From NCBI GenBank assembly GCA_016290295.1, contig JAEETJ010000001.1:62001-126000 (forward strand): DNA of 64,000 nucleotides, written 5' to 3'. The notes below the pieces were generated by a model. That model did not search any database, was not told where the DNA came from, and saw only the letters and a program-made list of their open reading frames with translations. This DNA comes from Bacteroidales bacterium. GTDB taxonomy: Bacteria; Bacteroidota; Bacteroidia; Bacteroidales; WCHB1-69. Both the position numbers and the translations under genes were made by a program. The stretch's first letter is position 1. Each line of letters opens with the position of its first letter. Below are positions 1-64,000 of this stretch, piece by piece.

Positions 1-315
1 GATATTAAAAGAATTGGCATTAGGTGCATAACGATAAGGCAATTCGTCAGAAACCTCATCGACACTGCCCATAGGGATTTCTTCTCCATTGGCAAAACGT
101 GTGGTCTTCAGATTTTGAATCATCCATACTTTGTTGCCTATTAAAACAGCATCATAAAAGTGCCCGTCAATATCCGACACTGCATTATACATAATGTTAT
201 CTTGCTGAGGAGTTCCTCCAGATGGAGACTGAGGCATATTGCTAAAAGGTGTTTCTTTCTTACATGACAAGAAAAAAAGGATAGACACCATGATCATCAA
301 ACATATTTTTTTCAT
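1..315 (-). CDS. FISUMP-domain lipoprotein, partial (3' end beyond left window edge)
   Basis: Not in ORF track because the stop lies outside the window. Reverse complement from 315 reads MKKICLMIMVSILFFLSCKKETPFSNMPQ...AVSDIDGHFYDAVLIGNKVWMIQNLKTTRFANGEEIPMG..., a lipobox (LSC) plus the DIDGxxYxAVxIGxxxWMxxNLxTT motif of the Fibrobacter succinogenes major paralogous domain. Confidence 0.85.
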   Translation of the reverse strand, partial: MKKICLMIMVSILFFLSCKKETPFSNMPQSPSGGTPQQDNIMYNAVSDIDGHFYDAVLIGNKVWMIQNLKTTRFANGEEIPMGSVDEVSDELPYRYAPNANSFNI

Positions 316-447
316 CGTAATAAATATTTACAATATGTCGTTGCAAATGTACATAAAAATCCATAGTCATTCACATCCGCTGAAAAAAAACATGCCACTA
401 TATAGAGCCGCCATTATATAAAGTCTTCACATTTCAACAAAAATCAC

Positions 448-456
448 TATTTTTGC
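448..456 (+). promoter_or_regulatory. Bacteroidota -7 box (TATTTTTGC) upstream of M20 peptidase gene
   Basis: Matches TAnnTTTGC, 23 nt before ATG at 479. Confidence 0.5.
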
Positions 457-478
457 TGAATCTAAAAATACCCACATC

Positions 479-1603
479 ATGAACTACACCGAAACACGAC
501 AACAATTTCATTCACTGGCAGAAGCGTCGGGACATGAGGATAAGACCGCAGAAGCCATCCTTCTCTTGCTAAAAGACTTTGCTCCCACCCAGATTCATAC
601 ATTTCCCGACAGTCACAATATCATCGCCGAATACGACTCGGAAGCAGAAGGTCCTACCCTGCTCCTCCGCGGCGACATGGACGCGGTGGGTGTGGACGAA
701 CACCTTGCCCTTCCCTACGCCTCCCGCACTCCGGATTATGCCCACAAATGCGGCCATGACGGTCATACCACTATATTGTTAGGCGTGGCGGAACAACTGC
801 ACTTGCACCCCATCAACAAGGGAAAAATACTACTGTTTTTCCAAGCAGCAGAAGAAACCGGCCAGGGCTGTGGGCAATTAATTCAAAGTGGCTTTCTGCA
901 ATCCTATAATATAGATATGGTATTTGCGCTGCACAACATTCCTGGCATTCCCCTCCATAGCATCACCTGCCGGGCGGGCAGCTTCACCTGCGCTGTTATC
1001 AGCTGCGAAATCAAGCTGGACGGACAGACATCCCATGCGGCAGAACCGGAAAAAGGAATTTCTCCTTTCCGTGCCGCCACAAGCATTACTGAACAATTGT
1101 TGGCACTCAGCCACAGCGATTTGCATAAAGACAACTACCAGATTATCACGCTGGTGGAATCCCATATCGGGGAAACGGCCTACGGCGTATCCGCTGGCCA
1201 TGGCGTACTGCGTTTCACCCTACGGGCCAAGAGTGAAGCCTTGTTGCAAGCCCTGAAAAACGATACCGAGTGCATAGTCCGCACGGAAGTTGCTAAAACG
1301 CCTGGCTTATCCTACGATATCCGCTGGTTGGAGTATTTCGCCGGTGGTCAAAACTCGGCAAAGGCTGTTGACATCGTACGGCAAGCAGCCTATGACAACG
1401 GATTAAACTACATCGAAAAAGACGTGCCCTTCACCTGGGGTGAGGACTTTGGCCTACTCACCCAACATTACCCCGGTGCCCTCTTCGGCTTGGGCAGCGG
1501 CACCGACACACCTCCACTCCACCACCAGGACTTCGACTTCCCCGATGAAATTATCGAAACGGGAGTGAAGATGATGGTATCAATTAGCAAATTAGTTAAT
1601 TAG
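479..1603 (+). CDS. M20 family amidohydrolase (IAA-amino acid hydrolase/hippurate hydrolase-like)
   Basis: RGDMDAV, HKCGHDGHTT, FFQAAEETGQG motifs. Confidence 0.9.
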   Translation: MNYTETRQQFHSLAEASGHEDKTAEAILLLLKDFAPTQIHTFPDSHNIIAEYDSEAEGPTLLLRGDMDAVGVDEHLALPYASRTPDYAHKCGHDGHTTILLGVAEQLHLHPINKGKILLFFQAAEETGQGCGQLIQSGFLQSYNIDMVFALHNIPGIPLHSITCRAGSFTCAVISCEIKLDGQTSHAAEPEKGISPFRAATSITEQLLALSHSDLHKDNYQIITLVESHIGETAYGVSAGHGVLRFTLRAKSEALLQALKNDTECIVRTEVAKTPGLSYDIRWLEYFAGGQNSAKAVDIVRQAAYDNGLNYIEKDVPFTWGEDFGLLTQHYPGALFGLGSGTDTPPLHHQDFDFPDEIIETGVKMMVSISKLVN

Positions 1604-1609
1604 CAAATT
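1582..1609. repeat. AATTAGCAAATTAGTTAATTAGCAAATT repeat (family A, copy 1) overlapping gene 3' end
   Basis: Near-identical blocks at 3092-3189, 8912-8947, 54151-54231. Confidence 0.85.
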
Positions 1610-1614
1610 TTCAC

Positions 1615-1623
1615 TACCTTTGC
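1615..1623 (+). promoter_or_regulatory. -7 box TACCTTTGC upstream of MutS-like gene
   Basis: TAnnTTTGC match. Confidence 0.5.
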
Positions 1624-1645
1624 ACTTCGAAAAAAATATCAATTC

Positions 1646-3106
1646 ATGGCTAATATCAAACAACATATAGAACAGCAAAGCGCTTTCAAATTCATGACCG
1701 ACGAATTGCAATTCGCTTCGGCAGTAGGTCGCAAAAAACTGATGCACAGACAATTCCTAACCAATCCATTCGAACTGAGAATGGAATTGGATATTCAGGA
1801 GGCCGTGTGCCAGTTTGCGGAAAAACATCACAACACCGCGGTGATGGCACAGCTGATTGAACAGCTCTGCCATGTGAACGATATCAGCCAATCGGTGGTC
1901 AACCTCATTGACGGCAATGTACTGGATGATATCCAGCTGTTCGAGGTCAAAAAATTCAGTCTGATTTCAGACAAAGTGTCAAAACTACTGATGGACAACG
2001 GTTTCGACTGGATTCCCTTCCATGATTTGACTTTGGTGATTGACACCTTAGACCCTGACAAAAACCGCCTGCCGCAATTCCATATCTATTCCTCCTACAA
2101 ACCTGAGCTGGCTGAAATCCGCCAAAAAATCGACCAAAGCACCGACGAGGAGGAAATTGAAAAATTGAAGTGGGAAGAGTCGCAAATGGAGGACAAAATC
2201 CGCACGGCACTAAGCAAAAGATTATCCATGAAAGCCTTGCAAATCCAGCAGAATCTGGACCAAATCGGCTATCTGGACCTGTTGCTGGCCCATGCCGAAC
2301 AAATTCGCAAATGGCAGCTGTGCAAACCCACTATCGTAGAGGATAAGAGCAAAACTACCGGATGTTGCTCGTGCTCTGCCGAAGAGAACAACAACACTCC
2401 AAGTGAAGCGAACAAATCCAGTAATATGGAGGGCAACAGCCGCTTTATCGGACTCTTCAATCCTCTGGTAAAGCATTCCACGGGCAATTTCCAGGCCATT
2501 GATATTGAACTGAAGCATGAGCCCACGCTTATTACAGGTGCCAATATGTCTGGTAAAACCGTGCTGCTTAAGACCATCGGCTTAGCGCAAACAATGTGCC
2601 AATTCGGCTTTTTCGTGCCCGCCGCCTCCGCTGAAATCGCTTTGGTTGACGACATTCTGTTCAGCATCGGTGACCAACAATCGGAAATGAATGGTTTATC
2701 TTCCTTTGCCGTAGAAATTCTCAATATCGATAAGATTATCAAAGCGGTGAAAGAAGAACAGCAGATTTTGGCATTAGTAGATGAATTGGCACGTACCACC
2801 AATCCCGAAGAAGGCAAGGCACTGGTTTCCAGTTTTATCCAGATTATGCAGCAATACCATACCGATGCATTGATTACCACACATTATGGCGGTCTGCAGT
2901 CCGATTGCCGCAGGCTTCGTGTCAAAGGTCTAAAAATTAAAAACAACGAAAAGAATATTACCCCGGAGAACATCAACCGCTACATGGATTACCAACTGGT
3001 AGAGACCACGCAGGACGATGTGCCGATGGAAGCCATCAGCATTGCCGAGATTTTTGGCGTGGATGAAGAACTTATCCTGAAAGCAAAAAAGAAATTAGCA
3101 AATTAG
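1646..3106 (+). CDS. MutS-family ATPase (MutS domain III/V-like; possible KamC-type aminomutase reactivase ATPase)
   Basis: Walker A TGANMSGKT, ABC signature-like SEMNGLSSFAVEI, Walker B LALVDELARTTNPEEG; lacks the N-terminal mismatch-recognition domain of MutS. Confidence 0.8.
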   Translation: MANIKQHIEQQSAFKFMTDELQFASAVGRKKLMHRQFLTNPFELRMELDIQEAVCQFAEKHHNTAVMAQLIEQLCHVNDISQSVVNLIDGNVLDDIQLFEVKKFSLISDKVSKLLMDNGFDWIPFHDLTLVIDTLDPDKNRLPQFHIYSSYKPELAEIRQKIDQSTDEEEIEKLKWEESQMEDKIRTALSKRLSMKALQIQQNLDQIGYLDLLLAHAEQIRKWQLCKPTIVEDKSKTTGCCSCSAEENNNTPSEANKSSNMEGNSRFIGLFNPLVKHSTGNFQAIDIELKHEPTLITGANMSGKTVLLKTIGLAQTMCQFGFFVPAASAEIALVDDILFSIGDQQSEMNGLSSFAVEILNIDKIIKAVKEEQQILALVDELARTTNPEEGKALVSSFIQIMQQYHTDALITTHYGGLQSDCRRLRVKGLKIKNNEKNITPENINRYMDYQLVETTQDDVPMEAISIAEIFGVDEELILKAKKKLAN

Positions 3107-3189
3107 TTAATTAGCAAATTAGCAAATGGATTTAATGTGCTAATTGAATTAGTGAATTAGTAAATTAGCAAATTAGTTAATTAGCAAAG
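3092..3189. repeat. Family A AATTAGCAAATTAG repeat (copy 2)
   Basis: Tandem degenerate TTAGCAAA/TTAGTTAA units; overlaps KKLAN-stop of the MutS-like CDS. Confidence 0.85.
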
Positions 3190-3196
3190 GATTAAA

Positions 3197-3276
3197 ACTC
3201 CCCTCGAATGCGTAGCATGAGACTCCCCTGATGCGAAGCATCACTCCCCTTGAGCACGAAGTGCGAAACTCCCCTT
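3197..3276. repeat. CTCCCC-hairpin array (family F, copy 1)
   Basis: Units ACTCCCCTCGA-ATGCGTAGCAT-GAG / ACTCCCCT-GATGCGAAGCATC / ACTCCCCTTGA-GCACGAAGTGC-GAA / ACTCCCCT. Confidence 0.85.
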
Positions 3277-3290
3277 ACTATCTCTTACGT

Positions 3291-5420
3291 TTATACATCC
3301 TTCATAGACAGCGTAATGCGCTTTCTGTCGATTTCCACGGCGACGACCTTAACCATCACCTTCTGATTCAGTTTCACCACCTCATTGGGATCTTTCACAA
3401 ATTTGTTGGCGATACGACTCACATGCACCAGTCCATCCTGATGCACACCGATATCCACAAAACAGCCAAAATTAGTGATATTGGTAACGATACCTGGCAG
3501 CACCATGCCTTCTTTCAAATCATTGATAGAGGTCACGGATTTGTCGAATTCAAACACCTCGTAATCCTGACGCGGATCACGGCCTGGCTTGTCCAATTCC
3601 TGCATGATGTCAGTCAAAGTTGGCATACCCACCTTATCGGTCACAAATTCCTTCAAATTAATTTGCTTACGCAAATCAGCATTTGCCATCAAATCGGCCA
3701 CGGTGCAACCTGATTTCTTCGCCATTGCATTGACCACAGCATAACTTTCCGGATGGACAGCACTGGCATCCAAAGGATTCTCCGCATCACGGATACGCAA
3801 AAAACCCGCAGCCTGCTCAAAAGCCTTGGCTCCGAAGCGAGGCACCATTTTCAAGGCATTACGATGCAGGAATGGTCCATTTTCATTACGGTAATCCACA
3901 ATATTCTTAGCCAAGGCAGGACCTACACCTGACACATAAGACAGCAGTTCTTTGCTGGCCGTATTAACCTCCACACCCACTTTGTTTACGCAGCTTTCCA
4001 CGGTTTCCTGTAAGCTTTCCTGCAAGCGAGTCTGATTCACATCATGCTGGTACTGCCCTACCCCGATGGATTTCGGATCGATTTTGACCAGTTCTGCCAA
4101 TGGGTCCATCAAGCGTCGGCCAATAGAAACTGCGCCACGCACGGTCACATCGTAATCTGGGAACTCTTCACGCGCCACATCAGAAGCCGAATACACCGAG
4201 GCACCGCTTTCGTTTACCACTACAGCCATCACGTCACGCTCAAAAGGAATATGGCGGACAAAATTCTCCGTCTCGCGCCCTGCCGTGCCATTGCCGATGG
4301 CTATAGCATCCACTTTATACTGCAATACCAAGCGTTTCAGCTTATCGGAGGCCAGCTTGTACTGAGCATGAGGCGGATGTGGATAAATCGTCTCGTTATG
4401 CATCAGTTTCCCTTGTTTATCAAGGATTACCAGCTTACATCCCGTACGGAAACCCGGGTCAAGTGCCAGCACGGTTTTCTGTCCCAAAGGTGGTGCCATC
4501 AGCAGCTGGCGCAGGTTGGTCACAAACACTTTGATGGCCTCTGTATCTGCTTTCTCCTTATAGAATTTACGCATTTCAGTTTCCATCTGGGGCTGCAGCA
4601 AACGCTTATAGGAATCAGCAATCGCCATAGATACCTGCTTAGCACAATCATTATCGGCACGCAGGTAATAATGCTCCATCATTTTGAGGGCACGCTCTTC
4701 ATCGGGAGCGATATACAGGCGCAGGAAGCCTTCCTCCTCTCCTCGCAACATAGCCAAAACACGGTGTGATGGTGCCTTCGCCAATTTCTCCGAAGCATTG
4801 AAATAGATACCATACTTTTCGCCCTCCTCTTCCTTGCCTTTCACTACTTTGGACGTGATAACCGAATATGTCTTGAAGCTATTGCGCAGCGACTCACGAA
4901 TATGGATATTTTCGCTGACCCATTCCGCCATGATGTCACGTGCCCCTGCCAAGGCCTCATCCGTGGTTCTCACTCCCTTTTCAACATCCACAAACTTGGC
5001 GGCAGTGGCTTTCACGTCGATAAAACCCTGACGCATAATCATTTTCGCCAAAGGCTCCAGTCCTCTCTCTATGGCCATAGAACCCTTTGTTTTCCGTTTG
5101 GGACGATAAGGCAAATAAAGATCTTCCAACTCACTCATCTTAAGTGCATTGTTTATCTTTTCTTCCAATTCGGGCGTCAATTTTCCTTGTTCTTTAATGG
5201 AATCGAGGATGGCAGCACGACGCTTGTCCAATTCTACCCACTTGGCATGCAAATCCCTGACTGCTGCAATCTGCACCTCATCCATACTGTCGGTCACTTC
5301 CTTACGGTAGCGGGCCACAAAGGGTATGGTAGCTCCGGATTCCAACAATTCCAGTGTGTTTTTCACCTGAAGTTCAGTCAGTCCCAATTCCTGGGAAATC
5401 AAAGCGGCGTAATTTTTCAT
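3291..5420 (-). CDS. tex: Tex family transcription accessory protein (S1 RNA-binding domain)
   Basis: VLALDPGFRTGCKLVILD, HHH region SYVSGVGPALAKNIVDYRNENGPF, C-terminal S1 domain GMVLPGIVTNITNFGCFVDIGVHQDGLVHVS; start chosen at MKNYAAL. Confidence 0.95.
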   Translation of the reverse strand: MKNYAALISQELGLTELQVKNTLELLESGATIPFVARYRKEVTDSMDEVQIAAVRDLHAKWVELDKRRAAILDSIKEQGKLTPELEEKINNALKMSELEDLYLPYRPKRKTKGSMAIERGLEPLAKMIMRQGFIDVKATAAKFVDVEKGVRTTDEALAGARDIMAEWVSENIHIRESLRNSFKTYSVITSKVVKGKEEEGEKYGIYFNASEKLAKAPSHRVLAMLRGEEEGFLRLYIAPDEERALKMMEHYYLRADNDCAKQVSMAIADSYKRLLQPQMETEMRKFYKEKADTEAIKVFVTNLRQLLMAPPLGQKTVLALDPGFRTGCKLVILDKQGKLMHNETIYPHPPHAQYKLASDKLKRLVLQYKVDAIAIGNGTAGRETENFVRHIPFERDVMAVVVNESGASVYSASDVAREEFPDYDVTVRGAVSIGRRLMDPLAELVKIDPKSIGVGQYQHDVNQTRLQESLQETVESCVNKVGVEVNTASKELLSYVSGVGPALAKNIVDYRNENGPFLHRNALKMVPRFGAKAFEQAAGFLRIRDAENPLDASAVHPESYAVVNAMAKKSGCTVADLMANADLRKQINLKEFVTDKVGMPTLTDIMQELDKPGRDPRQDYEVFEFDKSVTSINDLKEGMVLPGIVTNITNFGCFVDIGVHQDGLVHVSRIANKFVKDPNEVVKLNQKVMVKVVAVEIDRKRITLSMKDV

Positions 5421-5523
5421 TATCATTTGGATTTGAAATGAATGGCAAAAATACCAAAAAAAATTAGTATTTTTGCAAAATTTTATGCTGAACACAACGT
5501 TACTGTAAATAAAACACTTAAAA

Positions 5524-7398
5524 ATGCGAGAGAGACTTTTCCGATACAGTTTCTTCCTACTGACACTCTTATGCGTGCATAGTGTCATGGGACAAGGACA
5601 GAACTATGACGGATGTCTCAGTCATGCTCAGCTATATGAACTTTACAGTGGCAATGTGCAAAGCATGGGGCAGATGATGGGACGACAGCGTTTTTTCATG
5701 GTATCCAACGACGATAATGTCACTTTTATGTGGCGTGGCGATACTATCGTGATGAACCTATGCAATTGGCAATTCGCCCAAGGTTTTAATGACATCTATG
5801 TCAACGCCTTTTATCAAGATGGTTTTTACAACTTTGTGGAATACAACACTACCGCTGCCTGTGCCAACAAATTGCTGCAAGAATGCAAAGAGAAATACAT
5901 GGAACAGTATGATGAAAATGATGAATTTGAAGAAGAAAAAATCATATCAGACAGTCTTGATCTCTTCCCCATCATTAAAAAAACATCCCTCCAACTAACT
6001 TTTAACTTCAAAGAAGGATATCAGATTCTCTTCCCAGAAGAAAACTCCGGCAACGATCAATTCCTGATTCAAATTTACAATCCCGCCAATTTCAATCAGC
6101 TGATAAGTCTAAGCAAAACGCAGTTGGAGCAACAGCTTCTTGCAAGACAAATCAAAGAGCGAACCATACTCAAGAACATCGCCGCAGCTGATTCTTTGGC
6201 TCAATTAGAAGAATTTCCCGCCGCTATTCAATTATTGGAAGATGTTTATGACCTGCTACCCGACTACATTCACACTGTGGATACAAAATTAGGAGCCATC
6301 AAAAAACAATACAAAGAAAAGAAAATCCGAGCCTATATTGAAAAGGGAGATAAACTTTACAATGCCGGCGATTATAACGGTGCTTTAGAGATGTATTCCA
6401 ATGTTTTGAAAGAAGACATCAACAATAAAAACGCGAAAGAACAGATTGAGAATATAAACAGAAAATTAGACATTCTGCACCAACGTGGACAAATCACATA
6501 CGAATATCGTGAGAGCAATCCACAAAATTACAGAGATTTCAGCGAAGCACTTGAAAATGAGCTTAACCAGCTGGTGGACAACACAAATGATGGTACCCTT
6601 AACTTGTCCTACTCCATTATCTTTGACACGATGGGGGTTAACCAGTCTTTTTACAACATCCTCCACTTCAACACTGTGGCCATCGACAAGAACTTGCCCA
6701 TATTGCAAAGCCGCATGTCCAACCTTTTGGGACATAAATCTTTACAACCCAGTTCACGTGAAGACATATACATACGTTCAGCCTCCACTTTCAACATCAA
6801 TTTGGACTGGGACAGCTACGAGCAGCTGGTCGTGAAGAAACGCAAGAGAATAGTCAACCAATCCTCATATGCACTCAACCCGTTGATAGAAGATGTTTTA
6901 CATAACGATCCCAAGATGTATTTTGGGAAATATTATTTTAACATCAAATCCAAAAGCTGCAATGATCAAGCTTACCATGACATTAGCTTGACCAAATATA
7001 AAACCGTTGGTGGCGAAGCCTTTGTATATGGCCTCTTCCCCGGTTTAGGCACTTTGATTGCCACACAAGGGAAGGAAGGTGCAACATGTATGGCATTATC
7101 ACTTGTTTTTTACGGAGGAGCCATTGCTTCATACGTGTTGTACAAGGATTATAAAAAACAGTATGACGAGACCTCCTCGACACTCGATGAAAAAAACGCC
7201 AAAAATTTGAACACCAAGAAGGAAGTATGCAAATGGGCAGCCATTGGCGGGGTCAGCATCGGCGGCAGCATTCAGTTGGGTGGTATGATCAAGGCCATGG
7301 TAAGAGGCATACAAAACAAAAAGCACTCGAAAGAACTGCGTCAGGCTTTACAAAACGAGCCTATAGAAATCAAAAAGGAAAATATTCATATTCAATAA
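5524..7398 (+). CDS. Secreted TPR-containing hypothetical protein with C-terminal TM region
   Basis: Signal peptide, TPR-like [30 protein letters not shown]; hydrophobic segment near C-terminus. Confidence 0.7.
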
Positions 7399-7409
7399 AT
7401 TACAAGATA

Positions 7410-8933
7410 ATGAAACCAAGAGTACGCTTTGCTCCCAGTCCCACTGGACCGCTTCACATCGGTGGAGTAAGAACCGCTTTATACAACTATTTGTTCGCCA
7501 AGCAGAATGGCGGCACCATGATACTGAGAATCGAAGACACCGACCAGACCCGTTTTGTGGAAGGCGCTGAAGAATACATCATCGAGGCCTTCCAGTGGTT
7601 AGGCATCAAATTTGACGAAGGCGTTGGTATTGGCGGAAATTACGGTCCTTACAAACAGTCGGAACGCAAGCCCATGTACAAGCAATATGCCGATCAGCTC
7701 ATCAACAACGGCTGGGCATACTATGCTTTTGACACGCCTGAAGCATTGGAGCAGAAACGCAAAGAATACGAAGCCGAGAAAAAGACCTTCCAATATGATT
7801 GGCATACTCGTGAAAGCATGACCAACTCACTGACACTCAGTGCAGAAGAAGTTGAAAAACGCTTGGCTAACGGGGATGCCTATGTGATTCGTTTCAAACA
7901 TACACCCGACACAGAGATTTTGGTAAACGACATCATCAGAGGCGAGGTCAGAATTAATTCCAACATACTGGATGACAAAGTTTTATACAAATCAGACGGT
8001 ATGCCCACCTACCATTTGGCCAATATTGTGGATGACCATTTGATGGAGATTACCCACGTGATTCGTGGTGAGGAATGGCTGCCCTCAGCTCCCCTGCACG
8101 TGATGCTGTACAAGGCTTTTGGCTGGGAGGCTCCCCGTTTCGCCCACCTACCCCTGCTGCTCAAACCCGACGGCAATGGCAAACTGAGCAAACGCGATGG
8201 TGACCGCCTTGGTTTCCCGGTATTTCCGCTTCAATGGAAAGATCCTAAGAGTGGCGAGATTTCTTCAGGCTACCGCGAATCCGGCTATCTGCCCGAAGCT
8301 GTCATCAATATGTTAGCTCTGCTGGGCTGGAATCCAGGCAACGACCAAGAAGTTATGTCCATGGACGAACTGATTCAGCTGTTCTCTTTGGAGAAGATCA
8401 GCAAGGCAGGCGCTAAATTTGACCTCGAGAAGGCCAAATGGTTCAATCACCACTATCTACAAGCCTATCCTAACGAAAAGCTCGCAGAGAGCCTAAAATC
8501 GACCTTGCAAGACAAAGGTCTCGATGCCGACATGGACAAAATCATCCGTGTGGTGGCATTGATCAAGGAAAGACTGTATTTTATCAACGATTTATGGTCA
8601 CAGAGCTATTATTTCTTCGAAAGACCTACTGAATACAATGAGCAGGTCATCAAGAAGAGATGGAAAGAAGGCACAGCAGAGCATCTTATGCACATTGCCG
8701 GATTATTGACTGACACGGTACCATTTGATAAAACTGTTGCTCACGATAAAGTGATGGATTACATTCGTGGCAATGAACTGAACATGGGACAAATCATGAA
8801 CAGCTTCCGGCTGACCTTAGTAGGCGATGCCAAAGGTCCCGATTTGTTTGAAATCATTGACATCTTAGGCGTAGAGGAAACCGTTATCCGATTGAAGAAC
8901 GGAATCGAAGCAATTAGCAAATTAGCAAATTAG
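7410..8933 (+). CDS. gltX: Glutamate--tRNA ligase
   Basis: [47 protein letters not shown]. Confidence 0.97.
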
Positions 8934-8947
8934 TTAATTAGCAAATT
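8912..8947. repeat. Family A AATTAGCAAATTAG repeat (copy 3)
   Basis: Encodes the last residues (SKLAN-stop) of gltX. Confidence 0.85.
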
Positions 8948-8954
8948 GGGATAT

Positions 8955-8988
8955 AAAAAAAGCTCGCTTAATGGCGAGCTTTTTTTGT
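8955..8988 (+). terminator. Rho-independent terminator after gltX
   Basis: AAAAAAAGCTCGC-TTAATG-GCGAGCTTTTTTT. Confidence 0.9.
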
Positions 8989-9008
8989 TTGTTTATTTGT
9001 CTTTATGA

Positions 9009-11531
9009 TTATTTGTCGTAAACAATCATACTCTTTTCTTTGTCGATGGAGTACTTGCCCCATGCATCAGAGATGTATGCGTCACCGATAACGAAATCAG
9101 CGGGCAAACCTTTCTTCACAACCACTTTCACGTTTTCGTCATAGTCATCACCCACACGGAGTTCTTCGAGGTACAGGATAGCATTTTCGGTGATAGAACC
9201 GTCTTCCTTGTTGATGGCGGTTTCCACATCCTCGAAATCGTTAGCCTTGATAATCATGTCCTTCAGCAAACGTGAAGCCAAAGTATAGCTGATAGCTACC
9301 TCATCGGAATTTTCGCCGATTCTGAACTTGAATGACTTATTGTTGGCAATACAGTTACCTTCAACAACATTGTCGGTAATAGTTACGGGCACCGTACGAC
9401 GCTGTACCACTGCGATAGAGCTGCTGGTACCATGAGCGGCGGCGATTTCATCGCTTGACGGCACATAGTCGGTACGCAGCACGATGAATTCAGTACGACG
9501 GTTCAAAGCGTTGGCAGCTTCCTGCTCAGCCTTCGGCAGTGAGAGGATGTATTCTTCGGTCAACACAGTTCCTTTGGGATAGAAATATTTCTTACCTAGA
9601 TAAGTATAAGTATAATCTTTCTCGAACTTACGGGGACTGTACTCACCATAACCCTTGGCTACGATACGGCCAGGAGCGATACCTTTCTCATTGACGAGGA
9701 AGTCCACACAAGTCTGGGCACGGTTCTGTGACAGAATTTCGTTTTTCTCATCAGAGTCACGGTAGTCGGTGTGAGATCTCAACTCAACCACCAAGGTCGG
9801 GTTCTTCACCATGATGTTATACAAGTACATCAAGGAGTCCTTATACTGCGGTTTCAGATCCCATTTTGCCAAATCATACAGAATTTCGGGCAACACGATA
9901 GGTTGGGTCGGAATCGGGTCGAGCACGAAATCCTGTTTCAGGTCGGTATTCTCGCTCAGACCAATTGTTGTCTGAGTAGCGGTATTGTTTTCCTCCCAAT
10001 ATTTCGGTTTGGTCACACGCATGGTGTATGTTGTGTTACCCAAAATCTTGGTCTTATCAAAATAATAGTAACCCTTCACATCGGTAGTGGTCTTATAGGA
10101 AGTACCATCAGAGCCGACAATTTCCACCTCAGCACCATCGATATACTGCAAGGTCACGGCATCCTTTACATAGCCGCCCAAAGAATACACGAGGGGACGC
10201 AAAACGAAATAATAGATATCATCACCACCACGACCGCCAGGTCTGTTGGAGGAGAAATAACCCTTGGCAAGATAAGGTGATTTTGACTTCGGATCCAGTG
10301 ATTCGGTCTCATCAAAAAGCATACCGATTTCATCCCAGCAGGAGTTGATGGGCACCATCATATTCTCGGCAGGCTGGAACTTTCCGTCTTTCAATTCGGA
10401 GACGAAAATGTCGAGACCACCCATACCTGGATGTCCGTCTGAAGAGAAATACAATTCATTCTCACCACGCATAGCCGGGAAGACTTCCTGACCAGGAGTA
10501 TTTACATTCGGACCGAGGTTGGTGATATTACCGAATTTGGCGGATTTCTTCGCACGTGTAGCTTTATAGATGTCATAGCCACCCAATCCACCGGGACGGT
10601 TGGAAGCGAAGTAAATGGTCAATTCATCAGGCATAATAAAAGGATGCACATAGTTGAATGAATCGGGTCCAAGGACAACCTTTTCCGGTTCACCCCATGA
10701 TTTACCTTTTTTCTGAGAGACATAGATATAACAGCCATAAACCTGTTTCTTGTCCTGCGGACATTTGGTCAAATAGAGAGCTGTACCCTTCTTGTTGGCA
10801 GAAGCCTCACCCTCGTTCACACCTGAATTCAAAGTTTCACCTTCATCCAGCGGAGTGATAGGAGACCATTCACCTGGCCATGAAGTATTCTTGCTTTTCG
10901 GTTTATCTGATTTATAAATATCAGAGAAAGAAGAACCTGTCCATTGGTCGGTTCCCTTACCGGTAGAACCCTCACGGTTGGAAGTGAAGATCAGCTGATT
11001 TTGTTTTTCCGGATTACCCCATCTCACAGCCCATTCATCCTGTTTGGTGTTGAATTTCTTCAAGTTCTCGACTTCGTAGCGGGTAGGATTTTCCGACCAA
11101 GTTTTGGAATTTTTGCAACCTTCGATACGCACATCGGCACGGGTATCTTCCGGTGCACGTTTTTTGTAATTGTTATAATATTTCAGTGCTTGGTCATATT
11201 CACCTCTGAGATTATAGATGCTAGCCAAGTGGAAAAGGATAATCGGGTTATCCTTCTGGTAGTTCTTCTTTTCCAGACGCAAATACTGCTGTTCGGCTTT
11301 TTTCAGGTCACCCATAATACGGTAACATTCAGCAATTTGGAAAGTAACACGTTGCACTTCCACCCTATTCTTGCTGATTTTCTTGATACCCTTTTTATAT
11401 TCTTCCAGTGCTTTTTCGTACTTGCAGTTTCTGAAATCATTGTCGGCATCCCGCAATGTTTGGGCTTTCACGGCTCCAACAGTCATAAAAACTGCCGCCA
11501 AAAAAACAATGAATGACCTGTATATTTTCAT
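9009..11531 (-). CDS. OmpA-family protein with TPR, PD40 propeller and CarboxypepD_reg-like domain (PorE-like T9SS component)
   Basis: N-terminal TPR, LIFTSNREGSTG / IYFASNRPGGLGGYDIY repeats, KDAVTLQYIDGAEVEIVGSDG CRD domain, OmpA-like VELRSHTDYRDSDEKNEILSQNRAQTCVDFLV. Confidence 0.85.
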   Translation of the reverse strand: MKIYRSFIVFLAAVFMTVGAVKAQTLRDADNDFRNCKYEKALEEYKKGIKKISKNRVEVQRVTFQIAECYRIMGDLKKAEQQYLRLEKKNYQKDNPIILFHLASIYNLRGEYDQALKYYNNYKKRAPEDTRADVRIEGCKNSKTWSENPTRYEVENLKKFNTKQDEWAVRWGNPEKQNQLIFTSNREGSTGKGTDQWTGSSFSDIYKSDKPKSKNTSWPGEWSPITPLDEGETLNSGVNEGEASANKKGTALYLTKCPQDKKQVYGCYIYVSQKKGKSWGEPEKVVLGPDSFNYVHPFIMPDELTIYFASNRPGGLGGYDIYKATRAKKSAKFGNITNLGPNVNTPGQEVFPAMRGENELYFSSDGHPGMGGLDIFVSELKDGKFQPAENMMVPINSCWDEIGMLFDETESLDPKSKSPYLAKGYFSSNRPGGRGGDDIYYFVLRPLVYSLGGYVKDAVTLQYIDGAEVEIVGSDGTSYKTTTDVKGYYYFDKTKILGNTTYTMRVTKPKYWEENNTATQTTIGLSENTDLKQDFVLDPIPTQPIVLPEILYDLAKWDLKPQYKDSLMYLYNIMVKNPTLVVELRSHTDYRDSDEKNEILSQNRAQTCVDFLVNEKGIAPGRIVAKGYGEYSPRKFEKDYTYTYLGKKYFYPKGTVLTEEYILSLPKAEQEAANALNRRTEFIVLRTDYVPSSDEIAAAHGTSSSIAVVQRRTVPVTITDNVVEGNCIANNKSFKFRIGENSDEVAISYTLASRLLKDMIIKANDFEDVETAINKEDGSITENAILYLEELRVGDDYDENVKVVVKKGLPADFVIGDAYISDAWGKYSIDKEKSMIVYDK

Positions 11532-11569
11532 AATATTACACTTTTACAAATTGAGGGTGCTAAATTAAA

Positions 11570-11613
11570 AAAAATAATTGAGAAAACGAATGCTTTCCCA
11601 ATTATTTTTTTCA
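11570..11613 (-). terminator. Terminator between secDF and PorE-like gene
   Basis: AAATAATTGAGAAA...TTTCCCAATTATTTTTTT imperfect inverted repeat with T/A tracts on both sides. Confidence 0.65.
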
Positions 11614-11618
11614 TTTTT

Positions 11619-14600
11619 TTATTTTACTTCGGTCTTAACTCTCTTGATATTCTTCTTACCTCTCAGCATATCGTATGCCAACGGGTTGGAAACGAAGATA
11701 CCTGAATAAGTACCGATCAGGATACCAGCGAACATAGCGAAAACGAAACCACGGATGACTTCACCACCGAAGATGAAGATAGCCAATAACACCACGAGGG
11801 TGGTACCACCGGTATTGATTGTACGGCCCAAGGTGCTGTTGATAGCGGCATTGAAGTTCTCGTAGTTGTCGCGTTTCGGATACAGAGCCAAGTTTTCACG
11901 CACACGGTCGAAGATAATCACGACGTTATTAATAGAATAACCGATTACCGTCAAGATAGCGGCGATGAAGGACTGGTCGATTTCCATAGAGAACGGCATC
12001 ACCTTGTAGAACAAGGAGAACAGACCGATAGTCAGCAAGCTATCGTGTACCAAAGCAATCACACCACCCATACCAAACTGCCAGTTCTTGAAACGGATAG
12101 CGATATAGATGAAGATCAGCACGAGAGATACCAAAACAGCCCAGATAGCGTCCCACAGCAATTCGCTTGCGATGGTTGGCTGTACTTTCTGAGAACTCTG
12201 GATACCACGAGGATCAACCTGCTGGGTGAATTCAGACTCTGTGATAGAAGTTTTCTGATAGAAACCCTTCAAAGCGTTATACAATTTCTTTTCGCATTCT
12301 TTATCCACAGCGGGATCATTGCTGTCAATCTTGTAGTTGGTCGTGATACGAACCTGGTCATTGCCACCGAAGGTCTTCACTTCAGGATTACCACCAAATT
12401 CGGCGGCCACTGCGGAACGAACCTCATTGGTTTTCACATCCTGGTCGAAGCGAACCACATAGTTTCTACCACCGGTGAAATCGATACCGGGCTGCAGCTT
12501 CAAAGTGCAGAATGAAATAAGGGAAATCAGAATCATAGCACCTGAGAAGATGTAGCAATATTTTCTCACTTTCAAGAAATCGAAATGAGCATTTCTGAAA
12601 GTGTTCATGGTATATTTGTTACCGAAGGAAATTTCTTTACCCTTAGCCAGACGTCTTTCAAAAATCAGACGGGTGATGAAGATAGCGGTGAACAGAGAGG
12701 ACAGGATACCGATACCCAATGTGGTGGCGAAACCCTGTACAGGACCTGAACCGAAGATGTAAAGGATGATAGCGGTAATCAAGGTAGTGACGTTACCGTC
12801 GATGATAGCTGAATAAGCGTTCTTGTAACCTTCGTCAACAGCCACACGGCTACCCTTACCGGCACGGAGCTCTTCACGGATACGCTCGAAAATCAACACG
12901 TTGGCATCCACTGCCATACCCAAGGTCAACACCAAACCAGCGATACCAGGCAAGGTCAGAACTGCGCCCAAAGAGGCGAGCACACCCATGATGAAGAAGA
13001 TGTTAGTAAACAGAGCAACGTCGGCCACCAAACCGGCACGGCTATAATATAAGAACATATATATCAATACTAATACGAATGCCAGCAGGAATGAGAGCAG
13101 ACCGGAACGGATAGATTCCTTACCAAGGGTAGGACCAACCACTTCAGACTGAACGATGTTCACCTGGGCTTCGAGGTTACCAGAATTCAAAACGGTAGCC
13201 AAGTCCTTAGCCTCATCGATAGTGAAGCTACCGGAGATTTCTGAATTACCGTTAGGAATTTCGCTACGAATGCTCGGATAAGAATAAACAAAGTTATCCA
13301 AAACGATAGCGATACAGGTCACTTTTGACTTATTGTCAACAGCGGCACGGGTAATCTTGCGCCATTCGTCTGATGCTTGGTCTTCCATTGACATGGTCAC
13401 CACCACGCGGTTGTTCTGATCCACATCCTGACGGGCGGAACGTACCACGCGTGCACCACCGATAGTCTCAGAGCTCAATTTCGGTCCGATACGGTCGTTG
13501 TTCTTTTTCAAAGGAACAAGAGGCATAGCATTGTTGAAACGCTTTTCAGCGGCACCCCAATAGAAAACGGCGCTCTTGTCACCAAGAATGCGCTGCAGTT
13601 CGGGCAGCATAGCGTCGATTGCTTTCACATCAGCTTCTTTGAAGTAACCGATTACCAAACCATCGGTACCAGCCACGGCCTTGCTCATGATAGCACCCAA
13701 GCGAGTGTCAATTTCTTCGTCTTCATCCTCATCTTCCTCTGCAGCACCCAACTGTGCTTCCAAAGAGCTAACTTCAGCGGTAGTGTCAACAGTTTCTTCC
13801 TGCGGACCATTAGCAGCCAACTGTGCGGCAGCTTCTTCTTTAGCTTTCAATTCTTTAGCCAGCTGAACATCAGCTTCGTAGAAACGCTGTTGGATAGACT
13901 TGCCATTCACGGGATCATTATACACTTCCCAGAATTCCAATTTAGCGGTGCTCTTCAAGAGGTCGGTTACACGCTCGGGTTCCTTGATACCAGGAAGTTC
14001 CACGAGGATACGGCCACCCTGCAGACGCTGGAGGTTAGGCTGTGCCACACCGAAACGGTCGATACGGGTACGCAGAATCTTGAAGGTACGGTCAACGATT
14101 TCGCTGGACTCGGTTTTGATGAAGCTCACGATCTGATCGTCAGTTGCATTCTTGATGTTTGAACGCTCGCCGAAATAAGTACGGAGGTTAGCGTTTTCCA
14201 AACCAAGAGCTACTTTTTCCTGATTGAAAGTGTTGACAAAAATATCAATGAAATCACCACCATCAGCTGCATATTTAGCGTTGGCTTTTTCAAAAGTGTT
14301 GGTAAACAGCTGGTCTTCGGTATTGACGGCCAAACTCTGAACCACATCGGGGATAGATATTTCGAGGGTCACGTTCATACCACCCTTCAAGTCCAAACCC
14401 AAATTAACTTCTTTGTACTTACAGTCTTTGTAAGTGTTGCCCAGATAAACGACAGAATCGTTCATGTTGGCAAGGTAATACTGCTCTCTACCAGAGACAA
14501 GTGAGTCAACGAGATAATTTTCGCGCATCACGTCACCGTTAGCAGCTTTTTTCACTTCTGTAATGGCAGCTTCGTCCATGGCATAAGCCTTCGCTTTTTG

Positions 14601-14696
14601 TCCTACACGCCATGTTACAAAAGAGAATGATAAACAATACAAGCAGACTAATGCTAAAAGTATTGTAAAAAACAGAACTAAACCTTTGTTACGCAT
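11619..14696 (-). CDS. secDF: Protein translocase subunit SecDF (fusion)
   Basis: SecD GLDLKGGMNVTLEI, SecF DFTGGRNYVVRF, both TM halves in one ORF. Confidence 0.96.
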   Translation of the reverse strand: MRNKGLVLFFTILLALVCLYCLSFSFVTWRVGQKAKAYAMDEAAITEVKKAANGDVMRENYLVDSLVSGREQYYLANMNDSVVYLGNTYKDCKYKEVNLGLDLKGGMNVTLEISIPDVVQSLAVNTEDQLFTNTFEKANAKYAADGGDFIDIFVNTFNQEKVALGLENANLRTYFGERSNIKNATDDQIVSFIKTESSEIVDRTFKILRTRIDRFGVAQPNLQRLQGGRILVELPGIKEPERVTDLLKSTAKLEFWEVYNDPVNGKSIQQRFYEADVQLAKELKAKEEAAAQLAANGPQEETVDTTAEVSSLEAQLGAAEEDEDEDEEIDTRLGAIMSKAVAGTDGLVIGYFKEADVKAIDAMLPELQRILGDKSAVFYWGAAEKRFNNAMPLVPLKKNNDRIGPKLSSETIGGARVVRSARQDVDQNNRVVVTMSMEDQASDEWRKITRAAVDNKSKVTCIAIVLDNFVYSYPSIRSEIPNGNSEISGSFTIDEAKDLATVLNSGNLEAQVNIVQSEVVGPTLGKESIRSGLLSFLLAFVLVLIYMFLYYSRAGLVADVALFTNIFFIMGVLASLGAVLTLPGIAGLVLTLGMAVDANVLIFERIREELRAGKGSRVAVDEGYKNAYSAIIDGNVTTLITAIILYIFGSGPVQGFATTLGIGILSSLFTAIFITRLIFERRLAKGKEISFGNKYTMNTFRNAHFDFLKVRKYCYIFSGAMILISLISFCTLKLQPGIDFTGGRNYVVRFDQDVKTNEVRSAVAAEFGGNPEVKTFGGNDQVRITTNYKIDSNDPAVDKECEKKLYNALKGFYQKTSITESEFTQQVDPRGIQSSQKVQPTIASELLWDAIWAVLVSLVLIFIYIAIRFKNWQFGMGGVIALVHDSLLTIGLFSLFYKVMPFSMEIDQSFIAAILTVIGYSINNVVIIFDRVRENLALYPKRDNYENFNAAINSTLGRTINTGGTTLVVLLAIFIFGGEVIRGFVFAMFAGILIGTYSGIFVSNPLAYDMLRGKKNIKRVKTEVK

Positions 14697-14837
14697 TGCT
14701 TTTATTTATTTGATTATTAATAATTTAGATTTATTCAACATAGTAAAATTTTAGCTTGCAAATATACAAAATATATTGATATGTGCAAGGATTATTTTAA
14801 AATAACTTTCGAGGGGGATTTTAGCATGATTTTTTCG

Positions 14838-14905
14838 GAATCCAAAATCCAAAATTCAGAATTCAAAATCCACTTTATTGTTGAATTTTGAAATTTGAAT
14901 TAAAA
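14838..14905. repeat. AATTCAAAATCC/AATTTTGAAATTTGAATT degenerate repeat (family E)
   Basis: Similar blocks at 46640-46677 and 27537-27561. Confidence 0.55.
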
Positions 14906-14919
14906 ATAAAGGAATACGG

Positions 14920-15798
14920 TTATACGCTCAGATTCCGCTTGTCAATTCCCCAGAGCAGCTTCTCACGGATGATGCGGTAGAAGTCGGTGTCCTCGAAAAG
15001 CACCGTCTGGATATGGAATTTTTCTTTGGTAATGCGGAGTTCCACAGGATTTTCCACTACTACACGATGGGAATCGAGGGCCAATGAAAAACTATTGTTT
15101 CTGCTTTCCACCACGATGCGGATTTCCTCATTGGCAGAGATGACCATAGGGCGTACTGCAAGCGTATGGGAAGCGATGGGCGTCAGCACATTGACATTGG
15201 CATCGGGCACGATGATGGGACCACCGCAGCTTAGGGAATAGGCGGTGGAACCTGTCGGGGTAGCGATAATCAAACCGTCGCCCCAGTATGTATTCACGGG
15301 TTTTCCACCCACCCACACCTTAATGGCGTTAATAGAGTTCTCGTCCGATGTACGAACCGTAATATCATTCAGTGCAAAGTTTGAGTCAAGTTGCAGCGGC
15401 TGGGAGCTCTCCAAATGGAGCAAAGCCCGGTTTTCGAGCACATACTGCCCTGCCAGCAACTTTTCAAAACAAAATTGGTAATTATTGCGGTTAACCGCGG
15501 TCAGAAAGCCCACACGACCCGTATTGACACCCAAAAGCGGAATATTCAAATTACCCACCAGATTGGCGGCATCGATGTAGGTACCATCACCACCAAAGGA
15601 TAAAACAAAGTCAACAGGCCGCAAGCGGCCTAATTCCTCGTGACTGCCGAAATAGCCGCTGACCTCAGCTATGGCCGCATTCTTGCAGTGTTCATGCAAG
15701 AACAGCTTGCAGCCCATATCATGCAGGGCTGCAAGCACTTCCCGTATAAAAAGGGTATCGTTTTCGTCGCTAAGGCGACTGTAAACCGCCAGTTTCAC
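14920..15798 (-). CDS. nadK: NAD kinase (GTG start, overlaps buk stop by one base)
   Basis: LSFGGDGTYIDAANL, LGVNTGRVGFLTAV, TPTGSTAYSLSCGGPI. Confidence 0.93.
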   Translation of the reverse strand: MKLAVYSRLSDENDTLFIREVLAALHDMGCKLFLHEHCKNAAIAEVSGYFGSHEELGRLRPVDFVLSFGGDGTYIDAANLVGNLNIPLLGVNTGRVGFLTAVNRNNYQFCFEKLLAGQYVLENRALLHLESSQPLQLDSNFALNDITVRTSDENSINAIKVWVGGKPVNTYWGDGLIIATPTGSTAYSLSCGGPIIVPDANVNVLTPIASHTLAVRPMVISANEEIRIVVESRNNSFSLALDSHRVVVENPVELRITKEKFHIQTVLFEDTDFYRIIREKLLWGIDKRNLSV

Positions 15799-16871
15799 TA
15801 TGCGTATTCTTTCACTTGGATTTCACCATCCAAAATCATATTGGCATTCATAGCCAGAGCCTTCATCTCATCCTCGCCCGGATATACAGCCACAGGAGCA
15901 ATCCAGGAGATGTATTTCTTGATACGGTTCACCACGGGCACACCGTAGGCAATACCACCAGTCAGGATGATAGCGTCCACCTTGCCTTTCAGCACCACAG
16001 CGGCCTCACCGATATATTTGGCCACTTGATATGCCATAGCCTCTTCCAGCAAATCGGCTTTCTTGTCGCCTTCCAAAGCGGCCTTTTCAATGGCGTATGC
16101 ATCATTGATGCCGAAATAAGCCACATAACCACCTTGTCCCACAATCATTTTCTTTACTTCCTCATAAGTATATTTACCGCTGAAGCAAACATCGATAATC
16201 TGGTTCATCGGAAGGGTTCCAGAGCGTTCGGGAGAGAAGGGACCTTCGCCATCCAGAGCCTGGTTCACATCAATCACACGGCCTTCTTTGTGGGCACCCA
16301 CGCTGACACCGCCACCCATGTGGGCTACAATCAGATTCAAATCTTCATATTTCTTGCCATTGTCATTGGCATACATTCTGGAAATTGCCTTCTGATTCAA
16401 AGCATGGAAAATAGAGAGTCTCTCGAATTTTGGGTGACCGGAGATACGGGCCACTTCCTCGAATTCATCCACCACTACTGGGTCAGCGATATAAGCTTCC
16501 TCCAAACCTATGGATTTAGCGATACTGTCGGCAATCAAACCGCCCAAGTTGCAGGCATGCTGGCCATTATAACCCTCGCGCAAGTGTTTTTTCATCAAGT
16601 CATTAACTTTATAAACACCTGAAGTCAAGGGTTTTACCAAACCGCCACGACCCATCACGATGGCGATGTCGTCAAGGTTGATATTATTATTTTTCAGTTC
16701 TTCCAAAATCGTATTTTTTCTGAAATCATACTGGTCGGCAATGGAACCGAACACGGAAAGCTGTTCCGTGGAATGTTTGATGTTTTTCAGAAATACCTGC
16801 TGCATCTGGTCGAACACAGCGATTTTGGTAGAAGTTGAACCGGGGTTGATAGCTAAAATCAAATGTTTCAT
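15798..16871 (-). CDS. buk: Butyrate kinase
   Basis: LAINPGSTSTKIAVF, GRGGLVKPLTSGVYKVND, HMGGGVSVGAHKEGRVIDVNQAL. Confidence 0.93.
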   Translation of the reverse strand: MKHLILAINPGSTSTKIAVFDQMQQVFLKNIKHSTEQLSVFGSIADQYDFRKNTILEELKNNNINLDDIAIVMGRGGLVKPLTSGVYKVNDLMKKHLREGYNGQHACNLGGLIADSIAKSIGLEEAYIADPVVVDEFEEVARISGHPKFERLSIFHALNQKAISRMYANDNGKKYEDLNLIVAHMGGGVSVGAHKEGRVIDVNQALDGEGPFSPERSGTLPMNQIIDVCFSGKYTYEEVKKMIVGQGGYVAYFGINDAYAIEKAALEGDKKADLLEEAMAYQVAKYIGEAAVVLKGKVDAIILTGGIAYGVPVVNRIKKYISWIAPVAVYPGEDEMKALAMNANMILDGEIQVKEYA

Positions 16872-17019
16872 GTTATATGGTTTTTAATTGAAATTCTGCG
16901 GGCAAAGTTACATAATTTTCCCGAAATAAACAAACAAAAAAATCACCATAAAGACACCCCTTGACATGTCCCTATGACGTGTGTTAACATGAGACGCACC
17001 GCGGCACATCTCAACACAC

Positions 17020-17724
17020 CTACCGAATTCTTGATTGCAAATACCGTACATTTTGGCTGTCGGGATAGCGTTCCGCCAGCGAATCCGTCAGCATCCGTAG
17101 CAATTCCGCATCATCTTTCTCATTAAAAAAATGATGTTGATTATAAACCTGATAAAAAGCGATCATTGAGCTGAAAGAATGCGGATGACTTTGGATAAAA
17201 TTCCGTAAATATTGTGTATGTTGCCTCACTGCCTGGTTGTAATGGCGTTCCACCCCATTCCGCACACTGTCATACTCCATATAATACTGATAAATCTGGA
17301 GCAAAGTATCGGTATATTGTGCAAATGCGGCCAAAGCACTATCCAGCTGCCACATAAGCACAGCGTCTTTGGGTCCTTGTACCCGATAGGTTCGGATAAG
17401 ATTATTGGCATCAGCGCTTATATGCACCATTTGCCCTTGTTTCAACAAAGTTGTCATTCCATTGTCAGGAGAAAAACTCAGTTGAAAAAAAGCCGGTTCA
17501 TCCGCTGTCTGGAAGTCTGTAAGTTGACTTTTCTTTATCTTGAACTTGAATGAATCATGCCGAATCACAGAAGAATCGAGCTTTTGCAAACCATCAGCAG
17601 TCAACAAGGAAAGATACATCACTCTTCCGTTTCCATGGTCCAACTGACCCTGAATACAAATATCATGTTTATTTGTACAGGCCAACAAAAGCGGTATAAG
17701 ACAGAAAAAAACTAATTTTCTCAT
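17020..17724 (-). CDS. Lipoprotein of unknown function (DUF4369-like)
   Basis: LLLACTNK lipobox; ICIQGQLDHGNGRVMYLSLLTADGLQKLDSSVIRHDSFKF. Confidence 0.65.
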   Translation of the reverse strand: MRKLVFFCLIPLLLACTNKHDICIQGQLDHGNGRVMYLSLLTADGLQKLDSSVIRHDSFKFKIKKSQLTDFQTADEPAFFQLSFSPDNGMTTLLKQGQMVHISADANNLIRTYRVQGPKDAVLMWQLDSALAAFAQYTDTLLQIYQYYMEYDSVRNGVERHYNQAVRQHTQYLRNFIQSHPHSFSSMIAFYQVYNQHHFFNEKDDAELLRMLTDSLAERYPDSQNVRYLQSRIR

Positions 17725-18908
17725 TTCAGCAGTGAAATATTAGTCCAAATCGGATAATGGTCTGATACTGTAAGCGAGTCATAGGTCGTAAAACCAAAGC
17801 TCTTGTATCTTTCGTCATGGAAAATATAATCAATACGATAAGACGGGAAAGCGTCGCCGCAATAAGTGTGTCCCCTACCGCCACCACTCACGCGGAAGGC
17901 ATCTTTCAGGCCATGGCTGATTTTGTGATAGGAATACGATACCGGTGAGTCATTGAAATCGCCACAAATGATAATCGGGTAATTGCAGCTGTCAATATGA
18001 GCCCTCAAAATTTCCGCTTGGCCTTGGCGTTCCAAAAAGGCCTTACCTACTTTTTTCGACAAAATTCTTGCCTTTTTATCAAGATTCGGATCATCAATAC
18101 CATGTGACACGATTTCTCTACCCAAAGCATAGTCATCCGCATCCATTCGCAACGAGGCCAAATGCACATTATAAATTCTCAAAGTATCCCCTTTATACTT
18201 GATATCCGCATAGATAGCGGCATTGCTAGAGGTGTCATTCATGAACACATAATCAGCTTTTAAAATCCTGTAACGACTGAAAATCACCAGACCATAATGA
18301 TAATCCTTCGATTTACTGTTAATCGGGAAAAACTGATAGCAGTTCCGCTTGACATTTTCCAAATGGAGGATATTCATAATCGTATCAGTAGTGGGAAAAT
18401 TCAACTTCCCACTGGCGTCCAAAAAATACTCCTGAATACAAAGGATTTCAGGTCGTTCCCTATCAAAAAGGTCATACACCTGATTTCTCTTGATATCGCG
18501 CATGGTCTTGGTTTTCTCGTCATACAAGCCAAACAAGCGGGCGTTGTAGCTCATCACTTTCACACAGCTGGCACAGACAGACGGTTTCTCGGTTGGCCGC
18601 AACTGGAAACTACGGTCTATGTTATTGATATTAAGCAAAATCATGCCTAAAGAAATCAACGAAAAACGATAATCAATTACCAGCCAGACAATCACAAACA
18701 CTGCATTGAGCACCAACAAATACGGGAATGCCAAGCCACAGTAGCTGGCGGTCAGGCTAAATGATGGCGGCAGATAAGCCGAGGCATACGCCAAGAACAA
18801 AGTCAGAGCTACAGCCACATTGACCACCACCAAGAGCAGCTTAAAAATTCTGCCCACAAAAGATACTTTTTGCTTTAATTTCGACTGTTTCTGTCTTCGT
18901 TTTGCCAT
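17721..18908 (-). CDS. Endonuclease/exonuclease/phosphatase family membrane protein
   Basis: VMSYNARLFG, ILCIQEYF, IIICGDFNDSPVSYSY, SDHYPIW. Confidence 0.9.
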   Translation of the reverse strand: MAKRRQKQSKLKQKVSFVGRIFKLLLVVVNVAVALTLFLAYASAYLPPSFSLTASYCGLAFPYLLVLNAVFVIVWLVIDYRFSLISLGMILLNINNIDRSFQLRPTEKPSVCASCVKVMSYNARLFGLYDEKTKTMRDIKRNQVYDLFDRERPEILCIQEYFLDASGKLNFPTTDTIMNILHLENVKRNCYQFFPINSKSKDYHYGLVIFSRYRILKADYVFMNDTSSNAAIYADIKYKGDTLRIYNVHLASLRMDADDYALGREIVSHGIDDPNLDKKARILSKKVGKAFLERQGQAEILRAHIDSCNYPIIICGDFNDSPVSYSYHKISHGLKDAFRVSGGGRGHTYCGDAFPSYRIDYIFHDERYKSFGFTTYDSLTVSDHYPIWTNISLLK

Positions 18909-18914
18909 GGCATG

Positions 18915-19958
18915 CTATTTATTTGAAGCCTTGAATAGTATATCTTTTTCTTCACGAGTCAGGGATTCATAACCTGATTTTGAAATTTTGTCGAGGATTT
19001 CATCAATACGCTGTTGTTCCTGAAACTTACGCGCATTGTAATCCTCGTCGCTCATGTTCCGTACATCATCTTCCTCGTCATCGTATGAAGTAGCATACTT
19101 TATTTTTCTCCGTTTACGATTGCTTCCTTCCGGATAAAACCAATGTCCACCCGTACCATTATTGCTATCGTAGTGCCGCCATACCATAATCAGCAGGAAG
19201 CCGAAGAGCATACCACCCAGGTGGGCAAAGTGGGCCACACCATCAGCGGAACCGAGTACACCATACATCAACTCCAACGCACCATAAATCACCACAAACC
19301 ATTTAGCTTTGATGGGCAGCAGGAAATACACGTAAATCTCAGAATTGGGATACATCATACCAAAGGCCAGCAATAAACCGAATACCGAACCTGAGGCACC
19401 GATAATATTGAACGAATTGAGAAAAGTCTCACGAAACACCTCAATTTGGGGCACAAATTCCGTCACTGCTGACGGATGAGCTTGCAGATAGAGCAGATTT
19501 TGGGCGATTGCCGCCTGGTTGATACGATCCACATTAGCCAACTGACTGAATGTGTCAACAGAAGGAGCTGACAAAAAGGCATCAATCAAAGCCAAAGAAG
19601 AGTGAATTTGGAAATAGATAATCAGGTAATGAATCATTGCCGCACCAATACCTGTAATCAGGTAATAGCACAGAAAACGCCGTTCTCCCCATGCGTTCTC
19701 CACAGAAGCGCCAAACATCCAGAGGGCGAACATATTGAAAAACAGGTGCCCGAAATCACCATGCATGAACATATAGGTGATGATTTGCCATACATGGAAG
19801 TCGGAAGCCGCAAAATAATGCAAGCCGAAAATGGCGTCCAAGTCAAACTTGCTGGCCAAGACTATTTTAGCCAGAAAGAACAAACCGTTGATTATCAATA
19901 AGTTCTTAACAACAGTAGGCAGGATATTGAAACCTCCAGCCCGAATTTCATTGCTCAT
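18915..19958 (-). CDS. Rhomboid family intramembrane serine protease
   Basis: GASGSVFGLLLAFG, YMFMHGDFGHLFFNMFALW, HFAHLGGMLFG. Confidence 0.93.
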   Translation of the reverse strand: MSNEIRAGGFNILPTVVKNLLIINGLFFLAKIVLASKFDLDAIFGLHYFAASDFHVWQIITYMFMHGDFGHLFFNMFALWMFGASVENAWGERRFLCYYLITGIGAAMIHYLIIYFQIHSSLALIDAFLSAPSVDTFSQLANVDRINQAAIAQNLLYLQAHPSAVTEFVPQIEVFRETFLNSFNIIGASGSVFGLLLAFGMMYPNSEIYVYFLLPIKAKWFVVIYGALELMYGVLGSADGVAHFAHLGGMLFGFLLIMVWRHYDSNNGTGGHWFYPEGSNRKRRKIKYATSYDDEEDDVRNMSDEDYNARKFQEQQRIDEILDKISKSGYESLTREEKDILFKASNK

Positions 19959-20104
19959 ATTCTCGTATGTGATTTAAATGTGCAAAGATACAAATTTTTC
20001 TCCATACACGGCAGCCGAAACGGATTCAGCACCTCTGACTGCCACAATGTGACAGCCCTATATAGATGATCTATCATTCTCACACCAACACTAACCTTGA
20101 TTAA

Positions 20105-23002
20105 CTATAAGCGACTACTCAAATGATACTTCCCGCTGCCCAAAGTCTGTTTCTTATAACCCTTGGCTGTTGGAAGCCAAACTTCGGCTGTGGCGTTAGC
20201 GGGAATGAGAATATCCCATTCGAAACGCTTGCCCTTTCGCTGCCAGTTGCTTTGGATAAGGCCGCTGGCCGACTGGTATGAACAGTTCACATATTTAAGT
20301 CCTTCGATAGGATACGGTTTCAGCTGAATCTTGGTGTAGCCCGGCTCCATTGCCCTGATACCGCCCAAATATTCGTATTCCCAAATGATGAGGTCACCGA
20401 GCAGCATCACGTGGTTGCCCGAATTCATGGCTGGGTCGGCGGTATTGCCATTCCAGAGTTCCCAGATGGTGGTGGCTCCATTGCGCACCATATAGCCCCA
20501 GCTGGGATAAGTGTCGTTGGTGGCCAACTTCAGGGCCAGGTCGCCACGACCATACTCTGTAAGGGTGCGCATCAATTGCTGGATGCCCACCACTCCTGTG
20601 GAGACATGGCCGTCAAATTCGTTCTCTGTTTTGTCGATGATGTTAGCAAAGACTTTTTCCTCCATTCCTTTCGGCACCATACCAAAGGCAAGGGGCAGGA
20701 TATTGGCCGTAACGGTGTTATGGTCATAGCGGCCGGTGGAAACATCAAGATATTTGGCATTATAGGCTGCGGTGACTGTGGAGATTTCATTGCGGAAGAA
20801 GTCGGCATCACCGCCACGGCCCAACAAGTCGGCAAAATAAGCCATCTTGCCAGCAAGATAACAGTAAAAAGGAGTAGAAAGGTTAGCGGGCCGAGTTATC
20901 CGGTTGGTATCGCGCGTATGTATCAGCTCCGGACTTTCGGGGGGCACACACCAGTCGCCATAGGTGTCGCGGATAAGGATTCCGTCCTTGAGGTAGTATT
21001 TCTTCATGTGGAGCATCCAGAGGCGCATAGCGTCATAATGTTGCTGGATGGGCCGGAGGTCGCCGAAACGGGTATAAAGCATATCGGCCACTGTAATGAA
21101 AGCCCCAGGCCAGGTCATGTTGTCGGTATAATTGCGCCAGTAGGCAGGGGCGACATCAGAAAGCGAACCATTCTCCAGCTGGCAGTCTTCAAGGTCTTGC
21201 AACCACTTGGCATAGAGGCGATGGTTGTCAAAAATAAAACTCTCGCCATAACAACCTGTAGTGCGGTCGCCAGTCCAGCCCATGCGCTCGTCTCGCTGGG
21301 GACAATCGGTAGGCATACTACGGTAATTGCCCCTGATACCCCAACTTGCATTATGATAAACGACGTTGATAATCTCGTCGGAAGTCTCGAAGCTGCCCGT
21401 CATTGACATCTCATCGTAGAGAACTACGCCTGTGAAATCTTCTATTTTAGGTTCAACACGCAGTCCAGAAACCTCAACATAGCGAAAGCCATGGTAGGTA
21501 AACTGAGGCCGCCAACCCAGTGCATACACATGACTCTTCTCCCCATTATCATGGATAATGAACCGGTCCGTAACCTCAGCATCACGAAGATTGTCCACAT
21601 AGAGCGTACTGTCGGCATTGAGTGTCTCACTAAAACGAAGCACAATGGTATCGCCCGAATGTGGTTGACGGGCTATCGCCTCCAATACCCCCACCATATT
21701 CTGCCCCATGTCAAGTATCCATTTATCGCCCTTTGGGAAGAGTGCAACGGGCATCAAATACTCCTGCGCCTTAATATTGGGATTGGGTTGCGGCGTGAGA
21801 AGCGACATCGGGTCGGGTCGATGGTATTCGTCGGGCAAGCGGCCACCCCGCTCAAGACTGACAACAGGATATTCGCGAGCCACACGGTGACGCGGATTAT
21901 AAATATCCTCCTTATACATGTTCTGCCGATCATAGTCCACCACAACATCCTTCCAATTGTCATCGTAGTGGTTGGGAGCCGTAAAATTGTCCATATCTAC
22001 AAGATCATCAAACTCATTACTATATTGGTCGTAGTAGTTTGGATGCGACCACCACCCCAAGTCAAAACCGTTGTCTAAGGTCTCGCCATCAAACTCATTG
22101 GCTTTGCGGATAGGCCCACGATTGGTAATACGCCAGCCTTCGCCACTCACGACAGTATCGGTAGAGCCATCGGCGTAGGTTACTTCCAGTTGCAGCAGCA
22201 ATTGAGGCAGTCCATAATGAGCGGCGTGCTTGATGCCGCACCACTCTAAATAGATGGTATCGTGGCGCACAGTGGTAAAACGACCACCCTCGAGCATAAC
22301 TCCCACAGCATTGTCACCCCCATGGAGCAAATCTGTCACGTCGTAGGCATTGAAATAAATGCGTCGCGTATAGTCCGAAAGGGTGGGTTTCAATAGTTCT
22401 TCAGAAGCCACCTCACTACCATTAATAAAGGCTTTGTAAACGCCCAAACCACTAATATAGAGCCGGGCTTTGCTGATATTTTTCTTCAGGACAAATTCCT
22501 TGCGAAGGTAGCGGGCAGCGATAGCAGTATGACCATTCACATTATCGTCTTCAAAATCACGGCCAATCCAATGGGCGTGCCAGTCATCGGGCGAAAGGAG
22601 GCTGATTTCGAAGTAGCGGACATCGCTCTCAAGCCTCATCTTTTTCCCTTTGTTTCCGTAGGTAACAATAGTATAAACCTTCCACCAGCAACAATCGCGG
22701 CTTTTGAGCTTCCGGCCCTCGTATGGAATATAGAGCATCCTGTTCGAGGCCACACTTTTGCTATCCCACAGGTCACCAATGCCATTACGGGCATTTTCCT
22801 CGCTACTGGCCACAATAATGCGGTATTCTATCTGCTTCACATTATTCTCTTCCGACTCATATTGCCAGCTAAAACGAGGCTCTGCGGTGGCCAAAAGCTG
22901 GCGGCCGTCCTGCATCTCAACAGTAAGCGAAGTCAACTTGATTCCGCTGCCATAGGCCGAGAAAAAAGCGGCAAGAAAAAGGATTGAAATCAGATGTTTC
23001 AT
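20105..23002 (-). CDS. Alpha-L-rhamnosidase (GH78)
   Basis: Family 78 regions: PTDCPQRDERMGWTGDRTTGCYGESFIFD, GATTIWELWNG, ARLYISGLGVYKAFINGSEV. Confidence 0.93.
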   Translation of the reverse strand: MKHLISILFLAAFFSAYGSGIKLTSLTVEMQDGRQLLATAEPRFSWQYESEENNVKQIEYRIIVASSEENARNGIGDLWDSKSVASNRMLYIPYEGRKLKSRDCCWWKVYTIVTYGNKGKKMRLESDVRYFEISLLSPDDWHAHWIGRDFEDDNVNGHTAIAARYLRKEFVLKKNISKARLYISGLGVYKAFINGSEVASEELLKPTLSDYTRRIYFNAYDVTDLLHGGDNAVGVMLEGGRFTTVRHDTIYLEWCGIKHAAHYGLPQLLLQLEVTYADGSTDTVVSGEGWRITNRGPIRKANEFDGETLDNGFDLGWWSHPNYYDQYSNEFDDLVDMDNFTAPNHYDDNWKDVVVDYDRQNMYKEDIYNPRHRVAREYPVVSLERGGRLPDEYHRPDPMSLLTPQPNPNIKAQEYLMPVALFPKGDKWILDMGQNMVGVLEAIARQPHSGDTIVLRFSETLNADSTLYVDNLRDAEVTDRFIIHDNGEKSHVYALGWRPQFTYHGFRYVEVSGLRVEPKIEDFTGVVLYDEMSMTGSFETSDEIINVVYHNASWGIRGNYRSMPTDCPQRDERMGWTGDRTTGCYGESFIFDNHRLYAKWLQDLEDCQLENGSLSDVAPAYWRNYTDNMTWPGAFITVADMLYTRFGDLRPIQQHYDAMRLWMLHMKKYYLKDGILIRDTYGDWCVPPESPELIHTRDTNRITRPANLSTPFYCYLAGKMAYFADLLGRGGDADFFRNEISTVTAAYNAKYLDVSTGRYDHNTVTANILPLAFGMVPKGMEEKVFANIIDKTENEFDGHVSTGVVGIQQLMRTLTEYGRGDLALKLATNDTYPSWGYMVRNGATTIWELWNGNTADPAMNSGNHVMLLGDLIIWEYEYLGGIRAMEPGYTKIQLKPYPIEGLKYVNCSYQSASGLIQSNWQRKGKRFEWDILIPANATAEVWLPTAKGYKKQTLGSGKYHLSSRL

Positions 23003-23126
23003 GTTATCAAATGACGTTCAACAATATTGCATTTTTGCTTGTGCAAATGTAAATAAAATTGTTGGATTAAACACATTTAAATTACACCCTGCTGCCGCCA
23101 AAAGGGATGCTTGCACAATTTTCCAT

Positions 23127-23153
23127 AACATGTGCTACAATTTGGCACATGTT
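23127..23153. promoter_or_regulatory. Perfect 9-bp inverted repeat, candidate operator of accessory island
   Basis: AACATGTGC-TACAATTTG-GCACATGTT, overlapping the expected -33 TTTG element. Confidence 0.6.
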
Positions 23154-23158
23154 TGTTT

Positions 23159-23167
23159 TATTTTTGC
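23159..23167 (+). promoter_or_regulatory. -7 box TATTTTTGC for island gene 1
   Basis: TAnnTTTGC 25 nt before ATG 23192; TTTG at 23141-23144 is at appropriate spacing. Confidence 0.6.
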
Positions 23168-23191
23168 AGAAAAAATAAAAACAATAGCACT

Positions 23192-24214
23192 ATGGCTCCA
23201 CACAAATTTTCTTTTGAGGGTATTTTCGATTTGGAAAGAAAGCACCATGAAGATATCATAGAACGCAAGCCTTTGAAACATATTTTGGAAGGCAGAAGAA
23301 TTCGATTCGTTAACCCTAAAGGAAGATTTGATTTCTGTTATTTCGGAGATTTTTATTTCGACACAGGAAATGTTATGATGCTGATAACAAATGATTTGAA
23401 TTATACATGGTATCATAGGTCTGACCAGATGTCGAATACTTTATGGTCAACAGTTCCGGTGATTTTTGCTGGGGTTGAGACTGGGGTCAAGGATGATGCC
23501 GGAAACGAGATTTTTACCTACGATTTTTGCGATTTGGGAAGAAACAGGCTCATGGTCCAATACTTGAGTTCTGACGAACCCTGTTTGATGGGAGACAATC
23601 ATTCGGTGCCTCTATCATGGGCAAAAGAACATGGTGGATTCAAGAAATCCGGAACGGCTTTGTATGACTTGAGAAAAGAGATGTTTGAGATTTTCAATCC
23701 ATGGGAAATATGGCGTGTAAATCAATTTAATGATGCTGAAGAACGAGAAAAGGCACATAATGCTCTGAAAGCGCCAGTATTTGTTGATGGTTTGCCAGCA
23801 CCCAACAAGAGATGGCACAGAACTTATTTGAACATTGATGATGTGATGGATGACGATGTAGTGTTGGTTTATTTCAGAAGCTCGGATAAGGAAACAATTC
23901 CAGATGAAGACGGAGAGTTACTTGAGCATTACGTCTGCTATATAGATAACTATCCCCATTGTGAGGTCAAACAGGAATATGAAATGGTAGTGGACCATGA
24001 AAACTACCAGCAATTATTGTACGAGCTGATGCTAAAAGCCCACAGAACACCCGAGAAATGCTTTGTGTTATGTGATTTCTTTGAGAACATTGTAATCTTC
24101 GACAAATGCCGAAAAATTTTCGCCCATTACTTCAAGCCGATGATAGAATATTATATACAAAATATTGTTCTACCGAAATGGATTATGGAGGAATTGATTA
24201 AAGAAGTGGTTTGA
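23192..24214 (+). CDS. Uncharacterised protein, island gene 1 (segment weakly reminiscent of YopX-like proteins)
   Basis: 340-aa ORF with own promoter; AGVETGVKDDAGNEIFTYDFC resembles the YopX TGLKDKNGKEIYEGDI core. Confidence 0.6.
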   Translation: MAPHKFSFEGIFDLERKHHEDIIERKPLKHILEGRRIRFVNPKGRFDFCYFGDFYFDTGNVMMLITNDLNYTWYHRSDQMSNTLWSTVPVIFAGVETGVKDDAGNEIFTYDFCDLGRNRLMVQYLSSDEPCLMGDNHSVPLSWAKEHGGFKKSGTALYDLRKEMFEIFNPWEIWRVNQFNDAEEREKAHNALKAPVFVDGLPAPNKRWHRTYLNIDDVMDDDVVLVYFRSSDKETIPDEDGELLEHYVCYIDNYPHCEVKQEYEMVVDHENYQQLLYELMLKAHRTPEKCFVLCDFFENIVIFDKCRKIFAHYFKPMIEYYIQNIVLPKWIMEELIKEVV

Positions 24215-24222
24215 AAAAATAT

Positions 24223-24231
24223 TATATTTGC
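24223..24231 (+). promoter_or_regulatory. -7 box TATATTTGC upstream of GIY-YIG gene
   Basis: TAnnTTTGC match. Confidence 0.5.
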
Positions 24232-24266
24232 AGCAAATAAACAATCAATAAATGGAGGATTAAATT

Positions 24267-25169
24267 ATGAACAACAATCACATTATTAACATTAAAGAAC
24301 TTTTAAAAGGAAGAAACAATGATTTTGATAATTCAAAAAAAATAAAATTTATAAGACATAGTATTGATAATGATGAGCTTCATTATCAAAACAAAAATTT
24401 TTCAGGATCTTTAGAACAGTTGTATCAATTTGATTATAATGAATTTATTGATTTTCAAAACGAACAAAAAGTCAAATATTTCAAAAATGTTGAATATATT
24501 GTGTCTTTTATTGGAGAAGAGATGTCTGAAGCAAGATTTATTGGGGTTTTTAAAAATCAAAATTATAAAGACAAAAATTACGAGTTACAAAATAAAGAAT
24601 CTGCCATATTCAACTTTCAAGAAGTTTCAGGTTTTGAAGCACTGAAAGAAAGAGTAATAATTGACTGGGCTAAAGATAGATCATGGCATCTATGGTATCA
24701 TAAAAACGAAAAGTATGTAATAAGAATAGATGATGGTTTCAAGAGTAATAATATTCCCCACTTTACACGTTATGAAGATGTTCTGTTAAGTTATGACGAA
24801 TTAAAAAAAATAATAGATACAAATAATCCAGAATGGAAAGCTAAACTTGAAGCTTGTAATTGTGTTTACCTGATTTTAGATAAAAGCAATGGAAAACAAT
24901 ATGTTGGAGTTACATATAAAGATACCTCAAATGGCTGGAAAGCTGGTATTTGGAACAGATGGTCGGAATATGCTAAGACAGGACATGGTAATGATAAGAA
25001 ATTGAAAGAACTGTGTGATGATAATCCAAATTATGCCAAAGCATTTTTCCAATGGTCCATTTTAGAAATTCTCCCAATAAATGTTATTCCAAAAGTTGCT
25101 ACAAGTAGAGAAACTATATATAAGGAAAAACTGGGAACAAGAAATAATGAAAATTACAATAGTAATTAA
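24267..25169 (+). CDS. GIY-YIG nuclease family protein with ~200-aa N-terminal domain
   Basis: VYLILDKSNGKQYVGVTY (GIY/YIG), GIWNRWSEYAKTGHGNDKKL (Arg helix), SRETIYKEKLGTR...NYNSN (Glu and C-terminal signature). Confidence 0.88.
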   Translation: MNNNHIINIKELLKGRNNDFDNSKKIKFIRHSIDNDELHYQNKNFSGSLEQLYQFDYNEFIDFQNEQKVKYFKNVEYIVSFIGEEMSEARFIGVFKNQNYKDKNYELQNKESAIFNFQEVSGFEALKERVIIDWAKDRSWHLWYHKNEKYVIRIDDGFKSNNIPHFTRYEDVLLSYDELKKIIDTNNPEWKAKLEACNCVYLILDKSNGKQYVGVTYKDTSNGWKAGIWNRWSEYAKTGHGNDKKLKELCDDNPNYAKAFFQWSILEILPINVIPKVATSRETIYKEKLGTRNNENYNSN

Positions 25170-25239
25170 TGTCACCAAACAGGCATGAAGTCATAACAAA
25201 AAAGACTACAAGTACAACTAAAACAGAAAACGATTTTTC

Positions 25240-26142
25240 ATGTCAACAAACACACTAATCAAATACGTTTGGCTTGTAGACACCATCTACAAGAACAAGT
25301 ACATTTCATACGATGAAATCAACAGGAAATGGCTTGCCGACGATATTAGCGAAGGGCTTGAGATACCCAGGCGTACCTTTCACACATGGATTCATGAAGC
25401 GGAAGAGATGTTTGGTCTCATCATTCAGTGCAAACGCAAAGGTGGCTACAAATACTATATCGAGAATGCTGACGACATAAAAGAGGAAGGCCTTCGAAAC
25501 TGGCTGCTGAACACCATTTCCGTTAGCAATCTGATAATGGAAAACAAACAGCTGAAAGACCGAATTTTGCTGGAATATGTGCCTTCTGGACAAGAATACC
25601 TCCAACCCATTATGGAAGCGATGAAAGACTCCCGTCTTCTCAACATCACTTATCACAGCTACTGGAGAGACGAAGATACTTCTTTTGATGTGATACCCCT
25701 ATGTATCAAGCTATTCAGACAGCGCTGGTATATGGTCGGTCAAAGTCATGGACGCAGGATTTATGCTCTTGACAGAATCAAAAGTATCACAAAAACAGAA
25801 AAGAGATTCAAAATGCCCAAAGATTGGAAGGCAGAAGAGTTTTTCGACGGATGTTTCGGCATCATTGTGGACAATAATATTGATAAACAGACAGTGAAAT
25901 TAAAGGCAAGTACCGGCCAAGCCAATTATATCCGCGACCTGCACCTTCACGAATCCCAGAAAGAAGTGGAAAGAAACGAAAAATACAGCATTTTCACCTA
26001 TTTCCTCCGTCCTACCTTTGACTTCCAGCAAGAACTTCTTTGGAATGGTGAAGACATTGAAGTACTTGAACCCGCTTGGCTCCGCAAAGAGATGGCTGGA
26101 AAAATCAAGAAGATGTGGAGTAAATATATGAGAAAAGTGTGA
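25240..26142 (+). CDS. WYL-domain transcriptional regulator
   Basis: N-terminal HTH-like region IPRRTFHTWIHEAEEMFGL; WYL core LNITYHSYWRDEDTSFDVIPLCIKLFRQRWYMVGQSHGRRIYALDRIKSI. Confidence 0.88.
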   Translation: MSTNTLIKYVWLVDTIYKNKYISYDEINRKWLADDISEGLEIPRRTFHTWIHEAEEMFGLIIQCKRKGGYKYYIENADDIKEEGLRNWLLNTISVSNLIMENKQLKDRILLEYVPSGQEYLQPIMEAMKDSRLLNITYHSYWRDEDTSFDVIPLCIKLFRQRWYMVGQSHGRRIYALDRIKSITKTEKRFKMPKDWKAEEFFDGCFGIIVDNNIDKQTVKLKASTGQANYIRDLHLHESQKEVERNEKYSIFTYFLRPTFDFQQELLWNGEDIEVLEPAWLRKEMAGKIKKMWSKYMRKV

Positions 26143-26154
26143 CGGAAAATTTCG

Positions 26155-26163
26155 TATCTTTGC
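26155..26163 (+). promoter_or_regulatory. -7 box TATCTTTGC upstream of dxr
   Basis: TAnnTTTGC match 20 nt before TTG start. Confidence 0.55.
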
Positions 26164-26182
26164 AGACTTAAAATTTTGACCA

Positions 26183-27334
26183 TTGAAGAAGAAAGTCTGC
26201 TTATTGGGTTCTACGGGTTCCATGGGCGTTCAGTCCTTGGAAGTGATTGAGGCACTGCCTGATCTGTTCGATGTGGAGGTGCTGGCATGCTACTCCAATG
26301 CCGAATTGCTGATACAGCAGGCCAAAAAGTTCAAACCCAACGCAGTGGTCATTATCAAGGAAGATTTATACCAACAGGTGAAAGATGCCCTGTGGGACGA
26401 CGACATCAAGGTGTTCGCTGGTGAATCGTCGCTGTGCGACATTGTGGAGATGAGCAGTATTGACATTGTGCTGTCGTGCATTGTGGGTGTGGCTGGCCTG
26501 AAACCCGTTTATCGTGCCATTTGCTGCGGCAAACCCATCGCCTTGGCCAACAAGGAAACCTTGGTGGTAGCTGGCGAACTCATGACCAAGGCCGCTGTGG
26601 AACACCATGTGCCGCTATTGCCCGTCGATTCGGAGCATTCGGCTATCTTCCAGTGCCTGGCTGGCGAATGGAACAATCCCGTTGAAAAGATTATCATCAC
26701 CGCCTCGGGAGGTCCGTTCAGAGGCAAAGATGCAGCTTTCTTGGAACATGTCACCAAAGAACAGGCACTGAAACACCCCAACTGGAGCATGGGCAATAAA
26801 ATCACTATCGACAGCGCCACCCTGATGAACAAGGGACTGGAAGTGATAGAAGCCAAATGGCTGTTTGAGGTGGGTTTGGATCAGATTGAAGTAGTGGTGC
26901 ACCCACAGTCCATCATCCACTCGATGGTTCAATTTGCGGACGGCTCGGTGAAAGCGCAGTTGGGACTGCCCAGCATGAAGCTGCCCATCCAGTACGCTCT
27001 CACCTACCCACAACGGGAAAGCAACAAAATGCCCCGACTGAACTTCGCAGACTATCCGTCTCTCACCTTTGAGAAAGCGGATACCGCAACCTTCCGTTGT
27101 TTGGACATCGCCTACAAAGCCTCTCGTGAAGGCGGCGACCGTCCCTGCGTGATGAATGCCGCCAATGAGGTGGCCGTTTCGCTTTTCCTCAACGACCGCA
27201 TTGGTTTCATGGATATTCCGCACATTATCGAACAACAATTGGAGGAAGTGCCCTATTCGCACCCCACCAGCATTGAGGAGTATTTGGAGATTGACCGGGA
27301 AGTGAGGAGAAGAATTCAGGAAAATAGGAATTAG
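26183..27334 (+). CDS. dxr: 1-deoxy-D-xylulose-5-phosphate reductoisomerase (TTG start)
   Basis: VCLLGSTGSMGVQSLEVIEA, LLPVDSEHSAIFQCL, TASGGPFRG, GNKITIDSATLMNKGLEVIEA. Confidence 0.97.
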   Translation: MKKKVCLLGSTGSMGVQSLEVIEALPDLFDVEVLACYSNAELLIQQAKKFKPNAVVIIKEDLYQQVKDALWDDDIKVFAGESSLCDIVEMSSIDIVLSCIVGVAGLKPVYRAICCGKPIALANKETLVVAGELMTKAAVEHHVPLLPVDSEHSAIFQCLAGEWNNPVEKIIITASGGPFRGKDAAFLEHVTKEQALKHPNWSMGNKITIDSATLMNKGLEVIEAKWLFEVGLDQIEVVVHPQSIIHSMVQFADGSVKAQLGLPSMKLPIQYALTYPQRESNKMPRLNFADYPSLTFEKADTATFRCLDIAYKASREGGDRPCVMNAANEVAVSLFLNDRIGFMDIPHIIEQQLEEVPYSHPTSIEEYLEIDREVRRRIQENRN

Positions 27335-27490
27335 GAGATAGGGATTAGGGGATAGTATATATTGCGGTGGAACCGCAACCGCCGCATAGGATATAGGGGA
27401 TAGGAATTAGGAGATAGGGATTAGGGGATAGTATATATTGTGGTGGAACCGCAACCGCCGCATAGGATATAGGGGATAGGAATTAGGGGT
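27325..27490. repeat. 76-bp tandem duplication (2.2 copies) with internal GCGG inverted repeat
   Basis: TAGGAATTAGGAGATAGGGATTAGGGGATAGTATATATTGYGGTGGAACCGCAACCGCCGCATAGGATATAGGGGA repeated at 27325, 27401, partial at 27477; first unit encodes NRN-stop of dxr. Confidence 0.9.
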
Positions 27491-27572
27491 TAGAAAGGTT
27501 AGGAGGTTGGTAGATTACAGGATTACAGGATGATGGATTTTTGGATTTTGAATTTTTGAAATATATAGGATT

Positions 27573-28961
27573 ATGGGAATTGGAATGCAGGTTTTAGGCC
27601 TGATCGCAAGTTTAAGCTTATTGGTGTTCGTGCATGAACTGGGACATTATTTATTTGCACGTATTTTTCATACTCGGGTAGATAAATTCTATCTGTTTTT
27701 TAACCCCGGTTTTTCCATCATGAGGATGAAAAAATGCGGTGACCAGTACCGTTTCAGCTTTTTCTCCTCAGAATCACCGGAAGACTGGAATAACTATCCC
27801 GAAAACACCGAGTGGGGCATCGGCTGGTTACCATTGGGTGGCTACTGCTCCATCAACGGCATGGTGGATGAAACCACCAAGGCCGATCAACTTTCCGCTG
27901 AACCTCAACCTTGGGAATTCCGCGCCAAACCGGCTTGGCAACGCCTTTTCATCATCATCGGTGGTGTATTGATGAACTTCATCACTGCCCTGATCATCTA
28001 TGTCGGCGTGATGTACCACTATGGCAACGAATATGTGCCCGTGACCGAAGCTACATATGGTTTGCAATTTACCGAAAGTGCAAAAAATATCGGCTTCCAG
28101 AATGGTGACAAGATTATTTCTGTAGATGGTAAAGTTCCTGAGACCATGGGAGAATTTGCCACTGCATTGCTTATTGACGATGTCAAAGAGGTGAAGGTGA
28201 ACCGCGACGGTAAAACCGTCAGCATTAGCATTCCCGATAATTTCGGACAGCAGGTATTGGCCGCTGGCGACAATGCAGGCTTCTGCCAGTTCAACTTCCC
28301 CTTTGTGGTGGATATTGTAATGGAAGATCATCCTGCTGAGGCTGCTGGCTTGCAGCACGGCGACTCGTTGGTGGCCATCAATGGCGAGGAATATTTCTCT
28401 TTCTACGATTACCAAAGCACCTTGGCCCAGAACAAAAACAAAGATGTGGAACTGAGTTTCTACCGTGGTGACTCTCTCTATCAAACCATCGTTCACCTGA
28501 CCGATGAAGGCGTTATCGGTGTTTATCCCGTCAATCCCGCGGTATATCTCACCACCAAGGTTATCAAATACGGCTTCTTTGAATCCATACCTGTAGGTAT
28601 TAAAAAAGGCTTCGAGACCTTAGCCACTTACGTGAAACAGTTCAAATTAGTGTTCACGAAAGAAGGAGCCCAGCAATTGGGTGGTTTTGGCACCATCGGC
28701 AGCATCTTCCCGAAAGTATGGGATTGGGAGCGTTTCTGGAACATGACCGCTTTCTTAGGCATCATCCTTGCTTTCATGAACATCATCCCCATTCCCGCAT
28801 TGGACGGTGGTTACCTGTTGTTCATCATCGTGGAGATGATTACCCGCCGCAAACCCAGCGACAAGTTCATCGGCGTAGCCAACACCATTGGTTTTACCCT
28901 ACTGATTATCTTGCTGATATACGCCAATGGCATGGATATCATCCGAGCGTTTTTCAAGTGA
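27573..28961 (+). CDS. rseP: RIP metalloprotease RseP (site-2 protease, M50) with PDZ regions
   Basis: VFVHELGHYLFAR, LGGYCSINGMVDE, FMNIIPIPALDGGYLLF. Confidence 0.95.
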   Translation: MGIGMQVLGLIASLSLLVFVHELGHYLFARIFHTRVDKFYLFFNPGFSIMRMKKCGDQYRFSFFSSESPEDWNNYPENTEWGIGWLPLGGYCSINGMVDETTKADQLSAEPQPWEFRAKPAWQRLFIIIGGVLMNFITALIIYVGVMYHYGNEYVPVTEATYGLQFTESAKNIGFQNGDKIISVDGKVPETMGEFATALLIDDVKEVKVNRDGKTVSISIPDNFGQQVLAAGDNAGFCQFNFPFVVDIVMEDHPAEAAGLQHGDSLVAINGEEYFSFYDYQSTLAQNKNKDVELSFYRGDSLYQTIVHLTDEGVIGVYPVNPAVYLTTKVIKYGFFESIPVGIKKGFETLATYVKQFKLVFTKEGAQQLGGFGTIGSIFPKVWDWERFWNMTAFLGIILAFMNIIPIPALDGGYLLFIIVEMITRRKPSDKFIGVANTIGFTLLIILLIYANGMDIIRAFFK

Positions 28962-29008
28962 CGTCCATAATGTCGCATTAGGCAACAAAACACTGAAAAA
29001 TACCGATT

Positions 29009-29884
29009 ATGCACTTCTTATTCTGGTTTGTACTCTACCCTCTTTCGTTGCTGCCGTTATTTATTTTATACGGCATCGGGGGCATTCTGTACTTTTTCCT
29101 GAATTATGTAGTGAGATACCGAAGAAAAGTCATCGACCAGAATCTGCGGAATTCTTTTCCTGAAAAAAATCCGAAAGAATTAGCCAAAATTCGGAAGCAG
29201 TATTACTGGCATCTTGCCCAATTGGCTGCCGAAATGCTGAAGATGCTCACCCTCAGCCGCCGTGGCGTGAAAAAACGCTACTGGAGCAAAAATCCTGAGA
29301 TTGTCAACCACTTTTTTGAGGAGGGACGCAGTGTCATCATCATGTCGAGCCATTATAACAACTGGGAATGGATGGTGCTGAGCTTGGACAGCCAGTTCAA
29401 ACACCACGGCATCGGAGTAGGCAAGCCCAACAGCAACAAAAATTTCGAGAAACTCATCAACCGCGCACGCACCCGCTATGGCACGGAAGTGGTGTTCGCC
29501 GACACTGTTCGCCAAGTTTTCGAGGGCTACGAATCGCAACACACGCCTTGCTGCTACATGATGCTCAGCGACCAGTCGCCCAGCAACCCCAAAAGCTGCT
29601 ATGTCACCGACTTCCTGAACCAGCGTTCCGGCATCATTTTCGGAGCCGAACACTTTGCCAAAAAATACAACCTGCCCGTCCTTTATTATGAGGTTATTAA
29701 AGACTCTATTGGACATTATCACCTCGAATATAAATTAATCACCGACAAGCCAACAGAAATGGAACATGGCGCCATCACCGACAGATATGTGCAGCTGCTA
29801 GAAGAAACCATTCGCAAGCAACCTGCCTACTGGCTGTGGAGCCACAGACGGTGGAAACATGATTTTTCGCATATGACGAGCTAA
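29009..29884 (+). CDS. Lysophospholipid acyltransferase family protein (LpxL/HtrB-like)
   Basis: SSHYNNWEWMVLSL catalytic Hx4(E) motif, MMLSDQSPSNPKSCYVTDFLNQRSGIIFGAEHFAKKYNLPV. Confidence 0.88.
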   Translation: MHFLFWFVLYPLSLLPLFILYGIGGILYFFLNYVVRYRRKVIDQNLRNSFPEKNPKELAKIRKQYYWHLAQLAAEMLKMLTLSRRGVKKRYWSKNPEIVNHFFEEGRSVIIMSSHYNNWEWMVLSLDSQFKHHGIGVGKPNSNKNFEKLINRARTRYGTEVVFADTVRQVFEGYESQHTPCCYMMLSDQSPSNPKSCYVTDFLNQRSGIIFGAEHFAKKYNLPVLYYEVIKDSIGHYHLEYKLITDKPTEMEHGAITDRYVQLLEETIRKQPAYWLWSHRRWKHDFSHMTS

Positions 29885-29932
29885 CACTACCCCGGCCTTC
29901 GGCCACTCCTTCTTGAAGAAGGGGAATTTAAA

Positions 29933-30008
29933 TCTCCCCTCGAGCACAAAGTGCGAGACTCCCCTTGGGCAAAGCCCAACTCCCCTTGAGCGAAGCGAAA
30001 CTCCCCAT
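29933..30008. repeat. CTCCCC-hairpin array (family F, copy 2)
   Basis: CTCCCCTCGA-GCACAAAGTGC-GAG / ACTCCCCTT-GGGCAAAGCCC-A / ACTCCCCTTGAGCGAAGCGAA / ACTCCCC. Confidence 0.85.
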
Positions 30009-30049
30009 CTAACTACTAACACCTAAAACCTATAACCTAAAAAAATCCC

Positions 30050-30811
30050 ATGAATCAGACTATCGAAACTATATTACAGCACCGAAGCATTCGGAAATTC
30101 ACAACAGAGGAAGTCAGCAAAGAAGACTTGGATCTGATATTGCGTTGTGCATGCAACGGCTCCACTATGGGCAACATGCAATTGTTCAGCATCATCGTCA
30201 CCACCGACAAGCAGATGATGGAGAAGGCTGCACCATTGCACTTCAACCAGCCCATTGCCACCAACGCCCCGCTGATGCTGACTTTCTGCGCCGACCTGCA
30301 CCGTTTCAATCGCTACTGCGAGTTCCGCGGTGCCGCCACCGACTGCTACAGCAACCTGCAATCATACCAATGGGCCGTTACCGATGCCCTCATCGCCGCC
30401 CAGAATGCCTGCGTAGCCGCCGAATCCTTAGGTCTTGGACTCTGCTGGTTAGGCACTATCACCTATCAGATAGATAAGTTTATCGAACTGCTGAAACTGC
30501 CTAAAAATGTTATTCCCGTGGCTTGTATCTCCATTGGTCATCCCGACGAACAACCCGAGCTCACTGACAAATTGCCTGTGGAAACGATGATTCATCAGGA
30601 AACATATCAGGATTATTCAGAATATGACATCAACAGACTGTACAAGGAAAAGGAAGCCCATCCTAACACTCTGAAAGTCCTGGAAGAAAATAAATTAGAA
30701 AATCTTGCACAAGTTTTCACCGAAAGAAGATATACCAAGAAAGACAATGAGTTTTTCGCTGAAGTATTGAAGAAGGCCCTGCAAGACCAGGACTTTTTGG
30801 CCAAAGAATAA
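30050..30811 (+). CDS. Nitroreductase family protein (NADPH-dependent oxidoreductase)
   Basis: ILQHRSIRKFTTEEV; ESLGLGLCWLGTI. Confidence 0.88.
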   Translation: MNQTIETILQHRSIRKFTTEEVSKEDLDLILRCACNGSTMGNMQLFSIIVTTDKQMMEKAAPLHFNQPIATNAPLMLTFCADLHRFNRYCEFRGAATDCYSNLQSYQWAVTDALIAAQNACVAAESLGLGLCWLGTITYQIDKFIELLKLPKNVIPVACISIGHPDEQPELTDKLPVETMIHQETYQDYSEYDINRLYKEKEAHPNTLKVLEENKLENLAQVFTERRYTKKDNEFFAEVLKKALQDQDFLAKE

Positions 30812-31458
30812 TGGAAAATATTTTTGCACACGAACTGTCACGCTATTCCACCATTATTGTAGGAAATGGAGAGACTCCGCAGGAAGAAATCCCACTGCTG
30901 TTTCTTCAGCATGCCCGTTTCATTGTGTGCTGTGATGGGGCCTTGGAAAAATTGCTGCACATAGGCATTCAACCTAATGTGGTCATTGGTGACTGCGACT
31001 CCATTTCCGAAGAGCAACGAATCAAATTCAAGGATATCATTATTGAAGATCAGAACGAAGAATACAATGACCTGCAAAAAGCCCTGAAATACTGCCTCAG
31101 ACAGCAGTTCGGACCCGTAGCCGTGTTAGGAGCTTCAGGCCTTCGCGATGACCATCAGCTGGCCAATTTGTCTATTCTCAATATGTATTCAGAAACCATG
31201 GACCTCATCATGGTGAGCAATTACGGTATCTTTACCTTTATTGACAAAGATACAACATTTGCTTCTGTTTCCGGACAAGAGGTATCGGTTTTCAGTTTTG
31301 ACGGACAAGCGATTTTCAGTTTCGAAGGCTTGCGATATCCCGTTCAAGACCGTCGTTTCACCCAACTATGGGAAGGCAGTCTGAACAAAGCAACAAGCGA
31401 GCGTTTCACCGTGAAAGTCAGTGGCGGAAGAGGAGTGGTATTTAGGGAGTTCAATTAA
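30811..31458 (+). CDS. thiN: Thiamine pyrophosphokinase/thiamine diphosphokinase
   Basis: CCDGALEKLLHIGIQPNVVIGDCDSI, EDQNEEYNDLQKAL, GASGLRDDHQLANL. Confidence 0.9.
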   Translation: MENIFAHELSRYSTIIVGNGETPQEEIPLLFLQHARFIVCCDGALEKLLHIGIQPNVVIGDCDSISEEQRIKFKDIIIEDQNEEYNDLQKALKYCLRQQFGPVAVLGASGLRDDHQLANLSILNMYSETMDLIMVSNYGIFTFIDKDTTFASVSGQEVSVFSFDGQAIFSFEGLRYPVQDRRFTQLWEGSLNKATSERFTVKVSGGRGVVFREFN

Positions 31459-31497
31459 CAATTAACAATTAACAATTAACAATTAATAATTAATAGT
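31452..31497. repeat. AATTAAC heptamer tandem repeat (family B) starting at thiN stop codon
   Basis: (CAATTAA)n, about 5-6 units. Confidence 0.85.
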
Positions 31498-31500
31498 TGT

Positions 31501-31594
31501 TACTTCTAATCACTATCCCCTATCCCCTATTCACTACCCACTAATCCCTGCTACCTACTAACTTCTAACTACTAACTTCTACCTGCTACCTATT
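31501..31594. repeat. Degenerate TAGGTAGCAGGTAGAAGTTAG-type repeat (family D) abutting MacB-like stop
   Basis: Reverse complement GAATAGGTAGCAGGTAGAAGTTAGTAGTTAGAAGTTAGTAGGTAGCAGGGATTAG... Confidence 0.7.
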
Positions 31595-32810
31595 CATATC
31601 TCAGGGCGGCGATAGGATCCATATTGGCGGCTTTCTTGGCTGGGTACCAACCGAAGAAAATACCTGTGGCGGCACACACCAAAAATGACACCAAAATGGC
31701 AGTCTGGCTCACCACAAAAGGCCACTTCAGGAAATAGGAAAGCAAATACGACAGGATCAATCCGAAGATTATTCCTATCACACCGCCTATCAAACTTAGG
31801 ATCACACTTTCCGACAGGAATTGCAGCATGATGTCGCGGTTTTGCGCACCGATAGCCATACGCAAACCAATTTCCTTGGTTCTTTCGGTAACGGTCACAT
31901 ACATGATATTCATAATGCCGATACCACCCACAATCAACGAGATAGAAGCGATGGCGGCCAGCAACATCGTCAACATCTGCGTCACCGAGCTCATGGTGCT
32001 CAGCAGCTCCTCCTGGGTACGAATGTCAAAATCATCCTCTGCACCTTGGGCAATCTTGTGGTTGGCACGCAGAATATATGTAATCTCAGTGGCTGCCAGC
32101 TCAGATTCCTCTTCGGAAGTCGCCGAAGCAAACAGCATGTTGAAGTGTGTGATAGCCATAAAACGCTTTTGCACAGTGGTATATGGGGCCAATACGATAT
32201 CGTCCTGGTCTTGTCCCATCTGGTTCTGACCTTTGGATTCCAGCACCCCGATAATCTTCATCGGGATAGAACCAAAACGCACCACCTGCCCTATCGGATT
32301 TTCCCCATTGGTGAATAGATTATCCACCACCGTCTTACCCACCACACAAACTTTATTGTAGGTTTTTACATCTTCATCACTGAACATAATGCCACTTGCC
32401 AGCTTGTACATACGAATGTCAAGATAGCAAGGAGAAACTCCCTGAATCTGGCCTGGATGGTTGTTCGAGCCAAACACCAGTTGCGCCCCTGTACTCACTG
32501 ATGGAGACACATGGGCCACATAGCGGGTATTTTGCTCCAAAGCACGCAAATCTTTCATATCCAACGATTTTGCACTGGAGTTTCCCATATTGACACCTCC
32601 ACGCATCTGCCGTGCCGGCATGATCATAATCATGTTGGAACCCATGCCTGACAGCTGCTCACGCACACTCAAAGTGGAACTCTGCCCCAAACTGACCATG
32701 GCAATCACGGAGGCGATACCGATAATGATACCCAACATGGTCAGAAAGGCCCTGCTTTTGTTCCTCAGCAAGGCTTTGATGGCTATTTTGATAAGATTCA
32801 ATATATTCAT
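31590..32810 (-). CDS. ABC transporter permease (MacB-type)
   Basis: FLTMLGIIIGIASVIAMVSLG, VGGIGIMNIMYVTVTERTKEIGLRMAIGA. Confidence 0.93.
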   Translation of the reverse strand: MNILNLIKIAIKALLRNKSRAFLTMLGIIIGIASVIAMVSLGQSSTLSVREQLSGMGSNMIMIMPARQMRGGVNMGNSSAKSLDMKDLRALEQNTRYVAHVSPSVSTGAQLVFGSNNHPGQIQGVSPCYLDIRMYKLASGIMFSDEDVKTYNKVCVVGKTVVDNLFTNGENPIGQVVRFGSIPMKIIGVLESKGQNQMGQDQDDIVLAPYTTVQKRFMAITHFNMLFASATSEEESELAATEITYILRANHKIAQGAEDDFDIRTQEELLSTMSSVTQMLTMLLAAIASISLIVGGIGIMNIMYVTVTERTKEIGLRMAIGAQNRDIMLQFLSESVILSLIGGVIGIIFGLILSYLLSYFLKWPFVVSQTAILVSFLVCAATGIFFGWYPAKKAANMDPIAALRYE

Positions 32811-32813
32811 AGT

Positions 32814-33554
32814 CTAAATCTTAAACTCTTTATATTCTTGCAAGGCCTTGGCTGCCGACTGTGTTTCTACCATACTGTCCTCAATAATATTGCCATCTCT
32901 CAACTTGATGGTACGAGTGGTAAACACGGCTATATCAGGCTCATGTGTTACAAAAGCGATGGTTTTGCCTTTGTCATGCAAATCCTGGAACAAACTCATA
33001 ATCTCGTAAGAGGTACGGGTATCAAGGTTACCGGTAGCCTCATCCGCCAGCAAAATGACCGGATCATTGACCAACGCGCGGGCAATGGCCACACGCTGCT
33101 GCTGACCACCAGACAACTGGTTAGGCATGTGCATCATACGGTTTTCCAGTCCCACGGCCAACAAGGCCTGCTCCGCTCTTTGATGGCGTTCCTTGGCCGA
33201 CACCTCAGAATTGTACATCAACGGCAACTCCACATTCTCGATGGCTGTGGTACGCGCCAGCAAATTGTAATTCTGGAAGACGAAACCTATCTTCCGATTA
33301 CGCAAGGTGGATAATTCCTTTTTCGACAGCGTGTTCACTGATACTCCGTCGATGCAATAGTCGCCGGAAGTAGGACGGTCAAGGCAACCCAAGATATTCA
33401 GCAGGGTGGATTTTCCCGAACCACTGGTGCCCATGATGCTTACAAACTCCCCTTCCTTCACGGAGAAAGTGACTCCATTCAGCGCGTGCACATCCTCGTT
33501 ACCTACCCGGAAAATGCGCTTCAAATCCGTTATTTTGAGAATTTCATTGCTCAT
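32814..33554 (-). CDS. ABC transporter ATP-binding protein (MacB/LolD-type)
   Basis: IMGTSGSGKSTLLNILGCLDRPTSG, LSGGQQQRVAIARALVNDPVILLADEATGNLD. Confidence 0.95.
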   Translation of the reverse strand: MSNEILKITDLKRIFRVGNEDVHALNGVTFSVKEGEFVSIMGTSGSGKSTLLNILGCLDRPTSGDYCIDGVSVNTLSKKELSTLRNRKIGFVFQNYNLLARTTAIENVELPLMYNSEVSAKERHQRAEQALLAVGLENRMMHMPNQLSGGQQQRVAIARALVNDPVILLADEATGNLDTRTSYEIMSLFQDLHDKGKTIAFVTHEPDIAVFTTRTIKLRDGNIIEDSMVETQSAAKALQEYKEFKI

Positions 33555-33557
33555 AGC

Positions 33558-34790
33558 TTATCTTTGTTTGCGTTGGGGAGGTCCCATCATAAACGGGTTG
33601 TTTCCATCTTTCTGGGGTTTGCCAGGCATTTTCATCTCAGTCACAGAGAGTACCACTTCGTCACCCTCACGCACCCCCTCTTCAATCAAGGATTTGGCGC
33701 CATCATTCAAACCGGTCTTCACACTTACCTGCTCCACAATATTCTGATGCTTCACCCATACTGTCTTGGAGCCCACATCCTTCAAACTCTGGGTCAACTC
33801 CTCTTGATTAGCATACAGTTCCTTGAAATTGAATCCTTGCTTCTGCATAACAGCCATTGTCATCTTGTCCATGTTGAAATACAAGGCTTCCATAGGAACC
33901 GACACACCCACTTCCTTGTTCACAATGATGGAAACGCTGGCGGTCATACCTGGGAACAGCTTTTCTTCTGGATTCGGCGCATCAATGATGACGGTATAAG
34001 TTACCACATTGGAGGTCACCGTGGGCTCTAAACGCACTTGTTTCACGGTACCTGTGAACACATCTTCTGGGAAAGCGTCCACCGTAAAAGTCACCGGCTG
34101 GCCTACTTTCACCTGGCCTATATCGGCCTCATCCACATTGGCTTCCACCTGCATTTCCGTCAGGTTATTGGCGATGGTGAACAGCGTCGGTGTGCTGAAG
34201 GATGATGCCACGGTCTGTCCTTCTTCCACAGCCTTGTTGAGTACCACGCCCGAAATTGGTGAGTAAATCATGGCATAACCCAAATCCACCTTGGCTTTCT
34301 GGCAATTGGACTTAGCCGTCACCAACTGGTTTTTCGCCCTGATCAGCTCATCTTCAGCAGCATCCAATGCTTCCTGCGTAGCTGCTTTGTTGTCGAACAA
34401 AGTCTTGGTTCTGTCATAGTTACGTTGTGCCAAGGTCAGATTGCTCTGGGCACTAGACAACTGCGCCTCAGACTGTTGCACTTGCTCCGACAAAGTAGAG
34501 CGGTCCAATTCGGCCAGCAAATCGCCTTTTTTCACTTCAGAGTTGAAGTCCACATACAATTTCTCGACTTTACCAGACACCTGCGTACCTACATCCACCT
34601 TATATACAGGTTGGATTTCGCCAGTAGCCGTAACTGTCACCTCGATACTGTCGATTCGGGCACGTTCGGTATTCAGCATCATTTCGTGGGATTTGCCCGA
34701 TTTCAAGGCAAAAAGAACCACCAGAAAAATGATGAGCACCAACGCAATGATGCCCCAGATAATCAGTTTTTTCTTCTTTTTTGCTTCCAT
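33558..34790 (-). CDS. Efflux periplasmic adaptor subunit (MacA-like)
   Basis: GEIQPVYKVDVGTQVSGKVEKLYVDFNSEVKKGDLLAELD; coiled-coil hairpin. Confidence 0.92.
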   Translation of the reverse strand: MEAKKKKKLIIWGIIALVLIIFLVVLFALKSGKSHEMMLNTERARIDSIEVTVTATGEIQPVYKVDVGTQVSGKVEKLYVDFNSEVKKGDLLAELDRSTLSEQVQQSEAQLSSAQSNLTLAQRNYDRTKTLFDNKAATQEALDAAEDELIRAKNQLVTAKSNCQKAKVDLGYAMIYSPISGVVLNKAVEEGQTVASSFSTPTLFTIANNLTEMQVEANVDEADIGQVKVGQPVTFTVDAFPEDVFTGTVKQVRLEPTVTSNVVTYTVIIDAPNPEEKLFPGMTASVSIIVNKEVGVSVPMEALYFNMDKMTMAVMQKQGFNFKELYANQEELTQSLKDVGSKTVWVKHQNIVEQVSVKTGLNDGAKSLIEEGVREGDEVVLSVTEMKMPGKPQKDGNNPFMMGPPQRKQR

Positions 34791-34866
34791 ATAGTGTGTT
34801 TCTTTGTTGAACTGTTTAATTGTTTATTTGTTGAAGGTCTTAGTTTTTAATTCTTAGTTCTTAATT

Positions 34867-36195
34867 TTATAAGGTCACGGGGACGCCCATCAGGATGTCG
34901 AGAATCTTGCGCTGCAGGACAAATGAATATTTGTTCTGCATGTATGTATTCAAGGCTGAAAGGTAATTATTCTGCTGAGTAAGCAGGTCAGCGGCGGTGA
35001 TTGAGCCGTACATGAACTTCATGTTATAGGCGTTGAAATTGGCAGCGTAGGCCTTCTCTCTAATTGTCGATACCCGATAATTATTCTCCGCTTCATTCAC
35101 TGAGATATAATATTTCTCGAGATCCTGCAGAACGCTGTTTTGCTGGGCCAGCAAGTCATTCTCAGCCTGTTGCACGCCTATTTTCGCCAGTTTCACATTG
35201 GCTCGCGCACGATTCTGATTGTAAATGGGGATATTAAGTGACAGGCCCACATTCTCGCCCAAACGCTCGCCCAACTGGGTACCGAAATCTCCATTTTTGG
35301 CGGAATATCCCGTGCTCACACCCGCATTCAAATTCAGGGAAGGATAATAAGATGACTTGGCGATTTTCACATCATAATTGGCACTTTCGATGCGATTTTT
35401 ACTGTATTTCAACTCTGGCAAATAATCAAAGGCTTTATCAATCACCTCCTGAAGAGTCGGGATGGTCAAATTTTGCATCATGGCGGCAGTATCAGGCTTT
35501 ATCAACTCGATATTTGCCGAAGGATTCATGGCCAACAAAATTTTCAGTGTGATGTAATTGTTGTTCAGTGCCAGCAAAGTGTTTTCATAATTGGCGGAAT
35601 CCGATACATATTGCGCTTCCAACAACAGGTAATCGCTTTCCAGAATCTGTCCCACTTTGAAACGCTGATATCCCTGCTCCATCTGCTCCCGGCTTTTATT
35701 GATCACTTCCTTCTGATAGACAGATAATTCCTCATTCATCAGGATATTCAAAAAAGCCTGTACAATCTGGATATTGACTTGGTTCTTCTGTTGCTCCAAT
35801 GCCAATTCCGACTGGGTAATATTCAATTTCCGCTGTTTTATTGTGTTGAATGTATTCAAGCCATTGAAGAGTGTAATACCTGCGGAAAGTCCATAGTTTC
35901 CAGTCCAGTCAACACCGCCATTGGTGGAGCTGTGTGAATTGGAAAAGCCTTGGGAAGCGGATGCCGACACCGTAGGTGACATCTGCAATTTAGCTTGTTT
36001 GTAATTGATTTCCGAAACAGACTGGTCCAGTTTGGCGTTCTGCAAGGTATAGTTATGTTCCTCAGCATATTTCAGACAGCCTTCCAAACTGAGACGTGTA
36101 GGCTGTTCCTGGGCGAACGATAGCTGCAACAATCCCAACAAAACAGCACAAAACAAAAATATATTCCTCTTCATTTTTAGAAATTTTTCATGCAT
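34867..36195 (-). CDS. TolC family outer membrane protein
   Basis: Signal peptide; LSLEGCLKYAEEHNYTLQNAKLDQSVSEINYKQAKLQMSPTVSASASQG. Confidence 0.92.
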   Translation of the reverse strand: MHEKFLKMKRNIFLFCAVLLGLLQLSFAQEQPTRLSLEGCLKYAEEHNYTLQNAKLDQSVSEINYKQAKLQMSPTVSASASQGFSNSHSSTNGGVDWTGNYGLSAGITLFNGLNTFNTIKQRKLNITQSELALEQQKNQVNIQIVQAFLNILMNEELSVYQKEVINKSREQMEQGYQRFKVGQILESDYLLLEAQYVSDSANYENTLLALNNNYITLKILLAMNPSANIELIKPDTAAMMQNLTIPTLQEVIDKAFDYLPELKYSKNRIESANYDVKIAKSSYYPSLNLNAGVSTGYSAKNGDFGTQLGERLGENVGLSLNIPIYNQNRARANVKLAKIGVQQAENDLLAQQNSVLQDLEKYYISVNEAENNYRVSTIREKAYAANFNAYNMKFMYGSITAADLLTQQNNYLSALNTYMQNKYSFVLQRKILDILMGVPVTL

Positions 36196-36297
36196 ATAAT
36201 TTATTTATAACATTAATATAAGGAGGATGGTTTAAAACATTTTTCATTTTTTCCTACAACGATGCATATTTTGCAGAACCATCATAACATAAAGGCA

Positions 36298-39200
36298 CTA
36301 CTGAAAAGGCTGTAAGTATATCAAGCGACTATGCACATTCTTATAACCCATTTGCTCCAGTAACGCACAATACTCATCCAACTGCTTCTGATAATCATCA
36401 TCCTCCTTACCCGTCTTATAATCTATCACCATTACCTCATCATCCATGAAGACAATACGGTCGGGACGGCGAAGCTGACCATTGGGGCACAATATGGAGG
36501 TCTCATTCAACACCGTAACTCCTGGAGCGAAATACGGATTAAGGCTGGAATCATTCATAATTTCGCGCAGAGCGGCCCCTAATATCTGCTTGTCTTCAGC
36601 ATTGTCTATCGTTGCCAACACCTCCGCCAGTTCTTCCTCATTCTGCGGAAACACTTGCAAGGTAGACAAAAAATCGTGGATAAAGACACCCAATTCCTGT
36701 TTGTCGCTCATGCCTCTTCCACACAGCAACTGCTCCGAATTTAAGGTAAAATCAGAAGAATACAAAGGTCCTACCTGTTGTTGAGAAGATGTTTTGTGAA
36801 ACGCCACTTCATTTGCCTTGGGGTTGGTGAAATCCTTATTCCCAAACCAAAATTCCTTTGGCAGAGAAGAAATGCACGGCATATCTTCTTTTTCCTCAAG
36901 AGTATGGACAAAACCGTTTAGGAACTTAGCATAATTGCCATTCCTCTGTTCAGGATTTCCAGTTATGATATATAAAACATTCTTTGCTCGCGTATGTGCC
37001 ACGTAAATCACATTTATATTGTCGATATTCGTCATGGTAGCCTCTTCGGCAGCAAAATCGGCAAAAGAAGAGTCTTCCAAGGCGGACTTGCTGGTCTTAA
37101 TCAAGAAATACGGCAAGCCGAAACGACATTTATCATCCTTCACCCAAACCGTTTCTTTACCGTTGCCCGCACGGTAATTTTTCATCGGATAAATCACCAC
37201 CGGATACTGCAACCCTTTGGACTTGTGAATGGACATCACCGTTACCGCATCAGTCTCTTTAGATGAGGTAATCGACAGTCCCCTACCCTTTTCTTCCCAC
37301 CATTTCACACACTGGGTTAAATCAGAGAACTGGGCATTGAAATTGTCGTAAATCGCATCCATAAACGCCACGATGTAGGCGTCCGCAGTTGAAATATGGT
37401 AGGCTAACAACAATTCTTTGACAATTGTAAAGACTGGAAATGACAATAACGTAGTAATATTGAGCAACTTATCCGCATCCACTTGGTCACCTAATGAACG
37501 GACATACTGTGCAAAACCATCTTCCTTACTGATATAATCTATCACTTCGGTATAAAGGCCTTGCCTCATCTCTTTATTGTTCACAAAATACTCAGCAATA
37601 GACAGTTGTACCAGTTTATCCGATGGATTCAACAAATACTTCAGCGTATTCACAATCAGCACTACCTCTTTAGATGACTCCAACAAAAGCGAATCCGATG
37701 AGATTACAGGGATATTATTGGAAGAAAGATAGTTGGCTATCTCGCCGCAAATACTGTTCGATTTTGCTAGAATAGCCATATCTCCATATTTGTAATGCCT
37801 ATCCTGTGCATCCCTAACAGCCTTCAAGGCCTCCTCGTAAAGATATTCATCCCCATCATCTTCTGTCATAAATCTCACATACACAAAACCATCGCTCTTA
37901 CTGGGAATTTTTTGCTCCAGATCCTTATAATACTGTTTCAGTAACTCATTCTTACCGAAATGAGTATCACACAAATATCTGAAAAACAGATTATTAAATT
38001 CAATCACCGACTTTAACGAACGGTAATTCACATCCAATGGATGTATTTCAAAATCATCTTCTGCAACAATATCCTCTTTCAAATTCTCACGCAAACCCTC
38101 CCACGATGACAGCTGATTCAGCAGTGCCGAATCCCCGTTGCGAAAACGGTAAATGGACTGTTTCACATCGCCAAACAGAATAGTTTCCCCGACCTCTCCA
38201 AACTGATTAGAACCCGATAAAGCATTTTTAATCAAGGGTTTGAGATCTTCCCATTGCATCTTCGACGTATCCTGAAACTCATCAATAAAAAAATAAGAAT
38301 ACTTATTGCCTATTTTCTCATAGATATAAGGCGTATCAATATCCTTGATTTCGTCATAGATTCTGCCATTCGACTCACTAAGAAAGAATAGATTATCTCT
38401 TAGCTTGATATCTTCCATGATATCCCTCAAATCAAACAACAGCAACAAAGAAGAGGAGCACTGAGTCACTATAGCCAATTCTCTAAGGGAATTCTGGCCT
38501 TCGACCACTTTGTTGTATACCGTAACAATAGTCGGTTGCACCTGTTTATCTTCCGGAGAAGGCTTCTTCAAAACCGACTCCGCAGCCATGGCCTTTTGCA
38601 CGTATGAGTTCGGAGATCTCAATGGATTGTCGGACAATCCTTTCACCCAACCATAAACCCCATTCTTTCCATACGAAAATTCAGAAACGTCTTTGTTCAA
38701 GGAATCTATCAAACCTTGCAGTTTCTCGATATTATCTTTCAGGATTTTTTCGCCAGCAGCCTTCTTCTGGTTCAGCTCCATGACGGTCTCTTCCAATTTA
38801 TTCACCTCACGACCACTCTGCTCAACCTTCTCTTGATACAACACATCAAGTGCTTTGGATGCCTCGAATGCGCTTTCATTATAGATTGTGGCCAGCATAT
38901 TTTTCAACTCTCCCTCCAGTTGCCATCTTCCCTTCTCGCTCATTTGCTTGTCAACAAGGAACATAAATCTGTTGAACAAACTTTTGTCACGCTTCGACAG
39001 CTTGTTCATCAACATATCCACCGTTTGGTTATAACAATCCGACAAGTCTATTGTGACATTGTAATTCATGTTGATACCCAAATCGAAGGCAAAAGAACGG
39101 ATGATACGCTGAAAAAAGCTATCGATGGTGCTAATGGTAAAATTGGGATAATCGTACAGTATTTCTTTCAGGAGAATTTTTGCTTTCTCTTGAAAATCAG

Positions 39201-39468
39201 CATCGCTGATATTCTTAAAATCAGGTATTTCCTTTAGAATATCATAGATTACCTTCTCTGTTTCTTTCAGTGAGGAAGGCGAAACAAAAGCAAAAGTTGT
39301 CAATGTCTTGACGATACGGTCCTTCATCTCCGCTGTCGCATTATTGGTGAAGGTAACCGCCAGTATATGTCTGAACTTTTTGGGGTTTAACAGGCACAAT
39401 GACAAATACTCGGCCACCAGACTGGTGGTCTTGCCCGAGCCTGCCGATGCCTTATAAACCTTGAACAT
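36298..39468 (-). CDS. UvrD/AddA-like helicase-nuclease with C-terminal PD-(D/E)XK domain
   Basis: VYKASAGSGKTTSLVAEYL, AVTFTNNATAEMKDRI, FIDEFQDTSKMQWEDL, VMSIHKSKGLQYPVVI; C-term MVIDYKTGKEDDDYQKQLDEY. Confidence 0.92.
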   Translation of the reverse strand: MFKVYKASAGSGKTTSLVAEYLSLCLLNPKKFRHILAVTFTNNATAEMKDRIVKTLTTFAFVSPSSLKETEKVIYDILKEIPDFKNISDADFQEKAKILLKEILYDYPNFTISTIDSFFQRIIRSFAFDLGINMNYNVTIDLSDCYNQTVDMLMNKLSKRDKSLFNRFMFLVDKQMSEKGRWQLEGELKNMLATIYNESAFEASKALDVLYQEKVEQSGREVNKLEETVMELNQKKAAGEKILKDNIEKLQGLIDSLNKDVSEFSYGKNGVYGWVKGLSDNPLRSPNSYVQKAMAAESVLKKPSPEDKQVQPTIVTVYNKVVEGQNSLRELAIVTQCSSSLLLLFDLRDIMEDIKLRDNLFFLSESNGRIYDEIKDIDTPYIYEKIGNKYSYFFIDEFQDTSKMQWEDLKPLIKNALSGSNQFGEVGETILFGDVKQSIYRFRNGDSALLNQLSSWEGLRENLKEDIVAEDDFEIHPLDVNYRSLKSVIEFNNLFFRYLCDTHFGKNELLKQYYKDLEQKIPSKSDGFVYVRFMTEDDGDEYLYEEALKAVRDAQDRHYKYGDMAILAKSNSICGEIANYLSSNNIPVISSDSLLLESSKEVVLIVNTLKYLLNPSDKLVQLSIAEYFVNNKEMRQGLYTEVIDYISKEDGFAQYVRSLGDQVDADKLLNITTLLSFPVFTIVKELLLAYHISTADAYIVAFMDAIYDNFNAQFSDLTQCVKWWEEKGRGLSITSSKETDAVTVMSIHKSKGLQYPVVIYPMKNYRAGNGKETVWVKDDKCRFGLPYFLIKTSKSALEDSSFADFAAEEATMTNIDNINVIYVAHTRAKNVLYIITGNPEQRNGNYAKFLNGFVHTLEEKEDMPCISSLPKEFWFGNKDFTNPKANEVAFHKTSSQQQVGPLYSSDFTLNSEQLLCGRGMSDKQELGVFIHDFLSTLQVFPQNEEELAEVLATIDNAEDKQILGAALREIMNDSSLNPYFAPGVTVLNETSILCPNGQLRRPDRIVFMDDEVMVIDYKTGKEDDDYQKQLDEYCALLEQMGYKNVHSRLIYLQPFQ

Positions 39469-39484
39469 AGTCTTTTACAAAAAA

Positions 39485-39964
39485 CTAATCCAAAGTTGAT
39501 TCCAAAACTTTTTTCTCCATGGTGCGACGATAATCCGCCAGTTTAGCTGCGATACTATCGTCGAAAGCACCTAAGATTTCTACGGCCAAAAGTCCGCCGT
39601 TCTTAGCGCCATCGATAGCCACCGTAGCCACTGGGATACCACCCGGCATCTGTACGATAGACAGGAGAGAATCCAGACCATTCAAAGCAGCGCTTTTAAT
39701 CGGGATGCCTATCACGGGCAAAGTAGTTTTAGCCGCCGTAATACCCGCCAGATGAGCCGCGCCACCCGCACCGGTAATGATGACCTTCAGGCCTCTTTCG
39801 CGTGCGGTAGAGGCGTATTCTATGGCCTTTTCAGGTGTGCGGTGTGCACTGATGACAAATTTTTCATACGGAACGCCAAATTCTTCCAGCACGTCACAGG
39901 CGGCCTTCATGGTGTTCCAATCGCTCTTAGAGCCCATTATAATTCCAACAAGAGGGGTGTTCAT
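39485..39964 (-). CDS. purE: 5-(carboxyamino)imidazole ribonucleotide mutase
   Basis: [52 protein letters not shown]. Confidence 0.97.
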
Positions 39965-40006
39965 AGTTTTACAGGTTTTAGGGATTAGGTTTCAGGTTTT
40001 AGTAGG

Positions 40007-40026
40007 GACGCACTGCGTGCGTCCGC
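40007..40026. repeat. Perfect short hairpin GGACGCAC-TGC-GTGCGTCC
   Basis: 8-bp arms, 3-nt loop, in the purE/NUDIX intergenic region. Confidence 0.75.
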
Positions 40027-40097
40027 AGGGGAGTTTCGCACTACGTGCTCAAGGGGAGTCTCGCTTCGCTCGAGGGGAAAGCTGCGCAGGGGGAGTT
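40023..40097. repeat. CTCCCC-hairpin array (family F, copy 3, reverse orientation)
   Basis: GGGGAGTTTC-GCACTACGTGC-TCAAGGGGAGTCTCGCTTCGCTCGAGGGG. Confidence 0.85.
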
Positions 40098-40100
40098 AGA

Positions 40101-40152
40101 TCATTCTTAGTTCTTAATTCTTAGTTTTCAGTTTTCAATTTTCAGTTTTCAT
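40101..40152. repeat. Degenerate AGTTCTTAATTCTTAGTTTTCAGTTTTCAATT repeat (family C) entering the NUDIX fusion 3' end
   Basis: Reverse complement encodes KTEN-stop; similar block at 34841-34866 after tolC-like gene. Confidence 0.7.
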
Positions 40153-41091
40153 TTTACTCCAGAGTTCCCGGAGGTTCGGGTAGGAGTCACGCAGGAGGCC
40201 GGCCACATCAGCAAACTTTACCCAGCGGGCCTCGTCGATATCCTCTTCTGTCTGGGGTACCAATGATTCCGAGGCATCCGCTTTCATCAGGTACCAAGCA
40301 GTAGTTTTGCCCACCCATTTGCCGCCTAACTTGTAGGTATGGAAGGTGTCGGGCAAAGGCTTAGTGATGGACAGCCGCTGTAGTCCCGTTTCCTCACTCA
40401 CCTCGCGTAAAGCGGCCTCTTCCAAGGTCTCCCCTTCTTCCACTTTTCCTTTGGGAAAATCCCATTTGCCACGGCGGTAAATCATCAGCACTTCTTCTTG
40501 AGCATTCATCACCACACCACCCGCAGCTTTGATCTCACAATAGTTATCTTCCAGCTGTTGGTAGAATGCCTCTCCGTATTTTCTGATAATCGGATTTTTC
40601 AAAAAACGGAAAACAGGAAGGCCCAAGCGGTGCCCCAGTTCGCAGGCTTCAGCGCAGACAAACCAACGGTGATAATTCAAGGCTTCATAATCTGGCAATT
40701 TCTTTACCCTAATAGGATAAAGGTGACAGGAAATCGGCTTCTGGAAATCTATTTCACCGTTTTCAAAAGCCTTCTCAATGGCACATTTCGCCACACCATG
40801 CTCATCATAATAAGCATATGCACAGCGTTCATCGCTCAACAAAGGAGTAACAAAGGAGCCTTCCATGTCGTAATCGAAGGTTCCTTCCTCCTCTACTTTG
40901 CGAATCCCCTCTTCAGACATATACTTTCTGAAGAGGGGATAATTGTCTTCTATATCTCCGATTTCCTCTGGCTCTATAGGAGCTCCTGTATCGCCTTCCA
41001 CACAGCACAAGCCTTTGCACTGTGTCAGATCGCAACAGAACTGGCTATCGAACAAGTCATCAGAAACAAGGACATTATTGATGATTATCAT
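40135..41091 (-). CDS. DUF3109 (Zn/Fe-cluster-like) - NUDIX hydrolase fusion protein
   Basis: N-term CCDLTQCKGLCCVEGDTGAPIEPEE...ISCHLYPIRV...CAEACELG (DUF3109); C-term GKWDFPKGKVEEGETLEEAALREVSEETGL (NUDIX box). Confidence 0.88.
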   Translation of the reverse strand: MIIINNVLVSDDLFDSQFCCDLTQCKGLCCVEGDTGAPIEPEEIGDIEDNYPLFRKYMSEEGIRKVEEEGTFDYDMEGSFVTPLLSDERCAYAYYDEHGVAKCAIEKAFENGEIDFQKPISCHLYPIRVKKLPDYEALNYHRWFVCAEACELGHRLGLPVFRFLKNPIIRKYGEAFYQQLEDNYCEIKAAGGVVMNAQEEVLMIYRRGKWDFPKGKVEEGETLEEAALREVSEETGLQRLSITKPLPDTFHTYKLGGKWVGKTTAWYLMKADASESLVPQTEEDIDEARWVKFADVAGLLRDSYPNLRELWSKMKTEN

Positions 41092-43922
41092 TTTTTGATA
41101 AACTTCTTAACGATATCGTTTGCTCTCACAAAATAAACGCCTGCTTGCAAACCGCTAATATTTATCGTTATATTTCCATCAACAACATGTTGAGTTAATA
41201 CGGTTCTTCCGCAAACATCCAAAATCTCAATCACTTCTGGGAGATCATTCTCTTTGAAAATCAGATTTAAAACATCACCAGCAGGATTAGGATAAAGCTG
41301 AATATTTTCAAGTTTTTGTTCTTCAATACCCGTTGAAACGCCATTCAATGCAACAGTAGCGGTATTGGTCTGATTGGTAATGGTCATTGTCTTAGTGTAA
41401 GTGCCACCGACAGGAGGTGCAAACACCACATACACCATACCACCATTATATGGAATCGTTGTCTGTAAACCATAATTCGACTGGTCATTAGACACCAAAA
41501 ATGGTTCTTCCACCTGAACCAAGATATCGTCAACACTCACGAAATCACCCACTATCACATTAATAGTTTTAGCTGGTGTTTCCCCACCTGAAGTCGAGAA
41601 ATACAATACCGTGGGACTAGTGCTCAGGGTTGGGTTAGCAGTTCTGAAACTTGCTGCAATCGTATGTTCTGCTATGACATTTTCAAAGGTATATATCAAT
41701 GCTCTTTGTTGGCTTATACCATCAACAAGCAATTCATCAACGGTATAACCCTGGTCTGGTGTAAGCGTAAAGGTCTGGTTATTGTGCAAGGGAACCACCA
41801 CATTGCCAGAAGGAGATATTTGTCCGTGATTGCCAGCAGAAGCTGTAATCGTGAAATCAGTTATCGGGGTACCCGACACCATGATATCATCAAGAATCAA
41901 TCCAGCGCCATTTACACCCATCGCCTCAAATGCAATTTGGTAGTTAGACGAGGGGTTAGGCAAATTGATAGACACCTGTGTCCACTGTCCACCCGTACTG
42001 CTTGAATAATTTTGCAACAAGGTCCAATCATCTGAAGGTGAAGATCTGTAATACACATTTAGCGTATAATATGCCGCACCAGCCTGAGCATACCAGAATG
42101 ACAGCACAGGATTGTTCAAGAAAGTGAAATCAAAGTTCGGCAGCACCAATTTGGTCGTACTGCTGGCGACAGCATAGAACATTGCATTTGTGTTGCCAGA
42201 ATGTGCATTGGCGATAGTACCGGAATTGTTTCCTGTACGGATTTGCCATCCTGTATAGTTGTTGACATACTCATGATAGCAATAATACGGAATATCCTCT
42301 GATTCAAAAGGTTCAACCCAAGGAAAAGTGTCAACTTTGACCGTACCCTTGATCAGATGGAATTGCAGACTGTCGCCCATATCATTGATATTGACAATAC
42401 GGAATCCTGTCATGTTGGTATTATTGCAATAGAACGGAGCAGGATTGGTATATTGACTGAATTCCTTCATATTATATCCACCAAAACAAGACTGCGGTAA
42501 ATTGCCCATATCTGGAGCCGTAGTAGGCGTTGCCCCAGGGAAACCATTCTTACGGAACGCATACACTTCTGGATAAGAGTTCACGTAATCTGTACCCGCA
42601 TTGCCATTATAATCCGAGTTGATACGGTAGATTACCGCACCCGTATTATACACCGTACTTTCGAAAGGAGTTTGTTTGTTTCTGTACTCAATCACCAAAA
42701 ATTGATTCGGATGATTAATGCGGTCTGGGTAGATTTTGTATGCACAATTCGGAGATGTTGCTACAGGGTAAATGGTATAGACACCGTTTTCCGCAGCTTC
42801 GGGAATATCTTCAATCCAATGTCCATATTTGTACTTCATATAAGCACCCATATTCTGAGGAGGATTGGAAGTTTGTTCCATCAAATCCCACTTGCCCACA
42901 AAATCAGCTCCGCCATCGTATGCATACAAGTCTGGAGCACTCAAGGAGTGGAACATCTCGTGACACAAAGTTCCGAGATCAAAATAATAATCATTCTTTG
43001 CCAGAATCAGGTTAAAATCATACACTCTTTTTCCGTGCATATAAACAGAACGGTCATATATAGACCAACGATGAGGCCATAACAAGTCATTCCATCCTGC
43101 CACATTTGTATTGATAATGAAAACTACATTATCAACCTTGCCATCATCGTCATAATCCAAATCCAAGGATAGAGGGACCATATTCTTGATATAGCGTATC
43201 GCACTATCCAACAAGGTAAATTCCCTTTCTCTCTTACCATCGGCATCGGTATAACCTATTGCGTTAGTAGCCGAATATGGCATATAATAATTTCTCGGAT
43301 GGCTATCATGATAAGATAAAATCACATCATTAGGTCCTGCCTGAGGATACAGATAGGTTTGGATACTGAACTGGTTGTATGACACATGCTGATAGAAATT
43401 CTTCATAGAAACAGCCGAACTGCTTGATGTGTCATTAAACATTCCATCTACCTGGCTATAAGTTTTCGGGAACACGGTGTCTCCCGCCAAACTGATAAAC
43501 ACCACCAAATTGGGCATCTGACCATGATTCATGGTAGGACGTGTTGGCATTCCTGGATCATTGTCCCTGATTTGCCTTGCTCTTTCCATCCTGCGAGCAT
43601 AGATAACATCCTCGCTAATGCGGGCACCTGGTGTCAAAGCTGCTATAGCGGCCGGATCAACCTGTCCCACAATATATTCAGATGGTTCTACACGACCATT
43701 CACTTCAATTCCATAGGTATAGTAACCTGTTTCGGAATTCATGATAATGGTATAGCCAGCGGCATCATGATAATAATTGTAAAATTCGTCACCACTGACA
43801 AAGCAGTTTATCACTACACCATTAGGTTGAGTAATAGTGCAAGGCACATTTTTCAGCGGAGCCGCCATAATACTGCTTATCATCATGAAGACAAGCAGTA
43901 TGATAGATAGTAAACGTTTCAT
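41088..43922 (-). CDS. M6 family metalloprotease with T9SS type A C-terminal sorting domain
   Basis: DLGTLCHEMFHSLSAPDLYAYDGG (HExxH-like); C-term IQLYPNPAGDVLNLIFKE...GLQAGVYFVRANDIVKKFIKK. Confidence 0.9.
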   Translation of the reverse strand: MKRLLSIILLVFMMISSIMAAPLKNVPCTITQPNGVVINCFVSGDEFYNYYHDAAGYTIIMNSETGYYTYGIEVNGRVEPSEYIVGQVDPAAIAALTPGARISEDVIYARRMERARQIRDNDPGMPTRPTMNHGQMPNLVVFISLAGDTVFPKTYSQVDGMFNDTSSSSAVSMKNFYQHVSYNQFSIQTYLYPQAGPNDVILSYHDSHPRNYYMPYSATNAIGYTDADGKREREFTLLDSAIRYIKNMVPLSLDLDYDDDGKVDNVVFIINTNVAGWNDLLWPHRWSIYDRSVYMHGKRVYDFNLILAKNDYYFDLGTLCHEMFHSLSAPDLYAYDGGADFVGKWDLMEQTSNPPQNMGAYMKYKYGHWIEDIPEAAENGVYTIYPVATSPNCAYKIYPDRINHPNQFLVIEYRNKQTPFESTVYNTGAVIYRINSDYNGNAGTDYVNSYPEVYAFRKNGFPGATPTTAPDMGNLPQSCFGGYNMKEFSQYTNPAPFYCNNTNMTGFRIVNINDMGDSLQFHLIKGTVKVDTFPWVEPFESEDIPYYCYHEYVNNYTGWQIRTGNNSGTIANAHSGNTNAMFYAVASSTTKLVLPNFDFTFLNNPVLSFWYAQAGAAYYTLNVYYRSSPSDDWTLLQNYSSSTGGQWTQVSINLPNPSSNYQIAFEAMGVNGAGLILDDIMVSGTPITDFTITASAGNHGQISPSGNVVVPLHNNQTFTLTPDQGYTVDELLVDGISQQRALIYTFENVIAEHTIAASFRTANPTLSTSPTVLYFSTSGGETPAKTINVIVGDFVSVDDILVQVEEPFLVSNDQSNYGLQTTIPYNGGMVYVVFAPPVGGTYTKTMTITNQTNTATVALNGVSTGIEEQKLENIQLYPNPAGDVLNLIFKENDLPEVIEILDVCGRTVLTQHVVDGNITINISGLQAGVYFVRANDIVKKFIKK

Positions 43923-43933
43923 TTTTTCTAATA

Positions 43934-45310
43934 TTATTGTAATCTCTTGAATTGGCAAGTAAAGTGGCGCATCAATTCAGCTTCCCATGTGATTTCCAAA
44001 CCGCGTTTGATAGTTTCACGACGGTCAAAAACATTCTTCAGGGCAGCAGCAATGACGTCCATGTGGTTGTTGGTATAGACACGGCGCGGGATGCAGAGAC
44101 GCACGAAGTCGTTGCCACCAAAGCGGTTCTCGCGGGTAACCGGATCACGGTCAGCCAACACGTAACCAATTTCGCAAGCACGGATACCAGCTTCCAGGTA
44201 AAGTTCGCAAGTCAGAGTTTGAGCTGGGAACTCTTCCTTCGGGATGTTGGTCAACACCTTGTCGGCATCCACAAAGATGGCGTGGCCACCGGCAGGACGC
44301 TGGTAAGGAATACCATATTCATCCAACTTGGCAGCAAGGTAGTGAACCTGTTTGATACGAGTTTCAACCATCTCAAACTCAATATTTTCTTTCAAACCAA
44401 CAGCCAAAGCGTCCATGTCACGGCCGTTCATACCACCGTAAGTCAAGAAGCCTTCGAACGGGATGCAGAACAGTTTAGCACCTTCATACCATTCTTTCTT
44501 GTTGGTAGCAATGAAACCGCCCATGTTAACGAGAGCATCTTTCTTAGCACTCATCGTCATGGCATCAGCGTATGAGTACATCTCCTTGGCAATCTCGCGA
44601 AGGGTCTTGTTCTCGTATCCTTTCTCACGGGTTTTGATGAAGTAGCAGTTCTCAATGAAACGGGCACTGTCAACTACAACGGGAACGCCGTATTTATGAC
44701 AAAGTGCACAAGTCTCGCGGATGTTCTCCATGCTAACAGGCTGACCACCAACGGTGTTATTGGTAACGGTGAGTACCATAAACGGCACTTTACCTTCATT
44801 TTCCTTCAAAACTTTCTCAAGTTTCTCGAGGCTGACATTACCTTTGAAAGGCACTTCCAACTGAGTATCATATGCTTCAGGAACGGTAACATCAACAGCG
44901 AATGCCTTACGGCTCTCGATGTGGCCCTTGGTGGTGTCAAAGTGGGCGTTGCCAGGGATAACCATACCAGGTTTTACAAGATAGGAGAACAACACGTTCT
45001 CAGCTGCACGACCTTGGTGGGTAGGGATAACATACTCAAAACCGGTGAGTTCGGTAATGGTATCCTTCATGTGATAGAAAGAACGGGCACCACCGTAGCT
45101 CTCATCACCCATCATCATTGCACTCCACTGGCGATCACTCATAGCACCAGTACCAGAGTCGGTCAACAGGTCAATATATACATAGTCGCTCTTCAGCATG
45201 AAGATGTTATTGTGGGCTTCAAGAAGCCACTTTTCGCGTTGTTCGCGGGTAGATTTCTTGATGGGTTCAACCATCTTGATTTTCCAGGATTCTGCAAATG
45301 GTAATTCCAT
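43934..45310 (-). CDS. tnaA: Tryptophanase (Bacteroidales type)
   Basis: MELPFAESWKIKMVEPIKKSTREQREKWL, YIDLLTDSGTGAMSDRQW, PTHQGRAAEN, MSAKKDALVNMGGF, GGHAIFVDADKVL. Confidence 0.92.
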   Translation of the reverse strand: MELPFAESWKIKMVEPIKKSTREQREKWLLEAHNNIFMLKSDYVYIDLLTDSGTGAMSDRQWSAMMMGDESYGGARSFYHMKDTITELTGFEYVIPTHQGRAAENVLFSYLVKPGMVIPGNAHFDTTKGHIESRKAFAVDVTVPEAYDTQLEVPFKGNVSLEKLEKVLKENEGKVPFMVLTVTNNTVGGQPVSMENIRETCALCHKYGVPVVVDSARFIENCYFIKTREKGYENKTLREIAKEMYSYADAMTMSAKKDALVNMGGFIATNKKEWYEGAKLFCIPFEGFLTYGGMNGRDMDALAVGLKENIEFEMVETRIKQVHYLAAKLDEYGIPYQRPAGGHAIFVDADKVLTNIPKEEFPAQTLTCELYLEAGIRACEIGYVLADRDPVTRENRFGGNDFVRLCIPRRVYTNNHMDVIAAALKNVFDRRETIKRGLEITWEAELMRHFTCQFKRLQ

Positions 45311-45336
45311 AATTATACTTTTTTTTATTATTACTA

Positions 45337-45918
45337 TTATTGATTATTTTCTGCTACTATTGTCTCTTTCAACGTGCCGTTCTCATACTGTTGGCTATAC
45401 ATCAACCGGCCTTGCTCATCGTAGAATTTCCATTCTCCAACTTTCTTTCCTTTTTCATATTTTCCAGCATAATACAAATAGCCATTGTCATGATAGACCT
45501 TATATTCACCTTCTTCCCTGCCATTCACATAATGAGCTTCTGTACAGAGATTTCCATTCTTATGGTAGGCGAACCAATCCCCATCACGTCTGCTCTGGTC
45601 CAGATTACCTTCGATATACTTGTAATGCGTACTATCGTAATAATAGACCTCGCGGTATTTTTCGTCTGTCAGTTGTCCGTTTTCATCCACCTTATAGAAT
45701 GCCACCACCTTAGCCTGCTGGTCGCCGTACATTTCCTCCACTTTTTTACCGGGAAGAGTGTCATTATGGTCAACCGTACCCGCACCGATAGCGTCACTGT
45801 TCAACGCTATCGTTTCCACTTCAGGCTCAGCGGTTTGGGATTCTTGAGTTTTGCTTTTGCAAGAAAGAATTGAGAAGGTCAGCACAAAACCCAACAACAA
45901 AAAAACTACATTTCTCAT
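45337..45918 (-). CDS. MORN-repeat (variant) lipoprotein
   Basis: LSCKSKT lipobox; repeated GDWFAYHKNGNLCTEAHYVNGREEGEYKVYHDNGYLYYAGKYEKGKKVGEWKFYDEQG. Confidence 0.88.
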   Translation of the reverse strand: MRNVVFLLLGFVLTFSILSCKSKTQESQTAEPEVETIALNSDAIGAGTVDHNDTLPGKKVEEMYGDQQAKVVAFYKVDENGQLTDEKYREVYYYDSTHYKYIEGNLDQSRRDGDWFAYHKNGNLCTEAHYVNGREEGEYKVYHDNGYLYYAGKYEKGKKVGEWKFYDEQGRLMYSQQYENGTLKETIVAENNQ

Positions 45919-46604
45919 TTCTTCTTCGACTTAAAAGGTTCGTTAAGGATGTCTAAGAGTTCGTTCGTAATATCCTTGCTTGGATCGGCATCAAGCAATT
46001 GTCCACCGTATTGGTAAGAGAACACGAAGGAAGCGTTTCTCTCTGCATTGATACGTTTGGTAGCCATAATGACAGAATCAGCGATTTGCTTCAAAGCCGC
46101 TGCCTGACGGGCTTCCAAGTCACCCATCACCCGGGCATAATCAGCTTTCAGGTTTTCGCTTTCCTGCATCAGCTGCTGCTGGGCATTCTCTATCTGCACC
46201 TGGGTGAGGATACCAGATTGGTAATTCTGCTGGAATTGGTTGTATTTTCTTTCCAGAGCTGACTGGCGGTTTTGGAACACAGCTTCCTGCTTGGTCATTT
46301 CAGCCTCGATATCTTTGGTCAGAATATCCACCAACTCATAATTAGCATTCACACTGTCGATGTTGATGTAAATAATCTCACCTGAGCGAGGTTCGGTGTT
46401 CACCACATTGTTCTGTACAGGGGTGTGATGTGTTGTTTTCGGGAAGCAGAAATACAGAATATACAATACTATCACTGCAATAGCCAATATAGCCTCTACT
46501 ATCCAACGACACAGGTTGCAATTGCATTTTTTCTTTGTTTCACAAGTTTCCTGAGGTGTTTCTTCTTTGATGATCTCTGTTACGTTTTCTTCCATTTCAC
46601 TCAT
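45915..46604 (-). CDS. OmpH/Skp-like periplasmic chaperone with N-terminal TM
   Basis: INIDSVNANYELVDILTKDIEAEMTKQEAVFQNRQSALERKYNQFQQNYQSGILTQVQIENAQQQLMQ. Confidence 0.85.
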   Translation of the reverse strand: MSEMEENVTEIIKEETPQETCETKKKCNCNLCRWIVEAILAIAVIVLYILYFCFPKTTHHTPVQNNVVNTEPRSGEIIYINIDSVNANYELVDILTKDIEAEMTKQEAVFQNRQSALERKYNQFQQNYQSGILTQVQIENAQQQLMQESENLKADYARVMGDLEARQAAALKQIADSVIMATKRINAERNASFVFSYQYGGQLLDADPSKDITNELLDILNEPFKSKKK

Positions 46605-46610
46605 TTTTTA

Positions 46611-46636
46611 TGCGGCGAATGCGGTTCCGCCGCAAT
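46611..46636. repeat. GCGG palindromic element related to that in the 76-bp repeat
   Basis: ATGCGGCGAATGCGGTTCCGCCGCAAT versus reverse complement at 27388-27360 ATGCGGCGGTTGCGGTTCCACCGCAAT. Confidence 0.7.
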
Positions 46637-46639
46637 AAT

Positions 46640-46677
46640 TATTAATTCAAATTTCAAAATTCAAAATTCAAAAAACT
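46640..46677. repeat. AATTCAAATTTCAAAATTCAAAATTC repeat (family E)
   Basis: Degenerate ~10-bp tandem unit. Confidence 0.65.
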
Positions 46678-46682
46678 GCCCC

Positions 46683-48887
46683 CTAATTTCCAACCTCGGA
46701 TAGATATTTGATTCGCATGATTCTAACTTCGTCCATGCTGTATTCATCCTCACCTAATTCCTCGAGGGCGTCTTGTACGGAATCGGACTGGGCATTATTG
46801 AAATAGTCCAAGATATCTTCCTGATGATAGGGGTCAATCACTTCGTCAATATAGTAATTGATATCCAGTTTCATACCGGAAGAGACAATGCTTTCGATTT
46901 CCGAAAGAAGCTCGTCCATTTCCATACCTTTGGCAATCGCAATATCTTCAAAGGCGATTTTACGGTCAATATTCTGGATGATATACACCTTATTGGCCGA
47001 CTTGTTCACCACGGTTTTGACGACAAAATCCTGCGGACGCTCAATTTCGTTATCTTCGACATAATTCTTGATCAATTCCACAAAAGGCTTGCCATATTTC
47101 TGCGCTTTTCCTGCACCCACACCGGTAATGTGTGTCATTTCCTCGATATTGGTCGGGTACTGGATACACATATCTTCCAATGACGGATCCTGGAAGATGA
47201 CGTATGGTGGCAAATTCTCCTTATTGGACAATTCCTTTCTCAGATTCTTCAGCAGAGAGAACAGGGTCTTGTCGAAAGCATCGCCCTTAGAAGGCATCGG
47301 TTCATCCATCAGGTCGCCATCCTCATCGGGGTCAACAGCGTTTTTCGGCTTAGCCACCATCACAGAATACGGATTAACCAGATATTTCTCTCCCTTCTTG
47401 GTCACTCTCAGCAATCCGTAGTTCTCCACATCTTTAGCCAGCAAATCTTCGAAGATAGCCACGCGTATCACATTCGCCCAGAAATTCTGGTCATAATCCA
47501 TACCTTCGCCAAACTGTTTCAGTTTCTGATGTTTGAACTTTTCAACAGAAGTTGTTTTCTCGCCTCTGATAATGTCAATAATATGATCTTCCTTGAACTG
47601 CTGTTTAACCGTTTGCACCACCTCGATAACCAGACAAATCTGGTCGGCGGCATTCATTTTCGGTCTCGGGTGACGGCAATTGTCACAATTATTGCAATTT
47701 TCCTCTTCAAATTCTTCACCGAAATAATGCAGCAGATGTTTACGACGGCAGCTGGTGGACTCGGCATACGATGCAGTCTCTGCCAGCAGTTGTTTCACGA
47801 TTTCCTGTTCCGCCACAGACTTCTTGGTCGAGAATTTCTCAAGTTTATTCAGGTCTTTCGGGTCATAGAAAGCGATACATACACCCTCGCCATCATCGCG
47901 GCCTGCACGGCCTGTTTCCTGATAATATCCCTCAAGGCTCTTGGGCATGTCGTAGTGAATCACATAGCGGACATCGGGTTTATCAATACCCATACCGAAA
48001 GCGATAGTAGCCACAATCACATCGGCTTTTTCCATCAAGAAAGCATCCTGATTTTCCACACGCGTATGGGAATCCAAACCTGCATGATACGGCAATGCCT
48101 TAATCTGGTTAGCCTGCAGAAATTCTGCCAGTTCCTCCACTTTTTTACGGCTGAGGCAATAAATGATACCCGACTTTCCGTGGTTATTCTTGATAAACTT
48201 CACCAGTTCCTTGTCCACATCCTTCGTTTTCTCGCGAATTTCATAGTACAGATTCGGACGGTTAAACGACGAGATGAACACTTCGGCCTTATCCATACCC
48301 AGGTTTTTCTGGATATCGCTTTGTACCTTGGGAGTAGCGGTAGCTGTCAACGCGATCACCGGCACCTTCTTGCCGATGGTGTCAATAATATTTCTGATGC
48401 GGCGGTATTCCGGGCGGAAATCATGTCCCCACTCTGAAATACAATGCGCTTCATCAATAGCATAAAAAGAGATATTGATATCTCTGAAAAAGTCAACATT
48501 CTCCTCTTTGGTCAAGGATTCCGGCGCCACATACAGTAATTTGGTCTTGCCCGACAGCAAATCGTCTTTCACTTCCTTTATTTCCTGCTTGGTCAATGAA
48601 GAATTCAAAAAATGGGCGATACCTATTTCCGTACCGAAATTCCGGATGGCATCCACCTGATTTTTCATCAGAGCAATCAAAGGAGAAATGACAATAGCCG
48701 TACCCTCTTTCATCAAAGCGGGCAATTGGTAGCATAAAGACTTGCCACCACCTGTCGGCATGATCACAAAACAGTCCTTACCTTTTAATAGAGACTTGAT
48801 GATTTTAAGCTGATTTCCCTTAAAACTATCAAAGCCGAAAAATTTTTTCAGCATTTTGGAAATCTCTTTATCCGTAATTGCAGCCAT
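46683..48887 (-). CDS. recQ: ATP-dependent DNA helicase RecQ
   Basis: VIMPTGGGKSLCYQLPAL, YAIDEAHCISEWGHDFRPEY, QETGRAGRDDGEGVCIAFY, Zn-binding CRRKHLLHYFGEEFEEENCNNCDNC. Confidence 0.96.
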   Translation of the reverse strand: MAAITDKEISKMLKKFFGFDSFKGNQLKIIKSLLKGKDCFVIMPTGGGKSLCYQLPALMKEGTAIVISPLIALMKNQVDAIRNFGTEIGIAHFLNSSLTKQEIKEVKDDLLSGKTKLLYVAPESLTKEENVDFFRDINISFYAIDEAHCISEWGHDFRPEYRRIRNIIDTIGKKVPVIALTATATPKVQSDIQKNLGMDKAEVFISSFNRPNLYYEIREKTKDVDKELVKFIKNNHGKSGIIYCLSRKKVEELAEFLQANQIKALPYHAGLDSHTRVENQDAFLMEKADVIVATIAFGMGIDKPDVRYVIHYDMPKSLEGYYQETGRAGRDDGEGVCIAFYDPKDLNKLEKFSTKKSVAEQEIVKQLLAETASYAESTSCRRKHLLHYFGEEFEEENCNNCDNCRHPRPKMNAADQICLVIEVVQTVKQQFKEDHIIDIIRGEKTTSVEKFKHQKLKQFGEGMDYDQNFWANVIRVAIFEDLLAKDVENYGLLRVTKKGEKYLVNPYSVMVAKPKNAVDPDEDGDLMDEPMPSKGDAFDKTLFSLLKNLRKELSNKENLPPYVIFQDPSLEDMCIQYPTNIEEMTHITGVGAGKAQKYGKPFVELIKNYVEDNEIERPQDFVVKTVVNKSANKVYIIQNIDRKIAFEDIAIAKGMEMDELLSEIESIVSSGMKLDINYYIDEVIDPYHQEDILDYFNNAQSDSVQDALEELGEDEYSMDEVRIMRIKYLSEVGN

Positions 48888-49054
48888 TCTGTTGTCTATT
48901 TGAGATGTTTTTGTTTGCTATTTTCTAGTGATTACAAAATCCTAATTGGAATAACAAAAATAAAAAAAATAATCAAGCAAGCGGAATTTTTCTGCTTTTT
49001 TCTTTCATTTTTTATCAACATACTGACTCTCAGTATGATAAATTTTAAAAATAA

Positions 49055-50056
49055 CTATTTTTTCAGAAATTCACGCATAAAAATGCGGATTCCCTTCTCC
49101 AAGGGAGTGAAATTTTTCTTATATCCCACCCTTCTCAAACTGTTCAAAGGCAGGTCAATCTTCCTGTAAGGAATTTTATTTTTTTCTTTTGACAAGGGGA
49201 AAAACTCCAATTTTTCTTCCTGCCTTAAAATGGAAAGAATTGTTTTGGCCACCGCACTGAACGGCCGTGGGTAAGCAGTACCCAAATAATAAAAATCGCT
49301 GGCGGGCAGATGATTCATGAACCAGGTGAGAACAGTGACCACATCCTTAATGAAGATTCTGTCTATTACAGGCTCATTATCAGATGTTTCTGAATTTCCG
49401 TAAACAGGGATAATCATGCGACTTTCCTGTTGCCACTGCCTGAACAACTGGTACACGGAAGAGGCTGCATCACCCATACGCTCTTCATTCGGCCCATATA
49501 CCTCGGGCATGGCAAATCCCGCCCATAGTGGCGGTGTCACACGCTGCTTGAGCACCCACTGGTCAAACTGCCGCTTCATTTGCTCACATAAAGCCATTTT
49601 ACCGCTCTCCTGCCCCATCCATTCCTGGCCTGTCCAAATCCATTTTGCCTCGGTTGATGCTACCGCAAAAAGCAAAGGAATGCGGTTCATGGCTGCAAAA
49701 CTCCAAAGGCGTTGCGAAAATTCCAGAATGTATTCATGAAAGCAGGAAGTATCATCTGGCAGGGTATCAATTTCTGAAGCCAAATGAATGATAAAATCGA
49801 CCTTCTGTTGGTTTAGGGCTAACCAATCGAAAAATAAATCACGGGGCACTTTTTCAATATACCGCATCGTTTGTAGAGACGTTTTATGAAACGTCTCTAC
49901 ATCAGGACTGGACGCTATTTTCGGCACATCATAGCCCGGTTCAACAGGCATTACGGGGAAATCGGCCACCAGAACCAAATCCGAACGACCTGATTCGTTG
50001 AGATGTTGAACCATGCTGCTACCGATAAAACCGGCAGCACCCGTAATGACTATCAT
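49055..50056 (-). CDS. NAD-dependent epimerase/dehydratase (HldD-like)
   Basis: MIVITGAAGFIGSSMVQHLNESGRSDLVLVADF; SDR-extended fold. Confidence 0.85.
   Translation of the reverse strand: MIVITGAAGFIGSSMVQHLNESGRSDLVLVADFPVMPVEPGYDVPKIASSPDVETFHKTSLQTMRYIEKVPRDLFFDWLALNQQKVDFIIHLASEIDTLPDDTSCFHEYILEFSQRLWSFAAMNRIPLLFAVASTEAKWIWTGQEWMGQESGKMALCEQMKRQFDQWVLKQRVTPPLWAGFAMPEVYGPNEERMGDAASSVYQLFRQWQQESRMIIPVYGNSETSDNEPVIDRIFIKDVVTVLTWFMNHLPASDFYYLGTAYPRPFSAVAKTILSILRQEEKLEFFPLSKEKNKIPYRKIDLPLNSLRRVGYKKNFTPLEKGIRIFMREFLKK
49873..49900. repeat. Perfect palindrome GTAGAGACGTTT-TATG-AAACGTCTCTAC within epimerase CDS
   Basis: 12-bp arms, 4-nt loop; read in frame as V-E-T-F-H-K-T-S-L. Confidence 0.92.
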
Positions 50057-50073
50057 TCTCTTGTCGTTTAAAA

Positions 50074-50106
50074 CAAAGCAGGGTCTGAAACAGACCCGCT
50101 TTTTCG
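50074..50106 (-). terminator. Rho-independent terminator downstream of rnfC
   Basis: AAAGCAGGGTCTG-AAA-CAGACCCGCTTTTT stem-loop immediately after rnfC stop. Confidence 0.85.
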
Positions 50107-50107
50107 T

Positions 50108-51430
50108 TTATTTTCTTGCACGAATCATCGCGCCTGTCTTGTTCTTACCCACACGTATCATATCCAAAATCGGACGGTTGGAGGGGCAGCCGAAGGAGCA
50201 CGAGCCGCACTCAATGCAGTTCATGATACCATGCTTCTCACAATCCTCGTAGCGCTGCAAATCAGTCAATGCGTGCAACATGTAAGGTTCCAGTCCCATC
50301 GGGCAGGCCTGTACGCACTTGCCGCAACGCAGGCATTCATAAACCTCGCCACGCTTGCTTTCCTTTTCGGTCATCAGCAGCAGGCTCGACATACCCTTGA
50401 CGGTAAATGCATTGAGATTGGAGATAGCCTTGCCCATCATTGGACCACCGGAGATAATCTTGCCCGTATCTTCAGGAATACCCACTGCATTGAGAATGTC
50501 GTTAATGCAGGTACCGATACGCACTCTGTAGTTTTTCAGATTTTTCACCGATTTACCACTCACCGTCGTAAAAGTTTCGATAATCGGTTTGTTCTTCTGC
50601 ACCGCCTCATAAATGGCGAAAGCAGTGGCAATATTGTTGACAATACAGCCCACCTCAATCGGCAATTTACCATTGGGAACGCTTCGGCCTGTCAAAGCCT
50701 TAATCAACTGTTTTTCAGCTCCTTGAGGATATTTGGTTTTCAGTTTCACCACTTGGATATCCTTATAGTTGGCAGCCACCTTGGTCAAATGCTCGAAAGC
50801 ATCGGGTTTGTTGGCTTCCACACCAATCAGCGCTATGGGAGCACCCGAAGCGATCAGCATGGCCTCGATACCCACCATCACCTCATCGGCACGCTCCAGC
50901 ATCATGCGGTAGTCCACCGTAATGTATGGCTCGCACTCGGCAGCGTTAATCAGCAGGTAATCCACCTTCTTGTCTGGTGGCACCATGTATTTCACATGAG
51001 TGGGAAAGCAGGCACCACCCAAACCGACGATACCGCAAGCTTTCATGCGGTCGATAATTTCCTGTTTGCTCAGGGTAATATCCTTTTTCAACTCGGTGGA
51101 AGTGTCTATACCCTCGGCCCATTCGTCACCTTCCACATCGATTACAATGGCATCTTTCTTATAGCCCAGGAAATCGGCCACAGGTTCGATTTTGGCCACC
51201 GTTCCCGACACGGGAGAATGGACATTGGCACAAATAAAAGCCTCGGCTTTGCCAATCAACTGCCCCACCTTCACCTTGTCGCCTTTTTGCACCTGAGGCA
51301 CGGAAGGAGCACCCAAATGCTGGGTCAGGAAAACAGTGACCTGTTTGGGAATGGGAAAAATTTCCACTGACTGTTCTTTGGCTAATTTATTTTCCTCGGG
51401 GTGGATACCACCTATTCTAAAAGTCTTCAT
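50108..51430 (-). CDS. rnfC: Ion-translocating electron transport complex subunit RnfC
   Basis: GIHPEENKLAKEQSVEIFPIPKQVTVFLTQHLGAPSVPQVQKGDKVKVGQLIG; GLGGACFPTHVK; ECLRCGKCVQACPMGLEP. Confidence 0.95.
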   Translation of the reverse strand: MKTFRIGGIHPEENKLAKEQSVEIFPIPKQVTVFLTQHLGAPSVPQVQKGDKVKVGQLIGKAEAFICANVHSPVSGTVAKIEPVADFLGYKKDAIVIDVEGDEWAEGIDTSTELKKDITLSKQEIIDRMKACGIVGLGGACFPTHVKYMVPPDKKVDYLLINAAECEPYITVDYRMMLERADEVMVGIEAMLIASGAPIALIGVEANKPDAFEHLTKVAANYKDIQVVKLKTKYPQGAEKQLIKALTGRSVPNGKLPIEVGCIVNNIATAFAIYEAVQKNKPIIETFTTVSGKSVKNLKNYRVRIGTCINDILNAVGIPEDTGKIISGGPMMGKAISNLNAFTVKGMSSLLLMTEKESKRGEVYECLRCGKCVQACPMGLEPYMLHALTDLQRYEDCEKHGIMNCIECGSCSFGCPSNRPILDMIRVGKNKTGAMIRARK

Positions 51431-51460
51431 TCTATATAGGATTGATTTTTTCAGAAAAGA

Positions 51461-52441
51461 TTATTGTTCGGAAGCAGGAGTAGAATCTGCAGCAGAGGCT
51501 GGCTTTTCAACGGGAGTTGTCTTCTCGACAACAACTGTTGTCTTTTCAACTACAACCGTAGTTTTTTCAACTACTGGAGCAGCTGGCTTTTCGGCTGGAG
51601 CAGCGGGAGCCTCTTTCTTCGGCGGGAAATTCACCGCATGGATAGCACCCGTCGGACACTCGCCCGCGCATTTGCGGCAGCTCTTGCACTTGGTGAAATC
51701 AATATAAGCCAGGTTGTTCTCCACCGTAATGGCTTCGAAAGGACAAGTCTTGGCGCACTTGCCGCAACCGATACAGGCAGCGGAGCAATTCTTGCGTGCC
51801 GCAGCACCTTTCTCTTTGTTAACGCAGGAGACAAACACACGGCGGCCCAACTTGCCTTTGGGACGGACTTCGATGACCTTACGCGGACAGGTCTTGGCGC
51901 AAGCGCCGCAACCCACACATTTCTCTTCATCGACCACCGGCAAACCAGTTGTCTCATCAATATGAATGGCATCGAACTTACAAGCTTTCACGCAGTCGCC
52001 ACAACCAAGGCAGCCGAAAGGACAAGCACTCTCGCCGGCATAAATAGAGGTAGCGAATTGGCAGGACAGTGCCGAGTCATATTTCACCTTGGCAGGAGCG
52101 TTTTCACAACTGCCATTGCAGCGTACCACCGCCACCATCGGTTCAGCTTCGGCAGCTTCCAGGCCCATCACAGCAGCAATTGCTTTCATGTCGCCGCCAG
52201 CGGGACATTTGTAACCGTCCAGCGTGTTGGCTTTCACGATAGCTTCCGCCAACGCGCGGCAACCAGCGAAGCCGCAACCGCCGCAATTGGCACCCGGCAA
52301 ATGCTCGGCCACCTCATCGATACGGGGGTCTTCTATCACTTTGAACGCCTTGGATACAAAATATAAGATTACTGCCGCAATCATACCTATCGCTCCGATG
52401 ATTAGAGCGGCATATAAAATAGTGGTAACAGTTGGTGTCAT
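51461..52441 (-). CDS. rnfB: RnfB (Fe-S cluster / multi-ferredoxin domain protein)
   Basis: LPGANCGGCGFAGCRALAEAIV 4Fe-4S motif plus several CxxCxxCxxxC ferredoxin motifs. Confidence 0.93.
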   Translation of the reverse strand: MTPTVTTILYAALIIGAIGMIAAVILYFVSKAFKVIEDPRIDEVAEHLPGANCGGCGFAGCRALAEAIVKANTLDGYKCPAGGDMKAIAAVMGLEAAEAEPMVAVVRCNGSCENAPAKVKYDSALSCQFATSIYAGESACPFGCLGCGDCVKACKFDAIHIDETTGLPVVDEEKCVGCGACAKTCPRKVIEVRPKGKLGRRVFVSCVNKEKGAAARKNCSAACIGCGKCAKTCPFEAITVENNLAYIDFTKCKSCRKCAGECPTGAIHAVNFPPKKEAPAAPAEKPAAPVVEKTTVVVEKTTVVVEKTTPVEKPASAADSTPASEQ

Positions 52442-52493
52442 AGTTGTTGAATTTTTGAATTTGCAAAGATAACTTTTTTTTTGAAAAATAACT

Positions 52494-52502
52494 TATTTTT
52501 GC
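52494..52502 (+). promoter_or_regulatory. -7 box TATTTTTGC upstream of GH20 gene
   Basis: TAnnTTTGC 22 nt before ATG. Confidence 0.55.
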
Positions 52503-52523
52503 ATCCACTAAATTCAATTTAAT

Positions 52524-54164
52524 ATGAAAAAAATTTTTTTACTGCTCAGTTTGGCGTTTTTGCTGTACAGTTGTAGCGAAAAACCCATGCCCCAGAAAAT
52601 AGCTTTAGTGCCCGAACCTGTTTCGATAGAGCAAGATTCGCTCAAAAATTTTATCCTTGACAAGCACACCAAATTGTCATTTTTAAACCTTGACAAGGAA
52701 AGCGAGACACAAAAATACATCGTGGAAAATTACAAACACTATTTCGGTTTTGAACCCAAAGTGCAAAATTCCCCTGTCAGAAATATCATCATTTTTGAAT
52801 TAAATGATGAAAAAAACGACCAGCTTGGCAACGAAGGTTACCAGCTCACGGTGGATAAAAAAATCATTCTGATTTCCGCCAACACGGAAGCGGGCCTGTT
52901 CTACGGTTTCCAAACGCTGTTCCAGTTAGCACCAGCCAATGCGAACGCGGAAAAACCCGTGGCAATAGCCGTTCCAGGAGTCAAAATCACCGACTACCCA
53001 CGTTTTGAATGGCGTGGCAGCCACCTGGATGTGTGCCGCCATTTCTTCAACATCGACGAAGTGAAGAAACATTTGGACGTGATGGCCCTGTACAAGCTCA
53101 ACAAGTTTCATTTCCACCTCACCGACGACCACGGCTGGCGTATCCAGATTGACAAATATCCCTTGCTCACCGAAGTGGGAGCCTGGCGGGTGGATCGCAG
53201 CGATGTGCCCTGGGGCGAGGCGGAAGAGGCCAAAGAAGGCGAAGAACGCAGCTACGGCGGCTACTTCACCAAAGACCAAATCCGCGAGATTGTGGCTTAC
53301 GCCGCCGCGCGCCATATTGATGTGGTGCCCGAAATCGAGATGCCTGGCCACAGTTCAGCCATCCTGACCGCCTATCCGCAGTTCGCCTGCGACGATTATC
53401 CATACTGCGTGGCCCTCGGTCCCTATTGGCCCCCAAAAGCCATACTTTGTGGCGGTAACGACTCGGTGATGGTCTTCCTGAAGGATGTTTTTGACGAAGT
53501 AATGGAACTTTTCCCCTACGAATACGTTCACCTTGGTGGTGACGAAGCCTACAAGGACAACTGGCGAGCCTGTCCCAAATGCCAGCAAAAAATCAAAGAC
53601 TTGGGCTTGGCCAATGAGGAAGAGCTACAGGCCTGGATGGTGGCCGAGATTGAAAAAGAAGTGAACAAACACGGCAAGAAAATCATCGGCTGGGACGAAA
53701 TTCTGGATGGCGGCGTAACCCCCACCGCCACCGTGCAATCATGGCGGGGTGCCGAAAGTGCCATCAAGGCCGCCCAGTTAGGCAACGAAGTGGTAATGTC
53801 GCCCACCGCCTTCTGCTATTTCGACTACTATCAGGATGATCCCGAAACACAGCCCAAAGCCATTGGCGGTTATGTTCCTCTTGGCAAAGCTTATGCTTTC
53901 GAACCCATCCCCGACACCCTGACCAGCGAGCAAGCCAAATGTATCAAGGGAGCGCAGTGCAATTTATGGTCGGAGTTTATCTTCACTTACGACCATGCCG
54001 AATACATGCTTCTTCCCCGTTTGTGCGCCCTGGCCGAAACCGTATGGACTCCCAAAGAGCGGAAAGACTGGCCCCGCTTCGAGGCCACCATTCCCTCACA
54101 AGTGCATTTGTTGCAGCAATTAGGATACAACCCGTGCACAACGATAGGACAATTAGAAAATTAG
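52524..54164 (+). CDS. Beta-N-acetylhexosaminidase (GH20) lipoprotein
   Basis: LLYSCSEK lipobox; FEWRGSHLDVCRHFF, LNKFHFHLTDDHGWRIQI, HLGGDEAYKDNW. Confidence 0.95.
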   Translation: MKKIFLLLSLAFLLYSCSEKPMPQKIALVPEPVSIEQDSLKNFILDKHTKLSFLNLDKESETQKYIVENYKHYFGFEPKVQNSPVRNIIIFELNDEKNDQLGNEGYQLTVDKKIILISANTEAGLFYGFQTLFQLAPANANAEKPVAIAVPGVKITDYPRFEWRGSHLDVCRHFFNIDEVKKHLDVMALYKLNKFHFHLTDDHGWRIQIDKYPLLTEVGAWRVDRSDVPWGEAEEAKEGEERSYGGYFTKDQIREIVAYAAARHIDVVPEIEMPGHSSAILTAYPQFACDDYPYCVALGPYWPPKAILCGGNDSVMVFLKDVFDEVMELFPYEYVHLGGDEAYKDNWRACPKCQQKIKDLGLANEEELQAWMVAEIEKEVNKHGKKIIGWDEILDGGVTPTATVQSWRGAESAIKAAQLGNEVVMSPTAFCYFDYYQDDPETQPKAIGGYVPLGKAYAFEPIPDTLTSEQAKCIKGAQCNLWSEFIFTYDHAEYMLLPRLCALAETVWTPKERKDWPRFEATIPSQVHLLQQLGYNPCTTIGQLEN

Positions 54165-54231
54165 TTAATTAGCAAATTAGCAAATGGATTTATTAATGTG
54201 CTAATGAGACAATGTGCTAATGTGCCAATGA
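54151..54231. repeat. Family A AATTAGTTAATTAGCAAATTAGCAAATGG repeat (copy 4)
   Basis: Shares AATTAGTTAATTAGCAAATTAGCAAATGGATTTA with copy 2; overlaps LEN-stop of GH20 CDS. Confidence 0.85.
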
Positions 54232-54286
54232 ATTTCTAGTAGGACTGTCTCATTGTGGCAGCCGATAATACATCAATAAATTAACA

Positions 54287-54345
54287 AAGGGGAGTCTCGC
54301 TGCGCTCGAGGGGAGTATCTCACTACCTGCTCAAGGGGAGTACCA
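54287..54345. repeat. CTCCCC-hairpin array (family F, copy 4, reverse orientation)
   Basis: AGGGGAGTCTCGCTGCGCTCGAGGGGAGTATCTCACTACCTGCTCAAGGGGAGTA. Confidence 0.82.
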
Positions 54346-55402
54346 CCCGGTACCCTCCCGTTTTCTTACTCCCTACATATTCCACACGACCCTGCTTTTT
54401 GAGTTCAAAGAGGCAGCGCTCGATAGTGCTCTGTGAGAAACCGGTCTCCGCGATAATATCCGCTGAATTGCAGTCCGGATGCTTTTCAATGTGGGACAAG
54501 ACCATCTTAATTTTCTCTTCCGGAGGTATGGCCGGTTTCCGCTTGGCTTTCGGGCCTGCCAATTCCTCGTGAACATTATCGTCGATCGTTCCAACTATTT
54601 CGCGCTGAAGACTTTCCGATATCCTTTTGGCAATCTCCTCCTTGGTTTTGGCTTCCAACTTGAAGGCGGTGGATTCATTTTCCCATGGCATCTTTTGCAT
54701 TACCACCTCATCCTCCTGACACGACTCAACATAGCGGAAAGGAACCAGCACGGTAGTCGTCAGGCGGATGAACTCCTCCTTTCCAAACAACTGCTCAAGA
54801 TGCCTCATGGAACCCAGACGTGTGTATTTTCTGTTTTGCACTGTATGGATTTCGGTGAAGTTTCCCTGCTGATGACAATAGAAAATGTCTTCGATGGGAA
54901 CCAACTGTATATCGTTATGTTCCTCAACAACATCAAGCATCCGAACATCTCGGTAAACAGTCCTCACCTCTTTTTCCAGAGACTGCTGGTAAAGCTGCCG
55001 CTCTCTGAGCAAGAAAGGAAATAAATTGAATGCAAGATTGCGCCCAAAAAGAGCTATCAGAGACTGTTCTATAAAATTAAAAGCACCAACAAACTCAATA
55101 ACTTCCGCATTACGTTCTTTAATGTAGGGATACGCAATGGCCATATCCAAAGTACTCGTTACAATAGCCATCAACACCAGTACCAACCAATAGATAATGT
55201 TCGGATATTTGTGACAAAGCCTCGGATAAAGCAGAAAGTAATTGATATACAATGATCCTAATAACAAAAGACATGCAAGACATTCTTTGAATGCACTGCC
55301 AGCGTACGGACGCAAGAAAGTATTACGGCCAAAATACCACAGCGTTATGGCGCAGAACAGAACATTGAGCAGAATGATGACAACTGTTTTCAGATTTTTC
55401 AT
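54323..55402 (-). CDS. Membrane-anchored LytTR-domain regulator with C-terminal winged helix
   Basis: About 4 hydrophobic helices; LytTR region DIQLVPIEDIFYCHQQGNFTEIHTVQNRKYTRLGSMRHLEQLFGKEEFIRL; C-term KIKMVLSHIEKHPDCNSADIIAETGFSQSTIERCLFELKKQGRVEYVG. Confidence 0.82.
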   Translation of the reverse strand: MKNLKTVVIILLNVLFCAITLWYFGRNTFLRPYAGSAFKECLACLLLLGSLYINYFLLYPRLCHKYPNIIYWLVLVLMAIVTSTLDMAIAYPYIKERNAEVIEFVGAFNFIEQSLIALFGRNLAFNLFPFLLRERQLYQQSLEKEVRTVYRDVRMLDVVEEHNDIQLVPIEDIFYCHQQGNFTEIHTVQNRKYTRLGSMRHLEQLFGKEEFIRLTTTVLVPFRYVESCQEDEVVMQKMPWENESTAFKLEAKTKEEIAKRISESLQREIVGTIDDNVHEELAGPKAKRKPAIPPEEKIKMVLSHIEKHPDCNSADIIAETGFSQSTIERCLFELKKQGRVEYVGSKKTGGYRVVLPLSR

Positions 55403-55474
55403 AGCGTTTTTGTGTTGAATACAGCGACAAAGATAGTCAATTTTGCGACACATTTCCCTCCAAAAATCGATTTA

Positions 55475-55510
55475 ATCCCTCACAAACAAGCTTTTTATCC
55501 CTCACAAACA
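55475..55510 (-). promoter_or_regulatory. Direct repeat pair TGTTTGTGAGGGAT (22-bp period), reverse orientation
   Basis: ATCCCTCACAAACA at 55475-55488 and 55497-55510. Confidence 0.7.
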
Positions 55511-55594
55511 TACATGTGCCGAAATTTAATAAAATCTTAATTATAAGTATTTTACACCCGTTTTTCAAAAGAACGGTTCCAACCACTTGTCATA

Positions 55595-55632
55595 TTTTGG
55601 CCAGGAGGGTTCATATTTTGGTTGTGAGGGAT
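55595..55632 (+). promoter_or_regulatory. Direct repeat pair TTTTGGyyrkGAGGGwT (21-bp period), forward orientation
   Basis: TTTTGGCCAGGAGGGTT at 55595 and TTTTGGTTGTGAGGGAT at 55616; second unit shares GTGAGGGATTAAAT with the inverted left pair. Confidence 0.7.
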
Positions 55633-55676
55633 TAAATAGTCCGCAAACTGATTGTATTTTTGCAATGAGAAATATA

Positions 55677-55799
55677 AAATTTGTAGCAACGAAAACATCA
55701 TTTACAAAACAATAAACCAAAATTATCATGAAAAAAAGACAATTTTTGATGATGACAGCACTCATCTGCTGCCTTGCACTGGTTTCGTGCAAAAAAGAA
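55677..55799 (+). repeat. Shared promoter/leader/signal-peptide module (copy 1)
   Basis: Gapless near-identity to 57756-57878 (about 4 mismatches by eye). Confidence 0.9.
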
Positions 55800-56771
55800 A
55801 ATGTCAACGGTCCTAACAATTCCAACGATCCGACCTCCGGACAAACCCATGTCTATGTTGCAGGCTCTACCTCTTCGTACGGTGACTATGGTCCAGCTGT
55901 GTGCTGGGTGGATGGCACCATGCAGACTCTTGATGCCAACGCATCCGATGCGGCTCTCGCAGTGTGCGTAAAAGGCAGTGACGTCTATTACGGTGGTAGC
56001 AATGGGGATCACCACCCGGTTATTTGGAAAAACAGCACCCCACAGGTATTGTCAAACGATGCAGGTTGCGTGACTAATCTCAAGACTGCAAATAACAAGC
56101 TTTACGCCTGTGGATATGTGAACAATAAACCTGTCTATTGGGTAGATGGACAGATGGTACAATTACCTGTCAATTCCGGTGACGAATATGCAATCATTCA
56201 AGCTAAGGCCATCTTTATCTCCGGAAATGATATATACGTGGCAGGCACAAAATATTTGAGCCAAAGTTCTGGTGATGGCGCTTATTTGTGGAAAAACGGT
56301 GTGTTGCAGATGTTGTCAGACAAACCCGCTGATGCTTGCGACGTTTGTGTCATTGGCAATACCGTTTATGTGGTAGGCAGCGAGGAGTATCAAAGTCCAG
56401 GCTATGAGGGTTTCCAAAAATCAGTGATGTGGGTTAACGGTGCCATTCGCGATATACAAGTCAACACAAGCCTGGGATCCAAAGCCATAGCTGTTGCCGA
56501 GTTGAACGGCAAACCTTACGTTGTGTTGGAAGGATGGGTAGGAGATGCATGGTATGGCAGCTACCAAGGGTTCGCATGGTATAATGAGCAGGTGACCAAC
56601 CTGTCAGCATGCCAGAGTCCCAAAGACGTGTTTGTTCATGGCAGTGATGTTTACATCGCGGGGATTAACAACACTAATTTGAGAAAAGCTGTTGTGCTAA
56701 AAAATCTCGCCAATGTAAATTTATCCACAACAACCACCTATAGCGCTGCCTATGCTGTTTTCGTGAAATAG
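55728..56771 (+). CDS. Lipoprotein with repeated propeller-like motifs, unknown function
   Basis: MKKRQFLMMTALICCLALVSCKKE; repeats VYVAGSTSSYGDYGPAVCWVDG / VYYGGSNGDHHPVIWKNS / LYACGYVNNKPVYWVDG / VYVVGSEEY...VMWVNG. Confidence 0.8.
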   Translation: MKKRQFLMMTALICCLALVSCKKENVNGPNNSNDPTSGQTHVYVAGSTSSYGDYGPAVCWVDGTMQTLDANASDAALAVCVKGSDVYYGGSNGDHHPVIWKNSTPQVLSNDAGCVTNLKTANNKLYACGYVNNKPVYWVDGQMVQLPVNSGDEYAIIQAKAIFISGNDIYVAGTKYLSQSSGDGAYLWKNGVLQMLSDKPADACDVCVIGNTVYVVGSEEYQSPGYEGFQKSVMWVNGAIRDIQVNTSLGSKAIAVAELNGKPYVVLEGWVGDAWYGSYQGFAWYNEQVTNLSACQSPKDVFVHGSDVYIAGINNTNLRKAVVLKNLANVNLSTTTTYSAAYAVFVK

Positions 56772-56786
56772 TTCGTACTCAAACTC

Positions 56787-57563
56787 TTATTTCACCGACA
56801 ACACAATAGGCTCGCCGGGATTGGACGGATTGCGCAGGGTGATGTAAGCGTCGTTCTGCTCCTGAATGGCATGCCTCATCACCAAAAAACTGCGGCCTAA
56901 CTGAACACACTCATCCCCAATTAACTCCTTGATCTCCTTCAAAGTGGTAAGACTTGTATACTCATCCGTGCCCGTATAATAGTGGGTATAATTCTTCACC
57001 TGTTGACAATACAGTAATTGTGGTATCTCGATGAAACAATCCTTCTTTCCCCTATCTTTCACATGTAGCAGATGCAGTTGTTTGGCCGATTCTTTTTTCA
57101 TGCTTTCCTCCTCGCGAACAGCATTTTCATATAAACCAAGAAGAACGAAAAAAGCCAATAATGCTATATTTCGCATGGATTGAGTGATAATATCCTGCTT
57201 GAACAATTCGAACTGAATTTCAGAGGGGAAATTTGCATAAAAGAAATCATGTAATTTGGAATATAAAAAGCCCACTTCACAGCAACTCCAAACCAATGCG
57301 CTTCCTAATGCGATGATAAAATATAAGGCATATTTTTTCTGCAACAAAAATTTTGGAATAAACAATAAATAATGAAGGTACAGAAATAATAATACAAAAA
57401 TGGCGACCACATATTCCATATAGAATGGCTTAGGTATCAGCGGACGCATTAACGACATGTGCGAGAACACATAGATAAAACCGATGCAAATAATGAGATG
57501 CACCAACCATTTTCTTCCAAACTGTCTCAACGAGGAGAGGAAACCAGCCTTATCTTCGTCCAT
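56787..57563 (-). CDS. Membrane-anchored LytTR-like regulator
   Basis: Four hydrophobic helices, then CFIEIPQLLYCQQVKNYTHYYTGTDEYTSLTTLKEIKELIGDECVQLGRSFLVMRHAI (LytTR-like). Confidence 0.75.
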   Translation of the reverse strand: MDEDKAGFLSSLRQFGRKWLVHLIICIGFIYVFSHMSLMRPLIPKPFYMEYVVAIFVLLFLYLHYLLFIPKFLLQKKYALYFIIALGSALVWSCCEVGFLYSKLHDFFYANFPSEIQFELFKQDIITQSMRNIALLAFFVLLGLYENAVREEESMKKESAKQLHLLHVKDRGKKDCFIEIPQLLYCQQVKNYTHYYTGTDEYTSLTTLKEIKELIGDECVQLGRSFLVMRHAIQEQNDAYITLRNPSNPGEPIVLSVK

Positions 57564-57667
57564 ATTTCGTTTATTATCCTGTTTTTCATTGCAAATATAC
57601 TAAATTCCAAGCAAAAAAACAAAGGACAAAAATGATTTTTACAAGACTTTGGTTCTTTGTCGGTTAG

Positions 57668-57705
57668 GACGAAATATGGACGAAAACTTGACGAAATATG
57701 GACGA
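57668..57705. promoter_or_regulatory. Direct repeat pair GACGAAATATGGACGA (22-bp period)
   Basis: Exact 16-mers at 57668-57683 and 57690-57705. Confidence 0.75.
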
Positions 57706-57755
57706 GACACCCATTTTTTTCACCAAGACAAATAAAACATATACTGAAAAATAGT

Positions 57756-57878
57756 AAATTTGTAGCAACGAAAACATCATTTAAAAAACAATAAACCAAA
57801 ATTATCATGAAAAAAAGACAATTATTTATCATGACAGCACTCATCTGCTGCCTTGCACTGGTTTCGTGCAAAAAAGAA
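57756..57878 (+). repeat. Shared promoter/leader/signal-peptide module (copy 2)
   Basis: See copy 1 at 55677-55799; constant offset 2079. Confidence 0.9.
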
Positions 57879-58574
57879 GAAACGAACAACAATGGTAACA
57901 ATGACAACACCAATCCGCAAACGACGGGTACTGTGGTAAGCAATGCGGTAACCGATATCGACGGGAACCATTACAACGCAGTTTGGATTGGTGGTAAATT
58001 ATGGATGAAGGAGAATCTGAGAACCACAAAATTTCCTGACGGGGCCAACATTGAAGAACGCGTTGCACCCAATGGAGACGAAAGCAATGTGGCAATATAC
58101 GGCTACTTATACGAATGGAATGAGGTGATGCATGGAAGCAGTTCAAGCAATGCCAACCCGAGTGGGGTGCAGGGAATTTGTCCTAATGGCTGGCATGTGC
58201 CAAGTGAAGCCGAATGGAAGGAAATGATAGACTATGTCAAAAGTCAGACTCAATATTGCTTCAATGGACAAAGTCCGTTCATTGCCAAAGCTTTAGCTTC
58301 AAAAACAGGCTGGGAAACAAGTTCAAGTATTGGCAGTATTGGAAATAACCAAAGTGCTAATGATGCATTAGGTTTTTCGGCATACCCTGCTGGCTATACG
58401 TGGGGCGGTCCTAATTATTTTGGAACAAATGCAAATTTTTGGAGCGCCACGGGATCTGAGGAATCAGACTATTATTATGTATATAGTCCTTACCTTAGTA
58501 ACTTTTCCAGTTATGTAGAATCTAGATCAATGCCCAGAAGCACAGGTTGTTCTGTCCGTTGCATCCGCGATTAA
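57807..58574 (+). CDS. FISUMP-domain lipoprotein
   Basis: MKKRQLFIMTALICCLALVSCKKE; AVTDIDGNHYNAVWIGGKLWMKENLRTTKFPDG ... GVQGICPNGWHVPSEAEWKEM ... RSTGCSVRCIRD. Confidence 0.92.
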   Translation: MKKRQLFIMTALICCLALVSCKKEETNNNGNNDNTNPQTTGTVVSNAVTDIDGNHYNAVWIGGKLWMKENLRTTKFPDGANIEERVAPNGDESNVAIYGYLYEWNEVMHGSSSSNANPSGVQGICPNGWHVPSEAEWKEMIDYVKSQTQYCFNGQSPFIAKALASKTGWETSSSIGSIGNNQSANDALGFSAYPAGYTWGGPNYFGTNANFWSATGSEESDYYYVYSPYLSNFSSYVESRSMPRSTGCSVRCIRD

Positions 58575-58582
58575 AAAAATTG

Positions 58583-58591
58583 TATCTTTGC
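58583..58591 (+). promoter_or_regulatory. -7 box TATCTTTGC
   Basis: TAnnTTTGC upstream of 58683 ORF. Confidence 0.45.
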
Positions 58592-58682
58592 ACCATCGTT
58601 CTCTCCAAGGCATGTTCAATGGACTTCGCATCTTTGGTGAGAACGACGTGAAAAAGAAATAACAGAAGTCCGCAAGAATGTT

Positions 58683-59171
58683 ATGAAAAAGTTTGCATTT
58701 ATTACCTTTTGTCTGCTTCTCATGCAAGGCGTGAGCGCGCAGAAGTTCGTTGTGCCGGCAATTCCCGGCGACATCGAAAAATCAGAATATGCCCAGTACA
58801 CGCAGGATGCGATGAAATGCATCGACTGGCTGAAAACCCACTCACCGTCTGATTCAAAACGCAAAGATGTGGCCAGTTTCGCATTGTGGTGGCTTACGGG
58901 AACACCCGACGTACAGATGGTGCTCAACACCGATGTGGTGAAATTCGAGGACGGCAACCTGCTTCTTATGTTCCTTGGTGGCTGGGCTCAGTACGCCATC
59001 CAAAAAGAGGACGACAACCAGGTGGAAGGCTGTTATGCCGGCATAGAGACCGCCCTTAACTACTATGAGCAGTACAAAAAATCGCTCCCCAAAGACAAAG
59101 GTGCGGAACAGCTCCTCAAAATGAAGAACAAAGGGACATTAAAGGACTTTATTGCAAAAGGGTTGCAGTAA
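58683..59171 (+). CDS. Secreted hypothetical protein
   Basis: Signal peptide MKKFAFITFCLLLMQGVSAQ, complete ORF with promoter-like box upstream. Confidence 0.7.
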   Translation: MKKFAFITFCLLLMQGVSAQKFVVPAIPGDIEKSEYAQYTQDAMKCIDWLKTHSPSDSKRKDVASFALWWLTGTPDVQMVLNTDVVKFEDGNLLLMFLGGWAQYAIQKEDDNQVEGCYAGIETALNYYEQYKKSLPKDKGAEQLLKMKNKGTLKDFIAKGLQ

Positions 59172-59252
59172 GGTGATTGTGGTCTTGATGCACCATGTAA
59201 TCATTAACCATGAAACGAATCATAAAATAACCGAACATAATTTTCAAGAGAA

Positions 59253-60032
59253 GTGAAAAAGACAGTATTCTTCATCGTAACATTTTGTCTCTTATTGTGC
59301 ATTTGCTCTTGCAACAAAGACAAAAATAAAAAACACACATATGAGATCCTGAAAGATGTAGTTACAGATATTGATGGCAATCATTACGATGCTGTTAAAA
59401 TCGGTGATCAAATATGGATGATGCAGAATTTGAAAACCACCCGTTATGCGGATGGAACGGAAATACCATTGTCCATGGAGCCCACAGTCTATGAAGGTTT
59501 CAACTGGCCATCGGATGGACCATATCGCTGGGCACCCAATGATAACATATTGAATATGGGGAAATTTGGATGGTTATACAATTGGCAAGCTGTGGTGCAT
59601 AGTGGCAGCGGAAGCGACCGCAATCCAAGCGGAGTGCAAGGCGTATGCCCCGACGGATGGCATGTTCCAAGCGATGCGGAATGGACAGAACTCACCGATT
59701 ATGTGAGCAGCGACCGTAAAATGCGTAGTTATAACGCCGACTATGCCATTGCCAAGGCACTGGCCGCGCAAACCGATTGGGAACCCGGATCTGACAAAGC
59801 AGATGTGGGATACGATCTGTCTAAAAACAATGCCACAGGGTTCTCCGCATTGCCCGCAGGAATTGCAGGCTATCCATTTGTCACATTCGGCAGTCGTGGC
59901 TATTATTGGACCGCCACATACGCAGGTTATAACAGCGCTTATTGCAGGTCTTTTCACAGCAAAAACGACTGTGTGGATAGAGATTCCTGGGGAATGAAGG
60001 ATGGATTATCGGTACGTTGTATTAAAGATTGA
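59253..60032 (+). CDS. FISUMP-domain lipoprotein (GTG start)
   Basis: LLLCICSCNKD lipobox; DIDGNHYDAVKIGDQIWMMQNLKTTRYADG ... GVQGVCPDGWHVPSDAEW ... GLSVRCIKD. Confidence 0.9.
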   Translation: MKKTVFFIVTFCLLLCICSCNKDKNKKHTYEILKDVVTDIDGNHYDAVKIGDQIWMMQNLKTTRYADGTEIPLSMEPTVYEGFNWPSDGPYRWAPNDNILNMGKFGWLYNWQAVVHSGSGSDRNPSGVQGVCPDGWHVPSDAEWTELTDYVSSDRKMRSYNADYAIAKALAAQTDWEPGSDKADVGYDLSKNNATGFSALPAGIAGYPFVTFGSRGYYWTATYAGYNSAYCRSFHSKNDCVDRDSWGMKDGLSVRCIKD

Positions 60033-60139
60033 TATAGCGAATTGGTCAACAGAACAGCTTGAAAATCAGCGGCTATTATGTGAATTTTGATAAAAGGAAG
60101 GGAGATTACTCAATGGGAAAGGTTCGTTAATGAGAGAAT

Positions 60140-60357
60140 GTGCCGAAGGCACAATATCCTATTAACCCCGCACAAGCGACGAAGGAGTGCAGTGTGGGGT
60201 ATCGAGGCCGAATGTGTGATATGCGTGCGGAAGACACGCTACAACTGCACTCATAGTAGCGTACCTTCGGCACGCGGACTTATACCGTCAGCATCTCCAC
60301 CCCAAACTGCGGCCTACGGCCTTGTTAGGGGTTAATAGGATAACGTGCTTTCAGCAC
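60140..60357. repeat. ~218-bp imperfect palindromic element with 15-bp perfect inverted arms
   Basis: GTGCCGAAGGCAC-AA-TATCCTATTAACCCC (60140-60169) and reverse complement GTGCTGAAAGCAC-GT-TATCCTATTAACCCC (60328-60357); interior also pairs. Confidence 0.85.
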
Positions 60358-60403
60358 GCAACCTATGATACCACAAAGCAGCAAGGAAGTCCATATTTTT
60401 TTA

Positions 60404-60412
60404 TATCTTTGC
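60404..60412 (+). promoter_or_regulatory. -7 box TATCTTTGC
   Basis: TAnnTTTGC 20 nt before ATG 60432. Confidence 0.55.
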
Positions 60413-60431
60413 ACCCTATAAACCATTAACC

Positions 60432-61313
60432 ATGAAACGAATCATCCTTTTCTTCTTGCTAATTGTCAGCACAATAAGTCTTTCCGCTCAATCCGAAGAG
60501 TGGAAAAAGTATTGCCAGCTTCAGTTTAAGGCTCAAAGTGCGTTTAAGAAAGGTGATTATCAAAAGGCAGCCAAAAGCTATTCGCAAATGGACTCCGTCT
60601 ATAGAAAGATTGTGGATTATGCGGACATGCGGAATTATTGTATAGCAGCCGCGAATATTGGCGACACCTCCCTGGTGAGAAAAACACTGATAACCATTAC
60701 AGGATACAAATGTTTTGACATTGCCTTTTTCAATAATCCCATCTTCAATGCCTATAAAGAGAAAGACTGGTGGACAATCTGTGATTCTTTATCGCATATT
60801 TACGGTCATAAAAACCAGTTTTACATTGACACGCTGCGACGTATGCAGTATCGGGATTCCATCATCCGCTATCAATTTGTTCATGCTGTAGACAATACAG
60901 TTCGTGATTCCGCACGATTGATTATGAGAGCTACGGACTCTGTAAATACAATCATCTTAACCAAACTGATATCGGAGCAGGGTTTGCCCACTTGGAAAAA
61001 TTTGGGCTATGAGGGTTTTCACAGGGCTTATATTGTGATGATGCATATTAACCAGCAATTGCAAGACTCGCTTATTGAACAGTTTATTCCGTTGATGGAT
61101 GAAGGTTTGATTCCACGAGACAAGATGGCTTATCTGATTGACCGGCAATTAATCAGACAAAGACTCCCTCAACGGTATGCTTGCCAAGGGTATCGTGGGG
61201 GTAAATATCAACCCATTGAGGACATAGAAAATCTCAATGCCAGAAGGGAATCCATGTGGTTGCGGCCTGTGGATATAGAGAAGACCAAAGCTAATATTGT
61301 GGAGTACGACTGA
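60432..61313 (+). CDS. Secreted DUF6624-like protein
   Basis: Signal peptide; GLPTWKNLGYEGFHRAYIVMMHINQQLQDSLIEQFIPLMDEGLIPRDKMAYLIDRQLIRQRLPQRYACQ...PIEDIENLNARRESMWLRP. Confidence 0.75.
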   Translation: MKRIILFFLLIVSTISLSAQSEEWKKYCQLQFKAQSAFKKGDYQKAAKSYSQMDSVYRKIVDYADMRNYCIAAANIGDTSLVRKTLITITGYKCFDIAFFNNPIFNAYKEKDWWTICDSLSHIYGHKNQFYIDTLRRMQYRDSIIRYQFVHAVDNTVRDSARLIMRATDSVNTIILTKLISEQGLPTWKNLGYEGFHRAYIVMMHINQQLQDSLIEQFIPLMDEGLIPRDKMAYLIDRQLIRQRLPQRYACQGYRGGKYQPIEDIENLNARRESMWLRPVDIEKTKANIVEYD

Positions 61314-61405
61314 GAGTGCGTTTTCAACAAACCCAACACACAAACGTTCTACAAATAAACATATGTTATTTTTATAATTATTTTATAAAAATAAATTATT
61401 ATTGT

Positions 61406-61414
61406 ATATTTGCA
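61406..61414 (+). promoter_or_regulatory. -7 box TATATTTGC
   Basis: TAnnTTTGC upstream of 61439 ORF. Confidence 0.5.
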
Positions 61415-61438
61415 TTTGATTTTTAAAGCAATTATACA

Positions 61439-61870
61439 ATGAATAAAATTTACCAAGAAGGACCTTTTGGTCCAATTTATCCTCAATTTGAAAGAAAACC
61501 CAAAAAGGCTATAAAACACTTGCTTAAAGTACAAAAAGGAGAATGTACTAAAGCTCTTTTCCGTGAAGACATTGGCTATATTGACATTGTTTGGGGTGAA
61601 AATGAACCTAAAACCAACAGGGGGTTTGGATTAAAACACATTTATGAAAAGCATGGGAATAGCATAAAAGCCTTGGGTTTTGAAATTGAGGATTTCATCC
61701 CGATAGTAGTGCAATTTGGTGAATTATCGTTAACTAAAACTGGCGAAGAGTATTTATTGGAATCAAATTATTTCAGAGTAGTCATCGAACGTAAGGCATT
61801 TGGATTTGACAAACAGTGGATATTAATCGCTTTTGATATATCTAAAAACCCACACCAAAATAAACAATGA
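61439..61870 (+). CDS. PBECR-like (phage-Barnase-EndoU-ColicinE5/D-RelE-like) nuclease-domain protein
   Basis: ALFREDIGYIDIVWGENEPKTNRGFGLKHIYEKHGNSI core, matching IGxIDxVWG...GLxHIxxKH. Confidence 0.65.
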   Translation: MNKIYQEGPFGPIYPQFERKPKKAIKHLLKVQKGECTKALFREDIGYIDIVWGENEPKTNRGFGLKHIYEKHGNSIKALGFEIEDFIPIVVQFGELSLTKTGEEYLLESNYFRVVIERKAFGFDKQWILIAFDISKNPHQNKQ

Positions 61871-62396
61871 TGTGGGTTATAATGATTGAAATTACCAAAA
61901 TCGTTGTCGCTGGTAATTATACATGCCTGCGCTGTATGGCATAACAACATTGCAAAAATAATAAAAATTTTTCATTTCACAAATATTTTTTTTTGATTCT
62001 GCTTGTCCATTTTTCGCCCCTTGAGAAAAATTTCAACGCATTTACTATCGTGAAAGAAGACTTTTTATATCTTTGCCCCTTGTAATCATAAACATGAAAA
62101 GCTTGTTGTTAGATGCAACAAAAAAATTTGATAACAAACAAAAAAACAAAGACCATGAAAAGAATATTTGAAATGGTGGCCAATAATATCCTGAAAAAGA
62201 TAATTCCTGATTTTGAAAAGGTGAATTACATGCCCATAATGTTAGAAATTGACTCCTCGGGAAATTACAGCCACTGGAGGTTGGGGACACCCTCTTCCTG
62301 TGCACCGAACGAGAATTGACAAAAAGCCTTTTAATTTTGTGGAAATTAAGATTTATTGCGAGAGATATACGGCATCAGCTATGGTTTCTCCATTTC

Positions 62397-62447
62397 GCGG
62401 CGATTAGGTGTTATGCTTCGGCGCATACCACACTCGCGCCGCAACCA
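62397..62447. repeat. GC-rich hairpin
   Basis: GCGGCG...TATGC-TTCGGC-GCATA...CGCCGC nested inverted repeats. Confidence 0.6.
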
Positions 62448-62467
62448 CAATGGCATAATGCCATCGT

Positions 62468-62628
62468 CTATTGAGATTAAATCCCTTAAGGGATAAGAAA
62501 TGTGTTGTGATGCTTTGTCCTATTGAGATTAAATCCCTACGGGATATTGGTGTTGAGGTTACGATATCTATTGAAATTGAGTCTCTGCGGGATATTCTTT
62601 TCCCCGTCAGGGGAATCAAGATCAATAG
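62468..62628. repeat. Cluster of ~28-bp hairpin repeats CTATTGAGATTAAATCCCTnnGGGATA (3 direct + 1 inverted)
   Basis: Copies start at 62468, 62520, 62568; inverted copy 62600-62628 (reverse complement CTATTGATCTTGATTCCCCTGACGGGGAA). Confidence 0.78.
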
Positions 62629-62742
62629 AAAATGGGATATTTCGCATTTTCAAATTACCTTCGCAGAGGGTTTAATATCAATTTGTACGCTAATGATGTA
62701 TGGTATGAGGATAAATTTTATCACTCCTCATCATCGCCGCTC

Positions 62743-64000
62743 TCATTTATTGGCTGAGGAAGTAGTGAAATTAAACTCTTTGGTATCTCCGGCAGTGTGA
62801 CCGTCGGCGGTAGTGAAGTAGGAGCCTAAAACCGTAAAGCCATACTGATGCGAGGGTTCCAGGGATAGCATAACATCCAATGTTCGGTCGTCAGACCATG
62901 CATAATTCTTGACTGTTGGGAACTCCGCTCCAGCGAAACTGTAACCCAAAGCAATACCCCCGGTCATCGGCTTGGAGAATTTGATGACAAGATGGAAAAG
63001 ACCGCTGGGCACATTCTTGGCACCGTTCTTGATATTCACTTTGTAAGTGGCGTTCAACTTGGCCAGCTCTTTTTGCTCTTTCTTGTATTGTTTCAAATAT
63101 TCTTTCAGATCAAAGTCGTTAACAGATTGGGCATAAACAGGCATGAAGTCGGTCATCGTAGCATACTTATCACGCTGCTGTTCATACTGTTTCAGTGCAT
63201 CGCATAGAATTTGGGTAAGAATAAAACCCTGTTCTTCCTCCGATTTGATAAGTGCGGATTCATCGACCTGAGGATAGTGCGTTTTCATATAGCGGATTAC
63301 CGAAGCACGGACAAAAGTCTCGTTCATCATAATCTGTGCCGAGCCGTAGGCGGATTTCCGCATTTGCTCCTCTCTCTCCTTATACACCTTTTCAGCGGAT
63401 TTGCCCATCAACGGCCAGAATTGGTCGTTCAGCGGATTGCAGTAATGGTGGCAGAACTCGTGGATAACAATGGGCAGCACTGCGTTCGCTTTGTAGAATA
63501 TCTCCCCGTTCTCATCAAGCTGGCAACAGCCGATGACAGGGCTCAAGGCGTTACTGCCATCTTTCATCAGGGCACTGCACCCGTAATTATTCGGACCCAC
63601 CAACAAACTGAGCACGATGCGGAAACTGCTGCCGCTTTGAGGACCGAAATAACTATTGAACCAGCTGTAGTCCACTTTCTCGTTGATAGCGTTGAACGCC
63701 TCCTCAACCTGCGCATAAAAGTCTTTTTGCCGCAAGTACCAGTCGTGGAAATGGGAAGTGCGATAAAAATCGTTCAGCGGCTCCAAAAAATCCTTTTTCT
63801 GCTGTTCTGTCCAACGGTCAAAAGAGGCATCGCCCCCTTCAGCGAAATTGTCGTTGAACACGATATCGCCGTTTTCCGTAATGATCAGGTGCAAAGCGTA
63901 AGCAGCCACCGCATCGTAGCCAATTCCTGTTTCCTGAGGATATTGACGAGCCAGCTGCACCACCTGATGTTCTTTGTAGGGTGCAAAAACAGAATCGACC
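62743..64000 (-). CDS. DUF4932-like putative zinc metallopeptidase (5' end beyond right window edge)
   Basis: VIHEFCHHYCNPL (HExxH); frame stays open upstream of 63963 (VDSVFAPYKEHQVVQLARQ...) to window edge; C-terminal Ig-like/SbsA-like region. Confidence 0.75.
   Translation of the reverse strand, partial: VDSVFAPYKEHQVVQLARQYPQETGIGYDAVAAYALHLIITENGDIVFNDNFAEGGDASFDRWTEQQKKDFLEPLNDFYRTSHFHDWYLRQKDFYAQVEEAFNAINEKVDYSWFNSYFGPQSGSSFRIVLSLLVGPNNYGCSALMKDGSNALSPVIGCCQLDENGEIFYKANAVLPIVIHEFCHHYCNPLNDQFWPLMGKSAEKVYKEREEQMRKSAYGSAQIMMNETFVRASVIRYMKTHYPQVDESALIKSEEEQGFILTQILCDALKQYEQQRDKYATMTDFMPVYAQSVNDFDLKEYLKQYKKEQKELAKLNATYKVNIKNGAKNVPSGLFHLVIKFSKPMTGGIALGYSFAGAEFPTVKNYAWSDDRTLDVMLSLEPSHQYGFTVLGSYFTTADGHTAGDTKEFNFTTSSANK

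Follow-up and report, generated by a model that had tools for sequence, protein, structure and literature searches.

Divergent cassettes of membrane LytTR-type regulators and lipoproteins in a Bacteroidales genome and its relatives

Genes and Features of the Locus

The window, i.e., the whole stretch of 64,000 nucleotides that was analyzed (G000:C58:62001-126000), comes from a Bacteroidales genome, G000, whose assembly comprises 3.19 Mb in 94 contigs. It holds two successive pairs of divergent genes, each made of a regulator and a lipoprotein (Table 1). The four open reading frames are found where an earlier reading of the letters, made without database searches (the sequence-only reading), had placed them.

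Table 1. Genes, putative operators, and leaders of the two divergent pairs (window coordinates)
Feature	Position	Strand	Description
Regulator 1	54323..55402	-	4 TM helices, LytTR, C-terminal winged helix; open frame reaches 55453
Operator 1, regulator side (putative)	55471..55510	-	TGTTTGTGAGGGATWAAA x2, 22-bp register
Operator 1, lipoprotein side (putative)	55590..55637	+	TCATATTTTGGCCAGGAGGGT / TCATATTTTGGTTGTGAGGGATTAAAT, 21-bp register
Leader 1	55669..55799	+	Promoter end, 5'UTR, and signal peptide of the lipoprotein; shares 95% identity with leader 2
Propeller lipoprotein	55728..56771	+	Predicted beta-propeller ectodomain (AlphaFold2, Foldseek)
Regulator 2	56787..57563	-	4 TM helices and LytTR (Pfam, TM segments); no winged helix
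Operator 2, start-codon copy (putative)	57555..57571	-	AACGAAATATGGACGA, inverted copy overlapping the regulator-2 start codon
Operator 2, lipoprotein side (putative)	57668..57705	+	GACGAAATATGGACGA x2, 22 bp apart
Leader 2	57749..57878	+	Repeat of leader 1
FISUMP lipoprotein	57807..58574	+	PF09603 109.8 bits; TIGR02145 124.8 bits

Both regulators had been described as membrane proteins of the LytTR type, and the domain searches agree: they score 32.9 and 37.4 bits against LytTR (PF04397, cut-off 22.6), and four hydrophobic segments, predicted to be TM helices, lie N-terminal to this domain in each. TM bundle and LytTR domain thus stand in one chain, as in membrane one-component LytTR regulators, and a Pfam search found neither a kinase nor a receiver domain in the two proteins. 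A separate membrane inhibitor operon is not seen either, as no co-directional membrane-protein gene is adjacent, and both regulator genes look monocistronic. The C-terminal winged helix proposed for regulator 1 is borne out by a match to HTH_24 (23.9 bits, cut-off 21.9; residues 314-358 of the 376-aa frame), and it recurs in most paralogues. The frame of regulator 1 extends to an upstream ATG at 55453; the start at 55402, chosen by the sequence-only reading, is preferred because the paralogues in the alignment likewise begin at TM1.

The facing genes encode lipoproteins whose ectodomains differ, as had been proposed. Each carries a lipoprotein signal peptide (...LALVSC, then KKE) with a visible LVSC lipobox. 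For the ectodomain of the first, Pfam gave no match; its AlphaFold2 model is all-beta (pLDDT 88, pTM 0.84), and Foldseek against the PDB retrieved the Kelch structure 2xn4 (E 3.3e-7) and BtuG-type lipoproteins (E 1.6e-5), with TM-scores of 0.40-0.56, so that the arrangement of the blades may differ from that of Kelch and BtuG. The second is a FISUMP protein. Both may be exposed at the surface and act as antigens, as was suggested before. The two genes had been said to share a signal peptide; the sharing is real, but what is shared is a DNA leader of 131 nt, 95% identical, beyond which the genes are unrelated. The leader occurs a third time, in a weaker form (77% over 92 nt), ahead of a FISUMP gene on contig C65 that has no LytTR neighbor.

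Putative Operators between the Divergent Genes

Between the genes of each pair lie direct repeats, which the sequence-only reading had missed. They were found by a search that assumed no consensus and are regarded here as putative operators. The paired repeats stand ∼21-22 bp from start to start near the promoter, as LytTR sites do: 9-bp repeats 10-13 bp apart have been reported for LytTR sites (PMC11347149), and for those of Bacteroides TM-LytTR proteins, 11-bp repeats with 11 bp between them (PMC6193735). A register of 11/21/22 bp fits both. On the lipoprotein side, operator 1 consists of two copies, 21 bp apart, of a repeat that begins TCATATTTTGG..., and its last part repeats the regulator-side site in inverted orientation over 20 nt. 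Operator 2 has a degenerate copy between its two GACGAAATATGGACGA copies, which gives an 11-bp period. Measured from the lipoprotein ATG, operator 1 sits at -106 and operator 2 at -109 to -139 in most loci (-151/-173 in G004).

The same register is common among the divergent regions of this family. The best direct repeat is spaced by 11, 21, or 22 bp in 30 of 44 regions, compared with a mean of 4.3 and a maximum of 12 in dinucleotide shuffles (100 shuffles of the 44 regions) and with 9/95 for other intergenic regions taken as controls, a contrast that is partly post hoc because these spacings were picked after the spacing distribution had been viewed. The proportion is 21/32 once similar divergent regions are thinned and 47/92 in a wider, overlapping set; in 14 of the 44 regions, the best repeat is not in phase.

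Each operator is nearly private to its cassette. The operator-1 half-site, with at most one mismatch, occurs three times in the genome, always inside the first divergent pair. With up to two mismatches, the operator-2 half-site occurs three times in the second pair and twice as a weak tandem pair (C92:60817), upstream of a gene for a 360-aa secreted protein. Both operators are conserved in other genomes of the genus: operator 1 in G001, G002, and G007, where some copies carry one or two mismatches, and operator 2 in G000, G004, and two G007 loci, where the core is nearly invariant and the flanks diverge. Across the family, the similarity of operators rises with that of the LytTR domains (rho 0.44; 0/1000 permutations), also among pairs with less than 50% identity (rho 0.28), while random segments of neighboring DNA give values from -0.05 to 0.15; co-inheritance of adjacent DNA could lie behind part of this correlation.

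Recurrence in Relatives and the Usual Partner

LytTR matches occur at eleven places in the G000 genome. Four further proteins (C77, C73, C46, and C17), which had escaped the sequence-only reading, have the full architecture of four TM helices (4TM), LytTR domain, and winged helix, and each regulator gene is divergent from a gene for a lipoprotein or a secreted protein; on contig C46, the lipoprotein gene lies behind a 104-aa ORF fragment, which is the closest divergent frame. C91 encodes a different membrane LytTR protein with metabolic neighbors; therefore, the pairing with lipoproteins is not universal among membrane LytTR genes.

With an alignment of six regulators (E <= 1e-10), the family was detected in 36 of 80 related genomes, most of them MAGs; strong full-length matches are restricted to the same family of organisms. 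A script examined 45 distinct regulators, of which 26 face what is called here the GHC lipoprotein, five a FISUMP or propeller lipoprotein (not cleanly separable by the script, because the signal peptide is common to both), four another lipoprotein-like ORF, and ten something else or a contig end. Part of the last two groups reflects failures of gene calling: in G003, for example, a FISUMP lipoprotein lies ∼1 kb off.

The pairing seen in the window is real, but its partners are unusual, the standard one being the GHC lipoprotein. That FISUMP proteins are the usual partners was rejected: a 4TM-LytTR regulator stands opposite just two of the ∼33 FISUMP genes in the genome. The GHC lipoprotein has ∼165 aa and a GHxxxxCxGC... 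motif, and G-H, C, H, C, and C are among the residues that do not vary. It matched no family of Pfam, NCBIfam, or the PDB sequences, and its model, of moderate quality (pLDDT 73, pTM 0.53), had no PDB match at E <= 0.001. Its named homologues belong to uncultured Bacteroidales from the rumen, the abomasum, and horse feces, one being labeled Paludibacteraceae.

Recurrent adjacency of LytTR and lipoprotein genes in relatives was the check proposed with the original idea, and the adjacency is there: 70 of 75 GHC genes face a divergent 4TM-LytTR gene. This count joins 67 of 80 found by script (within 1.2 kb) to three more recognized by eye (L153, L158, and L169, whose ORF starts are over-extended) and leaves out five of the 80 at contig ends; these loci overlap the set of 45 regulators and are not independent samples of species. 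Of the remainder, three are co-directional, one is convergent, and one stands alone. Behind the GHC lipoprotein, a gene follows on the same strand in 55 of the 80 loci. These followers vary, a few in the wider list being housekeeping genes, and six of ten tested carry Por_Secre_tail, the T9SS sorting domain, with scores that reach the cut-off or miss it by no more than 0.1 bit.

The GHC lipoprotein also leads to a second type of regulator. In G013, G029, and G039 it is immediately followed by a gene for a protein with an N-terminal match to the 4TM region of the regulators, and in these genomes and G042 it occurs with a 4TM histidine kinase (PF06580). A response regulator made of receiver and LytTR domains adjoins the kinase in G013, G039, and, with another gene order, G042. 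In G013 and G029, the stop of the lipoprotein and the start of the next gene overlap by one base. Since the lipoprotein is linked to LytTR and kinase forms alike, the 4TM domain accompanies it whichever the output. Because the lipoprotein adjoins a 4TM kinase in other genera, the fused regulator resembles a two-component system that has collapsed into one chain; the one-component form may be a fusion of the kinase sensor with the LytTR domain of its partner.

Reassortment of the Cassettes among Sibling Species

The two pairs occupy a slot between a GH20 gene and the genes downstream, which was compared in nine genomes of the same genus (G000-G008); these are metagenome assemblies, and small contigs (5.2 kb in G001, 3.1 kb in G003) limit the reading at their ends. 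In G000, the slot contains regulator 1 with the propeller lipoprotein, followed by regulator 2 with the FISUMP lipoprotein. In G002, only regulator 1 and the propeller lipoprotein are present, and regulator 2 and the FISUMP gene are missing. In G001, regulator 1 faces a FISUMP gene, which is preceded by operator 1. G004 has operator 2 and the FISUMP gene without a regulator, and carries operator 2 once more in front of another gene. In G007, regulator 1 is interrupted by stops and remnants of operator 2 persist; regulator 2 and its operator, including the copy at the start codon, are found on another contig with 94% DNA identity, and the gene that they face there is a different one. None of the cassette genes lies beside GH20 in G003 and G006, and in G005 and G008, where GH20 is more diverged, none of these regulators is adjacent. 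The G000 slot also contains another FISUMP gene, at 59253-60032, which the sequence-only reading did not list.

The 5'UTR of the G001 FISUMP gene is 94% identical to that of G004 and 72-81% identical to the window leaders. It resembles that of G004 even though operator 1 stands before the one and operator 2 before the other; hence operator and regulator, leader, and ectodomain recombine separately. The same comparison rejects an origin of the G001 arrangement by deletion between the window leaders, drawn from BLAST coordinates. The cassettes had been called modular, each regulator controlling its own lipoprotein: the reassortment in sibling species bears out the modularity, but a regulator owns no particular lipoprotein, as operator 1 before a FISUMP gene in G001 illustrates. 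Diversification of the window FISUMP genes by a DGR was rejected, as no template match differing only at template adenines was found for them; another FISUMP gene of G000 does match the DGR template of this genome in that way.

Mechanism and Alternatives

How would such a cassette work? The reading favored here is that a membrane one-component LytTR regulator, with its private repeats, probably activates the facing lipoprotein gene and regulates its own. The 4TM bundle would sense an envelope signal, and the ligand may involve the lipoprotein. Tethered to the membrane, the LytTR domain would bind the tandem sites that front both promoters, and both the lipoprotein gene and the regulator gene would respond; in the wider family, secreted cargo behind the lipoprotein would be activated as well. 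Private operators would insulate the paralogous cassettes from one another, which would allow regulator, operator, leader, and lipoprotein to be reassorted. Local control of the neighboring lipoprotein, DNA binding, and sensing are predictions from the sequence; the first has indirect support from the conserved tandem operators in front of each promoter. Activation is favored over repression because the sites lie upstream of the promoter region of the lipoprotein and not over it, and the operator-2 copy over the start codon of regulator 2 suggests self-limitation.

Does the regulator instead control mainly itself, or a dispersed regulon, with lipoproteins beside it only because cassettes insert or travel as units? 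The G007 regulator 2, moved elsewhere with its operator to face a different gene, would agree with this, as would the G004 operator 2 without a regulator, its second copy before another gene, and the weak pair at C92:60817. Yet operators are also present on the lipoprotein side, at a nearly constant distance (-106 for operator 1 and -109 to -139 for most operator-2 loci), their half-sites are nearly absent from the rest of the genome, and the divergent pairing holds in 70 of 75 cases, all of which makes this explanation unlikely. It is also rather improbable that the cassettes are primarily a device for surface variation, with ectodomains swapped by homologous recombination and regulators of secondary importance: its simplest form, deletion between the window leaders, fails for G001 with its G004-like 5'UTR, and neither an invertible repeat nor a recombinase was recognized in the unit, even if the 131-nt leaders, 95% identical and in direct orientation around unrelated ectodomains, and the combinatorial content of the slot in sibling species, empty sites included, are what such a device would leave.

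A last alternative concerns the lipoprotein itself, which might assist the 4TM domain in sensing or inhibit it by feedback, i.e., be part of a fused, lipoprotein-gated LytTR system. The persistent linkage of the GHC lipoprotein to the 4TM domain, with LytTR or histidine kinase output, the one-base overlap in G013 and G029, and the conserved Cys and His residues all speak for it. However, propeller and FISUMP lipoproteins replace the GHC protein in the window, so that a specific contact must tolerate exchange, and direct contact is not simple if the lipoproteins reside in the outer membrane; gating is thus a possibility, though a doubtful one.

Relation to Known Systems

One-component membrane LytTR proteins are already known: HigX, CoxC, and those of Bacteroides LRS-like operons. 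LRS and the LRS-like operons (PMC6193735) share with the window cassettes the LytTR output, a membrane component, and ∼22-bp direct repeats upstream of the promoter, and the Bacteroides LRS-like regulators have several TM segments before LytTR. Unlike the cassettes, they combine a LytTR protein and a membrane inhibitor (an NfeD/DUF2154 protein in Bacteroides) in a co-directional operon; in the window, the regulator genes point away from lipoprotein genes and no gene for an inhibitor was detected. Most members of the regulator family also carry a winged helix. HigX of Caulobacter (PMC13384398), termed a possible "fused LRS" in the accessible text of its source, likewise joins LytTR to four TM helices at its N-terminus and has no periplasmic domain. 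There, however, its context is a toxin-antitoxin system and the envelope, and that text describes neither a lipoprotein partner nor paralogous cassettes with private operators. CoxC (PMC11347149), a one-component MHYT-LytTR regulator, also joins a membrane sensor to LytTR and uses a direct-repeat operator, but its seven-TM MHYT domain, which Pfam did not find in the window proteins, senses CO, and it is a repressor. In LytS/AgrC-type kinases (PF06580) with LytTR response regulators, the 4TM input is homologous, the output is LytTR, and in related genera they are linked to the same GHC lipoprotein family; they differ in being two proteins with a phosphorelay. The open literature that was searched contains no LytTR family that is divergently paired with lipoproteins, bears a winged helix, and is tied through the lipoprotein to a two-component relative.

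Outlook

A broader and quite tentative view is that these proteins form a lineage-expanded class, in which a kinase/response-regulator pair has collapsed into a 4TM-LytTR protein with private, helically phased operators; the facing lipoprotein would be exchangeable and would gate the regulator or report to it, with up to several insulated circuits from envelope to promoter in each genome that reassort between species. Few signals of membrane LytTR regulators are known, and a 4TM sensor that keeps to one lipoprotein family but serves two output modules narrows the site at which the signal acts. The private operators offer a natural orthogonal set of regulators and operators for studies of LytTR specificity, and in the GH20 slot, sibling species combine regulator, promoter, and lipoprotein in new pairings.

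FISUMP and GHC lipoprotein genes

The genome of the window holds 58 matches to the FISUMP domain, spread over roughly 33 genes, some of which (contigs C19 and C62) carry seven or eight such domains in tandem. Contig C65 carries a diversity-generating retroelement. Its variable repeat covers the terminal FISUMP domain of a protein of 507 aa; when this repeat is aligned with the template, the two differ at 27 positions, and in all 27 the template has an adenine.

Paralogues of the GHC lipoprotein, the usual divergent partner of the 4TM-LytTR regulators in relatives, differ in their N-terminal halves, whereas their C-terminal halves are almost identical (alignment A3; e.g., L092 and L093, both from G040), and this contrast suggests gene conversion within genomes. 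The very large secreted-looking proteins downstream of two GHC lipoproteins (1658–1991 aa) resemble RHS/YD-repeat proteins by eye; a Pfam search of both gave no match.

The slot and operator-2-like repeats

Two sibling species (G003 and G006) lack the entire slot that separates the GH20 gene from the conserved block downstream (window 54235-60260), and two other genomes of the genus (G002 and G007) retain the PBECR1-domain protein. A ~100-nt sequence (window 60254-60365), found several times across sibling loci, looks like a dispersed repeat.

Repeats like those of operator 2, predicted between regulator 2 and the FISUMP lipoprotein gene, are followed on contig C92 and in G004 by a common ~80-nt sequence, CTGCAAAA...ATGTGGCGAAATT.GCTATACAGGGGT. 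The genes downstream are unrelated, and repeats and sequence together are perhaps a travelling promoter segment.

Coordinates of the features discussed
Feature	Location	Remark
Reverse transcriptase (RT), C65 retroelement	L281:1291-2412	
Template, C65 retroelement	L282:3738	
Variable repeat, C65 retroelement	L282:3258	
PBECR1 phage-type nuclease domain protein	window 61439-61870	53.8 bits; slot end
Operator-2-like repeats	G000 C92:60817-60843	L251
Operator-2-like repeats	G004, L242 around 6250-6390	
Very large secreted-looking protein	L024:1256-7231	downstream of GHC lipoprotein
Very large secreted-looking protein	L090:2236-7209	downstream of GHC lipoprotein
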